From Spirosoma validum (GTDB taxonomy: Bacteria > Bacteroidota > Bacteroidia > Cytophagales > Spirosomataceae): a stretch of 64,000 bases of DNA. A program made the translations under genes and the position numbers. This document shows, piece by piece, positions 1 to 64,000 of the stretch. The notes under the pieces were generated by a model. It saw only the letters and a list, made by a program, of their open reading frames with translations. It was not told the DNA's origin and searched no databases. The DNA lies in assembly GCF_014699035.1 (NCBI RefSeq), contig NZ_JACXAA010000015.1, positions 1-64,000 of the forward strand, written 5' to 3'. Position 1 is the stretch's first letter, and every line of letters starts with the position of its first letter.

Positions 1-67
1 GGCAGCCCCCCCGCAGGTCTTGAAGGGCTGGGTCCAGATCCTGCGCGAAACCAACCCTGTTCGCTAA
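1..67 (+). CDS. C-terminal end of an unidentified protein (partial)
   Basis: Reading from base 2 in frame gives about 21 residues ending NPVR and a TAA stop at 65-67. The stop is followed at once by a strong hairpin terminator, which supports this being the true end of a plus-strand gene that begins outside the window. The fragment is too short to assign to a family. Confidence 0.55.
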   Translation, partial: AAPPQVLKGWVQILRETNPVR

Positions 68-73
68 ACCTAT

Positions 74-113
74 AAAAACAGAAGGCCGATCTTGAGACCG
101 GCCTTCTGTTTTT
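74..113. terminator. Bidirectional intrinsic terminator
   Basis: A 15-bp perfect stem (74-88 with 99-113) has A-rich and T-rich ends on opposite sides, so it gives a U-tract in both directions. It lies between the plus-strand stop at 67 and the minus-strand yebC stop at 123 and should serve both convergent genes. Confidence 0.9.
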
Positions 114-122
114 ATGTTGCTT

Positions 123-836
123 TTACTTCATGTTGTGGTATACCGTTTGAACGTCGTCATCCTCTTCGATACGTTCGATAAGTTTCTCTACGTCGGCGGC
201 CTCGTCGTCGGTTAACTCTTTGTAATCATTCGGAATTCGCTCAAATTCGGCCTGCTTGATTTCATACCCTTTTTCTTCAAGAAACTTTTGTACGCTACCG
301 AAGGCAGTAAATTCACCGTAGATAACGTATTGATTGGTTTCATCGTCGAACTCGATTTCATCTCCTCCTACGTCGATCAGTTCCAGCTCCAGCTCTTCCT
401 GATCGATCCCTTCAGCGGGAATACGGAATACCGATTTCCGATCGAACATAAAGTCCAGCATGCCTTGCGTTCCTAAACTGCCACCCAGTTTGTTCAAATA
501 ACTACGAACGTTTGCCACTGTGCGGTTATGGTTATCGGTAGCCGTTTCGATCACAAGGGCAATACCGTGTGGGGCATAAGCCTCATAGACAATTTCCTTG
601 TAATCCTCCTGATCTTTCGAGGAAGCTTTCTTAATGGCCCGATCGACGTTTTCTTTCGGCATGTTAGCCGCTTTGGCGTTCTGAATAATGGCCCGCAGCC
701 GACCGTTCGAATCAGGATCGGGGCCACCACTTTTAACAGCCATTACGATGTCTTTGCCGATACGGGTGAAGGTTTTGGCCATTTGTCCCCACCGTTTCAT
801 TTTCCGGGCTTTCCGGTATTCAAATGCGCGTCCCAT
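123..836 (-). CDS. yebC: YebC/PmpR (TACO1) family protein
   Basis: The 237-residue protein has the family's usual length. It opens with the Bacteroidota form of the YebC N-terminus (MGRAFEYRKARKMKRW) followed by the conserved FTRIGKDIVMAVKSGGPDP and NAKAANMPKENVDRAIKKA segments. The C-terminus is acidic, as is common in the family. Members were first described as DNA-binding regulators. More recent work shows YebC/TACO1 proteins acting at the ribosome to relieve stalling at proline stretches, so a cytosolic translation role is likely. It lies 85 bp downstream of lysA on the same strand and ends at a bidirectional terminator. The ATG at 836 encodes the conserved first residues, so the start is secure. 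Confidence 0.95.
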   Translation of the reverse strand: MGRAFEYRKARKMKRWGQMAKTFTRIGKDIVMAVKSGGPDPDSNGRLRAIIQNAKAANMPKENVDRAIKKASSKDQEDYKEIVYEAYAPHGIALVIETATDNHNRTVANVRSYLNKLGGSLGTQGMLDFMFDRKSVFRIPAEGIDQEELELELIDVGGDEIEFDDETNQYVIYGEFTAFGSVQKFLEEKGYEIKQAEFERIPNDYKELTDDEAADVEKLIERIEEDDDVQTVYHNMK

Positions 837-921
837 TTTTAAAGAGTGAAGAATTTAAGAGTGATAAGCGAAGAATAGAAGAGTTGACAACGGGGCTGCC
901 GGTGCAGTAAAGTATTATTCT

Positions 922-2196
922 TCACCGCACGGGCGACCCCGTCATCACGCTTACTTCTTCACTAAATATTTCTGTGCTTACCTGACCACGTAGTAAATCC
1001 TCGAAGGTTTCACGTTGACGGATCAGGTAAGGTTTTCCTTCATACACCAACACTTCAGCGGGACGTAGGCGAGCATTGTAGTTTGATGACATGCTGAACC
1101 CATAAGCTCCAGCATTCTCAAAAGACAATACGTCCCCAGGTCTAACTTCGGGCAACGGACGATCGGTAGCGAACGTATCGGTTTCGCAGATGTAGCCCAC
1201 TACGTTATAAGTTTTCTCAGTGCCCAGCGGATTCGATATATTTTTGATGTCGTGATACGAATCATACATCATCGGTCGGATCAGGTGGTTTAGTCCCGAG
1301 TCTACCGCAACAAACGTACGGGTGGGATTTTCTTTAACGATGTTGGTTTTAACCAATAAATGGCCACTCTCGCTGACCAGAAATTTACCCGGCTCAAACC
1401 ACAATTCCAGCCCGCGACCATATTCCTGGCAAAATTTCCGGAAAGCGGCTGACACCTGACGACCCAGTTCGGCAACATCCGTAATGTGATCGCCTTCTTT
1501 GTAGGCAACCTTAAAGCCGCTTCCAAAGTCGATAAACGTTAAGTTGGGATAATCGCTGGCGAGGTCGAACAATACGTCGGCTCCTTTCAGGAAAGCGCCA
1601 GCGTTTTTGAAATCGGAACCCGTATGAATGTGTAATCCAGTAACCGAGATTTGATATTGCTCAACGATTGCACGTATGTCGGCACGCTGCAGAATTGAAA
1701 TACCAAATTTAGAATCGGCATGACCCGTCGAAATTTTAATATTCCCGCCTTCGCTAATATGCGGATTGATCCGAATGCTGACCGGAACACGGCTTCCGTA
1801 ATTCTGGCCAACCCATTCGAGCAGCGAAAGACTGTCGACGTTTAATTGCAGACCCAGCTCGATGGCTTCGCGGATTTCATCGAACGATACGCCACTAGGG
1901 GTGAACATAATCTGGCTTGGCTCAAAACCCGCCAGCATGCCCATCCGCGCTTCGTTTACTGAAACCGAATCCATTTCAACGCCTTGTTGCCGCATCAATT
2001 TTAGAATCGATACGTTCGTTAAGGCTTTAGCGGCATATTTTATGCGTAAATTGACCCCGGAGAACGATGACCGAAGCAAGCCGATTTTTTCGATAATTTT
2101 GTCGGCATCGTAAACGTACAGCGGTAAGCCGAATTCTTCAGCAATCGTTAGTACGTCAACACCCTGAATCGTATATTGGTGGTTGGAAAGTTGCAT
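922..2196 (-). CDS. lysA: Diaminopimelate decarboxylase
   Basis: This PLP-dependent enzyme decarboxylates meso-diaminopimelate to L-lysine. The 424-residue protein has the fold III PLP-lysine motif KYAAKAL (Lys about 57), the HTGSDF and GSGFKV phosphate-binding loops, the active-site CETDTF segment and the ENAGAYGFSMSSNYN C-terminal motif. I start it at MQLSNHQYTI (2196). A longer frame to 2247 exists, but its extra residues do not look like LysA and would run into the divergent phosphatase gene. The divergent gene starts at 2240, leaving only 43 bp between the two start codons. yebC follows downstream on the same strand. Confidence 0.95.
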   Translation of the reverse strand: MQLSNHQYTIQGVDVLTIAEEFGLPLYVYDADKIIEKIGLLRSSFSGVNLRIKYAAKALTNVSILKLMRQQGVEMDSVSVNEARMGMLAGFEPSQIMFTPSGVSFDEIREAIELGLQLNVDSLSLLEWVGQNYGSRVPVSIRINPHISEGGNIKISTGHADSKFGISILQRADIRAIVEQYQISVTGLHIHTGSDFKNAGAFLKGADVLFDLASDYPNLTFIDFGSGFKVAYKEGDHITDVAELGRQVSAAFRKFCQEYGRGLELWFEPGKFLVSESGHLLVKTNIVKENPTRTFVAVDSGLNHLIRPMMYDSYHDIKNISNPLGTEKTYNVVGYICETDTFATDRPLPEVRPGDVLSFENAGAYGFSMSSNYNARLRPAEVLVYEGKPYLIRQRETFEDLLRGQVSTEIFSEEVSVMTGSPVR

Positions 2197-2239
2197 GATT
2201 TTAATGAAACGAGCCGCAAAATTACGCCATCTTTCGGCC

Positions 2240-3631
2240 ATGTACAAAATTCGTCAGCTACTCTTGTGGTTATTGATAGTCAGCTCTCCACAAGTATTTG
2301 GTCAAGCAAAAAAAATCTCTGTTTCTTCCTCGCGTAATCAGGTAGAGTCTGGGCAATCGGGAACCCTTCAGTCAGGCCCAATGGTAGGTTACTCAGCGAT
2401 GCGCGAAGTGATGCTGTGGGTACAGACAAAAAAGCCCGCTCGTGTTCAGATACGTTATCACGAAGTCGGTAAACCAACACCCGTTCATTTAACCAACGAA
2501 ATAAAAACCAACCGACAAACGGTTTTTACCGCCCACCTGCTCGCCGACCTGGTGGAACCCGGCAAAAAGTACGAGTACGACGTGTTGATCGAGGGCCAGA
2601 AGGTGAGCCTGCCCTACCCGACTCAGTTCCAGACCCAAAGCCTGTGGCAATGGCGGACCGACCCACCCCCGTTTCGCTTCGCCGTCGGAAGCTGCACGTA
2701 CGTCAACGAACCTGATGTTGATCGCCCTGGTAAGCCATATGGGGGTGGTTACGAAATTTTCACAGCACTAGCCGCCCAAAAGCCGGACTTTATGATCTGG
2801 ACCGGCGACAATACGTATACGCGGGAAGTTGACTGGAATACCCGTACGGGCGTTCTGCGCCGGTATACACACACGCGCTCGCTACCCGAAATGCAGCCGC
2901 TGCTGGCCAGCACGCATAACTACGCAACCTGGGATGATCACGATTACGGCCCAAATGATGCGGATCGCTCTTACTGGCTTAAGCCCGTTACGTTAGAAGC
3001 GTTCAAGCTATTCTGGACTAATCCGAATTACGTGTTCCCGGAAGGTTGTGCCGGTACGTTCTTCTGGAACGACTGTCATTTTTTTCTGTTGGATGACCGT
3101 ACGTTTCGCGCGCCGAACGACATGACCGACGGCCCGGAGAAAGCGTATTTCGGCGACAAACAAATTCAGTGGCTTATTGATGCACTGACGTTCAGCAAAG
3201 CAACGTTCAAGTTCATCGTAACGGGTGGACAAATTATCAATCCGACGAAAGCTTTTGAGAATTATGCGATGTATGGCACTGAACGCGACCGTTTGCTGAA
3301 AGCTATTACCGATGCAAAAATTCCGGGCGTTCTGTTCATTACCGGCGACCGTCATCACTCGATTCTCCATAAATTAGAACGTAGTGGTGGTTCTTCGACA
3401 TACCCAATCTACGACCTGACCATTTCACCGTTGACGTCTTCCGTAGCACAGCCTCTGGCCGATGAGCTGAAACAACCTACCTACGTAGCAGGAACGGTAG
3501 TAACTGAACGGAATTTTGGACTTTTAAGCGTTAGTGGCCCTCAGACCGATCGAGTCTTGACGATTAAGGTCTATGACCAGAAAGGCGCTGAGCGCTGGAG
3601 CCGCGACCTGCGGGCGAATGAATTGAAGTAA
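2240..3631 (+). CDS. Exported PhoD-like metallophosphatase
   Basis: The 463-residue protein starts with a signal peptide (MYKIRQLLLWLLIVSSPQVFGQ), then an Ig-like N-terminal PhoD domain (roughly residues 25-140) and a metallophosphatase core. Core metal-ligand motifs are AVGSC, WTGDN, WDDHDYGPND and ITGDRHHS, matching the PhoD alkaline phosphatase/phosphodiesterase family. It is probably periplasmic or surface-exposed and releases phosphate from phosphoesters; the exact substrate cannot be read from sequence. An upstream in-frame ATG at 2183 is rejected because it would overlap lysA and bury the signal peptide. An imperfect inverted repeat separates it from the next gene. Confidence 0.88.
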   Translation: MYKIRQLLLWLLIVSSPQVFGQAKKISVSSSRNQVESGQSGTLQSGPMVGYSAMREVMLWVQTKKPARVQIRYHEVGKPTPVHLTNEIKTNRQTVFTAHLLADLVEPGKKYEYDVLIEGQKVSLPYPTQFQTQSLWQWRTDPPPFRFAVGSCTYVNEPDVDRPGKPYGGGYEIFTALAAQKPDFMIWTGDNTYTREVDWNTRTGVLRRYTHTRSLPEMQPLLASTHNYATWDDHDYGPNDADRSYWLKPVTLEAFKLFWTNPNYVFPEGCAGTFFWNDCHFFLLDDRTFRAPNDMTDGPEKAYFGDKQIQWLIDALTFSKATFKFIVTGGQIINPTKAFENYAMYGTERDRLLKAITDAKIPGVLFITGDRHHSILHKLERSGGSSTYPIYDLTISPLTSSVAQPLADELKQPTYVAGTVVTERNFGLLSVSGPQTDRVLTIKVYDQKGAERWSRDLRANELK

Positions 3632-3633
3632 TT

Positions 3634-3709
3634 TTTTGTAGCCTGGACGGTTACGTCCGGATGAGAAACCTGATTTTTATACCCGGACGTGGCCGTCTAG
3701 GCTACAAAA
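3634..3709. repeat. 27-bp imperfect inverted repeat (REP-like hairpin)
   Basis: The left arm 3634-3660 and right arm 3683-3709 are complementary at 24 of 27 positions around a 22-nt loop. As plus-strand RNA, all three mismatches are G-U wobbles, so the RNA stem would be continuous. It fills the 80-bp gap between the PhoD-like gene and the nagB-like start. There is no U-tract beyond the right arm, so it is not a standard terminator. It resembles the palindromic intergenic repeats of REP/BIME type. Confidence 0.7.
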
Positions 3710-3711
3710 CC

Positions 3712-4437
3712 ATGACTATACAAGCCTTTCCTGACCACGACACCTTGTCTCAATATGCCGCTGAACATATCGCGGCTCTTATCAATCAGAAACCCGATGC
3801 GTTACTGTGCCTAGCTTCGGGCGACACGCCTATTGAAACCTTCCGCCGGTTTGTAGCGCTGGCAAAGGATGAGCGAGTCGATGTGAGTCAGTGTACGTTC
3901 GTGGGCTTGGATGAGTGGGTCGGGTTTGGTCCAGACGACGCAGGCAGTTGTTCCTATTACGTATTCCGCGACTTGTTCACGCCGTTAAATCTTCGTCCGG
4001 AACAAATTCATGTGTTTAATGCGAAAGCGGATGATCTGGCCGCAGAATGCGCCCGTATCGACAACCTGATTGATTCGCGGGGCGGCCTGGATTTGTTGCT
4101 CGTCGGGATGGGCATGAATGGACATATTGCGCTCAATGAACCAGGAACGCCGTTTACACTAGGCTGCCACGTTGTTGAGCTGGCCGAAAGCACCAAAACC
4201 GTCGGTCAGAAATATTTCACGCAGGAAACAACCCTAACGCAGGGCATTACGCTTGGGCTACGTCATCTCACCGCAGCGCACGAAGTCATTCTTCTTGTTA
4301 GTGGCGAGAAAAAAGCGCCTACACTACGCGACGCTTTACGAGGCCCTGTTACTGAACAGGTTCCGGCCAGTATTCTGCAAAAACAAGCGAATGCTCAGGT
4401 CTGGATAGACGAAGCCGCCGGAAGCTTGCTAACGTAG
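3712..4437 (+). CDS. nagB: Glucosamine-6-phosphate deaminase (NagB-type)
   Basis: The enzyme should convert glucosamine-6-phosphate to fructose-6-phosphate and ammonia in the cytosol. The 241-residue protein shows the NagB phosphate loop (SGDTP, about 37-40), the active-site segment GLDEWVGFGPDD (Asp67, Glu68) and the catalytic histidine region GMGMNGHIALNEPG (His138). These match deaminases better than 6-phosphogluconolactonases of the same superfamily. I start at MTIQAF (3712); the longer frame from 3661 would translate the inverted repeat just upstream. It may feed amino-sugar or cell-wall salvage. Confidence 0.87.
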   Translation: MTIQAFPDHDTLSQYAAEHIAALINQKPDALLCLASGDTPIETFRRFVALAKDERVDVSQCTFVGLDEWVGFGPDDAGSCSYYVFRDLFTPLNLRPEQIHVFNAKADDLAAECARIDNLIDSRGGLDLLLVGMGMNGHIALNEPGTPFTLGCHVVELAESTKTVGQKYFTQETTLTQGITLGLRHLTAAHEVILLVSGEKKAPTLRDALRGPVTEQVPASILQKQANAQVWIDEAAGSLLT

Positions 4438-4532
4438 CGCTAGTACTTTCGTTACGTCATTTGTGCGCGTTGACTGGTATTCTTCGGCATTCGGTTGTAT
4501 GTTCAGCAATGAATGACAACCGCTGCTGATAC

Positions 4533-5852
4533 ATGATCACCAATGAGTCTCTTATGACGTCCCGCCGAACGGAAATTCTCGCGGGTATTTCGACGTTTCT
4601 GGCAACAATGTACATCATCGTTGTCAACCCGGCGATTCTGAGTCAGTCGGGTTTACCTTTCAGTGGCGTCGTAACGGCCACCGTTCTGCTGTCCTTTTTT
4701 TGCAGTTTAATGATGGGCTTCTACGCCCGCAACCCGATTGTGGTAGCGCCGGGGATGGGGATGAATGCTTTCTTTACGTTTACAGCCGTCAAAGGCATGG
4801 GTATTAAACCCGAAGTAGCGTTAGGAGCCGTTTTTTGGGCGGGCGTATTATTCCTGATTATGTCGATTCTGAATGTCCGTTCAGCGATTGTTCGGATCAT
4901 TCCACCCCCTATTCGCTACGCGGTTTCGGCAGGGATTGGGCTGTTTATTACGTTAATTGGCTTCGAGAACGCCAGATTCATTATTGCCAATCCAGCTACG
5001 TTGGTTAGCATTGCCCACTTTAATGATCCGATTATACTAACGTTTGTCTTCGGCCTACTGCTGACGAGTGCTTTGGTCGTGCGCGACGTACCGGGAGCCA
5101 TCATCATCGGCATTGTGCTGACGACAATAGCAGCCTGGCCAATCGGGCGATTCTGGGGCGATGCTTCGGCGATTAACTTCGGACAAAAAACGCTGGTCAA
5201 CATTCAGGGTATCTGGTCCGCGCCTGACTTCTCTTTATTGGGAAAATTAGATCTGATGGGATCGCTTTCGTGGTCACTTTGGCCGGTTATTTTCGCTTTT
5301 GCGTTTACAGATCTGTTTGATAGTCTGTCCACGTTTGTGGGCGTGGCCGAAGCCGGCGGTTTACAGGACGCCAATGGGCAACCTCAACATTTAAACCAAT
5401 CGATGCTGACCGATGCTGTTGCTACGACGCTGGCGGGCGTGTTTGGTACCAGTCCCGGCACAGCCTACATCGAATCGGCAGTAGGGATTGCCCAGGGCGG
5501 ACGGACCGGTCTGACAGCCATTGTTGCAGGGTGTTGTTTTCTTCCCTTTCTGTTTCTATCGCCCTTGTTATCCGTTATTCCCTCTATTGCAACGGCTCCA
5601 GCCTTGGTGTTGGTAGGCGCGTTCATGATGAAACCCATCATACGTATCGACTGGGGCAAGTTAGACGATGCCCTGCCTGCTTTTCTGGCCCTTGTTCTGA
5701 TTCCGTTCAGTTATTCGATTACGCAGGGACTGATCTGGGGATTTCTTTCCTGGACGATTATAAAAATAGCCGTTGGGAAACGTAACGAAGTGCCACTCGG
5801 TCTGCTGATTGTTGATGTATTTTGTGTGCTGGCCCTAAGCGCCGGCCATTAA
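4533..5852 (+). CDS. NCS2-family purine nucleobase permease (AzgA/PbuG-like)
   Basis: The 439-residue hydrophobic protein has about 12-14 predicted membrane segments. It carries family motifs near the N-terminus (TFLATMYIIVVNP, GMGMNAFFTFT) and a late motif ESAVGIAQGGRTGLTA, characteristic of the AzgA/PbuG branch that imports adenine, guanine or hypoxanthine with protons. It acts in the inner membrane. The next gene, 10 bp downstream, is an exported nucleosidase, so the pair could release and import purine bases. Substrate choice between adenine and guanine/hypoxanthine is not resolved. Confidence 0.9.
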   Translation: MITNESLMTSRRTEILAGISTFLATMYIIVVNPAILSQSGLPFSGVVTATVLLSFFCSLMMGFYARNPIVVAPGMGMNAFFTFTAVKGMGIKPEVALGAVFWAGVLFLIMSILNVRSAIVRIIPPPIRYAVSAGIGLFITLIGFENARFIIANPATLVSIAHFNDPIILTFVFGLLLTSALVVRDVPGAIIIGIVLTTIAAWPIGRFWGDASAINFGQKTLVNIQGIWSAPDFSLLGKLDLMGSLSWSLWPVIFAFAFTDLFDSLSTFVGVAEAGGLQDANGQPQHLNQSMLTDAVATTLAGVFGTSPGTAYIESAVGIAQGGRTGLTAIVAGCCFLPFLFLSPLLSVIPSIATAPALVLVGAFMMKPIIRIDWGKLDDALPAFLALVLIPFSYSITQGLIWGFLSWTIIKIAVGKRNEVPLGLLIVDVFCVLALSAGH

Positions 5853-5862
5853 TTTAAACCGC

Positions 5863-6702
5863 ATGAATAAGCCATTCGCTCTCACTATAGTTTTTTTTAC
5901 GCTTTCACTTGTTCACTCGTTTACCTTCGCCCAGCGCTATAAATCCAAACCCATTACGGGTTTATTAGGCGCTTTTGGCGCTGAGGTTGCGCTGGTTAAA
6001 GAATCACTGACAAAATCTAAAACCGTTGTTGTCGACGGCATTACGTTCACCACCGGACGTATCGGCAAACAGCGTGTGGTAGTAGCGGAAACCGGTATTG
6101 GGAAAGTCAATGCTGCCATGACAACCGCGCTCATGCTCGATCATTTCCGACCCAAACGGGTCTTATTTACGGGAATTGCGGGCGGTACAAACCCCGATCT
6201 ACAACCTGGCGATATTGTTATTGCGGGCCAAACGGCGCACCACGATTACGGGTCAATTACAGACAAGAATACGCCGACGAGGCAAACTCGGAATGCAATT
6301 ACCAGGGAGTTTAACCCCGTTTATTTCCCGGCAGATTCGGTGCTCATGCGCCTGGCGGAGAACGTAGTGAAGACAGTGTCGTTAGAAGGTATTCCACTGG
6401 CCTCAGGTGGCGTTTCGGATCGTCCGGTGAAGGTGATGACGGGTACAGTCGTGACGGGTGATGTGTTCGTAGCCTCACCCGAGAAAGTGAAGAACCTGCG
6501 TGCTGATTTTAAGGCCGACGCTACTGAAATGGAAGGGGCTGCGGTGGCGCAGGTCTGTTATCAGATTCAGGTACCCCATTTAATCATCCGTAGCCTAAGC
6601 GACCGGGCCGACGCCGAAGCGCACATTGCCTACGATAAGTTTTACCCAACAGCCGCCCGGAACTCAGCGAAATTGGTTATTGCCCTTGTAAAAGCTTTAT
6701 AA
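5863..6702 (+). CDS. Exported MTA/SAH nucleosidase-family enzyme
   Basis: The 279-residue protein has an N-terminal signal peptide ending near FTFAQ (about residue 24), then a nucleoside phosphorylase/hydrolase fold. Active-site features of 5'-methylthioadenosine/S-adenosylhomocysteine nucleosidase are present: Glu40 in GAFGAEV, GIAGG (104-108), the purine/ribose-binding TEMEGAAV (Glu222, Glu224) and the catalytic aspartate region RSLSDRAD (244-250). Family members cleave the N-glycosidic bond to release adenine. Unlike the typical cytosolic Pfs enzyme this one appears exported. It is 10 bp behind the purine permease, which suggests periplasmic nucleoside cleavage followed by base uptake. Confidence 0.85.
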   Translation: MNKPFALTIVFFTLSLVHSFTFAQRYKSKPITGLLGAFGAEVALVKESLTKSKTVVVDGITFTTGRIGKQRVVVAETGIGKVNAAMTTALMLDHFRPKRVLFTGIAGGTNPDLQPGDIVIAGQTAHHDYGSITDKNTPTRQTRNAITREFNPVYFPADSVLMRLAENVVKTVSLEGIPLASGGVSDRPVKVMTGTVVTGDVFVASPEKVKNLRADFKADATEMEGAAVAQVCYQIQVPHLIIRSLSDRADAEAHIAYDKFYPTAARNSAKLVIALVKAL

Positions 6703-6851
6703 CCGCTTTCTCCAGCTTTCGGATTCAGGGCATTGATCCATAGTCATACTTTCTACTACGATATATGTTTCAAGCCATCCTGGAAATACGTTTATAAATT
6801 GGTAATAGAAAACCTTTGCCTCATCTTTGACAAATAACAACCATCATTCTT

Positions 6852-8042
6852 TTGCTACTCAACACGTCATCATCTACAACAACCAATCCATTTCGATCAT
6901 TTTGGTGGGCGGGTTACGAATGCACCGATCAACAGAACTGTTTTGGGAATCGCGTTGATTTACTACGTCACACCGGGCATCTGCAACGCTTGTCGGAAGA
7001 CTACGAGCAACTTAGTACGTTCAATATTCGAACCGTTCGGGAAGGTATTCAATGGAGTCGGGTTGAAAAAACAGCTTATCAATACGACTGGAGCACCGTC
7101 GAACAAATGCTGACCGAAGGCCATCGGCAGGGTATTCAGCAGGTTTGGGACCTGTGTCATTTCGGTTATCCCGACGACATGACACCCCTCCATCCGATGT
7201 TTGCCCGACGATTCGCGCATCTGTGCCGGGCCTTTGTCCGGTTTTATCGCGACCGGTATCCCGACGATACATTAATCGTTACGCCCATCAACGAAGTTAG
7301 TTTTATGTCATGGCTGGGGGGGGATGTACGCGGTACGTCGCCGTATTGCGTCCGGCAGGGATGGGAAGTAAAACTTGGCCTCATGCGGGCATACATTGAA
7401 GGCGTAGCGGCCATGCGTGAAATCGACCCGACGATCCGGATTCTAACGACCGAACCATTGGTCCATATGGTTCCGCCACTTAATGCCACCAAACAGCAGA
7501 TCATTAATGCCGCCGTTGCCGACGAAAACCAATTTCAATCGGTTGATATACTGGCAGGTTTAATCGCTCCCGAGTTAGGGGGTTCACCCAATTACCTCGA
7601 CATTCTGGGGTTCAATTATTACTACAACAATCAATGGGTTGAAGGGACCGGCATTTTTCTCGGCTGGAACGACCGCATACCCGACTCGCGCTGGCTGCCC
7701 CTTCGCCATTTACTCATGAAAGCGTATCGACGTTACAATCGACCTATTGCGCTAACTGAAACGAGCCATCCCGGAATTGATCGTCCCGTCTGGATTGATA
7801 TGATTGGCCGTGAATGCGGGGCTGTTATTCAGGAAGGAGTACCACTTTGGGGAGCCTGTCTTTATCCAATGGTCGATCGCCCAGACTGGGATCACCTTGA
7901 TCAGTGGCATCGCTCGGGCCTATGGGATGCCGATTTATCCGTGACTCCGCCGGGTCGGATTTTGTTCAAACCGTATGCAGATGCCCTGTTAAGTACTCAG
8001 CAGAGTTTAAACAATTCACTTTTAGTAACCAATCATCATTAA
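6852..8042 (+). CDS. GH1-like glycoside hydrolase (putative beta-glycosidase)
   Basis: The 396-residue protein resembles clan A TIM-barrel glycosidases near family GH1. It has an N-terminal WWAGYECTDQ segment, an acid/base motif TPINEVSF (Glu148) in place of the usual NEP, and a candidate nucleophile in ALTETSHPG (Glu303) in place of TENG. A late WGACLYPMVD fits strand 8. No signal peptide is visible, so it is probably cytosolic. There is no ATG near the N-terminus; TTG at 6852 is the best start in the frame, which opens after a stop at 6828. Substrate is unknown. Confidence 0.7.
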   Translation: MLLNTSSSTTTNPFRSFWWAGYECTDQQNCFGNRVDLLRHTGHLQRLSEDYEQLSTFNIRTVREGIQWSRVEKTAYQYDWSTVEQMLTEGHRQGIQQVWDLCHFGYPDDMTPLHPMFARRFAHLCRAFVRFYRDRYPDDTLIVTPINEVSFMSWLGGDVRGTSPYCVRQGWEVKLGLMRAYIEGVAAMREIDPTIRILTTEPLVHMVPPLNATKQQIINAAVADENQFQSVDILAGLIAPELGGSPNYLDILGFNYYYNNQWVEGTGIFLGWNDRIPDSRWLPLRHLLMKAYRRYNRPIALTETSHPGIDRPVWIDMIGRECGAVIQEGVPLWGACLYPMVDRPDWDHLDQWHRSGLWDADLSVTPPGRILFKPYADALLSTQQSLNNSLLVTNHH

Positions 8043-8134
8043 ATTTAGAGCAGAAATGGGCTACTTATGCAAATGAGCTGTATATAGTTTACGTTAGCAC
8101 TAGTGAAAGCCTACATAAAAAGCCAATAAGTCTG

Positions 8135-8563
8135 ATGAGACGCCAATTCTTGTTTACAGTCAGCATATGTTTGATTGTTATGGCCTGTAATTCGTCAAGA
8201 TCTGCTACGGATAGCCTGTACTTGACTCAAAATCACTGGGTTTTGGTTGAGTTACAGGACCAGCCGGTTATTCATCCTGGCCCCAATCAGCAGGCTTCTC
8301 TTGAATTTACAGCCGAAGGCAACAAAGTCGTTGGCTCAACGGGTTGTAATCGCCTATTCGGTACGTATACATTATCGGGCGATGAAAAAATAAAATTTAA
8401 CGGAATCGGCTCAACAAAGATGGCTTGTCCGGATATGAGCGGAGAAAACGCGTTTATGAAAGCGCTGGCGGCTACAAACGCGTACGGTATTTCGGGTAAA
8501 GAGTTGCTATTAAAAAACGATGAGGCTGTTGTAGCACGGCTACGGGCGGAACCGTCGAAATAA
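8135..8563 (+). CDS. META-domain (HslJ-like) lipoprotein
   Basis: The 142-residue protein begins MRRQFLFTVSICLIVMAC, a lipoprotein signal peptide with the lipobox cysteine at about residue 18. The mature part is a single META domain with the hallmark GSTGCNRLFGTYTL and STKMACP segments also seen in HslJ, a heat-inducible protein of E. coli. The role of these domains is poorly defined; they are linked to envelope stress and resistance. A longer frame from 7904 overlaps the preceding glycosidase and lacks sense upstream of the signal peptide, so I use the ATG at 8135. Confidence 0.82.
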   Translation: MRRQFLFTVSICLIVMACNSSRSATDSLYLTQNHWVLVELQDQPVIHPGPNQQASLEFTAEGNKVVGSTGCNRLFGTYTLSGDEKIKFNGIGSTKMACPDMSGENAFMKALAATNAYGISGKELLLKNDEAVVARLRAEPSK

Positions 8564-8607
8564 GGTCAGTGTGCGCTCAATTAACTCACGATTAACCTTC
8601 CTCCTTT

Positions 8608-9714
8608 ATGAAGTACTTTCTCGCATTTTTTATCCTGTTTGCTGGTTCGACAGTTCTTTTCGGACAAAAGCTCAAACCTGGATTCGATAAAGCGGAGTAC
8701 ATTGAACTCCTTAAAGTATCAGCACAGGTCGGGGATTCAGCCTACATAAAGGCGCTTCCGCAGCCCGAACGATTCAAGTTTGTTTATCGATCACCTGTTG
8801 TTGGCCTGCAAAATCGTTGGGATTTATTCGTTGATAATCAGTCAGTAGCGGTAGTCAGCGTTCGAGGTACTACACAGGACAATGTAAGCTGGCTGGGTAA
8901 TTTTTATGCAGCCATGGTCCCCGCCAAAGGAGAGATCCAGCTCAGCGATACCGAAAAATTCACTTATGAGCTGGCCGCGAATCCCAGAGCAGCCGTTCAC
9001 GTTGGCTGGTTGGTGACGATGGGCTTTCTGGCGAAAGATATTCTGCCAAAAATTGATTCCTGTTACCGGGCAGGTATCAAAGACATACTCTTAATGGGCC
9101 ACAGCCAGGGAGGAGCTCTCGTTTTCCTGTTGACGTCGCACCTGTATAATCTACAGAAACAAGGTCGGATTCCGGCTGACATTCGGTTCAAGACGTATTG
9201 TAGCGCAGGTCCCAAACCAGGCAACCTGTATTATGCCTATGAGTATGAAGCGGCTACGCAAGCGGGTTGGGCTTATAATGTCGTTAACTCGGCTGACTGG
9301 GTTCCTGAAGTGCCGTTCACTGTACAGACAGTGAATGATTTCAATCCAACAAACCCGTTTGCTGGAGCACCTGCCATGATCAAAAAGCAGAAGAAGTTAA
9401 TTAACCGGATCGCGTTGAAATACGCTTATAATAGTTTGAGCAAACCTTCTCTGAAAGCCCAGAAAGCCTATCAGAAATATTTGGGAAATCTGGCCTCAAA
9501 AACCGTTGGCAAGAACCTGACTGGTTACGTACCACCTGAATATTACAACAGTAGCGATTACGTCAGAACCGGAAACACGATCGTCTTACTCGGAGACAGC
9601 GCCTATTTCCAAAAATACCCGAATAGCAAGGAAAACATTTTTATTCACCATTTGCATCCACCCTATCTCTATCTGGCTGAAAAGCTCCCGCTAACTTCAT
9701 CCAGCCAGAAGTAG
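8608..9714 (+). CDS. Exported class 3 lipase-family hydrolase
   Basis: The 368-residue protein starts with a signal peptide (cleavage likely after VLFGQ, about residue 20). An alpha/beta-hydrolase lipase domain follows, with the nucleophile elbow GHSQGGA (Ser166) and the class 3 lipase segment VSVRGTTQDN before it. A second conserved segment, SAGPKPGN followed by NSADWVPEVP, carries the likely catalytic aspartate. HHLHPPYLY near the C-terminus could supply the histidine. It is probably secreted or periplasmic and hydrolyses esters. It converges on the esterase gene at 9724 with only 9 bp between stops. Confidence 0.8.
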   Translation: MKYFLAFFILFAGSTVLFGQKLKPGFDKAEYIELLKVSAQVGDSAYIKALPQPERFKFVYRSPVVGLQNRWDLFVDNQSVAVVSVRGTTQDNVSWLGNFYAAMVPAKGEIQLSDTEKFTYELAANPRAAVHVGWLVTMGFLAKDILPKIDSCYRAGIKDILLMGHSQGGALVFLLTSHLYNLQKQGRIPADIRFKTYCSAGPKPGNLYYAYEYEAATQAGWAYNVVNSADWVPEVPFTVQTVNDFNPTNPFAGAPAMIKKQKKLINRIALKYAYNSLSKPSLKAQKAYQKYLGNLASKTVGKNLTGYVPPEYYNSSDYVRTGNTIVLLGDSAYFQKYPNSKENIFIHHLHPPYLYLAEKLPLTSSSQK

Positions 9715-9723
9715 CTGGTACGT

Positions 9724-10452
9724 TTACAGATACAGCTGTACCATTTTCTGCCAATCGCTGGCCTGATGAGCCCGTCCGTCCCACATAAGCAGTTGATGAT
9801 TTATATGTTTATTCCATAGCGCTTCACTCAGGGCGAAATTACTTTGGATAAACGGGTCGTCAACACCAATCGTCATCACAATTTCCAGGCGACGCAAGTG
9901 GTTAAGAACGGCATCATCGGCCAAATTGGGTAGAAAGTGGTTAGGGCTATGAAAATAAATCTCCTCATCGTAGTAATCATCGAACAAACCCCGAAACTCA
10001 GCAACGGGCTCCGATAAACTATATCGACCACTGAACGCTACAACCTTACCGAACCATTGCGGATGCCGAAGAGCGATATTCACAGCATGGTAGGCTCCCA
10101 GACTACAACCGTGCGAAATCATAAAAGGCTGAGGGTTTTTCAGCCGTGAAAGGGGAAGAACTTCATTCAGAATATACTGCTCGTACTGGCTATGCCGCCG
10201 AATACGATCGTAGGGAGCAACGTATCGATTGTAGATACTTTCTCTATCAACACTATCCACACAGAAAAGCTGTAACCAACCATTTTCCAGTTGATCAGCC
10301 AATGCTTCAACCAGCCCCAAATCTTCATACTCATGGAATCGCCCGCGCCGGGTTGGAAATACCAGCACTCGTGCACCCGCGTGACCGAAAATCAGTAATT
10401 CCATGTCACGGTTCAGATTTGGGCTGAACCACTTGTGATACTCACGCTGCAT
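9724..10452 (-). CDS. Esterase-family alpha/beta hydrolase
   Basis: The 242-residue protein belongs to the putative esterase (esterase D-like) family. It opens with HKWFSPNLNRDMELLIFGH and has a nucleophile elbow HGCSLGAYHA (Ser117), with Asp in GVDDPF and His in DGRAHQASDW completing a plausible triad. No signal peptide is present, so it is likely cytosolic. It is the last gene of a minus-strand series metY-metX-SGNH hydrolase-esterase and lies 45 bp after the SGNH gene. Its link to methionine metabolism is positional only. Confidence 0.78.
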   Translation of the reverse strand: MQREYHKWFSPNLNRDMELLIFGHAGARVLVFPTRRGRFHEYEDLGLVEALADQLENGWLQLFCVDSVDRESIYNRYVAPYDRIRRHSQYEQYILNEVLPLSRLKNPQPFMISHGCSLGAYHAVNIALRHPQWFGKVVAFSGRYSLSEPVAEFRGLFDDYYDEEIYFHSPNHFLPNLADDAVLNHLRRLEIVMTIGVDDPFIQSNFALSEALWNKHINHQLLMWDGRAHQASDWQKMVQLYL

Positions 10453-10497
10453 AACGAGGGTAGTTAGTGCTCGTGAAATTGCAACATTTGTAGGAAA

Positions 10498-11115
10498 TTA
10501 CAGCGGCTGTGGGATCAATAAATTGTTAAAAATCTGAGCTTGTTGTATCGTTTGTTGCCAGACCCGGTAACCCTGCGGATTTAAATGCAGGCCATCCTTT
10601 TCAAATAACTCCTGACGCGGTTGACCATTGCTACCGAGCAAAGGAGTTGTCATATCGACGTATTGAAAATCAGGATTTTTCTGAACTTCCTGTTTAATCA
10701 GCTCATTCGCAAGGCGTATTTTATCGGCAATATTCCAACGAACGGGGCTGATTTTGATCGATAAAAACGTTAGCGGTACGTCAGGTAAGTACATCTCCAT
10801 TTTTTCGATAAAGGCGCAAAAAAAGAGATAGACTTCTTCGGAATGACGACCATCGCCAAGGTCATTATCGCCCGCATACAGTATAACGGACTGGGGCGCT
10901 GCCGGAACGAGTAATCGTTCAAAAAACCAGGCGCAGGCTGCCAGTGTTGATCCCCCAAATCCTAGATTGAGCGTATTGACTTCTGAAAAATCCTGCGCCA
11001 GCGTTGTCCAGAGCCGCATTGACGAACTCCCGTAGAAAACAACTCGATCTGTAGCGGAAGGCAGTGTCCTAAATTTATCTTCTAATTGCCGAACTTCGGC
11101 CTCGTACCAAACCAT
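10498..11115 (-). CDS. SGNH/GDSL-family hydrolase
   Basis: The 205-residue protein has the four SGNH blocks. Block I is FYGSSSMRLW, where the usual GDS is GSS and Ser31 is the probable nucleophile. Block II is NLGFGGS, block III is AGDNDLGDG, and block V is DGLHLNPQGY (Asp174, His177). No signal peptide is seen. It begins 6 bp downstream of metX on the same strand, so the two are almost certainly cotranscribed and under the same SAM riboswitch. Family members hydrolyse acyl esters; the substrate here is unknown. Confidence 0.85.
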   Translation of the reverse strand: MVWYEAEVRQLEDKFRTLPSATDRVVFYGSSSMRLWTTLAQDFSEVNTLNLGFGGSTLAACAWFFERLLVPAAPQSVILYAGDNDLGDGRHSEEVYLFFCAFIEKMEMYLPDVPLTFLSIKISPVRWNIADKIRLANELIKQEVQKNPDFQYVDMTTPLLGSNGQPRQELFEKDGLHLNPQGYRVWQQTIQQAQIFNNLLIPQPL

Positions 11116-11121
11116 AAATAA

Positions 11122-12201
11122 CTATTTAACTTGAGAACTAATACCTGGTGTAGATGGAATTGGTTTCAATCTACTAACTAAATCTGTACCGGCCATCCAT
11201 TTGCGTATGATGTTAGCTAATGGTCTGAATTCGATCAGAAAACCATCATGACCATATAATGAATCAATTTCTTCGTAAGCCGCGTCAGGAATATGGCGAG
11301 CCAGAAACTGCTGTTCCGATGGGGGAAATAATAAATCCGACCGAATGCCAACAACCAGCGTTCGGGCTTTTATCTGCGCCAGCGCGTTGAGAATACTCCC
11401 CCGGTTACGGCCAACGTTATGCGAATCCATCACTTTTGTGAGCGTCCAGTACGTAAACGCATTGAAACGATCCGCTAGTTTTTCGCCCTGGTAACGTTGA
11501 TAACCAGCCGCTTTGTATGCGTCCAGCTGTTCATTGTTGTCCAGCGCCTGCGTAAAGCCATACGTATCATAGTTTCGATAAGAAATCATGGCCATCGCCC
11601 GGGCTGCTTTCATTCCGGCCTGACCTGCATCGTCGCGTTGCTCAGTCCAGGTTGGATCAGCCTCAATGGCCATCCGTTGTGCCTCGTTGAAGGCAATGCA
11701 CCAGGGTGAAGCCACGGCACTAGATGCAATCAGCACCAGATTATCAATCAGGTTTGGTTGCAGAATAGCCCACTCAACCGCTTGCTCACCACCAACGGAC
11801 CCGCCAATACAGGTATGTATCTTTTCGATTCCCAACTCCTGACGTAGCAGATCCAGCGTACCGACGATGTCGCGCACCGTAACAGCTGGGAAATCATGGT
11901 AAAAGGGCTTACGGGTCGATGAATTTACCGACAAAGGGCCTGTAGTGCCATAACACGAACCCAATACGTTAGCACAGACAATGAAATGTCGCTCCGGATC
12001 AAAATATTTGCCCGTACCGACCATGCCCCCCCACCAATCGCCGGCATCGGCATTACCGGTCAGGGCATGACAGATCCAGATGACGTTAGATTGATCATCG
12101 TTGAGTGTGCCACGTGTGGTATAGGCCAACCGAAAACTCGGTAGGCTCTCACCCGATTCGAGTGGAAACGAATATTTATAATCGAAATACTGGAGATCCA
12201 A
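11122..12201 (-). CDS. metX: Homoserine O-acetyltransferase
   Basis: MetX transfers an acetyl (sometimes succinyl) group to homoserine, the activating step of methionine synthesis. The 359-residue alpha/beta-hydrolase-fold enzyme has the signature CHALTGNADAGDWW, the oxyanion and acyl-pocket region NVLGSCYGTTGP, the nucleophile motif GGSVGGEQ (Ser135), the catalytic Asp in GIRSDLLFPP and His in YGHDGFLIE. It follows metY by 73 bp on the minus strand, and metY supplies the next reaction. Acetyl- versus succinyl-CoA preference cannot be assigned confidently from sequence alone. Confidence 0.95.
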   Translation of the reverse strand: MDLQYFDYKYSFPLESGESLPSFRLAYTTRGTLNDDQSNVIWICHALTGNADAGDWWGGMVGTGKYFDPERHFIVCANVLGSCYGTTGPLSVNSSTRKPFYHDFPAVTVRDIVGTLDLLRQELGIEKIHTCIGGSVGGEQAVEWAILQPNLIDNLVLIASSAVASPWCIAFNEAQRMAIEADPTWTEQRDDAGQAGMKAARAMAMISYRNYDTYGFTQALDNNEQLDAYKAAGYQRYQGEKLADRFNAFTYWTLTKVMDSHNVGRNRGSILNALAQIKARTLVVGIRSDLLFPPSEQQFLARHIPDAAYEEIDSLYGHDGFLIEFRPLANIIRKWMAGTDLVSRLKPIPSTPGISSQVK

Positions 12202-12274
12202 TTGGAAAAAGTTTGAGGTCTACAGCTGACGATGCACTTATGGTACGTTAGCCAACTGCAGACCAAACCAACAA

Positions 12275-13642
<1,368 letters not shown>

Positions 13643-13702
13643 CTATTAATCAGCCAGTATGAACAGAAAAAATACACACTAAAGACCACTCCCGGTTTTC
13701 AG

Positions 13703-13825
13703 CGGCAAGGTGAGAGAAGAATGCTTAGCAGGCCCCTACGGCCATACATCGCTGTCTGTAGATCATGTGAGTTCTTCGATTTATAGTTCCTAAAATAGCT
13801 TTAGGCAGGAGTTAGCACCTTGCCG
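13703..13825 (-). promoter_or_regulatory. Possible riboswitch expression platform: 10-nt anti-aptamer pairing
   Basis: A 10-nt minus-strand segment at 13712-13703 (CACCTTGCCG) is exactly complementary to the aptamer core segment at 13825-13816 (CGGCAAGGTG). The second segment includes the P3 3' strand and the start of the conserved GGTGCTAA element. Pairing of the two would be incompatible with SAM binding, so this may be the ligand-free conformation. This is inferred from complementarity alone. Confidence 0.5.
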
Positions 13826-13882
13826 TGTGGTAGGTTGCCAGCGGTTCACAGAGCCTGATCTCTTCCCGCTTCTTTATAAATC
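13778..13882 (-). ncRNA. SAM-I (S-box) riboswitch aptamer
   Basis: The minus-strand sequence matches the S-box consensus throughout. P1 is a perfect 8-bp pairing of GATTTATA (13882-13875) with TATAAATC (13785-13778). P2 is formed by GCGG...CCGC enclosing a GAG/CTC stem. The conserved TGTGAACCGCTGGCAACC and AAGGTGCTAACTCC elements follow, and P4 is CCTAAA-loop-TTTAGG. It lies about 190 nt upstream of metY on the same strand, exactly where a methionine-repressive riboswitch is expected. SAM binding should lower metY-metX expression. Confidence 0.94.
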
Positions 13883-13934
13883 AACGCGCGCCAGTAAGTG
13901 TACACAGTGACGCGGAGCAATTGACTTGATGCCG

Positions 13935-13966
13935 CAAGTATACTAGTCAAACGGGGCGAATCCAAA
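13935..13966 (-). promoter_or_regulatory. Candidate promoter for the riboswitch-met operon
   Basis: On the minus strand TTTG (13966-13963) is followed after 20 nt by TATACTTG (13942-13935), one mismatch from the Bacteroidota -7 consensus TAnnTTTG. It lies about 50 nt upstream of the riboswitch P1 helix. Confidence 0.55.
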
Positions 13967-14046
13967 CACTATACATTTTTTCTGTGTAGCGATATATTTT
14001 TTAAGGTAGCTGAACAATCAGTCGTTTATTAAGTCAATTCATTGTT

Positions 14047-14054
14047 TACTTTTG
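14047..14054 (+). promoter_or_regulatory. Bacteroidota -7 element for the dciA-like gene
   Basis: TACTTTTG is an exact TAnnTTTG match 18 bp before the start codon at 14072, with a TTTA about 20 nt upstream standing in for the -33 box. The 5' untranslated region would be very short. Confidence 0.55.
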
Positions 14055-14071
14055 TGGTAAGACACCCGCCG

Positions 14072-14398
14072 ATGAATCAGCCGTACCGATACAACCGCGA
14101 AAATGCTACCCGAGTAGCTGGAACTACCACCCTAAAAGATGCCATCGGTCAGCTGTTAAAAGCATACCGACTCCAGACCCGCTTTAACGAAACGTACCTG
14201 GAAGCCTTTTGGGGACGCATGATGGGTCAGGCGATTGCTTCTCGTACAAACCGGCTCTACGTTCGTGATCGTAAACTTTATATTGAAATTGCTTCGGCTC
14301 CGCTACGTAACGAGTTGGTTAACGCCAAGCAAAAGCTTATTCAATTAGTGAATAAAGACATGGGCACCGACGTTATTGACGACGTAATATTTATTTGA
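14072..14398 (+). CDS. DUF721/DciA-like protein
   Basis: This 108-residue basic protein matches the DUF721 (DciA-like) family: a helix (LKDAIGQLLKAYRLQTRFNE), a W-containing turn (FWGRMMGQAIASRT), then a strand-rich part (LYVRDRKLYIEIASAPLRNEL) and a final VIDDVIFI. In many bacteria DciA loads or assists the replicative helicase DnaB; short Bacteroidota versions are presumed relatives. Start is MNQPYR (14072); the frame from 14042 would include the promoter. It is convergent with the deacetylase gene and ends in a shared terminator. Confidence 0.8.
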   Translation: MNQPYRYNRENATRVAGTTTLKDAIGQLLKAYRLQTRFNETYLEAFWGRMMGQAIASRTNRLYVRDRKLYIEIASAPLRNELVNAKQKLIQLVNKDMGTDVIDDVIFI

Positions 14399-14412
14399 TT
14401 TATACCTTCATC

Positions 14413-14458
14413 ATAAAAGCAAAGGGCATCGCTACGAAACGATGCCCTTTGCTTTTAT
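14413..14458. terminator. Bidirectional intrinsic terminator
   Basis: A perfect 19-bp stem (14413-14431 with 14440-14458) has an 8-nt loop and T-rich ends on both strands. It separates the convergent dciA-like and deacetylase genes and overlaps the deacetylase stop codon at 14455-14457. Confidence 0.9.
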
Positions 14459-15255
14459 GCGGTCTTGTTTAAGCGCTCTGTGAATTCGCCCATCGTGCTG
14501 AACTCGCCCAATGGTTTCAGGTAACGTAGCAGATTGTCGACCCGGTCGAGTAACGCATCGCGGGAATGTCGGCGCACATAGGTGGGAATTTTTTCGTAGG
14601 CCGATAAATCCGTGAACTCCCAGGGATGGACGTATAGATTCAGGAAATTATCGGTTTGCAGGGTTTGGCGGCAAAGCTGTTTATAGAAAGCAAACGGGAA
14701 ATTTTTCAGACTCAGCCAGAACAAGGGTAATCGTAGCGTAGGGGTAACCGATGCCGGAATTTGCCAGACTCCCATTTCCCGGAAGGGATGGCGCGGATCA
14801 CCCCAATGGTTATACCGCCCCGGTAACCAGGTTGGATGCAGCGATGAATTATACTGATAGCCTGCCTGCTGCACATCGTTTGGATCGACGAACCCCATAC
14901 GCGCGCGCCGAAACCCAGTTACAGGTCGTTTCAGCAAATCCTCCAAGGCCAGTCGGGAGGTGAGCAGATCGGCGGGTTCGAACGTGGTGTGAAAATAGCC
15001 GTGGGAAGCAATTTCGTGCTTTTGGGCTAGTTTCCGAATTAATTCTGGCTCGTGGAGCGCATAATTCGCTGTTGTAAATAACGTAGTGCGAGCCCCCACT
15101 GTATCGAAGCAATCGGCTACTAATTTCAGACCCCGTGTTGATACGTCTATTTGTTCACTTAGGGGGATATTATGACCGAATTCAACGGCGGTATCAAACT
15201 CTTCTACGTCTACAGTAAATAAAATATCTCGTCGTCCTCGGTTGGGGCTTGCCAT
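14455..15255 (-). CDS. Polysaccharide deacetylase family protein
   Basis: The 266-residue protein is a NodB-homology carbohydrate esterase. It shows TVDVEEFD (catalytic Asp plus metal Asp), the metal-binding IASHGYFH, the arginine motif GFRRARMG and a C-terminal LYVHPWEF carrying the catalytic histidine. It probably removes acetyl groups from an exported polysaccharide; no signal peptide is seen, as in many exopolysaccharide-locus members. It is the last of four minus-strand glycan genes. Its first 14 codons overlap, in another frame, the decayed end of a GT2 gene, so its N-terminus MASPNRGRRD was probably recruited from overlap coding. Confidence 0.85.
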   Translation of the reverse strand: MASPNRGRRDILFTVDVEEFDTAVEFGHNIPLSEQIDVSTRGLKLVADCFDTVGARTTLFTTANYALHEPELIRKLAQKHEIASHGYFHTTFEPADLLTSRLALEDLLKRPVTGFRRARMGFVDPNDVQQAGYQYNSSLHPTWLPGRYNHWGDPRHPFREMGVWQIPASVTPTLRLPLFWLSLKNFPFAFYKQLCRQTLQTDNFLNLYVHPWEFTDLSAYEKIPTYVRRHSRDALLDRVDNLLRYLKPLGEFSTMGEFTERLNKTA

Positions 15256-15363
15256 GTCGTTACGGTTTCCTCAATCTCGCTCGTCTCGCTGATGATATAG
15301 GCAGTCCACCTTCTCTACTAACGAACGTTTCCCCAAATATACGCCGATATGCCCGATCCTCAT
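15213..15363 (-). pseudogene. Decayed 3' end of a second GT2 glycosyltransferase gene
   Basis: The region reads, with a frameshift, as the last ~50 residues of a protein closely like the GT2 transferase at 17443-18483. It shows RIGHIGVYLGK, then after an indel YIISETSEIEETVTTWQ and EDDEIFYLL before a TAG. The intact gene has MIGIIGVYLGK, YIIGDTSEIEESVAPWQ and ENDDVFYLPSR. DNA similarity ends near 15363, so the rest of the copy is gone. The remnant overlaps the deacetylase start by about 43 nt. Confidence 0.82.
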
Positions 15364-15416
15364 GAATGGTGTGTCCTCCAAGGCACCCGCACCAGTTGAA
15401 TCAATTCAACAACTTT

Positions 15417-16118
15417 TTAAAAATGAATCAGCAGATTTTGTCGTTCCTGCTGCATTGTCAATGGTTCCTCAATAAATTCCGCCGTCAACCCCAATCGTTG
15501 ACATATAGCCAGCCACTCCTGCTTTGGTATCACTAAGAAGCCATTCTCTTTACGGATAGTATAATACGCGGATAGTCGGAGTTGCACCAATAATTTCAGC
15601 ATAGATAGCAACTGGCCCTGCCTGAGTGAACGACCCATAATACTGGCTATATCTTTGAGCACACTACCACCTACCATCAAGTCGCAGATAAGTGCCTTGG
15701 CGCCGGGTGCCGCTACTCCTTTGATTGATTTGAGTAGTTGCTCGACATCGGCTACGTTCCGGTAGTATTGCACCACGCTCATAACAATAATGAGGTCAAA
15801 CTTAATCTGTTTGACGGGACTGAAATTGAGGTAATCATCCGAGGCTAAATCATGAAAGTGAATGTTGGGGTGATGAGCGTGTTTCGTCCTGGCGATTTCA
15901 TTGTAGCGTTTGGAAATATCCAGACCGTGAATTTCCGCGACCTGATCGTGCCAGGCATCGGCCAGGTTTCCGGGCCCCGAGCCAATATCAAGTACTTTAT
16001 GCGTTTTTGATACAGGTACATGCTTTTTTATGCGAGCCAGAAAATAAGCGTAATTGACTGACATTGGCTGATCAAATTCATTCTCGCCCTGCCAGAAATC
16101 GAGCCACGTTGAAGCCAT
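15417..16118 (-). CDS. Class I SAM-dependent methyltransferase
   Basis: The 233-residue protein has a Rossmann methyltransferase fold: motif I VLDIGSGPGNLADAW binds SAM, HGLDISKRYNEIA carries the acidic residue for the ribose, and FDLIIVMSVVQYY is motif IV. The C-terminal half is helical and basic. It sits between the GT87-like transferase and the deacetylase on the same strand, so a sugar, lipid-carrier or polysaccharide substrate is plausible but not shown. No membrane segment or signal peptide is evident. Confidence 0.8.
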   Translation of the reverse strand: MASTWLDFWQGENEFDQPMSVNYAYFLARIKKHVPVSKTHKVLDIGSGPGNLADAWHDQVAEIHGLDISKRYNEIARTKHAHHPNIHFHDLASDDYLNFSPVKQIKFDLIIVMSVVQYYRNVADVEQLLKSIKGVAAPGAKALICDLMVGGSVLKDIASIMGRSLRQGQLLSMLKLLVQLRLSAYYTIRKENGFLVIPKQEWLAICQRLGLTAEFIEEPLTMQQERQNLLIHF

Positions 16119-16179
16119 TCACCTAGGTTTAAAATCAGACAGTAGCTTGTTGAGCGTCTGCTGAATCGTTAGAAATACA

Positions 16180-17355
16180 CTACTTCTCAATAGAAACCAC
16201 AGAAACCCTATTGCGGTTAGAAATCTGTTCCAAAGCGAATATGTTCATCAGATAAATAATCCGGAACCAGATCAATACGCAGGGTAACGCTTTTAATACG
16301 TACGGTTTAACGTATTGCTCGCGCAAAAAAGATGGGAATAGATCACTGGGAGAGAAAACCGTTAGTATCAGGCAGCTCATCAATAACGTTCGATCGAGCC
16401 AAGTCTGGGGACAGTACAACCACCAGATAATCACACCGGTGACCGCCGTAATGTAGGTAGGAGATTCGGAAACCGGGTTAAAAATGACCTGAAAGATCAG
16501 TATGGAAGCCACCATGAGCAGTCGAAACGCAGGTTGGGTAAACTTCCGAATCTGACTATAAACGGTGCAAAAAAGTACTACGCCCAAGCCAATAATGACT
16601 GCTGTGTCAATATCAGGAGAAATAAAGGTATGAATGAGTCGATGAATAGACGTATTCGCCCACTTGTCATGATCTGACTTAATGAACAATTGATTAACCC
16701 ACAGATCGTATTGCCAGAGCAGTTTAGCCGGCGTCGTAAACACGACTGGAAGTAGCCCTAGTACTACGCTCCAGACTACGATGGACCCTAAAAACCGAAG
16801 TTTTTGCGGGTAGAGGAGAAAGAGTGCCCCGGCCACCAGACTGTATATTTTTATATTAAACCCCAGGATGATAAAAAAGGCCGCCCAGAACGGCTGTCGT
16901 TTCTCAAAACATAGAAAAGCAAATAGTGGTATGGCCGCAATGAGCGGGTTTGTCTGGCTGTTTACGAGCGAGGTAAATAATTCCTGCAAGCCAAACCAAT
17001 ACCCGAACACCTTTTGCTGATGTGTGAAAGGCATTCGGTAAATGGCGAACATCCAGACACCAGCAAATAGAAAATGCCACAGGAATAAACCTACTGAGTA
17101 AGGTAAGGCAAAAACCGGGGAGAAAAGGGCGGCAAATGTGGGCGCGTAATGGTAATGATCCGTGTATTCAGCAGGGTATTCATTATACAGACTTATACCC
17201 TGAATAAGATGATCGAGCGAGTGATAGAAAATCTGGTAATTATTGGAACCATCGACAAAAACGATCCGGAGGCTGGCAAACAACGTAAGCAGCGCGTAAA
17301 CACCGACTATAAATCGGTAATCACTAAATAATGGTTTTTTAAAAAAGGATACCAT
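16180..17355 (-). CDS. GT87-like (DUF2029) membrane glycosyltransferase
   Basis: The 391-residue polytopic protein has about ten hydrophobic segments. The early loop carries HSLDHLIQGISLYNEYPAEY and HYHYAPTFAALFSPVFALP, typical of the GT87/DUF2029 mannosyltransferase-like family that uses polyprenyl-phosphate sugars on the outer face of the inner membrane. It follows the GT2 gene, whose family makes polyprenyl-phosphate sugars, so the two may act in sequence: GT2 loads the lipid and this enzyme transfers the sugar. A stable hairpin without a U-tract lies between them. Confidence 0.75.
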   Translation of the reverse strand: MVSFFKKPLFSDYRFIVGVYALLTLFASLRIVFVDGSNNYQIFYHSLDHLIQGISLYNEYPAEYTDHYHYAPTFAALFSPVFALPYSVGLFLWHFLFAGVWMFAIYRMPFTHQQKVFGYWFGLQELFTSLVNSQTNPLIAAIPLFAFLCFEKRQPFWAAFFIILGFNIKIYSLVAGALFLLYPQKLRFLGSIVVWSVVLGLLPVVFTTPAKLLWQYDLWVNQLFIKSDHDKWANTSIHRLIHTFISPDIDTAVIIGLGVVLFCTVYSQIRKFTQPAFRLLMVASILIFQVIFNPVSESPTYITAVTGVIIWWLYCPQTWLDRTLLMSCLILTVFSPSDLFPSFLREQYVKPYVLKALPCVLIWFRIIYLMNIFALEQISNRNRVSVVSIEK

Positions 17356-17382
17356 CCGGACATGAACTGGTCAAGAAACTAC

Positions 17383-17410
17383 CCAGCCGCCCAATGTATT
17401 GGGCGGCTGG
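17383..17410. repeat. 13-bp perfect hairpin between GT2 and GT87 genes
   Basis: CCAGCCGCCCAAT (17383-17395) and its exact complement (17398-17410) are separated by only 2 nt. No T-tract follows on the minus strand, so it is unlikely to be a full terminator. It may process or attenuate the GT2-GT87 transcript. Confidence 0.65.
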
Positions 17411-17442
17411 CCAATCTATTCGTATAATGTCATCCGATTAAT

Positions 17443-18483
17443 TTACCTGGACGGTAAATAGAAGACGTCGTCATTCTCCTCTGTGGATGATTGCCATGGC
17501 GCTACGCTTTCCTCAATCTCGCTCGTATCACCAATAATGTAAGCGGGTCGTCCTTTCACTTCAACGAACGTCTTACCCAGGTAAACACCGATAATGCCAA
17601 TCATAATAAACTGCACACCACCGATCAATACAGAAAGTAAAACCAACGTGGTCCAACCTGATACGGTAGCATTTGTGAAATAGTGTTCGTAGAGAGCTTC
17701 CGCACCGAACAGGCTGGCGAAGAGAAACATAATAAACCCGAGCAGTACCGACAGATACAGCGGTCGTGTTGAGAAAGATGTAATGCCCATTGCCGCCAGC
17801 TTAAGCATCTTACGGAATGAGTATTTTGACCGCCCTGCGTATCGGGCCGCTGGTTCGTAAATGATTCGACACTGCCGGAAGCCTACCCACGAGATCGCCC
17901 CACGCAAAAACAGGTCGTTTTCCTTGAACTGTTTGATGGTGTTAACCACTTTTCGGTCGAGCAACCGAAAATCAGCAGCCCCATCTTCAATATCCAGATT
18001 AGAGACGGTACGTAACAATCGATAAAAATGCTTTGACGTCGTTCGCTTAAACCACGACAGTTTTGGATCGGTCTGCCGGACGGTATACACGACTTCATAG
18101 CCCTGACGCCACTTGTCAATTAGGGCTGGAATCAGCTCAGGTGGATGCTGAAGGTCGGCATCAAGACAGATGACTGCTTCACCCCGTGCGTTATCGTAGC
18201 CAGCACGTAGCGCCATTTGGTGACCGAAATTGCGGGAAAATGAGAGAAACCGAACAACTGGATAAGCCTTGCTTAATTGCCGCAGTACGTAACGGGTTTG
18301 GTCAGAACTGCCGTCGTCAATGATCAGAATTTCATAGGAGTCATATGGCTCCATAACGGCCATAAGACGATGAACTAGAACGGGTAAGTTTTCTTCTTCG
18401 TTAAAAGCGGGTACAATCAGGCTAATCATACCTGGGTGATACGTCATGAGTAGGTTCGTATTATGAGCCGTTACGGATGGCAT
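17443..18483 (-). CDS. GT2 polyprenyl-phosphate glycosyltransferase (DPM1/GtrB-like)
   Basis: The 346-residue protein has an N-terminal GT-A domain: MISLIVPAFNEEENLPVL, ILIIDDGSSDQTRYVL and the metal-binding CLDADLQHPPELI. Two C-terminal membrane helices follow (about residues 245-310). This arrangement matches dolichol/undecaprenyl-phosphate sugar synthases such as GtrB and ArnC. It would load a sugar onto undecaprenyl phosphate at the inner membrane. The start may be the ATG at 18429 (MISLIV) rather than 18483, since the first 18 residues are not conserved-looking. A degraded copy of its last 50 codons lies at 15213-15363. Confidence 0.87.
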   Translation of the reverse strand: MPSVTAHNTNLLMTYHPGMISLIVPAFNEEENLPVLVHRLMAVMEPYDSYEILIIDDGSSDQTRYVLRQLSKAYPVVRFLSFSRNFGHQMALRAGYDNARGEAVICLDADLQHPPELIPALIDKWRQGYEVVYTVRQTDPKLSWFKRTTSKHFYRLLRTVSNLDIEDGAADFRLLDRKVVNTIKQFKENDLFLRGAISWVGFRQCRIIYEPAARYAGRSKYSFRKMLKLAAMGITSFSTRPLYLSVLLGFIMFLFASLFGAEALYEHYFTNATVSGWTTLVLLSVLIGGVQFIMIGIIGVYLGKTFVEVKGRPAYIIGDTSEIEESVAPWQSSTEENDDVFYLPSR

Positions 18484-18637
18484 TCCAAAAATCTCCTGCT
18501 AAAATAAGTATATTTACCTAATATTTTCAACTACCCTGGTAAAAAAAATGACTATGTCATCTTAGTTATGTACTTTTTGAGAACTTGCTGCTCTATCTAT
18601 TTAACAATCAGACTGTACTCTTTTGTTTAATGGTTTT

Positions 18638-20239
18638 TTAATCTGACGGTTGTACCAACGAAAGACGAGCCGCTTCCAGATCCAGTTCCTGTTCCATCTT
18701 TCGAAACACCTCGCCATCCAGCAAGCTTCCCTGCCGCTGACTGTTCAATACGCTACGTTCAACGGCAATCAGTTCCAGTTGAAGTTGAACGGCTTGTTGA
18801 TACAGCTCTTCCGGACGTCCTGACAAACTATTGGCTCGCAACATCCCATTGAGTTCATTGATTCGAAGTTCGTAGGCGTTTTTCACGTAGTTCAATACAT
18901 CGTCGTGTACCACGCCCACTGAGTAATTGGCTTCGAGATGTGTGATGACCTCTAAAGCCATCTTTCGCCGTAATTTGCGTTCTTCCCGCTTTCCGTCAAT
19001 CGTTTCCCGTACATTCAGTCCGTCAATAATTACGGGCAATGTCAGCCCCTGAATTACTAACGTGCAGAGAATCACAATGAACGTAATGAACAGGACCAGA
19101 TCCCGGGCAGGAAAAGGTTGACCATTGAGCAACGTATTGGGCAACGCCAGAGCTCCAGCCAATGAAACGACGCCACGCATTCCTGCCCAGCTAATAACAG
19201 CTACCTGCTGCCAGGTCGGCTTAGGTTCCCGTTCGCGGATACGTCGGCTTAACAGGCGAGGCAAATACGCTCCGGGGAAAACCCAGAGAATCCGGCAAAC
19301 AACCGCGACAGCACTGATTAACAGGCCATAGTTAATTGCTTGAGTCAGGGTATACCCGTTTAGTTCAGCGACAATCGTCGGCAATTGCAGACCGATCAGA
19401 ATAAATACCAGGCCATTCAGCAGAAAAACCACAATCTCCCAGACCGCGTTGGTTTGCAACCGACTCTGATTGCTGAAGATTTCCGTTGTTCGAGTCGATA
19501 GGTAGAGCCCCGTTGTAACCACGGCCAAAACGCCCGAAATGTGAAGTTCTTCGGCAATCAGGTAGGAGCCGTAGGGTGTCAGCAGGGTCAATACCGTACT
19601 GATAACCGTATCTTTTGTAACGAGTCGGTGTACCCGACTCATCCCCCAGCCAATTACCCAACCGAGCGCCCCGCTGGCCAGCGCAATTCCCAAAAATCGC
19701 AGACTGGCTTGCCATAATACGAATTGACCTGTCAGAATAGCCGCTAAGCCGTAACGGTAAATAATCAGGCTGGTGGCATCGTTCACTAAACTTTCGCCTT
19801 CCAGCACAGTCGTAATCCGTTTGGGTACGTTCAACCCCTGCGTGACAGACGTAGCAGCGATGGCATCGGGAGGAGAAATGATGGCCCCCAGTAAGTAGCC
19901 CTGCGCCAGCGAAAAACCAGGAATGAAGGCATGGGCTACCAGCGCCACAACGGTCGATGTGAAAAGCACCAGACCAACAGCCAGCAGGGTGACGGACCGA
20001 CTATATAGTTTTAGTTCAACATTGTCGATTTGCCAGGCAGCCGCATACAGTAAGGGTGGCAGAAAGACCAGAAAAACGGCATCTGGCGATAATTCTACGT
20101 GCGGTAAACCCGGTATCCAGCCAATGAACAAACCCGTGATAACCAACAAAATTGGATAAGATACTCGTACCCACCGAGCCACGACAGCCAGCAGGGTTGT
20201 TACGCCGAGTAGACCCGTTATAAGTTCAATTGGATGCAT
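18638..20239 (-). CDS. Na+/H+ antiporter, NhaP/CPA1 type
   Basis: The 533-residue protein has about 12 membrane segments and a C-terminal cytoplasmic helical tail of about 120 residues. CPA1 motifs are visible: LPPLLYAAAWQID, LGAIISPPDAIAATSV, ESLVNDATSLI (ion-binding Asp) and SWAGMRGVVSLAGALALP. It should exchange Na+ (or K+) for H+ at the inner membrane. I start at MHPIEL (20239); the longer frame to 20302 adds 21 polar residues that overlap the upstream control region. It is divergent from a Kir channel gene with 116 bp between, hinting at joint cation homeostasis. Confidence 0.9.
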   Translation of the reverse strand: MHPIELITGLLGVTTLLAVVARWVRVSYPILLVITGLFIGWIPGLPHVELSPDAVFLVFLPPLLYAAAWQIDNVELKLYSRSVTLLAVGLVLFTSTVVALVAHAFIPGFSLAQGYLLGAIISPPDAIAATSVTQGLNVPKRITTVLEGESLVNDATSLIIYRYGLAAILTGQFVLWQASLRFLGIALASGALGWVIGWGMSRVHRLVTKDTVISTVLTLLTPYGSYLIAEELHISGVLAVVTTGLYLSTRTTEIFSNQSRLQTNAVWEIVVFLLNGLVFILIGLQLPTIVAELNGYTLTQAINYGLLISAVAVVCRILWVFPGAYLPRLLSRRIREREPKPTWQQVAVISWAGMRGVVSLAGALALPNTLLNGQPFPARDLVLFITFIVILCTLVIQGLTLPVIIDGLNVRETIDGKREERKLRRKMALEVITHLEANYSVGVVHDDVLNYVKNAYELRINELNGMLRANSLSGRPEELYQQAVQLQLELIAVERSVLNSQRQGSLLDGEVFRKMEQELDLEAARLSLVQPSD

Positions 20240-20301
20240 TGCGTGAATAGAATGTGGGTGATGATTCTGATTAGGCCATGACAAGCGGGACAAATTTGCC
20301 A

Positions 20302-20309
20302 TAACTTTG
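20302..20309 (+). promoter_or_regulatory. Bacteroidota -7 element for the Kir channel gene
   Basis: TAACTTTG is an exact TAnnTTTG match 46 nt upstream of the start codon at 20356. A correctly spaced -33 TTG is not obvious. Confidence 0.4.
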
Positions 20310-20355
20310 TTAGCCGCCCTACCGAAACGGACCTCCTATCCCAAATTTATCCGGT

Positions 20356-21348
20356 ATGAATTCATCAAACCGTCGTTTTTCAAATCAAAGTTCCGTCGAC
20401 CGCAAATTAGTTGAGCAGGAAGAGCAACGGAACGACATTGGTTTTGGCACGAAAATCACCCACTCCCAATCGCGGCTGATTAACAAAGACGGTAGTTTCA
20501 ACATTACCCGTATCAATGACTCGCTTTGGGATCGGCTGAACATCTATAATCGGCTCATCACCATGGGCTGGGCCCAGTTTTTTAGCTGGCTTCTCCTGGC
20601 GTATTTGTTTACCAACACACTTTTTGCGGGCGTCTATATGCTGGCAGGATCAGATACGCTGAAAGGCGTTGATGACCGGGCGCTGAATGGACCGTTCTGG
20701 AAGTGTTTCTTTTTCAGTTCACAAACGCTTACCACCGTTGGCTATGGCCATATTTCGCCCGACAGTTTTCTGACGAGTTGCATTGCCGCCTTTGAGTCGA
20801 TGATTGGCTTGCTGGCATTTGCGCTGGCCACCGGTTTACTATACGCGCGTTTTTCACGGCCCGTTGCCCATACTCGCTTTTCACGCATAGCCGTTATTGC
20901 CCCTTATTTAGACGTGAATGCCTGGATGTTTCGCATCATCAATACCCGAGCCAATCAACTGATCGATCTGAACATAACGGTATCGCTGTCCCGCATCGAA
21001 CCGAAAGCCGACGGAACGCCTACCCGAAAATATTATGGATTGAATCTGGAACGTAGCAAGGTGACTTTTTTCCCAACCAACTGGACGTTGGTACACCCAA
21101 TTACGTCTGAAAGTCCTTTGTATGGCTGCACTCCTCAGGATATGGAAACATCCGATAGCGAGTTTTTAATTTCTTTTCAGGCGATGGACGATACGTTCGC
21201 TCAGAGTGTGCATACGCGCTATTCCTACCGGCATGATGAAATCCGTTGGGGACATAAATTCCGGCCAATGTTCGATGGAAGTCAGCAGGGCACCGTAACC
21301 CTTGACCTGAACCGACTTGACGATACCGAAGAAATAGCTCTAAATTAG
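20356..21348 (+). CDS. Inward-rectifier-type potassium channel (KirBac-like)
   Basis: The 330-residue protein has the Kir plan: a cytoplasmic N-terminus with slide-helix region, TM1 (about 73-96), a pore helix and the K+ selectivity filter TTVGYG (126-131), TM2 (about 139-165), and a C-terminal Ig-like cytoplasmic domain of about 160 residues. The domain ends near WGHKFRPMF. It would form a tetramer in the inner membrane conducting K+. It is transcribed away from the NhaP-type antiporter, and both concern monovalent cations. Confidence 0.93.
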   Translation: MNSSNRRFSNQSSVDRKLVEQEEQRNDIGFGTKITHSQSRLINKDGSFNITRINDSLWDRLNIYNRLITMGWAQFFSWLLLAYLFTNTLFAGVYMLAGSDTLKGVDDRALNGPFWKCFFFSSQTLTTVGYGHISPDSFLTSCIAAFESMIGLLAFALATGLLYARFSRPVAHTRFSRIAVIAPYLDVNAWMFRIINTRANQLIDLNITVSLSRIEPKADGTPTRKYYGLNLERSKVTFFPTNWTLVHPITSESPLYGCTPQDMETSDSEFLISFQAMDDTFAQSVHTRYSYRHDEIRWGHKFRPMFDGSQQGTVTLDLNRLDDTEEIALN

Positions 21349-21400
21349 ATTTTCCCTTTCAACGGCGCATAAACCGAAACAGCAGTTTCTACCTCATCAA

Positions 21401-22312
21401 GTGATTTTACCTCCCTTTTTACGTCCCGGCGACACAGTCGGGATTGTTTCCCCGGCCAGTTGGTTTCCGTATGAAGAACTGGCCGATGGAATTCATATTT
21501 TACGCGATGTCTGGCATCTCAACGTACTAGAAGGTCAGAGTTTACACGTAACGGATGGGCCTTTTGCGGGTTCCGACGAACTTCGCCGGGCCGATCTTCA
21601 GCGCTTCTTTGATGATCCAAACGTACGAGCCGTTTTTGCCGCTCGTGGCGGTTATGGCTGTTACCGAATCGCCGACGATCTCGATCTGACCCGTTTGCAA
21701 ACCAATCCTAAATGGTTAGTAGGTTTCAGCGACGTAACGGTGTTGTTAAGTTTACTATACAACCAGGGGATTGTAAGTTTACACGGCCTAATGCCTCGCC
21801 AGTTTGGTGACCCGGACCGGGCTGAATCGCTTGAATCGTTACGTCGGTGGCTGTTCGGCGAATACCCCTCGCACTATACCGTTCCGGCCCATCCGCTCAA
21901 CAGATCAGGACAAGCTACAGGACCACTCGTTGGTGGCAATCTGACAATGCTCGTTAACTCCATCAACACACCAACTGATGTAGACTTTAGGGGGAAAATC
22001 CTGTTCATCGAAGACATTGACGAAACGCTTTTCTCGCTGGATCGGATGATGCTGCAATTCCGTAGAGCCGGACGCTTGGCTCGTTTGGCCGGTTTGGTAG
22101 TCGGGCAGTTTACCGATATGCGGGCAAATCTATCGCTTCCCTTCGGCAAAGACGCTTACGAGATTATTGCCGATACTGTTTCAGGTTATGCGTTTCCCGT
22201 TTTGTATGATTTTCCAGCCGGTCACGTTACGTATAACCTGGCTTTGCCAATCGGAAGTACTGTGGACTTGATCGTGGAGCAAGAATCAGGTCGTATCAAT
22301 TTTCATCTGTAA
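21401..22312 (+). CDS. ldcA: LD-carboxypeptidase (muramoyltetrapeptide carboxypeptidase, S66)
   Basis: LdcA removes the terminal D-alanine from muropeptide tetrapeptides during cytosolic murein recycling. The 303-residue protein has the S66 triad: Ser110 in VGFSDVT, a Glu in FIEDIDE (about 207) and a His in PAGHVTYN (about 276). The opening PPFLRPGDTVGIVSPAS and AARGGYGCYRI are typical. The start is GTG at 21401; there is no nearby ATG that keeps the conserved N-terminus. It is followed 13 bp later by an SDR gene. Confidence 0.9.
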   Translation: MILPPFLRPGDTVGIVSPASWFPYEELADGIHILRDVWHLNVLEGQSLHVTDGPFAGSDELRRADLQRFFDDPNVRAVFAARGGYGCYRIADDLDLTRLQTNPKWLVGFSDVTVLLSLLYNQGIVSLHGLMPRQFGDPDRAESLESLRRWLFGEYPSHYTVPAHPLNRSGQATGPLVGGNLTMLVNSINTPTDVDFRGKILFIEDIDETLFSLDRMMLQFRRAGRLARLAGLVVGQFTDMRANLSLPFGKDAYEIIADTVSGYAFPVLYDFPAGHVTYNLALPIGSTVDLIVEQESGRINFHL

Positions 22313-22325
22313 AAACGCTACGTCT

Positions 22326-23123
22326 ATGGTATTCGAGGAATCGGTTATCTGGATTACCGGTGCATCGTCTGGTATTGGCGAAGCCATCGCACTTGCGTTG
22401 AGTCAGTATAAGGGTGTCAAACTAGTCCTGTCAGCCCGACGGGCTGATGAGCTACAACGTGTGGCTACGCAAACGGGTTTACCAGAATCAGACGTGTTGG
22501 TGCTTCCTCTGGATATGACTGATATTGACAACCTGCCTGCTCAAGTCGACGTTGTGCGTCAGCGATTTGGTCGGATTGATTACGTATTTCAGAATGCGGG
22601 AATTTCCCAACGTAGCACCGTCGCTGATACCGATTTTGCCGTCTACAGACAACTTATGGAAGTCAATTTCTTTGGTGTTGTGGCGCTTACAAAAGCGGTA
22701 TTACCCATTATGCTGGCCCAGAAAAGCGGGCATTTTGTTGTAATGAGTAGTGTCGCAGGCAAACTGTCAACCAAACAACGCTCGGGCTATTCGGCGAGCA
22801 AACATGCCCTGCACGGCTTTTTCGATGCACTGCGGGCGGAGGTTTATGAGTCTGGTCTGCGCGTTACGTTGGTTTGTCCGGGTTATATCCGAACCGCCAT
22901 TTCACTAAATGCACTTAACGCCCACGGTCAGACACATGGCAAAATGGATGATAATCAGGAAAAAGGCATGTCCCCTGATGAGTTTGCCAAGCGATTACTA
23001 AGGGCTGTTTCTCAGGAAAAGGAGGAAGTTTATATCGGAGGTTCAGAAATCTACGGCATTTATCTAAAACGTTTTTTTCCTGGCTTACTATCCAGAATTC
23101 TACGGAACCGAAAAGGAACCTAG
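22326..23123 (+). CDS. SDR-family oxidoreductase (DHRS7-like)
   Basis: The 265-residue classical short-chain dehydrogenase has the cofactor motif TGASSGIG (about 12-19), NAG in FQNAGISQRS, the catalytic Ser in MSSVAGK and the YSASKHA Tyr/Lys pair. A basic residue pattern (SARRADE) after strand 2 suggests NADP(H). The overall sequence resembles the DHRS7 group, whose bacterial substrates are not known. It lies 13 bp after ldcA and is probably cotranscribed, and it ends at a remarkably long hairpin shared with the convergent amidohydrolase. Confidence 0.82.
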   Translation: MVFEESVIWITGASSGIGEAIALALSQYKGVKLVLSARRADELQRVATQTGLPESDVLVLPLDMTDIDNLPAQVDVVRQRFGRIDYVFQNAGISQRSTVADTDFAVYRQLMEVNFFGVVALTKAVLPIMLAQKSGHFVVMSSVAGKLSTKQRSGYSASKHALHGFFDALRAEVYESGLRVTLVCPGYIRTAISLNALNAHGQTHGKMDDNQEKGMSPDEFAKRLLRAVSQEKEEVYIGGSEIYGIYLKRFFPGLLSRILRNRKGT

Positions 23124-23199
23124 TCTTAACGTAACGTGGGTGAGAATCGGCAATGTTTAACCAATCATTGCCGATTCTCACCCACGTTACGTTAAGACT
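23122..23199. terminator. 34-bp perfect hairpin between convergent genes
   Basis: Left arm 23122-23155 and right arm 23166-23199 are exactly complementary over 34 bp with a 10-nt loop. It begins inside the SDR stop codon and ends 11 bp before the M20 gene's stop. There is no U-tract on either side, so termination may rely on the hairpin alone or on RNA processing. Confidence 0.75.
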
Positions 23200-23210
23200 C
23201 TTGTTATGCA

Positions 23211-24560
23211 TCACTTACTCGCCGTAAGTCCTTTCACGGCTGTGCCTTTACTGGCATATTCCATATAATCGGTAGTAAGACGGCATAGGGACTTCATACC
23301 CAATACAAAGCCTCCCTCATCAATCTGGAAATCGGGGGTGTGGTGCGGGGCCGCATCCTCTACTTTCTTTCCCTTCGCCATTCCTCCCAGGAAAAAGAAA
23401 AGTCCGGGTACTTTTTGCTGGTAGAATGAAAAATCTTCAGCACCAGTCGCAGCCGGGGTAATTTTTACGTTGTTTTTACCCGCTACGGCTTCGATGGATG
23501 GCACCATCTGATCCGTCAGCTTGGGATCGTTATAGGTAACCGGATACATGATATCAATTTTTACATCAGCCTGAGCACCCGCGCTTTCGGCAATGTTGGT
23601 CGCGATTTCGTTGATCCGCCGATGAACCAGTTTCTGCGCGTCAGGACTAAACGTACGAATCGTACCGATCATGTTCGCTTCTTCCGGAATAATGTTTTGC
23701 CGAATACCGCCGTGCAACGCACCCACCGTCACAACGGCCGCATCATCGGTCAGATTAACATTCCGACTGACAATAGTCTGCAGCCCCATCACAACCTGCG
23801 CAGACGTAACGATTGGATCTACGCCTGACCAGGGGTTGGCACCGTGTGTTTGTTTGCCCTTAATCTTTATGGCATACGAATCGACAGCGGCCATGGTAGC
23901 GCCGGGTCGGTATTTGATGGTGCCAACTTCCGTTTGTGAGTTGATGTGTAAGCCGAAAATGGCATCGACTTTAGGGTTTTCCAGTACGCCTTCTTTCACC
24001 ATCAAATAGGCACCCCCTTCTTCACCAGCGGGTGCTCCTTCTTCGGCAGGTTGAAAAATAAACTTAACTGTGCCGCGCAGATCATTTTTAACGGAAGACA
24101 ACACTTCAGCCACGCCCATTAGTATGGCTACATGGCTATCGTGCCCACAGGCATGCATGATACCCGTCTGCTGACCATTGTATTCGGTATGAGCTTCCGA
24201 TTTGAACGGTACGTTTACCCGTTCCGTTACGGGTAGGCCATCCATATCCGCCCGAAGTGCCACCACCGGACCTGATTTACCACCTTTGAGTAAACCCACA
24301 ACACCAGTTTTGCCGACACCGGTTTTTACTTCCATGCCCAGTGCCTGGAGGTGGGCCGCAATTTTAGACGCCGTCTGAAATTCTCGATTGCCCAATTCAG
24401 GATGTTGATGAAAATCACGACGCCAGGAAACAACTTTTTTTTCAAGGCTTTCCGCCATTTTATCCATCCGGGCATTCAGTGTTGCTGTCTGACCAAATGC
24501 TGTTTGAGCGGTTAAGCTTCCGATTACTAAAACGCATACAAATAGTTGCTGCTTGTTCAT
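23211..24560 (-). CDS. Exported M20-family amidohydrolase/peptidase
   Basis: The 449-residue protein starts with a signal peptide (MNKQQLFVCVLVIGSLTAQT, cleavage near AFGQ). It has M20D metal-site motifs RDFHQHPELG, ADMDGLP, HACGHDSHVA, QPAEEG and a final AAPHHTPDF. Close families act on N-acyl amino acids, indole-3-acetyl amino acids or hippurate. Being exported, it probably trims peptides or acyl amino acids in the periplasm. The ATG at 24560 is preferred over 24572 because it starts the signal peptide cleanly. It is divergent from the first SusC/SusD locus, suggesting a functional link. Confidence 0.87.
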   Translation of the reverse strand: MNKQQLFVCVLVIGSLTAQTAFGQTATLNARMDKMAESLEKKVVSWRRDFHQHPELGNREFQTASKIAAHLQALGMEVKTGVGKTGVVGLLKGGKSGPVVALRADMDGLPVTERVNVPFKSEAHTEYNGQQTGIMHACGHDSHVAILMGVAEVLSSVKNDLRGTVKFIFQPAEEGAPAGEEGGAYLMVKEGVLENPKVDAIFGLHINSQTEVGTIKYRPGATMAAVDSYAIKIKGKQTHGANPWSGVDPIVTSAQVVMGLQTIVSRNVNLTDDAAVVTVGALHGGIRQNIIPEEANMIGTIRTFSPDAQKLVHRRINEIATNIAESAGAQADVKIDIMYPVTYNDPKLTDQMVPSIEAVAGKNNVKITPAATGAEDFSFYQQKVPGLFFFLGGMAKGKKVEDAAPHHTPDFQIDEGGFVLGMKSLCRLTTDYMEYASKGTAVKGLTASK

Positions 24561-24634
24561 TGAATTATACAATTTCTTAGTTACGTCTCATCATTATGCA
24601 ATATACGCTTTTGGCAGAACAATATAGGGGCATA

Positions 24635-24669
24635 GCACAATTGTGCCTAATAAATACCTCATACTTTTG
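24635..24669 (+). promoter_or_regulatory. Promoter with palindromic operator for the first SusC locus
   Basis: TTG (24641-24643) and TACTTTTG (24662-24669), spaced by 18 nt, match the Bacteroidota promoter consensus. The -33 box lies inside a perfect 12-bp palindrome GCACAATTGTGC (24635-24646), a good candidate operator. The promoter is about 185 nt before the SusC start. Confidence 0.6.
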
Positions 24670-24852
24670 TTGGTCGTGATAGGAGTTATATGAATAAAAG
24701 TCAAGAAATCTAGTAGACTTATTTAAACCAAAAGTAGACTGATAACTAAAAAAGAGAATTTCTTGTAACGAACAGACTATCTTGCAATTCTCTCATTGTA
24801 TCTTTAAGAACTCATACTTTTAAGGAAATTTTAACCTCAACTCAATTTAAAA

Positions 24853-27800
24853 ATGAAGAAATTTTTATTAGCGAATTGGTTACTTGCTACGTTATTCTGC
24901 CTACCAGTTATGGCGCAGGAGGTAACAGTGAGTGGCCGTGTAACTTCATCAGACGACGGCTCCGCCCTACCGGGTGTAAGTGTGCAGGTAAAAGGTACGA
25001 CTCGGGGGACTACAACGGATGCGAACGGGAACTACAAAATTACTACCCCGGCGAATCCAAGGCTGGTTTTCAGCTTTATTGGTTACACAAGTCAGGAAGT
25101 AGAAGCAGGCTCGAGAACAACCGTTAACCTAACTCTTCAGAGCAGTGCAAATGAACTTACAGAGTTCATCATTACGGGTTACGGAGCTGCTGTTACCAAA
25201 AAGGAAGCAACGGGCGCAACGGCTAATATCAAGGGTGATGCCATTGAGAACTTACCTGTTCAGAGCTTTGACCGGGCCTTGCAGGGTCGAGCCGCTGGAG
25301 TGCAGATTACGTCCAGTAGTGGCGTGCCGGGTGGTGCTGTCCAGGTTCGCATTCGGGGGGTTGGCTCCATCACTGCCGGTAACGATCCGCTATACGTAGT
25401 TGATGGTGTGCAGATTAATACCCGAAACGACGGCGGTGGTAACGTAAGCAGTAACCCGTTATCATTCCTGAATCCAAACGATATTGAGAGCATTGACGTA
25501 CTGAAAGATGCCGCGACAGCCGCTATCTATGGCGCTCAGGCCGCTAACGGTGTGGTACTGGTAACTACCAAACGGGGTAAAGCAGGAGCCAAAACCCGTG
25601 TCAATATCAACTATTACAAAGGTATTGTTGATCCCATTCGGAAGCTGGACGTACTGTCAACGCAGCAGTTCATCCAGATACGTACCGAAGCCCTGCAGGC
25701 AGCGCGTCCGACCCTTACGCCTGTAGCCAGCCGCACGTTAGCCCTTAGTCAACTGGGTCTTTCAACAGATTTAACGGATGAAGCCATTGCTGCACTGCCC
25801 AATTATGACTGGCAGGGTGAGTCGTATCGACCCGGCTCTGTCGATAACGTTGATCTGTCGGCGCAGGGCGGGAATGACCGCACGACGTTCTACCTGTCCG
25901 GCTCCTTTAACCAGCAGGATGCTTCGCTCAGAAATGTCGACTTCAAGCGTTTTTCAAGCAAGCTTAATTTGACTCATAAGCTGAATAATAAACTGGCGGT
26001 CGATGCGGGGCTGAATGTGAGTGCAATCACGCAGCGCGGTCCCTATGGTACGTCGGGCAATACAGGTAATGCCGCTAACGTAGGGAGTACAACTGCTTTT
26101 GGAGCTCCTCAATACGCGGCTCCGCTCATTCTGCCATTCAACCCTATCTATAATCCCGACGGTAGTTACTACGGCCTGCCAGCATCCGGCGTAACGATGG
26201 TGGGTGATTTATCGCAGAACATTGTTGCGAACTCCGACCTCATTAAATCAAAAACGAATGTCAATCAATTGGTTGGTAATCTGGGCCTAACCTATTCACT
26301 AACCAAGGATTTAATTCTTAAAGGATTTGGCGGTCTGGACTACCGAACTGTCAATTCATCGTTGTTCAACGATCCGCGTACGTCTGATTATTACAATGTT
26401 AGAGGTAGCCTTAATCAGTTTGTGAACAGCAACATAGGTCTGACCAGCAACGTTACCGCGAATTATACCAAGACGATTGGCGAGAAACATTTAGTGAGTG
26501 CCTTGATAGGTGCTGAATATCGTCAGGAAATTAACGAAACGACTACGCTCAATGCAAGTGGGTTTCCAACACCTGATCTCAATACAGCCAATGCAGCAGC
26601 TGAACCGGTATCGGTAGGTGGTGCCTGGACGGGTTTCAAACGGGCAGGTATCTTCACAAACGTGCGGTATGAATACGGTAAGCGATACATTCTAAGCGGA
26701 ATTCTTCGGTATGATGGCTCGTCGCGTTTCGGAACTGATAATCGCTGGGGGTATTTCCCGTCGATTTCGGCTAAATGGAATATCGCGGAAGAATCGTTCC
26801 TAAACACAAGTAACACAATCAGTGATCTGGGGCTTCGTTTCAGCGTCGGTAGCACTGGCAACGACCAGGTTGACAACTTTGCTGCCCGCCAGTTATACGG
26901 CTTAAGCAGTGTTTACCAGGGTAATTCGGGAATTCGTCCCAGTCAGCTGGGTAATTCCAATCTGCGTTGGGAACGTAACGTAACCTACAACCTCGGGTTA
27001 GACTATGGATTCTTTGGCGGTCGGATCAAAGGTTCTTTCGAAGCGTTCCATCGGACCAGTCGCGACCTGCTGTTGAACCGCACCGTACCGTCCAGTAACG
27101 GGGTTGCCTTAGAAAATACAAACACAAACACAGTCATTACCGAGAATATCGGTGAGGTCGTTAACAAAGGACTGGAATTCGACATTACAACAGTCAATGT
27201 TAACAAAGGAGGTTTCCGCTGGGAAACCAACTTCAATATTACACTGATTGATAATAAGGTTACGAAACTGTTCGAAGGAACTGACGTACTTCCCGGAAAC
27301 CTGGCCGTTCGGGTTGGGTATCCACTTTTTACAAACGTCAGCGTTCCCTATGCCGGTGTAAATCCAGCCAATGGTCGTCCAATGTGGTATGATCTAAACG
27401 GCGACATTACGTACCTCTTCCGCACGGCCGATCAGCGGCCACTAGGCCACTCCGCTATTTCAAAAATTTATGGCGGTTTTACCAATACGCTTTCTTACGG
27501 CGGCATCGAATTATCGGCTTTATTCCAATACGATCAGGGAAAAACGGTGCAAAACCTGCAGGAATTTCGATTTGCCGACAATGGGGGCGTATTGCGGAAC
27601 AGCTTGTTATACTATTACGAAAATCGATGGACCACCCCCGGACAGATTACGAGCGTACCACGTCCGGCTGAAAATCGTACGGAAGTGAGTGGCCGGGTTA
27701 GTTCGTATCAGCAAATCAGCCGGTTCTATCAGGATGCTTCCTACATCCGGCTGAAACAAATTACCTTATCCTACAACTTACCTTCATCGCTAATGCAGCA

Positions 27801-27957
27801 CCTGAAAATGTCGAGCGTTAAAATCTATGCACAGAGCATCAACGCCCTGACCTGGACAAAATGGACCGGCTTCGATCCAGAATTTGCTGGTACGGATAAC
27901 TCCGGTATCATTCCACAGTCGCGCAGCTACACATTCGGTATCCAAATCGGGCTTTAA
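24853..27957 (+). CDS. SusC/RagA-family TonB-linked outer membrane transporter
   Basis: The 1034-residue protein has a signal peptide (about 1-21), a carboxypeptidase-regulatory-like domain (about 23-108, VSGRVTSSDDGSALPGVSV), a plug domain (about 115-235, containing ALQGRAAGVQI and DVLKDAATAAIYG) and a large beta-barrel to the C-terminus. The motif SFIGYTSQEVEAG matches SusC proteins. It forms the outer-membrane channel energised by TonB for uptake of large nutrients. The SusD partner follows 22 bp later. Its first 100 residues are nearly the same as those of the next SusC gene. Confidence 0.95.
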   Translation: MKKFLLANWLLATLFCLPVMAQEVTVSGRVTSSDDGSALPGVSVQVKGTTRGTTTDANGNYKITTPANPRLVFSFIGYTSQEVEAGSRTTVNLTLQSSANELTEFIITGYGAAVTKKEATGATANIKGDAIENLPVQSFDRALQGRAAGVQITSSSGVPGGAVQVRIRGVGSITAGNDPLYVVDGVQINTRNDGGGNVSSNPLSFLNPNDIESIDVLKDAATAAIYGAQAANGVVLVTTKRGKAGAKTRVNINYYKGIVDPIRKLDVLSTQQFIQIRTEALQAARPTLTPVASRTLALSQLGLSTDLTDEAIAALPNYDWQGESYRPGSVDNVDLSAQGGNDRTTFYLSGSFNQQDASLRNVDFKRFSSKLNLTHKLNNKLAVDAGLNVSAITQRGPYGTSGNTGNAANVGSTTAFGAPQYAAPLILPFNPIYNPDGSYYGLPASGVTMVGDLSQNIVANSDLIKSKTNVNQLVGNLGLTYSLTKDLILKGFGGLDYRTVNSSLFNDPRTSDYYNVRGSLNQFVNSNIGLTSNVTANYTKTIGEKHLVSALIGAEYRQEINETTTLNASGFPTPDLNTANAAAEPVSVGGAWTGFKRAGIFTNVRYEYGKRYILSGILRYDGSSRFGTDNRWGYFPSISAKWNIAEESFLNTSNTISDLGLRFSVGSTGNDQVDNFAARQLYGLSSVYQGNSGIRPSQLGNSNLRWERNVTYNLGLDYGFFGGRIKGSFEAFHRTSRDLLLNRTVPSSNGVALENTNTNTVITENIGEVVNKGLEFDITTVNVNKGGFRWETNFNITLIDNKVTKLFEGTDVLPGNLAVRVGYPLFTNVSVPYAGVNPANGRPMWYDLNGDITYLFRTADQRPLGHSAISKIYGGFTNTLSYGGIELSALFQYDQGKTVQNLQEFRFADNGGVLRNSLLYYYENRWTTPGQITSVPRPAENRTEVSGRVSSYQQISRFYQDASYIRLKQITLSYNLPSSLMQHLKMSSVKIYAQSINALTWTKWTGFDPEFAGTDNSGIIPQSRSYTFGIQIGL

Positions 27958-27979
27958 TCTCACAGAAGACGTCATACTC

Positions 27980-29431
27980 ATGAAATATATCATTCAATCA
28001 TTTGTACTAACGATGGGTCTGCTGATAGCCAGTTGCAGCAGCCTGCTGGACATCGAGCCGCGCCAGTCCATCGATTCATCCGTAGCGCTCACTACCCGGG
28101 AGGGCATCAACGCGGCCGTAACTAGTGTTTACACGTACCTCAAAGCACAGGTTACCTATGGGCGTGATCTAATCGCGATTGCCGAAGCTTTAGCCGATGA
28201 AACTCAAATTATCAACCGCGCGGGCGGACGCTACGTGAGTGAAGGCCAGAACGTGATTAATAACCACTTTCTGGGCTGGCCAACTTATTACACAGCCATC
28301 AACGAAATTAATCTGATTCTGGAAGCCTTACCTACCAGTCCGTTCAGTGAAGCAGAACGCGCTTCTATTGAAGGTGAGATTAAATTCCTTCGGGCCTTGA
28401 ACTACTTCAATTTAGCGCGAGTATTTGCCTTCGATCCCAAGGTAGCCATTGCGTCCCTCAATAAAGGCGGTGTTCCGATTATGACCACAGGAATTAAGAC
28501 TCCTGAACAGGTACAGTATCCAACGCGCGCATCGGTAGCTGATGTTTACTCACTGATTTACCAGGATCTGACAACAGCCGTTGCGAAAGCGCCTGCTACG
28601 GGTGGTCCGAACCGGGCTACTAAAGCAGCCGCGCTGGCTCTTTTTGCCCGTGTAGCCTTATATAATGAGGATTTTCCGAACGCCATCAAGTATGCGACGG
28701 AGGCTTTAGCCGCAGGGGTTGGGCGATTTGTAGGTAATACGGATTACGTAGCAGCATGGCGTAGCAATACGCACCCAGAATCAATTTTTGAAGTATTGTT
28801 TCAGACCCGTCAGGAATCGCTGGGGGTGAACAACTCCATTCAGACAGCCTACACTACCATCGAATCCGTAGCGCAGGCAAACAGCCTGGCCGCCCTACGT
28901 CCTACTCCGCTTCCGCCAGCAAACGGCTACGGTGGTATTGTGCCAACTACGGCCTTCCTGAACCTCCATCAAACGGGTGACGTTCGCCGACAACTCTATC
29001 AGTTGGGCCTTAACCGATCAAACTCAACTGTAATCGAATGCACTAAATTTCTTGGTAAATCGGGAGTTATTTACATGGACAACGTACCGGTCATTCGCAT
29101 CTCGGAACTGTATCTGATTCGGGCCGAAGCGCAGGCACGTAGCAACGGCGATCTTGCGCAGGCATTAGCGGATGTGAACATGATTCGGACACGGGCGGGT
29201 CTAACGGCCGCAACCGGACTAACCAACGCCCAGTTGCAGGCAGAAATAGTCTTACAACGTCGACTCGAACTCGCGTTCGAAGGTCATCGCTGGTTCGATT
29301 TGAAACGGCGCGGACAGGATGTGATTAAAGCTACCGGAAACGTAACCTACGGCGATACCCGTATACTAGCGCCAATCCCCAACAGCGAAATTTTAGCCAA
29401 CAAAAACTTAGCCCAGAATTCGGGCTATTAA
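27980..29431 (+). CDS. SusD/RagB-family nutrient-binding lipoprotein
   Basis: The 483-residue protein begins with a lipoprotein signal (lipobox cysteine 19 in LLIASCSS). It has SusD family features: a TPR-like helical N-terminus (LNYFNLARVFAFDP), ISELYLIRAEAQAR, and the C-terminal RRLELAFEGHRWFDLKRRG signature. It caps the partner SusC channel at the cell surface and binds the substrate. I start at MKYIIQ (27980); the longer frame from 27884 overlaps SusC. A small lipoprotein gene follows after 17 bp and completes the operon. Confidence 0.95.
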   Translation: MKYIIQSFVLTMGLLIASCSSLLDIEPRQSIDSSVALTTREGINAAVTSVYTYLKAQVTYGRDLIAIAEALADETQIINRAGGRYVSEGQNVINNHFLGWPTYYTAINEINLILEALPTSPFSEAERASIEGEIKFLRALNYFNLARVFAFDPKVAIASLNKGGVPIMTTGIKTPEQVQYPTRASVADVYSLIYQDLTTAVAKAPATGGPNRATKAAALALFARVALYNEDFPNAIKYATEALAAGVGRFVGNTDYVAAWRSNTHPESIFEVLFQTRQESLGVNNSIQTAYTTIESVAQANSLAALRPTPLPPANGYGGIVPTTAFLNLHQTGDVRRQLYQLGLNRSNSTVIECTKFLGKSGVIYMDNVPVIRISELYLIRAEAQARSNGDLAQALADVNMIRTRAGLTAATGLTNAQLQAEIVLQRRLELAFEGHRWFDLKRRGQDVIKATGNVTYGDTRILAPIPNSEILANKNLAQNSGY

Positions 29432-29448
29432 TCACTGACTTTACTCCG

Positions 29449-29937
29449 ATGATCAAACATCTGAAAGCTTATTTGTTTTTAGGGGCACTGTCCCTGCTGG
29501 TTATGTCGTGCTTCGACAACATGGAAACGGTTTATGACGGCCCTACTGTCATTGAGTTCAATGAAGCAGTAACCCGCACCCCGGCTGTCGGACGCACGTT
29601 TCCGATTATTACGGCTAATAACTCCGTAACGGCTGGTGCTACATTCGTTCAGCAACTAAACCTGGTCGGCCGCCAACGTAGCAGCGATTTCTCGGTTAAA
29701 GTGGCCATTGACCCGGTTAATACGACAATCACAAGGGCGAATACCTATACACTGGTTAATGACGGTAACGTAACGATTCCAGCCAACAGTAGTTTCGGCT
29801 CACTAACATTGACTGTATCGCGTGCGACCAGTTCAACCAGTCCTACAGGTAATTTAGTGCTGGTTATTGATAGTACTAACACCGATTACAAAGCCAGCGC
29901 GAACTATAAACGGCTAGGTTATCTGATTCGCCAATAG
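29449..29937 (+). CDS. Small surface lipoprotein downstream of SusD (DUF4843/SusE-like)
   Basis: The 162-residue protein has a lipoprotein signal peptide with its cysteine at about residue 21 (LLVMSCFDN). The mature part is rich in beta structure and threonine, in the style of SusE or DUF1735/DUF4843 accessory lipoproteins found after SusD genes. I cannot place it in one family with certainty. Position, 17 bp behind susD and just before a terminator, argues for a surface accessory that helps bind the substrate of this transporter. Confidence 0.7.
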   Translation: MIKHLKAYLFLGALSLLVMSCFDNMETVYDGPTVIEFNEAVTRTPAVGRTFPIITANNSVTAGATFVQQLNLVGRQRSSDFSVKVAIDPVNTTITRANTYTLVNDGNVTIPANSSFGSLTLTVSRATSSTSPTGNLVLVIDSTNTDYKASANYKRLGYLIRQ

Positions 29938-29959
29938 ATACAAGTCGTTTTCAATCCAC

Positions 29960-29998
29960 ACAGAAAAAGCAACTCAATAAGCAGGTTGCTTTTTCTGT
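29960..29998 (+). terminator. Intrinsic terminator after the first SusCD operon
   Basis: A 14-bp stem (29960-29973 with 29985-29998) made of ACAGAAAAAGCAAC and its complement lies 23 bp after the lipoprotein stop. The right arm contains a T-run. Confidence 0.8.
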
Positions 29999-30098
29999 AT
30001 ATTGTCAAATTGTGTAACCTTTTTTTGACTTAAATGGGAATTATCCAAAAGGTATACTACCTGATAGTATATTATTTAGTATTTTCTTTTCTGCTCAT

Positions 30099-30106
30099 TA
30101 TATTTG
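30099..30106 (+). promoter_or_regulatory. Promoter -7 element for the second SusC locus
   Basis: TATATTTG is an exact TAnnTTTG match 46 nt upstream of the SusC start, with TTTA about 20 nt upstream approximating the -33 box. The surrounding region is very A+T rich. Confidence 0.5.
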
Positions 30107-30152
30107 TTGCCATTTTATACTTCTTTAATGCTAATTTAATCTAGACTCACAA

Positions 30153-33100
30153 ATGCGAAAAATTTTATTAGGCAGCTGGCTGCTTTCGCTACTATTCTGC
30201 TTGCCCGTATTGGCTCAGGATGTATCAGTAAGTGGTCAGGTCACTTCATCAGATGATGGGTCAGGCTTACCAGGTGTGACCGTACAAGTAAAAGGCGAAA
30301 GCCGTGGAACAACGACCGATGCACAGGGCAACTACAGAATTAACGCTCCTGCCACTAGTACATTGGTATTCAGCTTCATCGGGTACAAATCTCAGGAAGT
30401 AGCTGTTGGTAATCGCTCAACGATTGCCGTTACGCTTCAAACGGACGCAACAAACCTAAATGAGGTTGTTGTAACGGCAATTGGTTTCGAGCGCGAAAAA
30501 AAGAGCCTGGGTTACGCTATTAATACGGTAAAAAACGAAGAGCTAACTGTTGGCCGGACAACAAACCTCGTGAATTCGCTACAGGGTAAAGTAGCCGGGG
30601 TACGCATCCAGTCGTCAAGCGGACAAGTGGGTGCTAGTTCTGCCATCTTTATCCGGGGCTTCACGACTTTCACCGGCAGTAACCAACCTTTGTTCGTTGT
30701 GGATGGAATTCCGATTGATAACTCGGGTGGTACGAACTCACTACAGAACGGGGTAGCTAACTCAAACCGGGGGATTGACCTGAATCAGGACGAAATTGAA
30801 AATCTCTCAGTATTGAAAGGACCGGCTGCTGCTGCGCTTTACGGGTCGCGGGCGGCTAGTGGAGCGATTATTATTACGACGAAGAAGGGTCGTCGGAACG
30901 CAAAAACCTCCGTGCAACTGACCAGTTCTTATAACGTTAATGAAGTGAATCGCTTCCCCGACTGGCAAAACCAATATGCGCAGGGTAGTAACGGCTCTAC
31001 GTTTAACAACTTATCTAACTTCTCGTGGGGTCCCCGTATTCAAGGACAACGGGTAGCCAATCCGTTCACGTCTGCCGTGCGCCAGTTGATCGGTATGCCC
31101 GATTCAACGAACTTAACGTCTTATCCGGATAATATTCGCAACGTTTTCCGTCAGGGAAATAACTTCCAGAAAAACGTAGCGATAACAGGTGGTAATGAGC
31201 GATCAACGTTCCGCGTGTCGTACGGTAATCTGGTTGAAAATGGTACATTAGCCAACAACCGACTGGTCCGTAATAACTTCCGGTTCAACGGGTCATCTCA
31301 AATAACCAGTAAGTTTACGGCAGGCGTAAGTGCAGAATACATTACCTCGACGTCTAAGCGAACGCAGGTCGGTAACCAATTATCGAACCCATTCTTCAGA
31401 ACCTGGTTCCTGCCGCGTAATATTGATCTGCAGAATCTGCCCTATCAGGATGCCGCCGGAACGCAATATTATTTCGATACGTCGCAAGACAACCCCTACT
31501 GGACCATCGATAATAACCGCTGGAATGACCAGGTAAATCGTGTACTGGGCAATATCAATTTGGGCTACGATATAACACCCTGGTTGAACGCGAGCTACAA
31601 GATCGGTATTGACAACTATACCCAGACGATAAAAGCATACGACCAGATTGGTGCTGTCGGAGCAGCGACAACGAGTGCTGGTGGCAGGGGCGGTATCCGC
31701 GATGAAACCTTCCAGACCAAAAACCTGGCTTCTTATCTTAACCTGAGTGTTAAACGGCAAATCACCGAAGATTTAGGGTTTAATCTTGTGGTTGGTAACG
31801 AAATCACCCAGTTATACAGCAATCGGAACCGCATTACGGGAACAACGTTGAATGTTCGTGATTTTGATAATATTACGAATGCTACCGTTTACACCCCGTT
31901 TGCAGAAGTATCAATGCAACGGCTGATCGGCGTTTACGGTGATTTTAGCTTGAATTACAAGCAATGGCTTACAGTGAATGTTACGGGACGTAATGACTGG
32001 TCGTCTACGTTTGGTCGTGCCAAGCGCTCCTTCTTCTATCCGGGCGTGGCCGCCAGCTTTGTCTTCACCGAAGCCTTCCCTTCGCTTAAAAATGGAGGAG
32101 CTATCAGCTTTGGTAAACTATACGTAAACAGAGCGAAAGGGGGTAAAGTAGCTCCGGTCTATTCAACCGATACGTACTTCCTCCAAGCACAGCCAGCCGA
32201 TGGTTTTGGGCCACAGATTCTCTTCCCGTTCCAGCAGTTAGGTGGCAGAACTCTGGATGATGCTGCCGGTAATTCGGATTTAGGTCCTGAATTCACGACC
32301 AGCAGTGAAATTGGTCTGGAGATGTCGTTCCTACGTGATCGAATCGGATTTGAGTTTGCTTATTATGACCAGCATTCAACAGATCTGATCTTTGCCGTAC
32401 CTATTTCGCCAAGTTCGGGCTTTACGAGTGCCTACCGAAATGCAGGCTCTATGCGCTCCCGCGGTGTGGAGTTTTTACTCCGTGGTACACCTATTCGTAC
32501 CACCAATCTCACCTGGAACCTGTCAGCCAACTTTAGCCATGTTGACCCCAGGGTTGAAAGCCTGGCGGCTGGTGTACCCAACATTTTCTTAGGAGGATTT
32601 ACAACGCCACAAGCTCGTCTGGAAGAAGGGCAGCCTTATGGTATAATCTATGGATCGGTGTTAAACCGCGACGCGAACGGTAGGGTGATTGTAACGGCTC
32701 AAGGCTTACCTACTCAGGCAGCCGCTAACCAGCGGATCGGCAATCCCAATCCACAGTGGACAATGGGTATTACCAGTGATCTTTCGTTCCGCGGATTCAA
32801 CCTGAATTTCCTGATTGACATTCGCAAAGGTGGTGATGCTTACGCCCGAAACATTGGCGACTTGCGCCGGACAGGAGCCGCTATCGAAACCGCCGAGTTC
32901 GATCGCTTCAATGCTGACGGTACACAAGCGACGCCTTATATCATTGATGGAGTTAAAGCGGATGGCTCGGTTAATACGACGCGCCTAACAGCTCAACAGT
33001 ACTGGCAAAATTTATACACCGGTATTGGCGAAACCTACATTTTTGATACGTCATGGATGCGTTTGAGAGAGGCTTCTTTGTCATACAGCTTTACCAACAA

Positions 33101-33293
33101 ACTGTTGACGAAAACGCCTTTGGGACAATTACAAATCGGCATTAACGGTCGTAATTTACTTTTATCAGCACCAAACTATCCGCATTTCGACCCGGAAAAT
33201 AGCGTTTTAGGTGCTAGTAACGGCCAAGGTCTTGAGTTCAATTCTCTGCCGCAAACGCGTTCTTATGGAGTCTTTTTGAAAGCATCATTCTAA
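30153..33293 (+). CDS. SusC/RagA-family TonB-linked outer membrane transporter
   Basis: The 1046-residue protein has a signal peptide (about 1-21), a carboxypeptidase-regulatory-like domain (VSGQVTSSDDGSGLPGVTV), a plug with SLQGKVAGVRIQSSSGQVG and LKGPAAAALYGSRAASGA, and a beta-barrel ending KASF with the terminal phenylalanine typical of outer-membrane proteins. It is the channel partner of the SusD gene 15 bp downstream. The first hundred residues resemble those of the SusC at 24853, while the barrel differs, suggesting a duplicated locus with a new substrate range. Confidence 0.95.
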   Translation: MRKILLGSWLLSLLFCLPVLAQDVSVSGQVTSSDDGSGLPGVTVQVKGESRGTTTDAQGNYRINAPATSTLVFSFIGYKSQEVAVGNRSTIAVTLQTDATNLNEVVVTAIGFEREKKSLGYAINTVKNEELTVGRTTNLVNSLQGKVAGVRIQSSSGQVGASSAIFIRGFTTFTGSNQPLFVVDGIPIDNSGGTNSLQNGVANSNRGIDLNQDEIENLSVLKGPAAAALYGSRAASGAIIITTKKGRRNAKTSVQLTSSYNVNEVNRFPDWQNQYAQGSNGSTFNNLSNFSWGPRIQGQRVANPFTSAVRQLIGMPDSTNLTSYPDNIRNVFRQGNNFQKNVAITGGNERSTFRVSYGNLVENGTLANNRLVRNNFRFNGSSQITSKFTAGVSAEYITSTSKRTQVGNQLSNPFFRTWFLPRNIDLQNLPYQDAAGTQYYFDTSQDNPYWTIDNNRWNDQVNRVLGNINLGYDITPWLNASYKIGIDNYTQTIKAYDQIGAVGAATTSAGGRGGIRDETFQTKNLASYLNLSVKRQITEDLGFNLVVGNEITQLYSNRNRITGTTLNVRDFDNITNATVYTPFAEVSMQRLIGVYGDFSLNYKQWLTVNVTGRNDWSSTFGRAKRSFFYPGVAASFVFTEAFPSLKNGGAISFGKLYVNRAKGGKVAPVYSTDTYFLQAQPADGFGPQILFPFQQLGGRTLDDAAGNSDLGPEFTTSSEIGLEMSFLRDRIGFEFAYYDQHSTDLIFAVPISPSSGFTSAYRNAGSMRSRGVEFLLRGTPIRTTNLTWNLSANFSHVDPRVESLAAGVPNIFLGGFTTPQARLEEGQPYGIIYGSVLNRDANGRVIVTAQGLPTQAAANQRIGNPNPQWTMGITSDLSFRGFNLNFLIDIRKGGDAYARNIGDLRRTGAAIETAEFDRFNADGTQATPYIIDGVKADGSVNTTRLTAQQYWQNLYTGIGETYIFDTSWMRLREASLSYSFTNKLLTKTPLGQLQIGINGRNLLLSAPNYPHFDPENSVLGASNGQGLEFNSLPQTRSYGVFLKASF

Positions 33294-33308
33294 ACCAGTC
33301 AACAGCTA

Positions 33309-34808
33309 ATGACTTTTAAATTAAAACTAGCTCCGTTACTTACAGCTCTGGTGTTGATAAGTAGCTCATGCGATACGTTTCTGGATATCAACACGAGTCC
33401 GAATAATTTGCTGACAGCGCCAATTAGTCAAGTTTTGACTTCAGCGGCTGTTAACGTAGGCTTTACAGGAGGCAGCGACCTGAGCCGGTTCTCGAACCTT
33501 CTTGTTCAGCAATTTGCCGGCCAGGCAGGCCCTGGTACTCAGACCTCTATTTATCAGACGTACGTCATTCAGCCTACGGATGTTAATAACGTCTACGGTT
33601 CGATTTATGCAACGACGCTGTCTGATCTGGACTATGTAATCAGTAATTCGACGGGTAGTCCGCACTATTCAGGCATTGCTAAAATTCTGAAGGCCTATTC
33701 ATTTCAGCAAGTACTGGATACGTTTGGGGACATTCCTTACACTGAAGCGGGTCTGGGTACGGCCAATACGCAGCCTAAGTTCGATGACGATGAGCAGGTG
33801 TACAGGCAGTTGTTCACGTTGCTCGATCAGGGAATCTCGGAGGTGAGCGCTACGCAGTCAGCTCTCTCACCAACGGCTAATGATGTCATTTTTGCTGGTG
33901 ATCGGACCAAATGGGCCAAATTTGCGAACACGTTGAAACTGCGGTTGTTACTCCATTACAGTGAGAAAGACAACGCTTATCTGAAGCAGCAAATGACTGC
34001 CTTGATCGGTAGTAATGTGCAGTTCATGCAGTCTAACTCAGATAATTTTCAGATGACGTTTGGAACGGATGTTGGTAAACAAAATCCAATTTATCAATTC
34101 GACGTAAGCCGGGCGGATTATTTATTCCCTAACAGCTTCCTTGTTAATTTGATGAATACAAACACCGACCCACGTCGGCCCAGGTATTTTACGCCGTTCC
34201 CTTATACAACGAATCTGGCACAGGCACAATACAAGGGTTCGACACCGGGTGATGATCAATCCATCAATTATTCACGGTTTGGTGAATATTTATTCGGGGC
34301 CCGAACCAACACGACGACGACAATAACCCCCAATGCTCAGGGCGGTATTACTTCTACGGTCATTCAGTATAGTGGTAGTGCGCCTGTCCGGATGTTAACA
34401 TTTGCCGAATACAATTTTATTCGGGCGGAAGCAGCTTTACGATTCCAGGTTACTGGCGATGCACAAACGTTTTATCAGGCGGGTATCCGCGCATCTATGC
34501 AGGCAGCCGGTGTAGCTGACGCTGATATTACGTCCTATCTGGCCAGACGGGGAACGTTAACGGGCACAGCCGCTCAGCAGTTGCAGCAATTGATTGAAGA
34601 AAAATATGTTGCGAACTTATCCGTTTCTGTTGAGAACTGGACTGACTGGCGCCGGACAGGTTATCCTGCGATTAGGCCAGTAGCAAATGGGGTGATCACA
34701 CAGATACCACGCGTCTTGTATTATCCACAAAGCGAAACAGACAGAAATCTGAACACACCAAAACGCGCTTCTCTAACTGAACGCGTGTTTTGGGATACTC
34801 GTCAATAA
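33309..34808 (+). CDS. SusD/RagB-family lipoprotein
   Basis: The 499-residue protein has a lipoprotein signal peptide (cysteine about 21 in SSSCDTFLDINTSPNN, a motif common in the SusD_2 group). The segment KILKAYSFQQVLDTFGDIPYTEA is characteristic, as is FAEYNFIRAEAALRF near the C-terminus and the VSVENWTDWRRTGYP ending. It belongs to the SusD-like_2 branch rather than the branch of the gene at 27980. It should bind substrate above the SusC channel encoded just upstream. A palindromic terminator follows. Confidence 0.93.
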   Translation: MTFKLKLAPLLTALVLISSSCDTFLDINTSPNNLLTAPISQVLTSAAVNVGFTGGSDLSRFSNLLVQQFAGQAGPGTQTSIYQTYVIQPTDVNNVYGSIYATTLSDLDYVISNSTGSPHYSGIAKILKAYSFQQVLDTFGDIPYTEAGLGTANTQPKFDDDEQVYRQLFTLLDQGISEVSATQSALSPTANDVIFAGDRTKWAKFANTLKLRLLLHYSEKDNAYLKQQMTALIGSNVQFMQSNSDNFQMTFGTDVGKQNPIYQFDVSRADYLFPNSFLVNLMNTNTDPRRPRYFTPFPYTTNLAQAQYKGSTPGDDQSINYSRFGEYLFGARTNTTTTITPNAQGGITSTVIQYSGSAPVRMLTFAEYNFIRAEAALRFQVTGDAQTFYQAGIRASMQAAGVADADITSYLARRGTLTGTAAQQLQQLIEEKYVANLSVSVENWTDWRRTGYPAIRPVANGVITQIPRVLYYPQSETDRNLNTPKRASLTERVFWDTRQ

Positions 34809-34844
34809 AACTGACGATCTCTGTAGTGTAATTAGTAACCAGTG

Positions 34845-34884
34845 AATCAAAAAGCCCTCCGACTAGTCGGAGGGCTTTTTGATT
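34845..34884. terminator. Perfect 40-nt palindromic terminator
   Basis: Bases 34845-34884 form a perfect palindrome centred on GACTAGTC with a CCCTCCGAC stem core and T-rich outer ends, followed by further T residues. It lies 37 bp after the SusD stop and should terminate the second SusCD operon. Confidence 0.88.
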
Positions 34885-35048
34885 TTAAACGCTTTATTTT
34901 TTTCATCTAAATCCGTTTTACAGAGACATTATGGAAATAAATTAATACGTAACAACACCCCGTTGGGCAAGAAAACACCATTTCTTTTCAACCCATAAAC
35001 ACGTACATTGCCAATGAGAACCCGCCTTTTCGTAGGTTTTTGAATCAT

Positions 35049-36557
35049 ATGGAAAACGAAAATCAAACCGCTGGAAATATCGCTGACATACTTGCTGAAC
35101 AGCCCGCTGAGTCGTTGACCAGTCGAATTATGATCTCCTCTGAAATTGGTACTCTCAAACGTTTACTGATTCACAGCCCCGACCGAGGCCTGGGCAAAGT
35201 CGTTCCTTCAAAAGCGCAGGACTGGTTGTTTGAAGACATCGTTCATCTGGACATGATGCGCCGGGATGAGTACGATTACTACGTTAAGATTCTGCTGTAT
35301 TTTTTAGACACGACTGTCATTCGGGGTAAAATAGCTTCTCTCAGCCCCGACCACGACCGGTCGTTTTTTAAACCTGATCATCCCGATTATTACAAGTCAA
35401 ATAAGGTTATTGACATTCAATGGCTATTATCGGATATCCTGACCGACGAAAGTATCCGTACGCGCCTGATTGCGGCCATTTGTGGCATCGAGCGAACTTC
35501 ATTCCGTACACAGCAACAACTAAATCAGTATGAGCCCGGCGAACTGGCTAAGATTATGATTTCGGGTTCCTTACCCGATCTGACGATGCTCTTCGCTCCG
35601 CTACCCAATTTTATTTTCACGCGCGACATTGGTATTGTCATCAACGACCATATTCTGCTTAATAAACCGGCAAAGCTTGCCCGCACGCGCGAAGCGCTGC
35701 TCGCTCAGTATATATTTTTCAATCATCCATTATTTGCTGGCTATCAGGATAAAATCATTGAGATTCCCGACAATGAGCATGCGTTTCTTCTGGCTGACTC
35801 AGATACGAATCGCGACGTAACGCGCTCAACGCTCGAAGGGGGCGACGTGATGATGATTGCGAAACGCCATCTACTAATTGGCGTTAGTGAACGCACTACG
35901 CTCTATGCGGCCCAGCAGACGATGCAACTGGTGTTCGAAAAAAATCTGGTGGATAAGGTGACGATTATTAAGATTCCGAAAAAACGGGATTACATGCACA
36001 TCGATACGATTTTTACCCAGGTAAAACGCAACGTGTGGGTCCTGCTGGGATCACTCGCCCGAACGGGTGATGAAGCTAAAAAACGGGATGTACTGCATTT
36101 TTTCGCGCCGAAGGACGTAGCAGAAGAGTTGAAGATTCTCCAGTTTATCAAAGGAGTGGAACATAAGCCGATTGAAATCGAGAATCTTGAGGACTTACTG
36201 ACGGACATTAGCAAAAATGATCTGGGCGCTACCGAACCCGTGCAGTTCATTTACTCAGGTAACAACGAATTTCCATTCGGTGCCCGAGAGCAATGGACCG
36301 ACTCCTGCAATTTGCTAGCCTTAAAAGATGGGGTTGTAGTTGGGTATGACCGTAACGAAAAAACAGCGGATGCTTTTCGCGCAGCCGGGTTCGAAGTTAT
36401 TAGCGCTGCCAGGCTCCTGGAACGTTTCGAGCAAGATCAATTATCCCCAGAAACGATTGAGAATACGTTCATTATGCTCCCTTCTGCAGAATTGTCGCGG
36501 GCGCGGGGTGGTTCACACTGCATGAGTCTGCCATTGTTAAGAGAGGAAATCCTGTAG
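35049..36557 (+). CDS. Arginine deiminase-family (amidinotransferase superfamily) enzyme
   Basis: The 502-residue protein belongs to the guanidine-modifying superfamily. Conserved residues include the FTRDIG segment (arginine/aspartate), LEGGDVM, the catalytic histidine region YMHIDTIFT, and the nucleophile cysteine in RGGSHCMSLP near the C-terminus. It is longer than classic ArcA (about 410 residues) owing to an insertion between the first motif and the core. It likely hydrolyses arginine or a related guanidino compound to citrulline and ammonia in the cytosol. ATG at 35049 is preferred over the TTG at 35040. The next gene is of the same superfamily. Confidence 0.82.
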   Translation: MENENQTAGNIADILAEQPAESLTSRIMISSEIGTLKRLLIHSPDRGLGKVVPSKAQDWLFEDIVHLDMMRRDEYDYYVKILLYFLDTTVIRGKIASLSPDHDRSFFKPDHPDYYKSNKVIDIQWLLSDILTDESIRTRLIAAICGIERTSFRTQQQLNQYEPGELAKIMISGSLPDLTMLFAPLPNFIFTRDIGIVINDHILLNKPAKLARTREALLAQYIFFNHPLFAGYQDKIIEIPDNEHAFLLADSDTNRDVTRSTLEGGDVMMIAKRHLLIGVSERTTLYAAQQTMQLVFEKNLVDKVTIIKIPKKRDYMHIDTIFTQVKRNVWVLLGSLARTGDEAKKRDVLHFFAPKDVAEELKILQFIKGVEHKPIEIENLEDLLTDISKNDLGATEPVQFIYSGNNEFPFGAREQWTDSCNLLALKDGVVVGYDRNEKTADAFRAAGFEVISAARLLERFEQDQLSPETIENTFIMLPSAELSRARGGSHCMSLPLLREEIL

Positions 36558-36635
36558 ACTACGCAGCTTTCATTGCTTGATTCAGTGCTTTCGTGCTAAC
36601 TTGCTACGGTTAAGTACAAACGTTAACTTTCAGTC

Positions 36636-37565
36636 ATGCAATCCCAAGCTACCTCTCATCTTCTAATGATTCGTCCTGTTCGTTTTGCGTTCAATGAACA
36701 GACAGCCGAATCGAATGCGTTTCAGAATACTGAACTGTCAGCGCAAACAAAGGATGTGGCTCAAGAAAATGCCTTACGCGAGTTCGACGAGATGGTACGT
36801 CAGCTACAGGCTTTTGGCGTCGACGTAGTGGTTTACGAAGACACGCTTACCTCCCATACACCCGACTCAATTTTTCCAAACAATTGGGTGTCGTTCCATG
36901 CTAGCGGAACGGTTGTTCTTTATCCGATGCAGGCTGAAAACCGTCGGCTCGAACGGCGGCAGGATATTATTGACGACCTGGCCAAACAATACCACGTCGC
37001 CAGAATTGTTGATTTAACTCACTTTGAGCAGGAAGGAAAATTTCTGGAAGGTACTGGTAGTCTGGTACTCGACCGGATGCATCGCGTTGCCTTTGCTAGT
37101 CTGTCACCCCGTACTGATCCAGACGTATTAGCGGAGTTCGCCCGTCAGACTGGCTATCGAACCGTTTCGTTTCGGTCAGCCGATGCAAATGGCCAGGCTA
37201 TCTATCACACAAATGTACTACTATGCATCACCGATACGTTAGCGATCGTCTGTCTGTCAGCCATTAGCGATCCCGATGAGCGGTTGATGGTACGTCAGGA
37301 GCTGGAGCGGTTAAACAAGCGTATTGTTGATATTTCGCTGGTTCAAATGGACAATTTTGCCGGTAATATGCTTATGGTTCAGGCCAGGAAAGGCCAAAAA
37401 TTACTGGTTATGTCAACGCGTGCTTTCGAGTCACTTACCCCCAAGCAGATTGACATCCTGGACGATTATGCTACCCTGCTTCATGTTGATCTGCCTACGA
37501 TAGAAAACGCGGGCGGTGGTTCGGCCAGATGCATGATGGCCGAAGTGCATCTGCCGGAAAAATAG
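36636..37565 (+). CDS. ctlX: Citrulline-utilisation hydrolase, CtlX type
   Basis: The 309-residue protein matches the CtlX branch of the amidinotransferase superfamily: MIRPVRFAFNEQTAESNAFQ at the N-terminus, SIFPNNWVSFH, FLEGTGSLVLDR, the histidine in IYHTNVLL, and the nucleophile cysteine in GGGSARCMMAE. CtlX proteins hydrolyse citrulline (to ornithine) and allow its use as a nitrogen source. It follows the arginine deiminase-like gene by 78 bp on the same strand, so arginine to citrulline to ornithine is a plausible two-step route. Confidence 0.87.
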   Translation: MQSQATSHLLMIRPVRFAFNEQTAESNAFQNTELSAQTKDVAQENALREFDEMVRQLQAFGVDVVVYEDTLTSHTPDSIFPNNWVSFHASGTVVLYPMQAENRRLERRQDIIDDLAKQYHVARIVDLTHFEQEGKFLEGTGSLVLDRMHRVAFASLSPRTDPDVLAEFARQTGYRTVSFRSADANGQAIYHTNVLLCITDTLAIVCLSAISDPDERLMVRQELERLNKRIVDISLVQMDNFAGNMLMVQARKGQKLLVMSTRAFESLTPKQIDILDDYATLLHVDLPTIENAGGGSARCMMAEVHLPEK

Positions 37566-37699
37566 AGAGCGATGTAGTATAGTGCATCCTAGCTGCGCTT
37601 TTCGCACCTTGACAATCAACTCGATCACCAACTAAACGATCCCGTCGTACGATCGAAAGTCAGCTAACAAGTAAAGTAGACATTAATTATTTTTTATTT

Positions 37700-37733
37700 T
37701 TGCTTGCACATACAAATATAACATTTACCTTTG
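37700..37733 (+). promoter_or_regulatory. Promoter and operator of the MarR gene
   Basis: TACCTTTG (37726-37733) is an exact -7 match 16 nt before the MarR start. The upstream TTG at 37700 is part of a 16-nt motif TTGCTTGCACATACAA (37700-37715) that recurs exactly at 38244-38259. The motif covers the -33 box, as expected for an autorepressor operator. Confidence 0.65.
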
Positions 37734-37749
37734 TTGTCAGAGTTTGGAA

Positions 37750-38226
37750 ATGAAAGGTATGACCGAAGAACAAATCCTCCTTACAGCTGGCGAGGAAAAA
37801 ACTGCATCACGTTTTAGTGCCTGTTTACTATTCTCAGCAAATGCCCTGGCGCGTGCGATTACAGCTATCGGAGACGAAGAATTTGGTCGCTTTGGTTTAT
37901 GTTACTCACATGCTTATTTGCTATGTGAAGTCGTAGCTCAACCCGGTATAAGTCCATCGCAATTAAGCGAAACCTTATACCTGACCCCTTCAACGATCAC
38001 ACGATTGGTTGAAAAACTAGAATTGAAACGGTTGGTCAGACGGGAATCGGAGGGAAAAAAGACCCTCATTTTTCCAACGCCAGAAGGCGAAGCCTTACAA
38101 CCTGAAGTGTCAAAAGCCTGGGATCAGGTTGGAGCACGTTACTCTCAGATACTTGGTGATACGAATGTTTGCCAGCTGACGCAACAGGTACTCAAGGCCG
38201 CTAAGACACTGGGAGAAGATTTCTAA
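37750..38226 (+). CDS. MarR-family transcriptional regulator
   Basis: The 158-residue protein has a winged helix-turn-helix of MarR type: SPSQLSETLYLTPSTITRLV is the recognition region and KKTLIFPTPEGEAL the wing. Flanking helices form the dimer interface. I start at ATG 37750 rather than TTG 37744. The -7 promoter box ends 16 bp upstream, giving a very short leader. Because the same 16-nt element lies in its own promoter and before the next small gene, it probably represses both. The ligand is unknown. Confidence 0.87.
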   Translation: MKGMTEEQILLTAGEEKTASRFSACLLFSANALARAITAIGDEEFGRFGLCYSHAYLLCEVVAQPGISPSQLSETLYLTPSTITRLVEKLELKRLVRRESEGKKTLIFPTPEGEALQPEVSKAWDQVGARYSQILGDTNVCQLTQQVLKAAKTLGEDF

Positions 38227-38243
38227 AAATTTTATTACGAAAA

Positions 38244-38259
38244 TTGCTTGCACATACAA
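38244..38259 (+). promoter_or_regulatory. Second copy of the MarR operator
   Basis: TTGCTTGCACATACAA is an exact 16-nt repeat of the sequence at 37700-37715. It sits 17 nt after the MarR stop and 13 nt before the start of the small gene at 38273. Confidence 0.65.
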
Positions 38260-38272
38260 CAGAACGATAGCC

Positions 38273-38482
38273 ATGAAAACGAACGAAGAAACCATAGGAC
38301 TCGCAGCCGGAAACGTAACAAATACGACGAAGGACATTTGCCGCTCGCTGGCTGAAAAGGGAATTTCGGCTATTGTTGTTCAAAAAGAAGCGCCTTCTAC
38401 CGAAACTGACGATGCCCCTCGTCACTGGTCAGGACAGCCGGGTAAAGACTTGTTTTTCAACGGCTGGAAACTACTTTTTTGA
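38273..38482 (+). CDS. Small protein of unknown function (69 residues)
   Basis: The frame encodes a soluble 69-residue protein with a helical middle (TKDICRSLAEKGISAIVVQ) and the C-terminus DLFFNGWKLLF. I recognise no family. It has a proper ATG and codon use like its neighbours. It is preceded by an exact copy of the MarR operator, and it ends before an intrinsic terminator 110 bp away. It could be a small member of the MarR regulon or a shortened relic of a longer gene. Confidence 0.5.
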   Translation: MKTNEETIGLAAGNVTNTTKDICRSLAEKGISAIVVQKEAPSTETDDAPRHWSGQPGKDLFFNGWKLLF

Positions 38483-38591
38483 CACAGAATTGAGCACCAC
38501 CGCTAAGCAAGAGGTGCTGTTGCCAATTTAGCTCTGTCATTACAGCCACCAACGTAGCGACATTTAAACGCAGGCTTTGCCTATTCATACT

Positions 38592-38617
38592 AAGTGCTCA
38601 CATCGAGCACTTTTTTT
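38592..38617 (+). terminator. Intrinsic terminator
   Basis: AAGTGCTC (38592-38599) pairs with GAGCACTT (38605-38612) across a 5-nt loop and runs straight into a T-tract. It ends the MarR-small gene unit. Confidence 0.85.
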
Positions 38618-38738
38618 ATGACTAAAATTATATACTTAACTCTTTTGGTAACGCTCACACTTCCCTACCTTACGTCTTTGAAGCAACCCCTTAGCCGTAA
38701 ATCGTGTATTCAATAATGCTGATAAATACCCATTACGT

Positions 38739-39461
38739 ATGAAAACAATAAACATAACCCTTATGCTCATCTCGGCGCTCCTGATGGGTCGAACCAGTTA
38801 CGGTCAGGCTGGTCTTGTGGGCAACGGGCAAATTGTTAAACAGCAACGTACGGTTGGAAGCTTTACCAAACTGGCAGTACGTATTGGCCTGCGTGTACGA
38901 ATCACGACCGGTGACGCTGGTAAGGCTGAATTGGAAGGCGAAAGCAACATTCTCGAACACGTAGTAACCGATGTCAAAAACGGGCAGTTAACGGTTATGC
39001 TATCCGATAAGCAGTCGTTTAAGCAAACAAAAACGGTGACGGTGACCATTCACGTACCCAAACTCGATCAAATTCTGGTCAGTACGGGTTGCTCTCTGGA
39101 ATCGGAACTACCCATCCAGAGCGAATCGTTGGTTACAACTGTCGAGACAGGCAGTCGTCTGAAAGCTACATTTTCTGCTAAAAGACTAAATCTCACCGTA
39201 AAGGAAGGATCGCAGGCTACTGTGCAGGGGACCGCTACGGATGCCGATATTCGCCTGTCGGGCGCGGGTAAATTAGAGGCCGATAAATTAAACATTACTC
39301 GGGCTACCGTGCAACTCGACGGAGCTAGTAACGCCACTATTCACGTTACAGAAACCCTCTCAGCCTCGGCAGAAGGGGTTAGCGTACTCACCTATTCCGG
39401 TAATCCAACCGTAAAGTCGCAGGAAGCAACGGGATTATCAAAGATCCGAAAACAAGGCTAA
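38739..39461 (+). CDS. Exported DUF2807 (head GIN domain) protein
   Basis: The 240-residue protein has a signal peptide ending near TSYGQ (about residue 23). A DUF2807 putative auto-transporter adhesin head GIN domain follows: VGSFTKLAVRIGLRVRITTG near its start, then repeating beta-helix strands (LTVKEGSQATVQG, ADIRLSGAGKLEADKL, ATVQLDGASNATIHV). The fold is a right-handed beta-helix commonly found in exported Bacteroidota proteins of unknown job. It is probably periplasmic or surface-associated. A small membrane protein gene follows 16 bp downstream. Confidence 0.82.
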   Translation: MKTINITLMLISALLMGRTSYGQAGLVGNGQIVKQQRTVGSFTKLAVRIGLRVRITTGDAGKAELEGESNILEHVVTDVKNGQLTVMLSDKQSFKQTKTVTVTIHVPKLDQILVSTGCSLESELPIQSESLVTTVETGSRLKATFSAKRLNLTVKEGSQATVQGTATDADIRLSGAGKLEADKLNITRATVQLDGASNATIHVTETLSASAEGVSVLTYSGNPTVKSQEATGLSKIRKQG

Positions 39462-39477
39462 CACTGAATACGAATCG

Positions 39478-39897
39478 ATGACACCAGCCATAAAAAATAA
39501 ATTCCTCATTCTTATACCAGCCTATTGGGCTTGCCTGTTCGACGAAGCCATCACGATTGTTCATCAACCAGCCGCCTATTGGAATGGTAATTTGAACCGA
39601 GCCAATGAAGCGAATCCCATAGGGGCGCTATTCATGAAGAGCCACGTTTCCGGTATATTTTTACTTTCGATTCTCTGGTTAATTGCAATCGGCGTTATTG
39701 GTTATTTCTTGCCCCTCAGGTATCTGAAAATCTTTGCTGTTTTCGTATTACTGGCTCACACATGGGGAGCCGCAAGCTGGCTTAGCCAATTCTATGGCTT
39801 TTGGTATGTGATATTCTTTGTGTTAATCAATTCAATTCTATTTGTCAGGATAGACGAAGTCTATTCACGGCGTTTACAGGGGATAGCGCATAGATAA
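39478..39897 (+). CDS. Small polytopic membrane protein of unknown function
   Basis: The 139-residue protein has about four hydrophobic helices, including VSGIFLLSILWLIAIGVIGY and WYVIFFVLINSILFV. The N-terminal loop carries DEAITIVHQPAAYWNGN. I do not recognise the family. It starts 16 bp after the DUF2807 gene and is probably cotranscribed. The start at 39478 is the first ATG in frame and fits the short spacing. Confidence 0.6.
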   Translation: MTPAIKNKFLILIPAYWACLFDEAITIVHQPAAYWNGNLNRANEANPIGALFMKSHVSGIFLLSILWLIAIGVIGYFLPLRYLKIFAVFVLLAHTWGAASWLSQFYGFWYVIFFVLINSILFVRIDEVYSRRLQGIAHR

Positions 39898-40021
39898 AGA
39901 CCAAATGATGGGATTCCCAACAACGCTTCTAGTTTAATTTGGTCCCGCTGGGGTCAAATCAGAGAAGTTATAAGTAAATAAGTAAGTGTCTCAACGTATG
40001 TTTTTAGTCCAACGTAACAAA

Positions 40022-40051
40022 AATGGCGACGCCCAAGCGGTCGTCGCCATT
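40022..40051 (-). terminator. Intrinsic terminator for the minus-strand OMP gene
   Basis: AATGGCGACG (40022-40031) pairs with CGTCGCCATT (40042-40051). On the minus strand the hairpin is followed by a short T-run, 39 bp beyond the stop at 40090. Confidence 0.75.
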
Positions 40052-40089
40052 CTGAAAACCCACTCTATGAGAATTTTAACGTTGTACGC

Positions 40090-40926
40090 TTACCGACTTC
40101 CCAGCGGGAACGAATAACCAATTGTTGCCTGGGTCAGAACCTGCTTGTAATTCGAATTGAACCCGTTGTTCGTGTTGCTTAGCTCATACAGCCCACGTAC
40201 TTCAATAATAGCGTGACCTGATCCAGCTTTTATCGCTGCTCCAACGCCCGCAGCAGCTCCATAACTGAAGCGGTTACTTAGTCCATCAACGGGCAGTTTT
40301 TTACCGCCCGAACTAGCGCTGATCAAATACGAACCATAGGGACCGATGTTGACAAAAAACCGATGACCGGCATAAGATCCCGTCGAAATTTTGAGGAACA
40401 GTGGTATTTCAACATGATCACCAGCACTCGTTATGCGCGCGCCAGAGAACGGCTCCGTAATTTTCACACTATAGCGCGCGTAGTTCACCTCGGGCTGAAA
40501 TGAGAATGTACCAGCACCCAGATTAAATGTCAACCCTCCTACGAAACCGATAATTGGATCGAACAAGGGATGCTCTTCAGTAAATAGTTCATACGTAACA
40601 CCCCCACGCACGCCTATGCGAGTCCCCGAGGTATTAGCCTTTGAATTCATACTTTGTGCCTGACCAGTTGAACCAGTTGGTTGTGAAGTGCTATAGTCAC
40701 TCGTCCGCTGTTGCGGCTGATCAGCAGTAGTCGCAGGTAGTGTAGCCGGAGCGGTAGATGATGATTTTTTATTATAGCCATGGTATTGGTCATAGAGCTC
40801 CTGCTGCCGGTTCGTACTGGTTGTTGACGTTGGTTGCGTTGTCGTACCGCTTAGTTGCGCAAACAAAGAATTCATCGTCAAAGTAAGTAAGGTTAGAAAC
40901 GCATAAACGATTTTCACCGATTTCAT
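40090..40926 (-). CDS. Outer membrane beta-barrel protein (PorT-like)
   Basis: The 278-residue protein has a signal peptide ending near NSLFAQ (about residue 24). A low-complexity linker rich in Thr, Ser, Gln and Pro follows (about 25-100), then an outer-membrane barrel domain with alternating hydrophobic strands (GVRGGVTYELFTEEHPLFD, FSFQPEVNYARYSVKI, HRFFVNIGPYGSYLIS) ending ATIGYSFPLGSR. This is the PorT/OMP_b-brl_2 style common in Bacteroidota. The substrate or role is unknown. It is monocistronic, with its own terminator. Confidence 0.78.
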   Translation of the reverse strand: MKSVKIVYAFLTLLTLTMNSLFAQLSGTTTQPTSTTSTNRQQELYDQYHGYNKKSSSTAPATLPATTADQPQQRTSDYSTSQPTGSTGQAQSMNSKANTSGTRIGVRGGVTYELFTEEHPLFDPIIGFVGGLTFNLGAGTFSFQPEVNYARYSVKITEPFSGARITSAGDHVEIPLFLKISTGSYAGHRFFVNIGPYGSYLISASSGGKKLPVDGLSNRFSYGAAAGVGAAIKAGSGHAIIEVRGLYELSNTNNGFNSNYKQVLTQATIGYSFPLGSR

Positions 40927-41110
40927 AGTTGGTAAATTAATTATGTAAGATTAGTCGCTAAAGTATTAAAATCCTCAACACATCTGAGCAAACGGTCGTT
41001 GTGTTGACTTTACGGTGTGCTTTACTAAACATTTTAGGGGCTAGTCAAGTAGATGGAAGAGTACATAGGTAAATTTAGATACCCCGTCATTTCCTTACCT
41101 GACCACCAGA

Positions 41111-41824
41111 ATGAAAACTGAACACCAACGCATTGCCCTGATTACAGGTGCCAATAAAGGAATCGGTAAAGAGATTGCCCGGCAATTGGCACAACGTGGA
41201 TTTGCCGTTTTTATTGGTGCCCGCGACATCACAAAGGGCAGAGAGGCCTCGGACGAGCTTTGCCAGCAAGGCTATGAGTCTACCTTTATCCAGCTCGACG
41301 TAAACGACCCTGTTAGTATCCGTACAGCCTGTGGTACGTTCTCGCAAAAAGCGGAGCATTTAGACGTATTGATCAACAACGCAGGTATTCTGGAAGATCA
41401 TGGCGAAGATATTCTCAAGCTAAACACGGAAATGCTCGAACGAACGCTAAAATCGAATGTGATCGGACCTATCCTGGTAGCGCAGAATTTTCTGTCATTC
41501 CTGCAAAAAAGTCCGCAGGGTGGACGTATCATCAACATATCGAGTGGGGCTGGCGCGCTGAAAAATATGAACACGTACGCTCCGGCTTACAGTATTTCTA
41601 AAACAGCGCTGAATGCCGTAACAAAGCAGTTCGCGGGTGCGCTCAACGGCCAGAATATTGCCGTTAACTGTGTCGATCCAGGCTGGGTTCGTACGGATAT
41701 GGGAGGCCCTCAGGCAAGCCGCCCAGTCGAAAAAGGAGCGGAAACAATCGTGTGGCTGGCGACCGAAGCCTCTCAGACTGAAACAGGTAAGTTCTGGCAC
41801 GACAAGAAAGAAGTAGATTGGTAG
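41111..41824 (+). CDS. SDR-family oxidoreductase (carbonyl-reductase-like)
   Basis: The 237-residue protein has the glycine motif ITGANKGIGKEIA, the INNAGIL segment, catalytic Ser in NISSGAG and the YSISKTALN Tyr/Lys pair. The arrangement resembles carbonyl reductase-type SDRs found in bacteria and plants, with a likely preference for NADP(H) from the GARD segment after strand 2. Substrate is unknown. It stands alone 130 bp before sufC, a place where sufB is more usual. Confidence 0.82.
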   Translation: MKTEHQRIALITGANKGIGKEIARQLAQRGFAVFIGARDITKGREASDELCQQGYESTFIQLDVNDPVSIRTACGTFSQKAEHLDVLINNAGILEDHGEDILKLNTEMLERTLKSNVIGPILVAQNFLSFLQKSPQGGRIINISSGAGALKNMNTYAPAYSISKTALNAVTKQFAGALNGQNIAVNCVDPGWVRTDMGGPQASRPVEKGAETIVWLATEASQTETGKFWHDKKEVDW

Positions 41825-41911
41825 GGTTTAAAGTGGATAATATCCCAGACAGCGTCAACTTTTAAGTACCTGATTTTGTTACCCTAACAGGGCAGATACT
41901 GTTTGATCTGT

Positions 41912-41919
41912 TATCTTTG
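41912..41919 (+). promoter_or_regulatory. Promoter -7 element for sufC
   Basis: TATCTTTG is an exact TAnnTTTG match 34 nt before the sufC start. A well-spaced -33 TTG was not found. Confidence 0.5.
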
Positions 41920-41953
41920 CGGCTTCATTTGGCCGTCACGCTATATTTCTATT

Positions 41954-42703
41954 ATGTTATCCATCAGTAATTTACAAGCCGTTATTGGCGACAAGCAAAT
42001 ACTAAAAGGTCTCGATCTGGAAGTTAATGCCGGTGAAGTTCACGCAATTATGGGGCCCAATGGCGCCGGTAAGAGCACATTGGCATCGGTCCTGGCAGGT
42101 CGTGAAGATTATGAAGTAACGGGCGGTAGCGTATTGTTCGAGGGGAAAGACCTTTTAGAAATGGCACCTGAAGAGCGGGCCGCTGAAGGTATCTTCCTGG
42201 CATTTCAGTACCCGGTAGAAATTCCGGGGGTTAGCACAACCAACTTTCTGAAAACAGCTCTCAATGAAATTCGCAAACATCGTGGTCAGGACTCACTCGA
42301 TGCTGTGCAGTTTCTGAAGCTGATGAAAGAAAAGATGAAGCTCGTTAACATCGATCAGTCCTTGCTGAGTCGGTCGTTGAACGAAGGCTTTTCGGGGGGG
42401 GAGAAAAAACGGAACGAAATCTTTCAAATGGCCATGCTTGAACCAAAACTGGCTATTCTAGATGAAACCGACTCCGGTCTGGATATTGATGCACTACGTA
42501 TCGTTGCTGACGGCGTCAATCAACTTCGTTCGCCAGAACGGGCTACGATCGTCGTAACGCACTATCAGCGGCTTCTGGATTACATCGTACCAGATTACGT
42601 ACACGTACTGTATAAAGGCCGGATCGTTAAATCAGGTCCGAAAGAGCTAGCTCTTGAACTGGAAGAAAAAGGTTACGACTGGATCAAAGCCGAAGCTATA
42701 TAA
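41954..42703 (+). CDS. sufC: Fe-S cluster assembly ATPase SufC
   Basis: SufC is the ABC ATPase of the SufBCD scaffold that assembles iron-sulfur clusters in the cytosol. The 249-residue protein has Walker A GPNGAGKST, Q-loop FQYPVEIPGVS (typical of SufC), the signature FSGGEKKRNE and Walker B AILDETDSGLD. The start at 41954 (MLSISNLQ) is preferred over 41903, which overlaps the promoter. sufD follows after 89 bp containing a long inverted repeat. sufB and sufS are not next to it. Confidence 0.96.
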   Translation: MLSISNLQAVIGDKQILKGLDLEVNAGEVHAIMGPNGAGKSTLASVLAGREDYEVTGGSVLFEGKDLLEMAPEERAAEGIFLAFQYPVEIPGVSTTNFLKTALNEIRKHRGQDSLDAVQFLKLMKEKMKLVNIDQSLLSRSLNEGFSGGEKKRNEIFQMAMLEPKLAILDETDSGLDIDALRIVADGVNQLRSPERATIVVTHYQRLLDYIVPDYVHVLYKGRIVKSGPKELALELEEKGYDWIKAEAI

Positions 42704-42705
42704 AT

Positions 42706-42786
42706 CAGTGAAAAGTGAAGAGTGAAGAATAGCGGATCGATTGTTCTTTTCTGTATTCTTCACTCTTCATTCTTCACTCTTCACTG
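42706..42786. repeat. Inverted repeat built from GTGAAGA units
   Basis: The left arm 42706-42731 and right arm 42754-42786 are complementary, the right one carrying one extra repeat unit of about 7 nt. The arms are made of direct repeats of AGTGAAGA. The same unit recurs at about 845-855, between yebC and lysA. The hairpin occupies almost all of the sufC-sufD gap. Confidence 0.75.
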
Positions 42787-42792
42787 AAAAAA

Positions 42793-44118
42793 ATGACTCC
42801 CTCCTACGCATCCTATAACGATTTTAAAAACCAGTTGCTGACGGCTTTCCGAACGAACGAAGAGCGGATGAACGGGGCTAGTAAGACGCCAGTGCATCAA
42901 CTCCGCCGGTCAGCCCTTAAGCAATTCGACCTATTGGGTTTCCCCACCATTCGACACGAAGAGTGGAAATACTCCAATGTCAACGGACTGCTTAAGGAAG
43001 CCTTTGCACTTGACGAAACTACTACGTTAACGGCCGAAGATCTGGCTCCGCTGGAAATTCCGAACCTCGACGGGAATATTCTATACTTTGTCAATGGTCG
43101 CTACCATGCCGAACTTTCACGGCTTGTTAGCCCAACCGATCAAGTACAGATCACGAGCTTTGCCGAAGCACTCAAAGCAGACCCTGATTTTATCGAGTCG
43201 CATTTTGCTCACTACGCCGACTACCAGGAAAATGCCTTTACGGCGCTGAACACCGCTTTGGCGACAGATGGCGTTGTAGTACGTGTACCAGACAACACAA
43301 CTGTCGAGCAGCCAATTATTCTACGATTCATTACCGACGCTCGCGATAAAAGTATCGCGTCGCAGCCACGCAATCTGATTACGGTCGGCAAAAATGCGGA
43401 AGTAATGATGGCCGAATCCTATCGAACGCTAGGCGAACAAGCCAGTTTTGTGAATGTAGTTACAGAGATCGTGCTTGGCCGCGATGCCCGGATGCAATAC
43501 TATAAGGTACAGAACGAAACCGAAAAAGCGTATCACATCGGTACGACGCAGGTAAATCAGACCGACAATAGCCACTTCTATTCGGCTACCGTTACGCTCA
43601 ACGGTAATTTCGTTCGTAATAACCTGAACATCGTACTCAACGGTCAACACGCTGAAGCGTTCATGTATGGCTTGTACATGCCTAACGGTCGGCAACATGT
43701 GGATAATCACACGCTCGTCGATCATGCGATGCCCAATTCGTACAGTAACGAATTATACAAAGGCATCCTCGATGATAACAGTACAGGTGTGTTTAATGGT
43801 AAGATTTTTGTCCGTCCTGACGCACAGAAAACCAACGCCTACCAGTCTTGCAAGAACGTAGTGCTGTCGCCGGGAGCTTCAATGAATACGAAACCTCAAC
43901 TGGAAATCTTCGCCGACGACGTAAAGTGTTCACACGGTACAACCACGGGGAAACTTAACGACGAAGCATTATTCTACATGCGATCGCGCGGGATTCCCAA
44001 AGACGAAGCCCGGACATTATTGCTTTACGCCTTCTCGCAGGATGTTTTGAGCCAAATTAAAATTCAACCAATCCGGGAATACCTGGAGCGCGTAGTAACC
44101 GAAAAACTAGGCGAATAA
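42793..44118 (+). CDS. sufD: Fe-S cluster assembly protein SufD
   Basis: The 441-residue protein is the SufD scaffold subunit, which pairs with SufB and SufC. It has the N-terminal helical part with FDLLGFPTIRHEEWKYSNVN and the right-handed beta-helix core. The C-terminal SufBD motifs SYSNELYKGILDD, KIFVRPDAQKTNAYQ and DDVKCSHGTTTG contain the cysteine/histidine pair involved in cluster assembly. It begins 6 bp after the inverted repeat. It is convergent with xerC, with a hairpin between. Confidence 0.94.
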   Translation: MTPSYASYNDFKNQLLTAFRTNEERMNGASKTPVHQLRRSALKQFDLLGFPTIRHEEWKYSNVNGLLKEAFALDETTTLTAEDLAPLEIPNLDGNILYFVNGRYHAELSRLVSPTDQVQITSFAEALKADPDFIESHFAHYADYQENAFTALNTALATDGVVVRVPDNTTVEQPIILRFITDARDKSIASQPRNLITVGKNAEVMMAESYRTLGEQASFVNVVTEIVLGRDARMQYYKVQNETEKAYHIGTTQVNQTDNSHFYSATVTLNGNFVRNNLNIVLNGQHAEAFMYGLYMPNGRQHVDNHTLVDHAMPNSYSNELYKGILDDNSTGVFNGKIFVRPDAQKTNAYQSCKNVVLSPGASMNTKPQLEIFADDVKCSHGTTTGKLNDEALFYMRSRGIPKDEARTLLLYAFSQDVLSQIKIQPIREYLERVVTEKLGE

Positions 44119-44138
44119 TTTTTACGGACAGAAAGTTC

Positions 44139-44188
44139 AATAAGCGTGGTTGGAGCACTCTGGTGAGTATACTCCAACCACGCTTATT
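44139..44188. terminator. 17-bp hairpin between sufD and xerC
   Basis: Left arm 44139-44155 and right arm 44172-44188 are exactly complementary. The 16-nt loop contains a further ACTC/GAGT pairing. It lies between convergent stops at 44118 and 44232; a long U-tract is lacking. Confidence 0.7.
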
Positions 44189-44231
44189 CAGTTATAAAGC
44201 CTCAAAAGCCAGTTGCTATTTACCCTATCCT

Positions 44232-45125
44232 TTATTTTTTCGCTTTGGGATGGGCCTGATCGTAGGTTTTCTTGAGTTGTTCGAGACTGGTGTGCGTATA
44301 CACCTGCGTAGCGGCCAGACTGGTGTGTCCCAGTAAATCTTTAATGGCATTCAGATCAGCGCCCCGATTAAGCAGGTGCGTAGCAAAGGAATGACGTAGT
44401 ACGTGAGGGCTCTTGGTTGAAAGCGTTGTTACCAGGGCAAGGTTCCGCTGTACAATGCGCTGAATCAGCATAGGGTAGGCCGCAACTCCTTTGTCGCTGA
44501 CCACCAGGCAAACGCCATCGGCCTGTCCCGAAAATTCCTGTTCTTTTAAACGAATGTACTGTTGAATCAGCTCAAAAAGTGGTTGAGTCAGCGGAATAAT
44601 ACGGTGCTTGTTTCGCTTGCCCAGCACGATGATGGTTTTCTCATACAGGTTGACATCTGTTGTTTTTAGACCGAGCAGTTCACTTAGCCGAATGCCCGTT
44701 CCGTACAACAATTCAAGAACCAACTTATCCCGCATCCCTTCAAACGTATCGGGAAATTCAATGTCGTTCAGGAGCATCTCCATCGGTTTCTCTTCGACGT
44801 ACTGCGGCAGTCGTTTGCTAGCTTTCAGGGACTGAATTTTCACCATAGGGTCAGCCGTAATGACTTTCCGACGTAGTAGAAATTCGTAGAAGGTACGTAA
44901 CGTAGCAATCTTGCGATTCACCGACGATTTATCCATTTCACCTTCAACCATACTCACGATCCACGACCGGATATGGCGGAAGTCCGCTAGTTCAGGTTGG
45001 CTGACATTGCATTCGCCTGCCAGGAACAGACTGAACTGCTCCAGGTCTTTCGTATAAGCCGTCAGCGTGTGGTGACTAAGCCGCTTTTCATAGCGAATGT
45101 GGGTGAGAAAATCATCGATAATCAT
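44232..45125 (-). CDS. xerC: Tyrosine recombinase XerC
   Basis: The 297-residue protein has the XerC/D layout: an N-terminal SAM-like domain (RYEKRLSHHTLTAYTKDLEQF) and a catalytic domain with Arg in YGTGIRLSELLGL, the box HVLRHSFATHLL (His-x-x-Arg), GHTSLAATQVYTH (His and the nucleophile Tyr). It resolves chromosome dimers at dif with a partner recombinase. It is downstream of rpsU on the same strand, the usual Bacteroidota arrangement. No phage or integron genes are near, so it is the housekeeping enzyme. Confidence 0.92.
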   Translation of the reverse strand: MIIDDFLTHIRYEKRLSHHTLTAYTKDLEQFSLFLAGECNVSQPELADFRHIRSWIVSMVEGEMDKSSVNRKIATLRTFYEFLLRRKVITADPMVKIQSLKASKRLPQYVEEKPMEMLLNDIEFPDTFEGMRDKLVLELLYGTGIRLSELLGLKTTDVNLYEKTIIVLGKRNKHRIIPLTQPLFELIQQYIRLKEQEFSGQADGVCLVVSDKGVAAYPMLIQRIVQRNLALVTTLSTKSPHVLRHSFATHLLNRGADLNAIKDLLGHTSLAATQVYTHTSLEQLKKTYDQAHPKAKK

Positions 45126-45243
45126 AGCTGAACCAAAGTGTTTGCAGGATTCGAAACCGCTCAGGGTTTACTAGTACAATACGTATTAATCCCCAAAATC
45201 ATTGTTGTGAAAATGCTGCGAGGCAGTCCGTGCGATTTAAGTA

Positions 45244-45277
45244 AACAAAAAAGCAGCAAACATTCCTGTCTGCTGCT
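45244..45277 (-). terminator. Intrinsic terminator after rpsU
   Basis: On the minus strand AGCAGCA (45277-45271) pairs with TGCTGCT (45258-45252) and is followed by a T-run. It lies between rpsU and xerC, so xerC may be only partly cotranscribed with rpsU. Confidence 0.75.
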
Positions 45278-45355
45278 CCCTTATTCGAATTGGCACATAC
45301 TAATCGCTGACTGCGCATTCAGTGATTTAAGCCCAATTGCGTACCACCGGCTTTT

Positions 45356-45553
45356 CTATTGCTCGGTGTGATTGCCATACATTCTTTCTTTGTAGGCAGC
45401 CTTAATAACTTCCGTGCGACGCTTTACCGACGGTTTTTGGAAAGCCGTCCGCGACCGCAACTGCCGTAACACGCCCGTCTTCTCGAATTTCTTCTTGAAG
45501 CGCTTCAGAGCTTTGTCAATCGACTCGTTGTCTTTTACGTTAATGATAAGCAT
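45356..45553 (-). CDS. rpsU: 30S ribosomal protein S21
   Basis: The 65-residue basic protein matches bacterial S21: MLIINVKDNESIDKALKRFK, the LRSRTAFQKPSVKRR segment and a C-terminal helix. S21 joins the small subunit near the anti-Shine-Dalgarno region. In Bacteroidota it helps hide the 16S tail, which fits the weak Shine-Dalgarno sites in this window. It has its own promoter, divergent from the Ppx/GppA gene, and is upstream of xerC. Confidence 0.96.
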   Translation of the reverse strand: MLIINVKDNESIDKALKRFKKKFEKTGVLRQLRSRTAFQKPSVKRRTEVIKAAYKERMYGNHTEQ

Positions 45554-45586
45554 GTTTAAATATGGTATTTAGCTAAAACCGGACGG

Positions 45587-45617
45587 CAAAGGTAATAGTT
45601 TTGCAGGTATGAAGCAA
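45587..45617 (-). promoter_or_regulatory. rpsU promoter
   Basis: On the minus strand TTG (45617-45615) precedes TACCTTTG (45594-45587) by 20 nt, an exact match to the Bacteroidota consensus. The -33 box lies inside the first codons of the divergent Ppx/GppA gene. Confidence 0.65.
45596..45603 (+). promoter_or_regulatory. Ppx/GppA-gene promoter -7 element, nearly leaderless
   Basis: TAGTTTTG is an exact TAnnTTTG match only 5 nt before the ATG at 45609. Transcription would start at or beside the start codon. It sits back to back with the rpsU -7 element, separated by one base. No clear -33 box was found. Confidence 0.45.
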
Positions 45618-46535
45618 GCGATTATTGACTTAGGTACCAACACATTTCACCTGTTTATCAGTGAAAAAAGCGATGATACGTATCAAACATTATTCCGCGA
45701 AAGCCGACCCGCCAAAATCGGTCAGGCGGGTATTAATCAAGGAATCATCACGGAAGATGGAATTACCCGGGCCTTAGGCGTATTGACCTACTTCCGACAG
45801 GTACTTGACCAATACGGTGTTTCTCCGGAACAAGTTATTGCGATGGGTACCAGTGCCATTCGGGTAGCGCGCAATCAGCAGGAATTTACTGATCGTGTGC
45901 GGGAAGCTACGGGTATTACGATTCGGGTCATTTCGGGTGATCAGGAGGCCGACTACATTTACAAGGGTATCCGGGCGGCTGGGGCGCTGGATGCGGAGAC
46001 AGCCCTGATTATGGACATTGGTGGAGGCAGCGTTGAGTTTATTCTCGGCAATCAGTCGCGGATTTTCTGGAAACAAAGTTTTGAGATCGGCGGACAGCGA
46101 CTCCGCGAACGGTTCATGTCTACTGACCCCATCAGTTCGGGCAGCATCCGCCGACTTCACGATTATTTTCAGGAGCAGCTTTTACCACTTGCCAACGCCA
46201 TCCACCAGTATCAACCGGCGGTATTGGTGGGCTCCTCGGGTTCATTCGATACGTTGGTCGATATGTGGTATATGCATGAACAGGGGCGCTTGCCCAATCC
46301 TGAACAAGTTACATTTACGTTGCCTGTTACTGAATTTTACCGCGCTTATGAGTTGCTTATCACAAAAAATCATGCCGAGCGAATGCAGATTCCGGGCATG
46401 ATTGAACTTCGTGTCGATATGATCGTGGTAGCTGTTTGTCTGATCGACTACGTACTAAAGACCTATAATGTTTCACAGATCCGGACGTCAACGTATTCCT
46501 TAAAAGAAGGCGTTTTGGCCTCGCTTGCTGATTAG
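45609..46535 (+). CDS. Ppx/GppA exopolyphosphatase family protein
   Basis: The 308-residue protein contains the actin-like ASKHA phosphatase fold: IIDLGTNTFHLFI (phosphate 1), the MGTSAIRVARNQ segment with SGDQEADYIYKG, and DIGGGSVEFIL (phosphate 2). It is the short, Ppx/GppA-domain-only form typical of Bacteroidota. It hydrolyses polyphosphate or pppGpp; which of these cannot be told from sequence. It is divergent from rpsU with a 55-bp gap, and ends at an intrinsic terminator. Confidence 0.88.
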   Translation: MKQAIIDLGTNTFHLFISEKSDDTYQTLFRESRPAKIGQAGINQGIITEDGITRALGVLTYFRQVLDQYGVSPEQVIAMGTSAIRVARNQQEFTDRVREATGITIRVISGDQEADYIYKGIRAAGALDAETALIMDIGGGSVEFILGNQSRIFWKQSFEIGGQRLRERFMSTDPISSGSIRRLHDYFQEQLLPLANAIHQYQPAVLVGSSGSFDTLVDMWYMHEQGRLPNPEQVTFTLPVTEFYRAYELLITKNHAERMQIPGMIELRVDMIVVAVCLIDYVLKTYNVSQIRTSTYSLKEGVLASLAD

Positions 46536-46538
46536 TTT

Positions 46539-46572
46539 AAACCCCTAAAGTCGCGGGCGACTTTAGGGGTTT
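46539..46572. terminator. Bidirectional intrinsic terminator
   Basis: AAACCCCTAAAGTCG (46539-46553) pairs perfectly with 46558-46572, a 15-bp stem with a 4-nt loop and T-rich ends on both strands. It separates the convergent Ppx/GppA and SusD genes. Confidence 0.88.
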
Positions 46573-46587
46573 TGGGTTCTATTTGTT

Positions 46588-48012
46588 CTACGGCTTATCC
46601 CACCAGAGCGGTGTCGATAACACTACGTCGGCTGGTACGTTCTTGCCGTTTTTCGAGATTTCGGCGTTTGGGTAAGCGACACGCCGGATAAACGCAGTAC
46701 CGAGCGCAGCATTGAGCGGTAACGTAAAGCCCTTGTATTTGTAATCAAACCGCCGGGCATCGTTCCAGGCTTCGGGATTCAGATACGTGGCTACGTACTT
46801 CTCCTTGAAAATTAGATCGAGCGTTAACGCATCCGCGCCCACACTAACTGACTTATCGTTGACATACGTATCGCGGGCCGCAGTTGCTACGCCGAATTTA
46901 TCCATATTGGCCCGAATGCCCGCCAGGTACGCCGTATACGCTCTCGCTTTATCGCCAGCGCGGAAAGCGGCTTCGGCTTCTACAAACTTCATTTCGGCAT
47001 AAGTGGCAATAAACAACGGTGAAGCGTCGCCCGACCAAGGTGAATTTAGTGATATATAGACTTCGTCTTTCACCGTGTTATTCCCGCCTACATTGCCCTG
47101 CCCATTGCGCGTACCGACATACGTACCGTTCACCGTTTTGTCGGTGATTTTTTCGATACGTGGATCGATGATACCATACGTAGTACCATTCAATTGATTG
47201 ACCAGTTGATTGGACAGCCATCCATCAAGCACCAGTTGGGCATTATTACGCGCCACCGTAGCCCACGGACTTCGTAACTGATAGGAAGCCATCTGAGCAT
47301 CGTCGGCATTGGCAGCGTACGATTTCGATACCGCGTCGAGCACATCAGCCGGTTTGTATGTACTCTTTTTCGATACTTTGTTGAGCATTCGGGCTTTCAG
47401 CGCATTCGCCGTTTTGATCCAGGCCGTGTTACTCCCCTTGTGAATCAAGTCGTTGGCAGCTGCCAGTTTTATTTTCGAGTCGGTTTTGGCCAGTTCGGTC
47501 AGCGATTCGTTGAGCAAACCGAGGGCGGTCGTGTACAGTGTTTCTTCCGAATCGTACGTGGGTGTTAACGTAGTGCCCGTAAAGGCATTCGAGAATGGCC
47601 CTGACCCGAACGTATCCGCAATCAGATTGATGTGATACGCCAGCATGACATCGGCCACGCCTACGTAGTCCGTCGCACCCTGTTCCTGCGCTTTCAGCTT
47701 CATGTCGCGCAGGTCTGCCATCGCAAAATAAATATAATCCCAGGTGCCGGTATAGTCCGTAATCTGGTATGTATCGGTTTGTCCACCAGCGCCGGGGTTT
47801 GCCAGATACTGCACAAAATAGGACGTAGTATTAGCCACCCGTTGCGAACTGTAAGCTGTTTTCTGTGTCGTAGTCGACAACAGCGAATTGAGGGGCGGAT
47901 TGCTGATTAGATTGGGATTACTTGCCATATTGAAGTAGTCCTCTTTACAACCACTCGCGCCCACCAATAGGGCGATCATGGTCAGTGCGATATATTGGGT
48001 ACGTAGTTTCAT
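46588..48012 (-). CDS. SusD/RagB-family lipoprotein (third locus)
   Basis: The 474-residue protein has a lipoprotein signal with the cysteine at about residue 22 (GASGCKEDYFNMASNPN). It has SusD_2-type helices (DVMLAYHINLIADTFGSGP, TYAEMKFVEAEAAFRAG) and the LIFKEKYVATYLNPEAWND ending. It is the substrate-binding partner of the SusC gene immediately upstream (16 bp). Codons in this pair are visibly richer in G and C than those of the two loci at 24.8-34.8 kb. No glycosidase lies near, so the substrate is unknown. Confidence 0.93.
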   Translation of the reverse strand: MKLRTQYIALTMIALLVGASGCKEDYFNMASNPNLISNPPLNSLLSTTTQKTAYSSQRVANTTSYFVQYLANPGAGGQTDTYQITDYTGTWDYIYFAMADLRDMKLKAQEQGATDYVGVADVMLAYHINLIADTFGSGPFSNAFTGTTLTPTYDSEETLYTTALGLLNESLTELAKTDSKIKLAAANDLIHKGSNTAWIKTANALKARMLNKVSKKSTYKPADVLDAVSKSYAANADDAQMASYQLRSPWATVARNNAQLVLDGWLSNQLVNQLNGTTYGIIDPRIEKITDKTVNGTYVGTRNGQGNVGGNNTVKDEVYISLNSPWSGDASPLFIATYAEMKFVEAEAAFRAGDKARAYTAYLAGIRANMDKFGVATAARDTYVNDKSVSVGADALTLDLIFKEKYVATYLNPEAWNDARRFDYKYKGFTLPLNAALGTAFIRRVAYPNAEISKNGKNVPADVVLSTPLWWDKP

Positions 48013-48028
48013 GATGTCGTTTCAGGGA

Positions 48029-51000
48029 TTAAAAGCCAGCGTTTAGGGTAAACAGGAAACTCCGTACGGCGGGGTACGTAAAACCCGTGAAGCCGTCAAT
48101 GTTACTACCGGCATTGGTCGAACTGGTTTCCGGATCGTAGCCCGTATACTTCGTCCAGAGAAACAGGTTATTACCGGTTACGCTAAACGACAGGTTCTTG
48201 ATGAGTTTGCCTTTCAGCAGCGACGTGGGCAAGGCATACGATAAACTGGCCGACCGCAGCCGATACCAAGAAGCATCTTCAACGAAGTTTTCCGAAGAGC
48301 CCCGGTGTACGTTCCGGTAGAAGCCAATCCCGTAATCAACGCCATCCGGCCCTTTGCCCTGACCCAGCCAAACCGGCTTGGTATTGCGCGATCCGTCGGC
48401 CAGAACGCCATCGAACACAATGGTTTCGTTCCGATTTTCGGACTCTTTAGAAATGCCGAAGGCCGAGAACCAGTTGGCCATCTGGTTATACCGTTCCTGC
48501 CCTACCCGGGCATCGAACAAGGCCGAGAATGTGAAATTCCCGTACCGTAGCGTATTGTTCAGACCACCAATCCAGTCGGGCTGTGAGTTGCCCAGAATTT
48601 TCTGCGTGGTGTTGATCACCGGAAAACCGTTGGAGCCGATCACGATGGGGCGGCTCCGGTCAAGCTCGGGCGATGCGTTAGCTTCGGCAGGCGTAGCGTA
48701 GTACCGCTGATACGACCGGCCGTACAGATTTCCATAGGCATAACCCGGCACCAGTCGCATCGTTACGGTCGAGTTGGCATAACCCGATTGGCTGGCGTAG
48801 TTGATTTCGGTCAGACCTTCGCGCAGACTCAGGATACGGTTGCGATTGGCCGAGAAGTTCAGATTTACATCCCAGTTGAACTTACTCGTCCGAATGGGCG
48901 TAGCACGAAGAATCAGTTCAATACCCCGGTTACGCATCGAGCCGGAGTTGATGGCGGCATTCACATAACCCGTTGTGGACGTTACGTCGACCCGAATAAT
49001 CTGGTCTTTACTAAGCGAATTGTAATACGTAAAATCCAGGCCTAACCGGTTATTCAGGAAGCCCAGTTCAACACCAGCCTCGAACGTATCGGTAAACTCG
49101 GGTCGCAGGCTGGGATCGCCCAGCAGTGAACCCCGCGTAAACCCGGTTGTGCCCGATGGTAGTACCGTATACGGCGAATAACCCGTAATGGTCGAATAGG
49201 GAGCGGCATCTTTCCCGATCTGCGCGTACGACGCTCGGAACTTACCCAGCGAGAATACTTCGGGCAGTTTAAACTGTTGCGAGAAGATGTACGACAGGCT
49301 GGCCGATGGATAGAAGAACGAGTTGTTCGGCGCCAGCAGCGACGACGTCTGGTCGTTACGTCCGGTCAGCGTCAGAAACAGGTAATCTTTCCAGTCGAGG
49401 GTCAATTCACCGAAAATACCCATCAGGTGGTAATCTTCGTTGTTCTGGCTCGGTACAACAGTGCGGGCGTTGCGCAGGTCGAAATAGTTATAAACGGCCA
49501 GTTCGGTTCCTTCAGCGCCAAACTCACGAATGCGCCGGTCGTAGAGGTCATGCCCCAGACGTAGCGTCGTGTTCAGGTTTGCGCCGAACTTTTTGTTCGC
49601 ACTCGCCGTAAAGGTCGACGTAATGGCCCGAAAGCTGGAATTGTATTGATAAACAAAGCCTAACGCGTTGTCTTCAAGTACACGTTCTCCGGCAATACCC
49701 TGCGGACCGGGAGCCGTTCGCAGGCGGTTGTCACTATACGTATCCAGACCCGCCCGATAGCTCAACGACAGCCAGGACGTTGGGTTGTAAAGAAAATTCA
49801 GCCCACCCACCAGACGGTTTACGTTGTCGCGAAGTTTGTTGGTCATGGCTCCATAAATCGGGTTACCATTTCCGTAGGTTTTATACGTACCGTCGGCGTT
49901 CAGGTAATCACGTATGTCCCAGCGGGGCGACCAGTAGCTCAGACTTTCGTTAAACCGGTCGGCATTGTACCGATCTCCGCCCGAATTGATGAAGTTGAGG
50001 GAGGAGCCGATGCTAAACCGATCACTGATCTTGGCATTCGTATTGAGCCGCACTGATAGCCGGTTGAAATTGGTGAACGGAATCACGCCTTCGTGACGCA
50101 GGTGCCCGATAGACGTGAGGAACGTAAGCCGTTCATTACCCCCCGTAAACGACAGGTTATTCTGCCACTGACTACCTGTATTGAACGCATCCTTGTAGAT
50201 ATTATACAGTTTTTCGGGATGCGTCGGATCAATTTTACGGGCTTCTTCAACGGTTGGTCCCCACGATGGAAAGAAGTCCTGCGGGTTGTATACGCCCGAA
50301 AAACCAATCGTGTATTTGTCCTGTGTTTCCGGGATTTTATTGACGTTTTCGAAACCATACGTACTGCTGAAGTTCGTACGGATCGCCCCCGCTTTTCCCG
50401 ATTTTGTCGTGATGACGACTACGCCATTGGCCCCGCGCAAGCCATAGAGAGCCGTAGCCGCTCCCCCTTTCAGAATATTCATCGACTCAACATCGTCGGG
50501 GTTAATATCACCGGCCCGGTTCGACATACCACGTAAACTGGCACCCGAATTGGTCGTTCCCACCGACGTGCTGTTATCGAGCAAAATACCGTCAACAACA
50601 AACAACGGCTGGTTATCGCGGCTTACGTCGAGCGAGTTAATTCCCCGAATCAGGATACGTGCCCCCTGCCCCGGTGCGCCCCCGGTGTTTGTAATCGTTA
50701 CACCCGCCACTTTCCCCTGTAGGGCGTTAACCAGGTTCGTCTGCCGGTTTTGCGTAATCTCGGATGACGTAACGCCCTGGGTAGCATAGCCCAGGTCTTT
50801 TTTCGGGCGACTAATACCAAGGGCTGTAACGACGACCTCATTCAGCATTTTGTTGTTGTCCTTCAGCGATACGTTGATACTCGTTCGATTGCCTACGGTA
50901 ATTTCCTGACTTTCATAACCGATGTAGCTGAAGACCAGAATCGTATTTCCGCCATTGGTCCGAATCGTATACCGGCCATTTTCGTTCGTTTGTGTTCCGG

Positions 51001-51154
51001 ATGAGGTTCCTTTTACCGCTACGTTCACGCCGGGCAGCGGAGTAGCATCGCCATCTGACGTAACGTTGCCGCTTACTTCAATCTGTTGCGCCAAAACAAG
51101 CGACGAACAGAAGAGTAAAGTAAGGACAGTACAGACTCGTAAGAGTTTCTTCAT
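48029..51154 (-). CDS. SusC/RagA-family TonB-linked outer membrane transporter (third locus)
   Basis: The 1041-residue protein has a signal peptide ending near LVLAQ, a carboxypeptidase-regulatory-like domain (VSGNVTSDGDATPLPGVNV), the plug with ALQGKVAGVTITNTGGAPG and NILKGGAATALYGLRGANG, and a barrel ending TLNAGF with the terminal phenylalanine. It is the TonB-dependent channel for its SusD partner downstream. Its N-terminus differs from the near-identical pair at 24853 and 30153, so it is an older paralogue. A consensus promoter lies 38 bp before the start. Confidence 0.95.
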   Translation of the reverse strand: MKKLLRVCTVLTLLFCSSLVLAQQIEVSGNVTSDGDATPLPGVNVAVKGTSSGTQTNENGRYTIRTNGGNTILVFSYIGYESQEITVGNRTSINVSLKDNNKMLNEVVVTALGISRPKKDLGYATQGVTSSEITQNRQTNLVNALQGKVAGVTITNTGGAPGQGARILIRGINSLDVSRDNQPLFVVDGILLDNSTSVGTTNSGASLRGMSNRAGDINPDDVESMNILKGGAATALYGLRGANGVVVITTKSGKAGAIRTNFSSTYGFENVNKIPETQDKYTIGFSGVYNPQDFFPSWGPTVEEARKIDPTHPEKLYNIYKDAFNTGSQWQNNLSFTGGNERLTFLTSIGHLRHEGVIPFTNFNRLSVRLNTNAKISDRFSIGSSLNFINSGGDRYNADRFNESLSYWSPRWDIRDYLNADGTYKTYGNGNPIYGAMTNKLRDNVNRLVGGLNFLYNPTSWLSLSYRAGLDTYSDNRLRTAPGPQGIAGERVLEDNALGFVYQYNSSFRAITSTFTASANKKFGANLNTTLRLGHDLYDRRIREFGAEGTELAVYNYFDLRNARTVVPSQNNEDYHLMGIFGELTLDWKDYLFLTLTGRNDQTSSLLAPNNSFFYPSASLSYIFSQQFKLPEVFSLGKFRASYAQIGKDAAPYSTITGYSPYTVLPSGTTGFTRGSLLGDPSLRPEFTDTFEAGVELGFLNNRLGLDFTYYNSLSKDQIIRVDVTSTTGYVNAAINSGSMRNRGIELILRATPIRTSKFNWDVNLNFSANRNRILSLREGLTEINYASQSGYANSTVTMRLVPGYAYGNLYGRSYQRYYATPAEANASPELDRSRPIVIGSNGFPVINTTQKILGNSQPDWIGGLNNTLRYGNFTFSALFDARVGQERYNQMANWFSAFGISKESENRNETIVFDGVLADGSRNTKPVWLGQGKGPDGVDYGIGFYRNVHRGSSENFVEDASWYRLRSASLSYALPTSLLKGKLIKNLSFSVTGNNLFLWTKYTGYDPETSSTNAGSNIDGFTGFTYPAVRSFLFTLNAGF

Positions 51155-51191
51155 GTTTGAGTAGTTAAGAAATGATTAAAAAATAAACAGA

Positions 51192-51221
51192 CAAATTTAG
51201 GCTTTACGTAAAGTTTTGCAA
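51192..51221 (-). promoter_or_regulatory. Promoter of the third SusC/SusD operon
   Basis: On the minus strand TTG (51221-51219) and TAAATTTG (51199-51192) are spaced by 19 nt, an exact Bacteroidota promoter match 38 nt upstream of the SusC ATG. Confidence 0.65.
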
Positions 51222-51340
51222 GACCGATCAATAAGCGAATGTTCTTCGCTGAATAATCACAAAAGCCACATTTATTGTTTATCACTCAGAATCAGGTCAT
51301 GAGGAATCGAGTTATTCTTTGCTGACATTAATTTTTTTAT

Positions 51341-51362
51341 AAAAGTTGTATATACAACTTTT
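51341..51362. promoter_or_regulatory. 22-bp perfect palindrome, probable MarR operator
   Basis: Bases 51341-51362 (AAAAGTTGTA plus its complement around a TA centre) form a perfect palindrome 18 bp before the MarR start. MarR dimers bind such sites; autoregulation of the MarR-DinB-DUF4442 operon is likely. Confidence 0.7.
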
Positions 51363-51380
51363 TGCGGTAGTTTTAACCGT

Positions 51381-51785
51381 ATGAACACCGAAACGTATTG
51401 TATAGCCGGAAGGCTGCGGATGCTGGCACGCGTTGCGACCGGTTTGTATAACGATGCATTTACGGGAGAGAACGTTACGTTCGCGCAGGCAGGGTTGCTC
51501 ATGCACATCTTTGCCCAGCCGGGTATACGTCAGTCAGCGTTGTCAAAAACCTTACAGATCGAGAAGTCAGCGATGAGCCGGGATGTGCAGCTAATGTATA
51601 AGAATGGCTGGTTAACAGATAACCGCCGGGGGCTATTTCTGACGGAAGAAGGCAGCTTATTGGCTAAACGATGTCACAAAATCTGGAAAGAATTAAACCA
51701 GCGCGTTCATGCTGAACTTGGTCCTGAGGCTGTGAATGGGCTAACACTTCTGTCAGAATCTTTATTGACTAAACTTTTATCCTGA
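51381..51785 (+). CDS. MarR-family transcriptional regulator
   Basis: The 134-residue protein is a small MarR-type winged-helix regulator: VTFAQAGLLMHIFAQPGIRQ, then QSALSKTLQIEKSAMSRDVQLM as the recognition region and the short wing NRRGLFLTEEG. It leads an operon with DinB-like and DUF4442 genes (6-bp gap, then a 4-nt overlap). A 22-bp palindrome precedes it and is a likely operator. The inducer is unknown. Confidence 0.84.
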   Translation: MNTETYCIAGRLRMLARVATGLYNDAFTGENVTFAQAGLLMHIFAQPGIRQSALSKTLQIEKSAMSRDVQLMYKNGWLTDNRRGLFLTEEGSLLAKRCHKIWKELNQRVHAELGPEAVNGLTLLSESLLTKLLS

Positions 51786-51791
51786 TCGTCT

Positions 51792-52262
51792 ATGAAAACT
51801 GAATTTGTTAGTCAGATCTGGCAACTGAGCCAGGGGCCAGCCTTAGGACCAACACGCAAGCTGACACCAGCCAACTACCGCAATCGGCTAACTCCGGAAA
51901 CGGCTTCGGCCGGTTTTATTGCTTTACATACAGCAGAGGTTATGCACCGATTTGCCAATATTCTTTTCGATCACCCGATCAATATACCGATTCAGACAAT
52001 GGGGGGTGTTTCGGACGAGGGTAGCCCGCTCAATCTTCCAGCCGTTCAGCAACTGGTTGAGGACAGTTTTGCTATGATCAGCGACCAGATTCAGCATCTG
52101 CCCGATGCAGCCTGGGCGGAAACCGTTACGTCACCATTCGGCGAATTGCCACGCTTGCAGGTGCTAATGTTTTTGATCCATCACAATTCATACCACGCCG
52201 GGCAACTTGCGCAGGCGGTAAAAAAAGGGCGGGTATTCGGTCTGACCGTATCAACATTATGA
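51792..52262 (+). CDS. DinB-family (DinB_2-like) metal-binding protein
   Basis: The 156-residue protein fits the DinB/YfiT four-helix bundle. Metal-binding histidines are in ALHTAEVMHRF and in the late HHNSYHAGQ motif, where the last histidine precedes the usual GQ. Members include thiol-dependent transferases using bacillithiol or similar cofactors, and many with unknown substrates. It is cotranscribed with the MarR regulator and overlaps the DUF4442 gene by 4 nt (ATGA), indicating translational coupling. Confidence 0.8.
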   Translation: MKTEFVSQIWQLSQGPALGPTRKLTPANYRNRLTPETASAGFIALHTAEVMHRFANILFDHPINIPIQTMGGVSDEGSPLNLPAVQQLVEDSFAMISDQIQHLPDAAWAETVTSPFGELPRLQVLMFLIHHNSYHAGQLAQAVKKGRVFGLTVSTL

Positions 52263-52792
52263 AACCAGCTTTCTTCAAAACCGACCGCCGGGAATCGACT
52301 AAATCATGGTGGTTTCGGACATTTCTGAACTGGTATCCGATGTATTTCGGAACGGGTGGTAAAATTCTGTTCTGGTCGGCCGACTGGCAGGAAGTTCATG
52401 TGCGGCTACGACGTAACATCTGGACCTATAACTACGTCGGTACTATTTTTGGGGGTAGTATGTTCTCCGCCACTGATCCGTTTTACATGGTAATACTGTT
52501 TCGGATTTTAGGCGATCAATACGTTGTCTGGGATAAGGCTGCCAGTATTCGTTTCCGAAAGCCGGGGCGTCGGACACTTTACGCTCGTTTTGAACTAACC
52601 AACGAACAAATCGAAACCATTCGGCAGGAAGTAGCTGCCAACTCCCAGACGGAGAAAACATTCACCATACAATGGCTCGATGAAGACGGCACCGTGTACG
52701 CCGAACTCGAACGGTTGTGCTACGTTGCCGACAAACAGCACTATGAGCAACGGAAAAACGATCGGCAGCAATCCCGTTTTCAGCGAAACTAA
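52259..52792 (+). CDS. DUF4442 hot-dog-fold protein (thioesterase-like)
   Basis: The 177-residue protein matches DUF4442 (YiiD/PaaI-like hot-dog fold): NWYPMYFGTGGKILFWSADW, then NYVGTIFGGSMFSATDPFYM (the hot-dog helix), and VWDKAASIRFRKPGRRTLYA. Relatives act on acyl-CoA or related thioesters, but catalysis is unproven for this group. Its ATG overlaps the DinB-like stop by 4 nt, so it is translationally coupled to the MarR-DinB operon. Confidence 0.8.
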   Translation: MKPAFFKTDRRESTKSWWFRTFLNWYPMYFGTGGKILFWSADWQEVHVRLRRNIWTYNYVGTIFGGSMFSATDPFYMVILFRILGDQYVVWDKAASIRFRKPGRRTLYARFELTNEQIETIRQEVAANSQTEKTFTIQWLDEDGTVYAELERLCYVADKQHYEQRKNDRQQSRFQRN

Positions 52793-52963
52793 CAAATGCA
52801 TTAACCAGCCGCTATTTAATTAAAAGAGAGCCTATAGACTTGATATCTATAAAGTTCAATGCGTCTGCTCAGATACATCCAGAGTTAATTGTACTTATCT
52901 CAGCCTTGTTGAATAACTATGATTATGTTAGTCGATTAAACTCGGAAACCGATAAAATCTATA

Positions 52964-53605
52964 CTATCTACCTTTCAAAGAATCGTTATACATCTCCCGT
53001 TTGATTTCGTCTAATTCTGTAGAGGGAAACTTCTTCGTACTAATGTCGATAATACCATGTCCCCATCGTTTGTTGTTACACTCAACCCCACTGTGAAAAC
53101 GGCCATTACTGTCGAAACCTAACGATAGGTAAACTTGATCTTTCCGCTTTAAGTCCAGTTGCAAGGGTTCATCAGTAGAGTGAGGTATGTGAGACCCTTT
53201 GAAAGGAACATAGGCCCGAATATGAAAAACATAGATATTATTCTGTTTGCCTATAACGAACTGCCACTCTGTTTGCGATTGATTTAATTTAGATAGTTCA
53301 CCCGAATAGAAGAGATGATTGTAAGTTGGCCCTAGATACGTTTTTTTGAAAGGAACCTCAAGAAAATAACCTAGATTTACGGCTAAGTTCCAATCGAGTT
53401 GCTCTTGGCGTACATAACTTCCCTCTCGTTTGTACTCATGCTGAGCTAACCAGCTTTGCGCTTCCTGAATCGATAGATCATATTCAGGCGGTAAATAGTA
53501 TGGTAGTGGTTTACTCGCTTGCTGGAGAATCGCTTCTGGCAGCACCTTCTGGGTGCAACTCCAACTAACCAGGCATAAACAAAACAATATGTTTTTAATA
53601 GCCAT
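52964..53605 (-). CDS. Lipoprotein of unknown function
   Basis: The 213-residue protein starts with a lipoprotein signal MAIKNILFCLCLVSWSC (cysteine about 17). The mature part is mostly polar, with IQEAQSWLAQHEYKREGSYV and a C-terminal beta-rich half (YVFHIRAYVPFKGSHIPHS, GHGIIDISTKKFP). I do not recognise the family. It is monocistronic. A MITE-like element lies 20 bp upstream of its start and could influence its promoter. Confidence 0.6.
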   Translation of the reverse strand: MAIKNILFCLCLVSWSCTQKVLPEAILQQASKPLPYYLPPEYDLSIQEAQSWLAQHEYKREGSYVRQEQLDWNLAVNLGYFLEVPFKKTYLGPTYNHLFYSGELSKLNQSQTEWQFVIGKQNNIYVFHIRAYVPFKGSHIPHSTDEPLQLDLKRKDQVYLSLGFDSNGRFHSGVECNNKRWGHGIIDISTKKFPSTELDEIKREMYNDSLKGR

Positions 53606-53620
53606 TTTCTGTTATATAAG

Positions 53621-53760
53621 TGGCATGGCTGTTGCAAAAGTCGAAACGACTGCGAATTGACTTGGTAAACGGGCTGTTTTATCTACTGATTAGGTCTGTA
53701 ATCAGCTCACAATTTAAGCCTATCTAAACCTAGTCAGACTTTTGCAACAGCCACTGGCAT
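53621..53760. mobile_element. MITE-like element, about 130 bp
   Basis: Terminal inverted repeats TGGCTGTTGCAAAAGTC (53626-53642) and its exact complement (53737-53753) enclose about 94 bp without coding capacity. GGCTGTTGCAAAA ends resemble those of IS5-type elements. A TGGCAT hexamer occurs on both outer sides (53621-53626 and 53755-53760), possibly a target duplication, although it is offset by 2 bp at the right end. No transposase is present. Confidence 0.72.
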
Positions 53761-53810
53761 TATGTTAACTCAGTCTGCACAAGCACAACTCATTGGGAAA
53801 AGAGCTGCGT

Positions 53811-54563
53811 TTATTTCCGATGGATTGTCATGGCGGCAGCCTGCGCGGAGGCCAGGATGGTCAGGTCGGCGATGGTAACGTTAGCAGGAGCTGTAACGGC
53901 GTATACAATGGCATCGGCAATATCTTCGGCGGAGAGGGGCGTAAAACCCTGATAGATTTTGTCGGCCCGCTCGGTATCTCCTTTGAAACGTACTACTGAA
54001 AACTCTGTTTTAACAGCTCCCGGCGCTACGTTCGTTACTTTAATACCATGTTGTGTCAGGTCAAGGCGCATGCCTGTGCTCAAGGCTTCCACAGCGGCTT
54101 TGCTCGCGCAGTAAACGGCTCCATTGGCGTAAGTTTCCTTGCCCGCAATCGAACTCAGGTTCACGACATGACCCCGTTTGCGATCGACCATACCTGGAAT
54201 AACCGCTTTCGATACGTAGAGCAGTCCCTGTACGTTGCCGTCGATCATCTGATCCCAATCGTTCGGATCGCCATCCTGAATAGCTGACATACCATGCGCG
54301 TTACCGGCATTATTCACCAGAATATCAATCGCTTTCCACTCTTCGGGCAATGAACGAACGGCGTCATCGACGTCGATAAACTCGCGGACGTCGAAGTTTA
54401 GCGTTGTTACGTCGGTTTTTGAGCTTAACTCAGTTTTCAATTCGTCTAAACGATCCTGTCGACGGCCGCAGAGAATCAGGCGGTATTCAAGGTCAGCGAA
54501 AGCTTCGGCGGTAGCGCGGCCAATGCCGGATGTAGCACCAGTGATAAGAGCAATACGGGACAT
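53811..54563 (-). CDS. SDR-family oxidoreductase (YdfG-like)
   Basis: The 250-residue classical SDR has TGATSGIGRATAEAFA, VNNAGNAHG, catalytic Ser in NLSSIAGK and Tyr/Lys in YCASKAAV. The pattern GRRQDRLDEL after strand 2 suggests NADP(H). The whole sequence, including the ADIADAIVYAVTAPANVTI ending, resembles YdfG-type 3-hydroxy acid/serine dehydrogenases. It is divergent from eboD with 256 bp between, and a -7 element (TATCTTTG) lies 24 bp before its start. Confidence 0.85.
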   Translation of the reverse strand: MSRIALITGATSGIGRATAEAFADLEYRLILCGRRQDRLDELKTELSSKTDVTTLNFDVREFIDVDDAVRSLPEEWKAIDILVNNAGNAHGMSAIQDGDPNDWDQMIDGNVQGLLYVSKAVIPGMVDRKRGHVVNLSSIAGKETYANGAVYCASKAAVEALSTGMRLDLTQHGIKVTNVAPGAVKTEFSVVRFKGDTERADKIYQGFTPLSAEDIADAIVYAVTAPANVTIADLTILASAQAAAMTIHRK

Positions 54564-54586
54564 AAAATCAGCGACTAGTTTTTTCG

Positions 54587-54594
54587 CAAAGATA
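54587..54594 (-). promoter_or_regulatory. Promoter -7 element for the YdfG-like SDR
   Basis: The minus strand reads TATCTTTG, an exact TAnnTTTG match 23 nt before the start codon. The -33 box is not clear. Confidence 0.4.
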
Positions 54595-54713
54595 AACGGG
54601 TTCTCATACCGTTATTGACTATAAAGGGTCAAAAGTGATCAAGATTGGGAAAGGGGCGTCCGAAAAAACAAAAACCTGACCGCGTCTGCCTCGTCTACAA
54701 TTGCCGATCACAC

Positions 54714-54737
54714 TTGACTACATCTGACAGTAGTCAA
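54714..54737. repeat. 8-bp inverted repeat upstream of eboD
   Basis: TTGACTAC (54714-54721) pairs with GTAGTCAA (54730-54737) around an 8-nt gap, about 85 bp before the eboD start. It could be a regulator site for the ebo genes; no regulator gene is adjacent. Confidence 0.4.
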
Positions 54738-54819
54738 AAACACAGCAGGAAGGAACCAATAATACCTTAATTTTTTTCTGACAGAGTAAGACCCCTTTAC
54801 TCTACTGCTTTATCAGCTC

Positions 54820-55983
54820 ATGAATCATTTGCATCAAGCGTTTAGCGTTCGGTTTACCTATAACGTTTTTTTCACCGAACAACTTTTCGGCCATACGAAC
54901 CCACTTTTCGGCGATTTTCTCAAGCAACAGGCAACTGATGAAACCCGGAAAAAGCTGCTGTTTGTCATCGACTCAGGTGTTGTGACGGCACAGCCTACTT
55001 TATTGGCAGACATTAAGCATTATTTTGCTCAAGATGCTGATTTTATTGAGGTTATAGATGACCTAGTGATTATCCCAGGTGGTGAGGATGCTAAAAATGA
55101 ACCAGCTTTTGTTGAAAAAATCGTAGATGCTGTCGACCGACACGGCATTGATCGCCACTCTTACGTAGCAGCGATTGGGGGCGGGTCGTTGCTCGATCTG
55201 GTTGGGTATGCAGCCGCTATTTCGCATCGCGGAATCCGCCACATCCGCATTCCCACTACGGTGCTTTCGCAGAATGATTCAGGTGTTGGCGTTAAAAATG
55301 GCGTCAATTATCGGGGCAAGAAAAACTTTCTGGGTACGTTCGTTCCACCGGTTGCGGTATTCAACGACAGTACGTTCCTGACGACACTTGACGACCGGGA
55401 CTGGCGCTCGGGAATCTCCGAAGCGGTTAAGGTAGCGCTGATCAAAGACACCCAGTTTTTCGAAGAGATCGAAGCCAATGCACAGGCGCTTGCCGCACGC
55501 GATGCCGCTGCCATGCAAACGCTCATTCACCGCTGCGCTCAGATGCACCTGGACCATATTGCGAGTGGTGATCCGTTTGAGATGGGTTCGTCGCGCCCCC
55601 TGGATTTTGGTCATTGGAGCGCACATAAGCTGGAGCAGCTGACCAATTTCGAGATCCGTCATGGCGAAGCCGTTGCTATCGGTATTGCGCTGGATACACT
55701 CTATTCGCAGCAGCTCGGCTGGCTCACCGAAGCCGAAACGAACCGCGTTCTGACAACGTTACGGACGCTTGGTTTTTCGCTCTATCATCCGATGCTCGAT
55801 GCTAATAAAAGCGCGGGCATTTTAAAAGGACTCTCTGAATTCCGGGAACATCTTGGCGGTAAGCTGACGATCATGCTTCTGAAACGTATTGGCCTGGGCG
55901 TTGAGGTCCACGAAATGGATACTGAGCTTATTCGACAGGCAATTGCTACGTTGCGTAAGTATGAATTGTCTACTACGGTTTAG
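54820..55983 (+). CDS. eboD: EboD-type 3-dehydroquinate synthase-like protein
   Basis: The 387-residue protein has the dehydroquinate synthase fold: IIPGGEDAKNE, the NAD loop AAIGGGSLLDLVGYAA, IPTTVLSQNDSGVGVKNGVN, SEAVKVALIKD, and metal histidines in FGHWSAHKLEQ and EIRHGEAVAIG. The N-terminus FSVRFTYNVFFTEQLF and the following two genes mark it as EboD of the ebo/edb cluster rather than the shikimate enzyme AroB. Ebo proteins are linked to export or maturation of small metabolites such as scytonemin precursors in cyanobacteria. An inverted repeat separates it from eboE. Confidence 0.85.
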   Translation: MNHLHQAFSVRFTYNVFFTEQLFGHTNPLFGDFLKQQATDETRKKLLFVIDSGVVTAQPTLLADIKHYFAQDADFIEVIDDLVIIPGGEDAKNEPAFVEKIVDAVDRHGIDRHSYVAAIGGGSLLDLVGYAAAISHRGIRHIRIPTTVLSQNDSGVGVKNGVNYRGKKNFLGTFVPPVAVFNDSTFLTTLDDRDWRSGISEAVKVALIKDTQFFEEIEANAQALAARDAAAMQTLIHRCAQMHLDHIASGDPFEMGSSRPLDFGHWSAHKLEQLTNFEIRHGEAVAIGIALDTLYSQQLGWLTEAETNRVLTTLRTLGFSLYHPMLDANKSAGILKGLSEFREHLGGKLTIMLLKRIGLGVEVHEMDTELIRQAIATLRKYELSTTV

Positions 55984-56010
55984 TTTTTTATTAATTAAAG
56001 TTTCTACTAG

Positions 56011-56079
56011 TGAACACAGAGCCCCGAAGGACACAGATTTTTTGTCAATTTCTTTGTGTTCTCCGGGGCTCTGTGTTCA
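56011..56079. repeat. 27-bp imperfect hairpin between eboD and eboE
   Basis: Arms 56011-56037 and 56053-56079 (each containing ACACAGAGCCCCG or its complement) are nearly complementary; of the three deviations two are G-U wobbles in RNA. It fills the eboD-eboE gap. Confidence 0.65.
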
Positions 56080-56089
56080 ATAACGTTTT

Positions 56090-57313
56090 ATGAAAACGCC
56101 ACTCGGCCACCTTGGCTATTGCACCAACATTCACGCGGGCGAAACCTGGACCGACCATTTTGCCGCGTTGCAACAGGCCATTCCTGAATTGAAGCAGCGG
56201 CTATCACCCGATGCATCGTTTGGAATTGGCCTACGCCTATCGAACGTAGCGAGTGAGGAGTTGGAGCAACCCGAAAACTTAGTGGCCTTTCAGCACTGGC
56301 TGGCCGAGAACGATTGCTACGTATTTACCATGAACGGCTTTCCGTTCGGCGGATTTCACGATACGGTTGTCAAAGATCAGGTTCATGCGCCCGACTGGAC
56401 AACCGAAGCCCGGGTCGAATACACAAAACGACTGTTTCGAATTTTGTCGATACTGCTACCTGTCGATGAACTGGGCAATGCTATTCAGGGCGGTGTCTCT
56501 ACCTCGCCCCTCTCCTACCGCCACTGGTTTGAGTGGGAACAGCCCGCTGCCCGGGATTATATTTTTTCGCAGACAACCCAGAACGTACTCGACGTAGTGG
56601 CCGAATTAATCCGGCTCCATCGACAGACCGACCGGTTGATGCATCTCGATCTGGAACCTGAGCCCGATGGCGTCATCGAAACAGCAGATGAGTTTATCAC
56701 CTGGTTTACAGACTATTTGTTGCCAATGGGTATCGAACAGATCAGCGATCAATTTAGTCTGACAGACGAAGAAGCCGAGGCAACCATCTGCGAACACGTT
56801 CGCTTATGCTACGACGTATGCCATTTTGCAGTAGGTTACGAACGCCCGGCTGAAGTGCTCGACAAATTGAAACAATATGGGCTGCGTGTTGGTAAAATTC
56901 AGATCAGCGCGGCTTTAAAAGCAGAATTTCCGGCAACCGACGAAAATCGCGAAGCCGTTCGGCAAGCGTTCGGGCAGTTTAATGAACCAACGTATCTACA
57001 TCAGGTGGTAGCTCGTACAAAATCAGGCGAATTACTGCGTTTTCCGGATTTACCCGAGGCACTAGCCGCTTTCGACGATACGCACGCAGAATGGCGGTCT
57101 CACTTTCACGTACCGCTTTTCGTGAACGATTATGGAGTTCTACATTCAACGCAGGACGACATTCGGGAAGTCTTACAGTTGCAGGCCGATCGGCGATTCA
57201 CCAACCAGCTTGAAGTCGAAACCTATACGTGGGGCGTATTGCCGGATGATTTGAAAAAAGATCTTGTTGATTCGATTGAACGAGAAATGAAGTGGGTGCA
57301 GCAATTTTCCTGA
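56090..57313 (+). CDS. eboE: Metabolite traffic protein EboE (TIM-barrel)
   Basis: The 407-residue protein resembles xylose isomerase-like TIM barrels. It has the EboE opening PLGHLGYCTNIHAGETWTDH, TMNGFPFGGFH, LMHLDLEPEPDGVIE, the metal-site-like CYDVCHFAVGYE, VGKIQISAALKA, and the ending HFHVPLF, VETYTWGVLP. EboE lies between EboD and EboF in known clusters, exactly as here. Its reaction is not established. It begins 10 bp after the hairpin. Confidence 0.88.
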   Translation: MKTPLGHLGYCTNIHAGETWTDHFAALQQAIPELKQRLSPDASFGIGLRLSNVASEELEQPENLVAFQHWLAENDCYVFTMNGFPFGGFHDTVVKDQVHAPDWTTEARVEYTKRLFRILSILLPVDELGNAIQGGVSTSPLSYRHWFEWEQPAARDYIFSQTTQNVLDVVAELIRLHRQTDRLMHLDLEPEPDGVIETADEFITWFTDYLLPMGIEQISDQFSLTDEEAEATICEHVRLCYDVCHFAVGYERPAEVLDKLKQYGLRVGKIQISAALKAEFPATDENREAVRQAFGQFNEPTYLHQVVARTKSGELLRFPDLPEALAAFDDTHAEWRSHFHVPLFVNDYGVLHSTQDDIREVLQLQADRRFTNQLEVETYTWGVLPDDLKKDLVDSIEREMKWVQQFS

Positions 57314-57349
57314 GTACAAAATCGCTATTTTGCGTTAAACTCCTCTTTT

Positions 57350-58753
57350 ATGCAAAAAACAGTAGTAATCGACGTAGTAGGGCTATCCTATTCGCTGATT
57401 GGTGAACATACTCCTTTTCTGAAACAATGGTTTGCCAGCAAGCATCAGGCTACTATTGATCCCATGCTTCCGGCTGTCACTACGTCTGTCCAGTCAACCT
57501 ACGTAACGGGGAAGTGGCCGAGCGAAACCGGTATTGTCGGCAACGGCTGGTATGACCGTACTGACTCGGAAGTGAAGTTCTGGAAACAATCGAATAAGTT
57601 GGTTGGCGGAGAAAAAATCTGGGAACGAGCGAAAAAGATTGATCCTACGTTTACCGTCTCGAAAATGTTCTGGTGGTACAACATGTACTCCAGCGCCGAT
57701 TATTCCGCGACGCCCCGCCCGCAATATCCTTCGGACGGAATGAAAATTCCGGATTGCTACACCCAGCCTGGCGACCTACGCGATAAACTTCAGAAAGAAC
57801 TCGGTACGTTTCCGTTGTTCCAGTTCTGGGGACCAGCTACCACCATCAAAAGCAGTCGCTGGATTGCTGATGCGTCGATGCTGGTTGATCAGTGGCACAA
57901 CCCTACGCTTACGCTGATCTACTTGCCCCATCTGGATTACTGTTTGCAAAAATTCGGTGGTCCCGCTTCTGGGCAGGATTCTTCGAAGATTGCAAACGAC
58001 CTCCGCGAAATTGATGACGTTTGCCGCGACCTGATTCAGTTTTACGAAAAGCAGGGCGCTGAAATAATTGTCCTTTCAGAGTATGGGATTACGAACGTAA
58101 GCAAACCCATTCACATCAACCGAATTCTACGCGAAGCGGGCATGATCCGTTACCGAGAAGAACGTGGACTGGAATTGTTCGATGCGGGTGCCTCACCGGC
58201 TTTTGCTACGCCCGATCACCAGATTGCTCACGTTTACGTAAACGACCCAACGGTATTCAACAAAGTGCGTTCACTACTGGAAAAGACGCCGGGCATTGAG
58301 TTGGTGCTGGACAAAGAGCAACAAAAGAAATACCACATCGACCACGAGCGCTCCGGAGATTTGGTTGTCATGGCCGATGCGGATAGTTGGTTTACATATT
58401 ATTACTGGCTTGACGATGCACGTGCCCCGGATTTTGCCCGGTTGGTGGCCATCCATCAGAAGCCTGGTTACGATCCCGTCGAGATGTTTATGGACCAGAC
58501 CAATCCGCTGATTAAACTCAAAGCGGGCTATAAACTGGGACGAAAATTGCTCGGCTTCCGGTATCTCATGAACGTAATTTCTCTGGACGCTACGTTAGTC
58601 AAGGGATCGCACGGACGGATTGGCACAGCCACAGAGCACCACCCCGTTTATGTTAGCAGTCAGAATGTAGGCAAGTCGCTGTTAGCCACGGACGTATACA
58701 ACAAAATCTGGGAGATGCTGGCCGTTAATAAACTCGAAAAACAGACGAAGTAA
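57350..58753 (+). CDS. eboF: EboF-type alkaline phosphatase/nucleotide pyrophosphatase-family protein
   Basis: The 467-residue protein belongs to the type I phosphodiesterase/nucleotide pyrophosphatase fold. It shows VVIDVVGLSYSLIG (metal Asp), a nucleophile Thr in PAVTTSVQSTYVTGKWPSETG, LPHLDYCLQKFG, VLSEYGITNV and a late LVKGSHGRIG metal histidine. Position after eboE (36 bp) and the overall sequence fit EboF. No signal peptide is visible. It may remove a phosphate from an ebo-related metabolite; the substrate is unknown. Confidence 0.82.
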   Translation: MQKTVVIDVVGLSYSLIGEHTPFLKQWFASKHQATIDPMLPAVTTSVQSTYVTGKWPSETGIVGNGWYDRTDSEVKFWKQSNKLVGGEKIWERAKKIDPTFTVSKMFWWYNMYSSADYSATPRPQYPSDGMKIPDCYTQPGDLRDKLQKELGTFPLFQFWGPATTIKSSRWIADASMLVDQWHNPTLTLIYLPHLDYCLQKFGGPASGQDSSKIANDLREIDDVCRDLIQFYEKQGAEIIVLSEYGITNVSKPIHINRILREAGMIRYREERGLELFDAGASPAFATPDHQIAHVYVNDPTVFNKVRSLLEKTPGIELVLDKEQQKKYHIDHERSGDLVVMADADSWFTYYYWLDDARAPDFARLVAIHQKPGYDPVEMFMDQTNPLIKLKAGYKLGRKLLGFRYLMNVISLDATLVKGSHGRIGTATEHHPVYVSSQNVGKSLLATDVYNKIWEMLAVNKLEKQTK

Positions 58754-58792
58754 GTTATTGGTTATTTAGACGAAAGGACGTAATTTAACTGT

Positions 58793-59350
58793 ATGAAAAC
58801 CCTCGTCGCCCTCCTTCTGTTGGTCTCGGCCTGTACGTCGAACCGATTGCCGCAGGTAAACGCCCCGGCCGATGGTGCCGAGTATTATCAGGTTGGTCAG
58901 CCTTTAGCCGTGGCACAGAATAGGCTGTACCCAGACCCGCAGGGCGGTCTGGGCCACTCACAGGACCCCGATATTCGCGTAACGGATATCCGACTGACAG
59001 CCACTTATACAGTTCTGTATATGACGTTTGGCAAAGATCCTAACGACCGGAATAACAACTATTACGGTTCCAGCAGTATTTCCTTCAACCCAAAAGCCGT
59101 TCTGGCCTCAGCTGACGGCAAGCGGACATACGCCCTGCTCAAAACAGAAGGCATTCCCATGACGCCAGATTCACGTGAGATAAAGAATGACGAAAAGGTT
59201 CCATTTATTCTTTATTTCGAGCGATTGGATAAAGGTGTCGAAACGTTCGATCTGTTTGAGTGCAAGAGTGATAATGTGAATTCTTGCTTTAACGTAGCGG
59301 GGATGAATCTTCACAATCCGACAGATTCTTCAAGTTCATCGCAAAAGTAA
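58793..59350 (+). CDS. Lipoprotein of unknown function
   Basis: The 185-residue protein opens MKTLVALLLLVSACTSN, a lipoprotein signal with cysteine at about residue 14. The mature part is beta-rich and looks like a DUF-type stress or sensing domain (VTDIRLTATYTVLYMTF, SISFNPKAVL, KVPFILYFERLDKGVETFDLFECK) and ends in a Ser-rich tail. The family is not recognised. It starts 39 bp after eboF on the same strand, so it may be cotranscribed. Confidence 0.62.
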   Translation: MKTLVALLLLVSACTSNRLPQVNAPADGAEYYQVGQPLAVAQNRLYPDPQGGLGHSQDPDIRVTDIRLTATYTVLYMTFGKDPNDRNNNYYGSSSISFNPKAVLASADGKRTYALLKTEGIPMTPDSREIKNDEKVPFILYFERLDKGVETFDLFECKSDNVNSCFNVAGMNLHNPTDSSSSSQK

Positions 59351-59447
59351 AGCACATTTTTTCTATATATATCGTAGATCTATACACCGAATCAGGCAAT
59401 CTGACGTTAAAAAGGTATTGCTAATACCCAGAAGTTTATACCTGATT

Positions 59448-59969
59448 ATGCCTCTTTTTGCCCCTATCAATCGTCGAGTACGCGTTTCGTTTATCTCCAT
59501 ACTTTTTATTGCCAGCTTGTTTTTTAGCGTCTTTAGCCTCGCTCAGCTTAATCTAACTCACCGATTACTTAGTGGCTATTTTCTGAGTGCTGACGCCCCC
59601 ATCAATAAAGGCAAACCAACTCTATTTGTATTCGAGCAGGCAGATACGTTCGAGCAGGTTTTCAAACCGGCCACTACGATGCGTAAACGACCTGACGTAC
59701 CGAATTTTACGAAAGAAATGGTCGTTGGTATCGCGCTTCCCGCCACGAATAAACCGCCTAAATTGTCCGTTAGTAAACTATTTGTGCAGGACTCAACGCT
59801 TACGGTACGTTACATACGTGTGACCGACACGACGTTTACCAATAATCCGCAGTCGTTCACAACGCAACCCATGCTCCTGGTCGCTATCCCAAAGCAGACT
59901 GTGTTAAAAACCAAGCTAGTCGAAAATGGGCGAGTGTTGCAGACGATGAAGAAACAGGAAGACAGGTAG
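59448..59969 (+). CDS. Exported protein of unknown function
   Basis: The 173-residue protein has a signal peptide or anchor (VSFISILFIASLFFSVFSLAQ). The mature part includes LLSGYFLSADAPINKGKPTLFVF and MVVGIALPATNKPPKLSVSKL, a pattern somewhat like the PrcB/protease-complex subunit domain, but I cannot confirm this. I start at the ATG at 59448; the frame's first start is TTG at 59418. The small gene at 59994 follows 24 bp later. Confidence 0.55.
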   Translation: MPLFAPINRRVRVSFISILFIASLFFSVFSLAQLNLTHRLLSGYFLSADAPINKGKPTLFVFEQADTFEQVFKPATTMRKRPDVPNFTKEMVVGIALPATNKPPKLSVSKLFVQDSTLTVRYIRVTDTTFTNNPQSFTTQPMLLVAIPKQTVLKTKLVENGRVLQTMKKQEDR

Positions 59970-59993
59970 TGATTCACAAAGGGATGTCTTTTT

Positions 59994-60287
59994 ATGCTAA
60001 ACTTGGCATTCGATCTTGGCACAAGAAGACAACCTTTATTTAAACTAGGTATGTGGTATTTTCTTATCAAACAAAGTGCCCTCGAAACAGCGCAATATCA
60101 GACGTTACAAAAGCGGGCACTGCAGACGGAAGTTGAACTATTTAACGAGCCTTACGAAAACTGGTACATATTCACAGTAGAGAAAGATATTTATTCAGCC
60201 TTTATGGATTTGCTTGATTTACAAGGCATTTCATATGATTTAACCGCTGAACGACCTACGCGATCTGAGATGGTAACCAGAATGTAG
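59994..60287 (+). CDS. Small protein of unknown function (97 residues)
   Basis: The 97-residue frame has an ATG at 59994 and a second ATG at 60051 (MWYFLIKQSALETAQYQ) that is equally possible. The middle has NEPYENWYIFTVEKDIYSAFMDLLDLQGISYDL, with alternating strand and helix. The family is unknown. It ends 43 bp before a 28-bp hairpin that marks the convergent boundary with the sigma cassette. Confidence 0.5.
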   Translation: MLNLAFDLGTRRQPLFKLGMWYFLIKQSALETAQYQTLQKRALQTEVELFNEPYENWYIFTVEKDIYSAFMDLLDLQGISYDLTAERPTRSEMVTRM

Positions 60288-60329
60288 TAGCCCTATTTAC
60301 ATCTTTTCGTTAGAATAAATAGAAACCAG

Positions 60330-60395
60330 TATCCTCAATAACAGCAAACGCCCGTTTCGATTTAGTAAAACGGGCGTTTGCTGTTATTGAGGATA
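60330..60395. terminator. 28-bp perfect hairpin at the convergent boundary
   Basis: Left arm 60330-60357 and right arm 60368-60395 are exactly complementary over 28 bp with a 10-nt loop. It follows the small gene at 60287 and faces the minus-strand operon ending at 60738. It lacks a long U-tract on either side. Confidence 0.75.
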
Positions 60396-60737
60396 AATTG
60401 ATGATACAGATAGATCCAAGTTTCTACCTTGTTGATCTGGTTAATTTTGGAATGGATAGACGGTTAAAAATGATGTGGATAGAAGTAATCTAGTGAACCC
60501 ATTAACTCTCCTTGCGAACTTTAGTAGTATATTCCAGCTACCTGTGGATAGGTAACACTGTCTGGAAAAATATTTTTGATAATCTAGCAGAACACTTATT
60601 CATCAACCAGGAATGAACGTACAACGCTGCTAATTTTCCCAACCTCGATTAGCAGGCGTATCGCTCACATTTACATTCGTACCGGGAAATATAATGTAAC
60701 GTTTAAGCGGGGGTAGATGCTATGCCTGAATGTTTTA
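60396..60737. other. 342-bp gap without a supported gene
   Basis: Between the hairpin and the end of the sigma cassette I see no frame with coding character, no RNA gene and no clear terminator or promoter. The sequence is A+T rich. Confidence 0.5.
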
Positions 60738-61418
60738 TCAGCGTAACGGTACGATCTGGTTGACCGTCATACGTAGTGGAACCGGCAACTGGCCGGGCCT
60801 TATCAACTGATACGTATCTGCAGTCGGATCATACCGTACCTGCCATCCTTTAATTGTCTCCGTCTCTGGCTTTGGTAAATATAATCGAAGCGTATCAGCC
60901 ATAAAGGCGTAGTAAGACTGCCCCTCTTTTAGCGAATCAATCTTTTGTCGGGAGATCAACACAGGCATTAATCGATTAGGCGAATCGTCGTCACTACCAA
61001 AACCCAGCCCTTCCTCGCCGGTTTCTTCGTTATACACTGGCAATTCAGCGGCAATCGGTGGCTTATCGGTATTACGCTGATACACCCAGTATCCTAAAAA
61101 ACCAATTCCTATCAACACAAGGCCAAGCGCAGCCCGGCGAGCGAGTGGGTGATTCAGGACAATTAACCACCAGCCAGGTTGTGATTTAGTTTCTTCAGGA
61201 GGCTCTGGCATACTAACAGGCATTGGTTCGGCCGCAGCTATCCACAACTCCTCATCAGCTTCCTGGCGGGCTGTACTTGACAGGAGTTGATGTAACGCCA
61301 GCTGATCGGCAAAATCAGGGTCATTTTCCAGCAAGTTCATATATTGCTGGTATTCGTCGGCGGTTAGCGTTCCCTGCTCCCGTTTTTCAATAAGTTCCTG
61401 TCGTTGCTCGTCCGTCAT
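60738..61418 (-). CDS. Anti-sigma-like single-pass membrane protein (second copy)
   Basis: The 226-residue protein has a helical cytosolic N-terminus (MTDEQRQELIEKREQGTLTA, LLENDPDFADQLALHQLL), one membrane helix (RRAALGLVLIGIGFLGYWVY) and a periplasmic part rich in acidic residues. The DPDF segment resembles that of the protein at 62548-63228 and of Bacteroidota anti-sigma factors. Its ATG at 61418 overlaps the preceding stop by 4 nt (ATGA), so I prefer it to the longer frame from 61451. It is probably the partner of the sigma-like protein encoded just upstream; this is an inference. Confidence 0.62.
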   Translation of the reverse strand: MTDEQRQELIEKREQGTLTADEYQQYMNLLENDPDFADQLALHQLLSSTARQEADEELWIAAAEPMPVSMPEPPEETKSQPGWWLIVLNHPLARRAALGLVLIGIGFLGYWVYQRNTDKPPIAAELPVYNEETGEEGLGFGSDDDSPNRLMPVLISRQKIDSLKEGQSYYAFMADTLRLYLPKPETETIKGWQVRYDPTADTYQLIRPGQLPVPLRMTVNQIVPLR

Positions 61419-62557
61419 CGGGGTGAAAAAATCAGGTGCTGCCGACGACATTCATCAGCAACATAAGTTCTTAACGTTTCCAGGCAACGTCGGATTAATC
61501 CTTCAACTACTTTCACACCTTTATCAAGATCAGCCGCAATTTCACTGGCTGGTAGGGGCCGAAGATAATCGTTGTTATATCGGCTGTCGATCACTTCCTT
61601 ACAGTCGGGCTTCAACTGCTGCTTGCAAGACACCAGGACTTCCTTTAACTGTTCATCGTTGTCATGCACAGCTAATATGGGAATTTCGTCGGGCGAGACA
61701 TCCCCAGCCAGTTGATTTTTGATAGCATGCCATACTAAGCGGCCTCTGTTAACGAACCCAAGTAAATAGGTGCTTAACAAGGAATCCAGAAAAAACGAAT
61801 CCTTACCTGTTTTTGTCGTATTGAGCTTTCTAAGAAAATCCTCCCGAACCTCGGCCATAATATCCTTACTAAGATCGTCTGCCTCCATAATCTGAAGCCC
61901 CTGCAATTGTTTTCGGGCATATAGCCTGACTTTTAAGCAAGGCTCATTTAAAAAAGCACCTGCCTGCCGATCAAGAAATTGATAGACGTATAAGCCAATC
62001 TGATCGTGCAGGTAGTCGAACACAAGTTTTTTCTCCAGACAAACTCGCTCTTTATGGAAGACAAACATCGGACTTCTTACCCGGGCATCGTCCTGAATCA
62101 CGCTGTGCACAATCGCTCGTAACGTGCGCTCGGCTATCCGCAGCTGATCCTCTCGGCTTAGTTTAGATAACAAAGGTTTAAGATACGAATCGCCCGGTTG
62201 TTGAGCAAGTTGATCCATCCAGACCACTACGTCCATGCGTCGATTTTCGTCCCAGCGTTCGATTGCGTCGGGCGCTTGTGCGCGCATCTGTATCTTCCAG
62301 CCAGCTGCTTTTATAACATCCCGTAAAACAGAATCGAATGCTGTTGCGAAAAACGCTCGCTCATCGGGTTGCAGTTGACGTAGCACGCTTCCCAGCTCCT
62401 GTATAACTACCTGACGTAGCATAGGCGACTGTGATTTGTAGTGAGTCAGATTCTGATCGAGTGTTCGCCCAATAAACTCATTTACCCGTTGACCAAATGC
62501 TAATTCGATTGGACGTCTGGCTGCCTCAACAAGCTGATCAATAACCTTTATGTCCAT
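61415..62557 (-). CDS. Long protein with a C-terminal ECF sigma-like half
   Basis: The 380-residue protein (383 from the alternative ATG at 62566) has a helical N-terminal half of unknown type. Its C-terminal half follows the ECF sigma order: DDLSKDIMAEVREDFLRKL parallels sigma region 2, FFLDSLLSTYLLGFVNRGRL the end of that domain, and LKPDCKEVIDSRYNNDYLRP with EIAADL and RRCLETLRTYV parallels region 4. The true sigma factor of this operon has CQDILTAFYFDKKTMQEIADDF and RCIQALKKLV at the same places. It may bind DNA or the anti-sigma, with or without sigma activity. It overlaps both neighbours. Confidence 0.6.
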   Translation of the reverse strand: MDIKVIDQLVEAARRPIELAFGQRVNEFIGRTLDQNLTHYKSQSPMLRQVVIQELGSVLRQLQPDERAFFATAFDSVLRDVIKAAGWKIQMRAQAPDAIERWDENRRMDVVVWMDQLAQQPGDSYLKPLLSKLSREDQLRIAERTLRAIVHSVIQDDARVRSPMFVFHKERVCLEKKLVFDYLHDQIGLYVYQFLDRQAGAFLNEPCLKVRLYARKQLQGLQIMEADDLSKDIMAEVREDFLRKLNTTKTGKDSFFLDSLLSTYLLGFVNRGRLVWHAIKNQLAGDVSPDEIPILAVHDNDEQLKEVLVSCKQQLKPDCKEVIDSRYNNDYLRPLPASEIAADLDKGVKVVEGLIRRCLETLRTYVADECRRQHLIFSPR

Positions 62558-63228
62558 TGTGCCCATTTAATTTGCCACCAGAGCTTCCAGCGGTTTACTA
62601 AACCAATCCGGTACTCACAATCAATGCAGTGGGCATACTGGTCATAAATACGATTGGCTTTGTCAGGCTGACCACTTTTCAGATAGGCTACCGCCAGATG
62701 CCACTGGACTGCTTCCCGAAAATAAGGTCGAATGTCGGTTACGTGTACGATCTGCTCAAAGCTTTTTACGGCTAAGGCGTACTGACCGTCAACCAGGTGC
62801 ATCTGGCCTTCAAAAAACTGTTCAAAGATGCGTTTTTGGGCTACGACTACGCTATCATCACTTAGACTGCGTGTTACGCTGAAATCGTTTTCTGAATCCG
62901 GGAATGAGACAGGTGTAAAGGATAAGTAGGCGATAAAGAGTACACAAACCGTAGCAAAGCTTACCATTGACCGACGTACTAAGCGGATACGATGCGTTTG
63001 GTATTTAGCTTGATGCTGAAGCTGTTTTATCCGGCCAATGGCCCGCTGTTGTAAGAAAGCTTCGTGCATGATCTCGTGCGTTCGTTTAAGTGACGTTACT
63101 TCCTCCCGAAAATCAGGATCAGCGTTCATCTCAGCCTCAACAGATGTGCGTTCATCTGCTGGCATCTGATCGTTGAGATAGCGCTCAATCCAATCCTGTT
63201 CGTCTAGTTTATCAGCTGGTCTCTTCAT
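62548..63228 (-). CDS. Membrane protein with anti-sigma-like N-terminus and periplasmic TPR
   Basis: The 226-residue protein has a cytosolic helical N-terminus (DWIERYLNDQMPADERTSVE, NADPDFREEVTSL) like Bacteroidota anti-sigma factors. A membrane helix (VSFATVCVLFIAYLSF) and TPR-like helices (DGQYALAVKSFEQIV, AVAYLKSGQPDKANRIYDQY) follow. The ATG at 63228 overlaps the sigma stop by 4 nt, so I prefer it to 63264. Likely role: hold the sigma factor at the membrane and sense something in the periplasm through the TPR. Confidence 0.7.
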   Translation of the reverse strand: MKRPADKLDEQDWIERYLNDQMPADERTSVEAEMNADPDFREEVTSLKRTHEIMHEAFLQQRAIGRIKQLQHQAKYQTHRIRLVRRSMVSFATVCVLFIAYLSFTPVSFPDSENDFSVTRSLSDDSVVVAQKRIFEQFFEGQMHLVDGQYALAVKSFEQIVHVTDIRPYFREAVQWHLAVAYLKSGQPDKANRIYDQYAHCIDCEYRIGLVNRWKLWWQIKWAQWT

Positions 63229-63797
63229 GGTGTTGTCACTAATTTCTTCAATGCCTGTATGCAACGATATTTCCTGGTCTTCGCATTGTCGGCAGTGCCC
63301 AGATTAAAGTCGTCGGCAATTTCCTGCATTGTCTTTTTGTCAAAATAAAAGGCGGTCAGTATATCCTGGCAGGTTTTGCCGAGTTTGCCGAACAGGGCCC
63401 AGGCAGACCGAAGCTCATCTTCATCGATCAACACCTCTTCCGGACTGCGGTCATTCAGCAGTTGATTGCGGCTGTATTTCTCATGGCGCTGATTAACCGC
63501 ATTACGTTTAGTCCACTCCTTAAGCCAGAGATTACTGGCAATGCCGTAGATGTACGTCGTCACTTTAGCGTCGTGATGAACCTGATACTTACTTGTCCAG
63601 ACATTCTGAAGAAAGGCAAGGATCGTTTCCTGGAATAAATCATTGGCGTCGTCTTCGCTTCCCCCTTTTCGGGTAACCAGATTCGTGATATTTCGCTGGC
63701 ACTGTTCATAAAGGTACGTAACGATGTCTTCTGTGATCGCAACCTGCTTACTCTGCAAACCATCAACAATCTGCTGATCAGTAAAGGATTTCTTCAT
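63225..63797 (-). CDS. ECF-type RNA polymerase sigma factor
   Basis: The 190-residue protein has sigma region 2 (EDDANDLFQETILAFLQNVW, then TTYIYGIASNLWLKEW) and region 4 (CQDILTAFYFDKKTMQEIADDF, KTRKYRCIQALKKLV). The length is standard for ECF sigma factors. It is the first gene of the four-gene minus-strand operon and is coupled to its anti-sigma-like partner by an ATGA overlap. The start at 63797 is the first ATG and gives a usual N-terminus. A divergent gene appears to start at 63960. Confidence 0.9.
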   Translation of the reverse strand: MKKSFTDQQIVDGLQSKQVAITEDIVTYLYEQCQRNITNLVTRKGGSEDDANDLFQETILAFLQNVWTSKYQVHHDAKVTTYIYGIASNLWLKEWTKRNAVNQRHEKYSRNQLLNDRSPEEVLIDEDELRSAWALFGKLGKTCQDILTAFYFDKKTMQEIADDFNLGTADNAKTRKYRCIQALKKLVTTP

Positions 63798-63959
63798 GCA
63801 TTTGGGAGGAAGTTATTTGCCTTATATACCACCTGAAGAGGGAGAGGTAACAGCCGAAAAAAAAGTCACTATTTTTTTAAAGAGAACCGCGGGAAATCAA
63901 AAAAACGACGCGTGGAACAGTGAGTTCGGACGAACCGGATTCATTAAACCTCCTATGCT

Positions 63960-64000
63960 ATGCGTTTATCAGTCAAAAACACCCTGATTCTTGGTGCCAT
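63960..64000 (+). CDS. Probable start of a divergent gene (partial)
   Basis: An ATG at 63960 opens a frame reading MRLSVKNTLILGA to the window edge, with a hydrophobic start suggestive of a signal peptide. It is divergent from the sigma gene with 162 bp between. Too little is present to assign a function. Confidence 0.35.
   Translation, partial: MRLSVKNTLILGA

Follow-up and report, generated by a model that had tools for sequence, protein, structure and literature searches.

Extracytoplasmic signalling by an ECF sigma factor and a membrane anti-sigma factor of the RpoE/RseA type is one of several described arrangements with which the locus reported here can be compared. In the type III-E CRISPR Craspase, as described in PMC10028731, the TPR-CHAT protein Csx29 cleaves Csx30, the inhibitor of CASP-sigma. 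The description of CalpL/CalpT/CalpS in PMC11417357 likewise joins a dedicated protease, an anti-sigma factor and an ECF sigma factor in one system, the protease CalpL being a Lon-SAVED protein that is activated by cA4. PhyR, a response regulator, titrates NepR from EcfG and provides a precedent for partner switching in the account of PMC8999054. The fused extensions of the non-canonical ECFs described in the same source sit at the C-terminus or, with TM helices and DUF2275, at the N-terminus (ECF36). According to PMC7406223, only 6% of the ECFs of Bacteroidota have a recognised class I anti-sigma factor nearby.

The locus of Spirosoma validum described here was found in a stretch of 64 000 nucleotides (the window), in which it comprises the following genes and domains:

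63225..63797 (-) P1, ECF sigma factor, 190 aa (Pfam Sigma70_r2 2.1e-9; TIGR02937 2.7e-16)
62548..63228 (-) P2, probable membrane anti-sigma factor, 226 aa (NCBIfam antisigma, hydrophobicity scans, Pfam TPR)
61415..62557 (-) P3, long sigma-like protein, 380 aa (Pfam/NCBIfam, hhalign, AF2, Foldseek)
62072..62557 (-) P3 N-terminal helical domain, residues 1-162 (AF2 pLDDT 82.4, pTM 0.72)
61712..62032 (-) P3 sigma2-like helices, residues 176-282 (AF2; from residue 227 on aligned with the P1 family in hhalign)
61442..61660 (-) P3 sigma4-like helices, residues 300-372 (Pfam Sigma70_r4 6.9e-4, under cut-off; hhalign; AF2)
60738..61418 (-) P4, second anti-sigma-like protein, 226 aa (hhalign to the P2 family; relatives adjoin ECF genes)

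The locus resembles the RpoE/RseA type in that the genes of P1 and P2 lie next to each other and overlap, as do those of P3 and P4, in that P3 contains parts resembling sigma2 and sigma4, and in that a small N-terminal part of P2 and P4 precedes a hydrophobic segment, beyond which lies a C-terminal part. It differs in that there are two overlap-joined pairs, P3 has roughly double the usual length and the anti-sigma N-termini of P2 and P4 score under the family cut-offs. As in Craspase/CASP (PMC10028731), an ECF sigma factor and its inhibitor are encoded together with a TPR-CHAT protease; here, however, the CHAT protein has hydrophobic ends, the inhibitors are membrane proteins and there are two sigma pairs. 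The set that marks a type III-E Craspase (Cas7-11, CRISPR array and Csx30 with TPR-CHAT) was not found: PADLOC gave no match at E<=0.01 for P3 and nine neighbouring proteins, 20 kb of L009 held no CRISPR-like repeat array (one 3-copy imperfect repeat lies inside a coding region) and P1 reached 26.1 bits with the type III-E sigma model, under the cut-off of 100. The resemblance to the Calp system lies in the combination of a dedicated protease, an anti-sigma factor and an ECF sigma factor, although the system described in PMC11417357 is without CHAT or a second pair. Like PhyR/NepR/EcfG, the locus has a multidomain sigma-like protein beside an ECF sigma factor and an anti-sigma factor, but P3 has no receiver match and has its own adjacent anti-sigma relative. 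P3 also shares an ECF core plus an extra part with the extended ECFs of PMC8999054; in contrast to the extensions given there, that of P3 is N-terminal and helical with no TM segment seen, and the locus retains an anti-sigma relative as a protein of its own. Among the paper titles listed in literature searches, none concerns this locus.

A conserved locus with two overlapping gene pairs

The initial annotation described four minus-strand genes overlapping in series, and the gene calls bear this out for P1, P2, P3 and P4. As it had stated, P1/P2 and P3/P4 are each joined by an ATGA stop-start overlap and both membrane proteins, P2 and P4, contain DPDF; the overlap between P2 and P3 is 10 bases. 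Its reading of P1 as a standard ECF sigma factor is sound (PF04542 37.4 bits versus a cut-off of 24; TIGR02937 59.6 versus 42.9), with region 4 remaining under the Pfam cut-off (14.2 versus 24.1 bits). The anti-sigma-like N-terminus and TPR that it assigned to P2, the gene of which overlaps that of the ECF, agree with an NCBIfam antisigma match (8.2e-6) and Pfam TPR matches in the C-terminal part, both under cut-off; the hydrophobicity scans place a segment at about residues 88-107.

The conserved locus was found in 11 of 222 genomes of the family, with the order dead matrixin, TPR-CHAT protease, P1, P2, P3, P4 and zincin; six genes are kept in all 11 loci and the seventh in 10. The zincin gene, the last of the locus, is absent at this locus in this genome, whereas relatives carry it. 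Four pairs of relatives were run for dN/dS, and the two close enough to measure gave values of 0.143 and 0.179 for P3 (P3 dS was saturated in one of the others and P3 was left out in another). Purifying selection acts on P3. These values, together with the recurrence of the P1-P2-P3-P4 order in 10 other genomes, place the cassette beyond chance; they and the presence of the long protein in 11 genomes also rule out P3 being a spurious open reading frame.

P3 has a sigma-like C-terminal half and a helical N-terminal domain

The C-terminal half of P3 had been suggested to mirror sigma regions 2 and 4, and the profile-profile check proposed with that suggestion supports it: the P3 and P1 families align in hhalign over P3 residues 227-367 (prob 96.2, E 2.3e-9), and three cross-control pairs gave a prob of 0.3. 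Region 4 is matched by Pfam Sigma70_r4 (6.9e-4) and TIGR02937 (5e-5), both under cut-off, and its homology is identified by these matches along with hhalign and the order-wide search. In that search (threshold E<=0.001 for one genome) 228 of the order's 390 genomes had a match to the long-protein profile; among the matches listed, all but four long proteins start at model position 188 or higher, and the best E is 1.7e-10. Nine of nine matched stretches scanned with Pfam were sigma (eight from the order-wide search and one from another search).

Region 2, by comparison, had no Pfam match in the ten family members scanned. The detection of region 4 alone, in P3 and in its family, would fit a DNA-binding regulator whose sole sigma-like part is a sigma4-like HTH, the central helices being unrelated to sigma2. 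This is very improbable, as the hhalign alignment and many of the order-wide matches run from about residue 227 (region 2.2-2.4) into region 4, and the AF2 model has a helix set at residues 176-282 before the linker. The best 50 of 266 Foldseek rows for P3 are RNA polymerase or sigma/anti-sigma entries (prob up to 1.00), with the matched chains called sigma by our own reading. Counted against a sigma assignment are the lack of any Foldseek match at E 0.001 or better and, for these 50 of 266 rows, TM-scores by query of 0.14-0.20 with an rmsd of at least 10.8. A sequence search of the PDB with the P3 profile returned seven rows (best RpoH, 0.01, and SigK, 0.36), and a scan of the genome contigs using P3 alone gave no result. 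Judged by these profile and fold comparisons, the C-terminal half of P3 is sigma-derived. DUF445 (0.046) and other weak Pfam matches each occurred in just one of ten members and were set aside.

Ahead of this half, the unfamiliar helical domain that had been noted is modelled as helical by AF2, and Foldseek recognised no relative of it in the PDB at E<=0.001 (best E 1.7). The hydrophobicity scan found no TM segment in P3.

The extra domain is one of several features consistent with P3 being a sigma mimic that keeps the fold for binding P4 or P2 and, upon a signal received through its N-terminal domain, titrates an anti-sigma factor from P1, modelled on PhyR acting on NepR in the EcfG system. 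P3 and P4 diverge faster than P1 and P2 (mean pairwise identity of 32.7% for P3 versus 48.6% for P1 at the same 10 loci). By our reading of the alignments, two sigma2.2 residues are altered in eight of 11 P3 members: a Gln, kept in the other three, and the acidic residue after it, which is kept by 45 of the 49 ECFs of this genome. The Gln, however, is also missing from 21 of these 49 ECFs, which weakens its loss as proof that P3 is not a sigma factor. The best recognised part of P3 is sigma4, and Pfam gave neither a PhyR_sigma-like nor a receiver match at E<=0.1 in ten members of the family. We consider a mimic rather unlikely.

P4 and the origin of the second pair

The anti-sigma-like N-terminus ascribed to P4 agrees with an N-terminal hhalign match between the P4 and P2 families (prob 87.4, E 3.7e-6). 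Pfam gave only chance-level matches for P4 (best 0.17) and NCBIfam none at E<=10. A hydrophobic segment at about residues 96-112 reaches 2.07 in a 17-residue window and is not detected by the 19-residue scan at 1.6. Relatives of P4 come after ECFs in L089, L156 and L158; set against this, the L156 anti-sigma factor is equally close to the P2 and P4 families, and no ECF was called next to the P4 relative in L155.

Relatives of P2 occur in 20 further loci, and in seven of these a protein of 211-340 aa is followed by a P4 relative. Six of these seven proteins are sigma-like, one of the six being of ordinary ECF length: the 211-aa ECF of L089, the Pfam matches of which are just under cut-off. The second sigma is therefore probably an ECF that diverged and grew, and L089, where an ordinary-length ECF precedes the P4 relative, also argues against P3 as a mimic. 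The initial annotation had proposed a duplicated pair with a diverged, enlarged second sigma; the enlargement is supported by L089, but the derivation of the third and fourth genes from the first and second is not. P1 ranks second of the 49 ECFs of its genome with the P3-family profile, 0.2 bits short of the top score (of the 56 other Sigma70_r2 matches, 48 were scored, two of them giving no score), and scores for P1 relatives at the 10 remaining loci run from 3.6 to 22.2 bits, like those of unrelated ECFs. Beside related anti-sigma factors there is a series from an ordinary 211-aa ECF to proteins of 235-424 aa that are barely recognisable as sigma, which makes it testable at what point a sigma factor ceases to be one and what its later role is.

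The CHAT protease and a possible envelope switch

The gene beyond position 64000, previously described as divergent, is in fact a co-directional TPR-CHAT gene (contig C6, 64538-67360) that sits 740 bp upstream of P1. Its product is a CHAT protease by PF12770 (1.4e-53), with H758 and C802, which we take to be the catalytic dyad, the same in all 11 loci. Each end carries a hydrophobic segment, signal-like at the N-terminus and an anchor at the C-terminus, which makes a site of action outside the cytoplasm probable. The matrixin-like upstream gene matches PF00413 (6.5e-7), but 10 of 10 members lack the HExxH zinc site of a matrixin M10. The initial annotation missed the TPR-CHAT gene, the matrixin-like gene and the zincin genes of relatives, all of which lie outside the window.

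The most likely reading of the locus is a two-sigma envelope switch that would be opened by proteolysis of the anti-sigma factors. P1-P4 would form its cytoplasmic and membrane half, expressed as a single transcript, with P2 holding P1, a working ECF sigma factor, and P4 holding P3, an ECF-derived protein (sigma2 and sigma4) with a gained helical N-terminal domain. Upon a signal, TPR-CHAT outside the cytoplasm, plus a secreted zincin in relatives, would cut P2 and/or P4 in their periplasmic parts. Freed P1 would transcribe its own operon and a flanking unit from TGTTAC-N18-NATAAA sites; freed P3 would act as a second sigma factor, its N-terminal domain adding a control input. We give the complete account, with CHAT as the trigger and P3 still a working sigma factor, an even chance of being correct. 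That the locus represents a previously undescribed family of envelope switches, in which a membrane-tethered, caspase-like TPR-CHAT protease outside the cytoplasm governs both pairs and the second sigma, having gained an N-terminal domain and altered its core-binding residues, has become a mimic tuning the first, seems unlikely. The envelope switch would place TPR-CHAT proteases, described so far in the CRISPR-linked release of a sigma factor, in a CRISPR-free envelope setting in Bacteroidota.

CHAT, the matrixin-like protein and zincin, being encoded in and around the cassette, may instead be outputs of the sigma operon in an extracellular or periplasmic response, with general site-1/site-2 proteases cutting the anti-sigma factors. 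The loss of HExxH from the matrixin-like protein is in keeping with this, CHAT could equally be a regulon output, and either view of P3 is compatible with it. We regard the proposal as possible but doubtful. In 18 of the 20 further loci the CHAT gene adjoins a P2 relative, which suggests a functional partner; it is convergent in all 18 and so not co-transcribed there.

Promoter-like sites

Three further features flank the cassette in the window:

63823..63852 (-) promoter-like site TGTTACNT-N16-NATAWA upstream of P1; all 11 loci have it, L032 only in a looser form
60528..60557 (-) second promoter-like copy, 181 bp after P4; 10 of the 11 loci have a copy in the corresponding position
60333..60392 (-) perfect 25-bp inverted repeat, terminator-like, downstream of the second site

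The 10 sites past the last gene comprise eight strict and two loose forms. The two loose ones are weaker, since 12 of the 34 matches to the loose pattern in the 11 loci lie at neither the P1 nor the flank place. The window holds two matches to the pattern versus 0.04 expected, one being the P1 site that defined it; genome-wide there are 15, versus six for the reversed control. By eye, only the two locus sites among the genome-wide matches carry the A/T tract of the relatives, and no wider regulon is therefore claimed. The 20 further loci contain two strict matches, none directly before a P1 relative. No strict copy precedes the CHAT or matrixin-like gene in the 11 loci, which argues against these genes being sigma-operon outputs. 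A promoter motif specific to P3 was not detected; the sole conserved promoter-like motif that was found sits before P1 and at the locus flank, a placement that fits P3 as a mimic.

The cassette and its neighbours

The four minus-strand genes lie in serial overlap, as the initial annotation had described, with ATGA overlaps at P1/P2 and P3/P4 and 10 bases shared by P2 and P3.

Genes of the cassette (window positions) and its upstream neighbours (positions on contig NZ_JACXAA010000015.1)
P1: 63225–63797, minus strand; ECF sigma factor
P2: 62548–63228, minus strand; probable membrane anti-sigma protein; anti-sigma match and TPR matches, all below cut-off; hydrophobic segment
P3: 61415–62557, minus strand; 380-residue sigma-like protein; region 4 matches, below cut-off
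P4: 60738–61418, minus strand; second anti-sigma-like membrane protein; no match above chance level
CHAT: contig 64538–67360, same direction as the cassette, upstream, beyond the window; TPR-CHAT protein, 940 residues (CHAT, 1.4e-53)
Matrixin-like: contig 67396–68385, same direction, upstream, beyond the window; 329 residues (Peptidase_M10, 6.5e-7)

Family matches identify P1 as an ECF sigma factor, as had been proposed. The description of P2 as an anti-sigma-like TPR membrane protein stands as regards its hydrophobic segment and less firmly otherwise, the anti-sigma and TPR matches both being below cut-off. The gene beyond position 64000, expected to be divergent, is instead the co-directional TPR-CHAT gene. 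The genome (8.2 Mb) has 57 Sigma70_r2 matches. PADLOC gave no match at E ≤ 0.01 among nine neighbouring proteins and P3, and there is no CRISPR-like array in the 20 kb around the locus. The single parts are of known kinds; among the titles listed in a literature search that lay mostly outside the subscription journals, none joins a doubled sigma/anti-sigma pair whose second sigma is enlarged with TPR-CHAT, a dead matrixin and a zincin (the HExxH protein that follows P4 in relatives).

The matrixin-like protein (L009:9396–10385) lacks HExxH, as do 9/9 aligned relatives; judged from these sequences it is a conserved dead protease, perhaps serving as a sensor or binding part.

Conservation among relatives

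A search of 222 family genomes with P3 matched 13 at E ≤ 0.001, of which 11, the window genome included, encode the long protein; in the remaining two (G117 and G119) the match is a plain 200-residue ECF. The order matrixin-like, CHAT, P1, P2, P3, P4 is kept in 11/11 loci (the matrixin-like gene of L032 is truncated by the contig end), and in 10 of these P4 is followed by a 466–504-residue protein with HExxH and two further His residues invariant (10/10). Named Spirosoma (Cytophagales) are among the close relatives with the locus; the named carriers are S. telluris, S. spitsbergense, S. endophyticum, Fibrisoma limi and F. montanum, together with Dyadobacter sp. SG02 and a Runella MAG.

The zincin gene is missing from the window (60287–60738), although present in 10/10 relatives, while a second promoter-like site remains; elsewhere in the genome zincin has distant matches only (best 1.8e-6). 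In S. telluris (L026/L038) P3 is split into two ORFs in different frames, with the break close to where the N-terminal domain gives way to the sigma-like one. The P1 ORF there is likewise shortened, to 158 residues, and its usual start lies out of frame. Either decay or a sequencing error may account for both. L154 (G166) retains the matrixin-like, CHAT, P4-related and zincin genes and has no P1, P2 or P3, which looks like an internal loss.

Sigma ancestry of P3

The C-terminal half of P3 had been likened to sigma regions 2 and 4, and profile–profile comparison supports the likeness. A profile of ten long proteins (A1, the split S. telluris protein omitted) aligned with hhalign to one of 11 P1 relatives (A4) with a probability of 96.2 (E 2.3e-9; P3 227–367 to P1 48–188), compared with 0.3 for three other family pairs used as controls. 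Across the order A1 matched 228/390 genomes (E ≤ 0.001 for one genome). Among the matches listed, none apart from four long proteins begins before model position 188; the majority span about 230–390, some the last third only, and the open frames are ECF-sized. A Pfam scan found sigma region 2 and/or 4 in 9/9 matched stretches, eight of them picked out of the 26 top-scoring ECF-sized loci across the order and one from the family search.

The AlphaFold2 model of P3 (nine alignment rows; pLDDT 80.5, pTM 0.66) has helices to residue 161, a hairpin at 165–174 and helices at 176–282 and 300–372, with low confidence at 282–299. Foldseek returned 266 PDB matches at E ≤ 10, none at E ≤ 0.001. The best 50 of the 266 are RNA polymerase or sigma/anti-sigma entries (best E 0.019), and all read as sigma chains by chain letter and length (ECF rows, probability 0.91–1.00); their query TM-scores are only 0.14–0.20, with r.m.s.d. 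values of at least 10.8. In the P3 family Pfam detected only region 4 (ten members, E ≤ 0.1; Sigma70_r4 in 4/10, Sigma70_r4_2 in 2/10), and a PDB search with the P3 profile gave seven rows, including RpoH (0.01) and SigK (0.36). Sigma ancestry of the C-terminal half is thus well supported, more firmly for region 4 than for region 2. Modelled alone, the N-terminal domain (pLDDT 82.4, pTM 0.72) matched no PDB structure in Foldseek (best E 1.7). The dN/dS of P3 is 0.143 and 0.179 in two close pairs of relatives.

For P4, proposed to be anti-sigma-like, the family profile matches that of P2 over 89 N-terminal columns (probability 87.4, E 3.7e-6); P4 alone gives no match above chance. Its best 17-residue hydrophobic window falls within residues 81–115 (1.88–3.12, ten rows measured). 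Five loci (L154–L158) were fetched for further P4-profile matches: an ECF gene directly precedes the match in L156 and L158, none was called before it in L155, and L157 has no ORF with a match. The L156 protein is equally near the P2 and P4 families.

A series of second sigmas beside CHAT

The P2 profile matched 59/222 family genomes. Twenty further loci were taken, one each and mostly the best-scoring, from 20 of the 48 P2-matched genomes without a long P3. A CHAT gene adjoins the P2 relative in 18/20 and is convergent in 18/18. A P4 relative occurs in seven of the 20, each time preceded by an ORF (211, 235, 237, 307, 323, 339 or 340 residues) and adjoined by an HExxH ORF, with zincin-family homology seen in L080 only. 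From this pattern, a second pair and an HExxH protein can accompany the CHAT module.

The preceding proteins differ in how far they resemble a sigma factor. In L089 an ordinary-length ECF of 211 residues, followed by the P4 relative, has Pfam matches to region 4 (1.3e-5, 2.7e-5) and region 2 (1.1e-3) that fall narrowly or somewhat short of the cut-off, and the 235- and 237-residue proteins have weak Sigma70_ECF matches (0.0032 and 0.013, below cut-off). Pfam gave no sigma match for the 307-, 323- and 340-residue proteins, nor was one seen for the 339-residue protein of L080. A profile of the former three reaches a probability of 95 against the P1 family and 64 against the P3 family, and the P4 relatives beside them align with the P4 family over the full length (99.4). 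On these comparisons second sigmas run from the ordinary to the hardly recognisable, and P3 is one form among them. Across ten loci common to all four proteins, pairwise identity averages 59.5% for P2, 48.6% for P1, 37.4% for P4 and 32.7% for P3. Pair 3/4 may be a duplicate of pair 1/2, as had been suggested: by A1-profile score P1 ranks second of 49 ECFs in the window genome, but P1 relatives in the other ten loci score 3.6–22.2 bits.

A different second set stands beside the CHAT module in L091 (842–7740): a P2-like protein, a 338-residue protein with region 4 matches, a second CHAT protein (1015 residues) and a 685-residue protein whose GHG and DSCHSG motifs, recognised by eye, we take to be metacaspase-like. 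Four of the seven loci with a P4 relative (L086, L087, L093 and L094) hold a further, more distant CHAT protein (978–1213 residues).

Proposed mechanism

All 11 loci keep the His and Cys of CHAT. The protein has a hydrophobic stretch at each end, which probably places it outside the cytoplasm, the side on which the C-terminal parts of P2 and P4 would be exposed. Proteolysis would release P1 (and P3), and freed P1 would feed back on its own operon. A TPR-CHAT protease is reported to cleave a sigma inhibitor (Csx29/Csx30/CASP-sigma; PMC10028731) and a Lon-SAVED protease to act similarly on one (CalpL/CalpT/CalpS; PMC11417357). P3 may alternatively be a mimic, a sigma-fold protein drawing the anti-sigma away from sigma as PhyR does in the EcfG system. 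Read from alignments, two sigma2.2 residues are altered in 8/11 P3 members; the first, however, is also missing in 21/49 ECFs of the window genome, whereas the second is missing in only 4/49.

Promoter-like sites

GTTACNT occurs upstream of P1 in 11/11 loci (TGTTAC in ten, CGTTAC in one), with a NATA box 18 bases past GTTAC (17 in one) after an A/T-rich tract; the L032 site fits a looser pattern only. The window has two pattern matches, compared with 0.04 in shuffles. One is the P1 site; the other lies shortly after P4 and, unlike the P1 sites, played no part in drawing the pattern. Over the 208,110 bases of the 11 loci there are 20 strict matches: ten before P1, nine after the last gene (in eight loci) and one at neither place. 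Loosening the pattern brings in a flank copy in each of L027 and L030, making 10/11 loci, with none in L034; 12 of the 34 loose matches lie away from both positions. What follows the flank site varies: CsgG-like or PorP-like proteins (some translations read) or small ORFs. Genome-wide there are 15 matches against six for the reversed control, and the 20 further loci have two, neither directly before a P1 relative; we therefore claim no larger regulon.

In the window, within 60333–60557 (minus strand), the site after P4 is followed by a 12-codon ORF (60464–60502) and a perfect 25 bp inverted repeat or hairpin, which may mark a small RNA or a short transcript under regulation. The corresponding position in F. 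limi and F. montanum also carries 15 bases of this stretch, TACTTCTATCCACAT.
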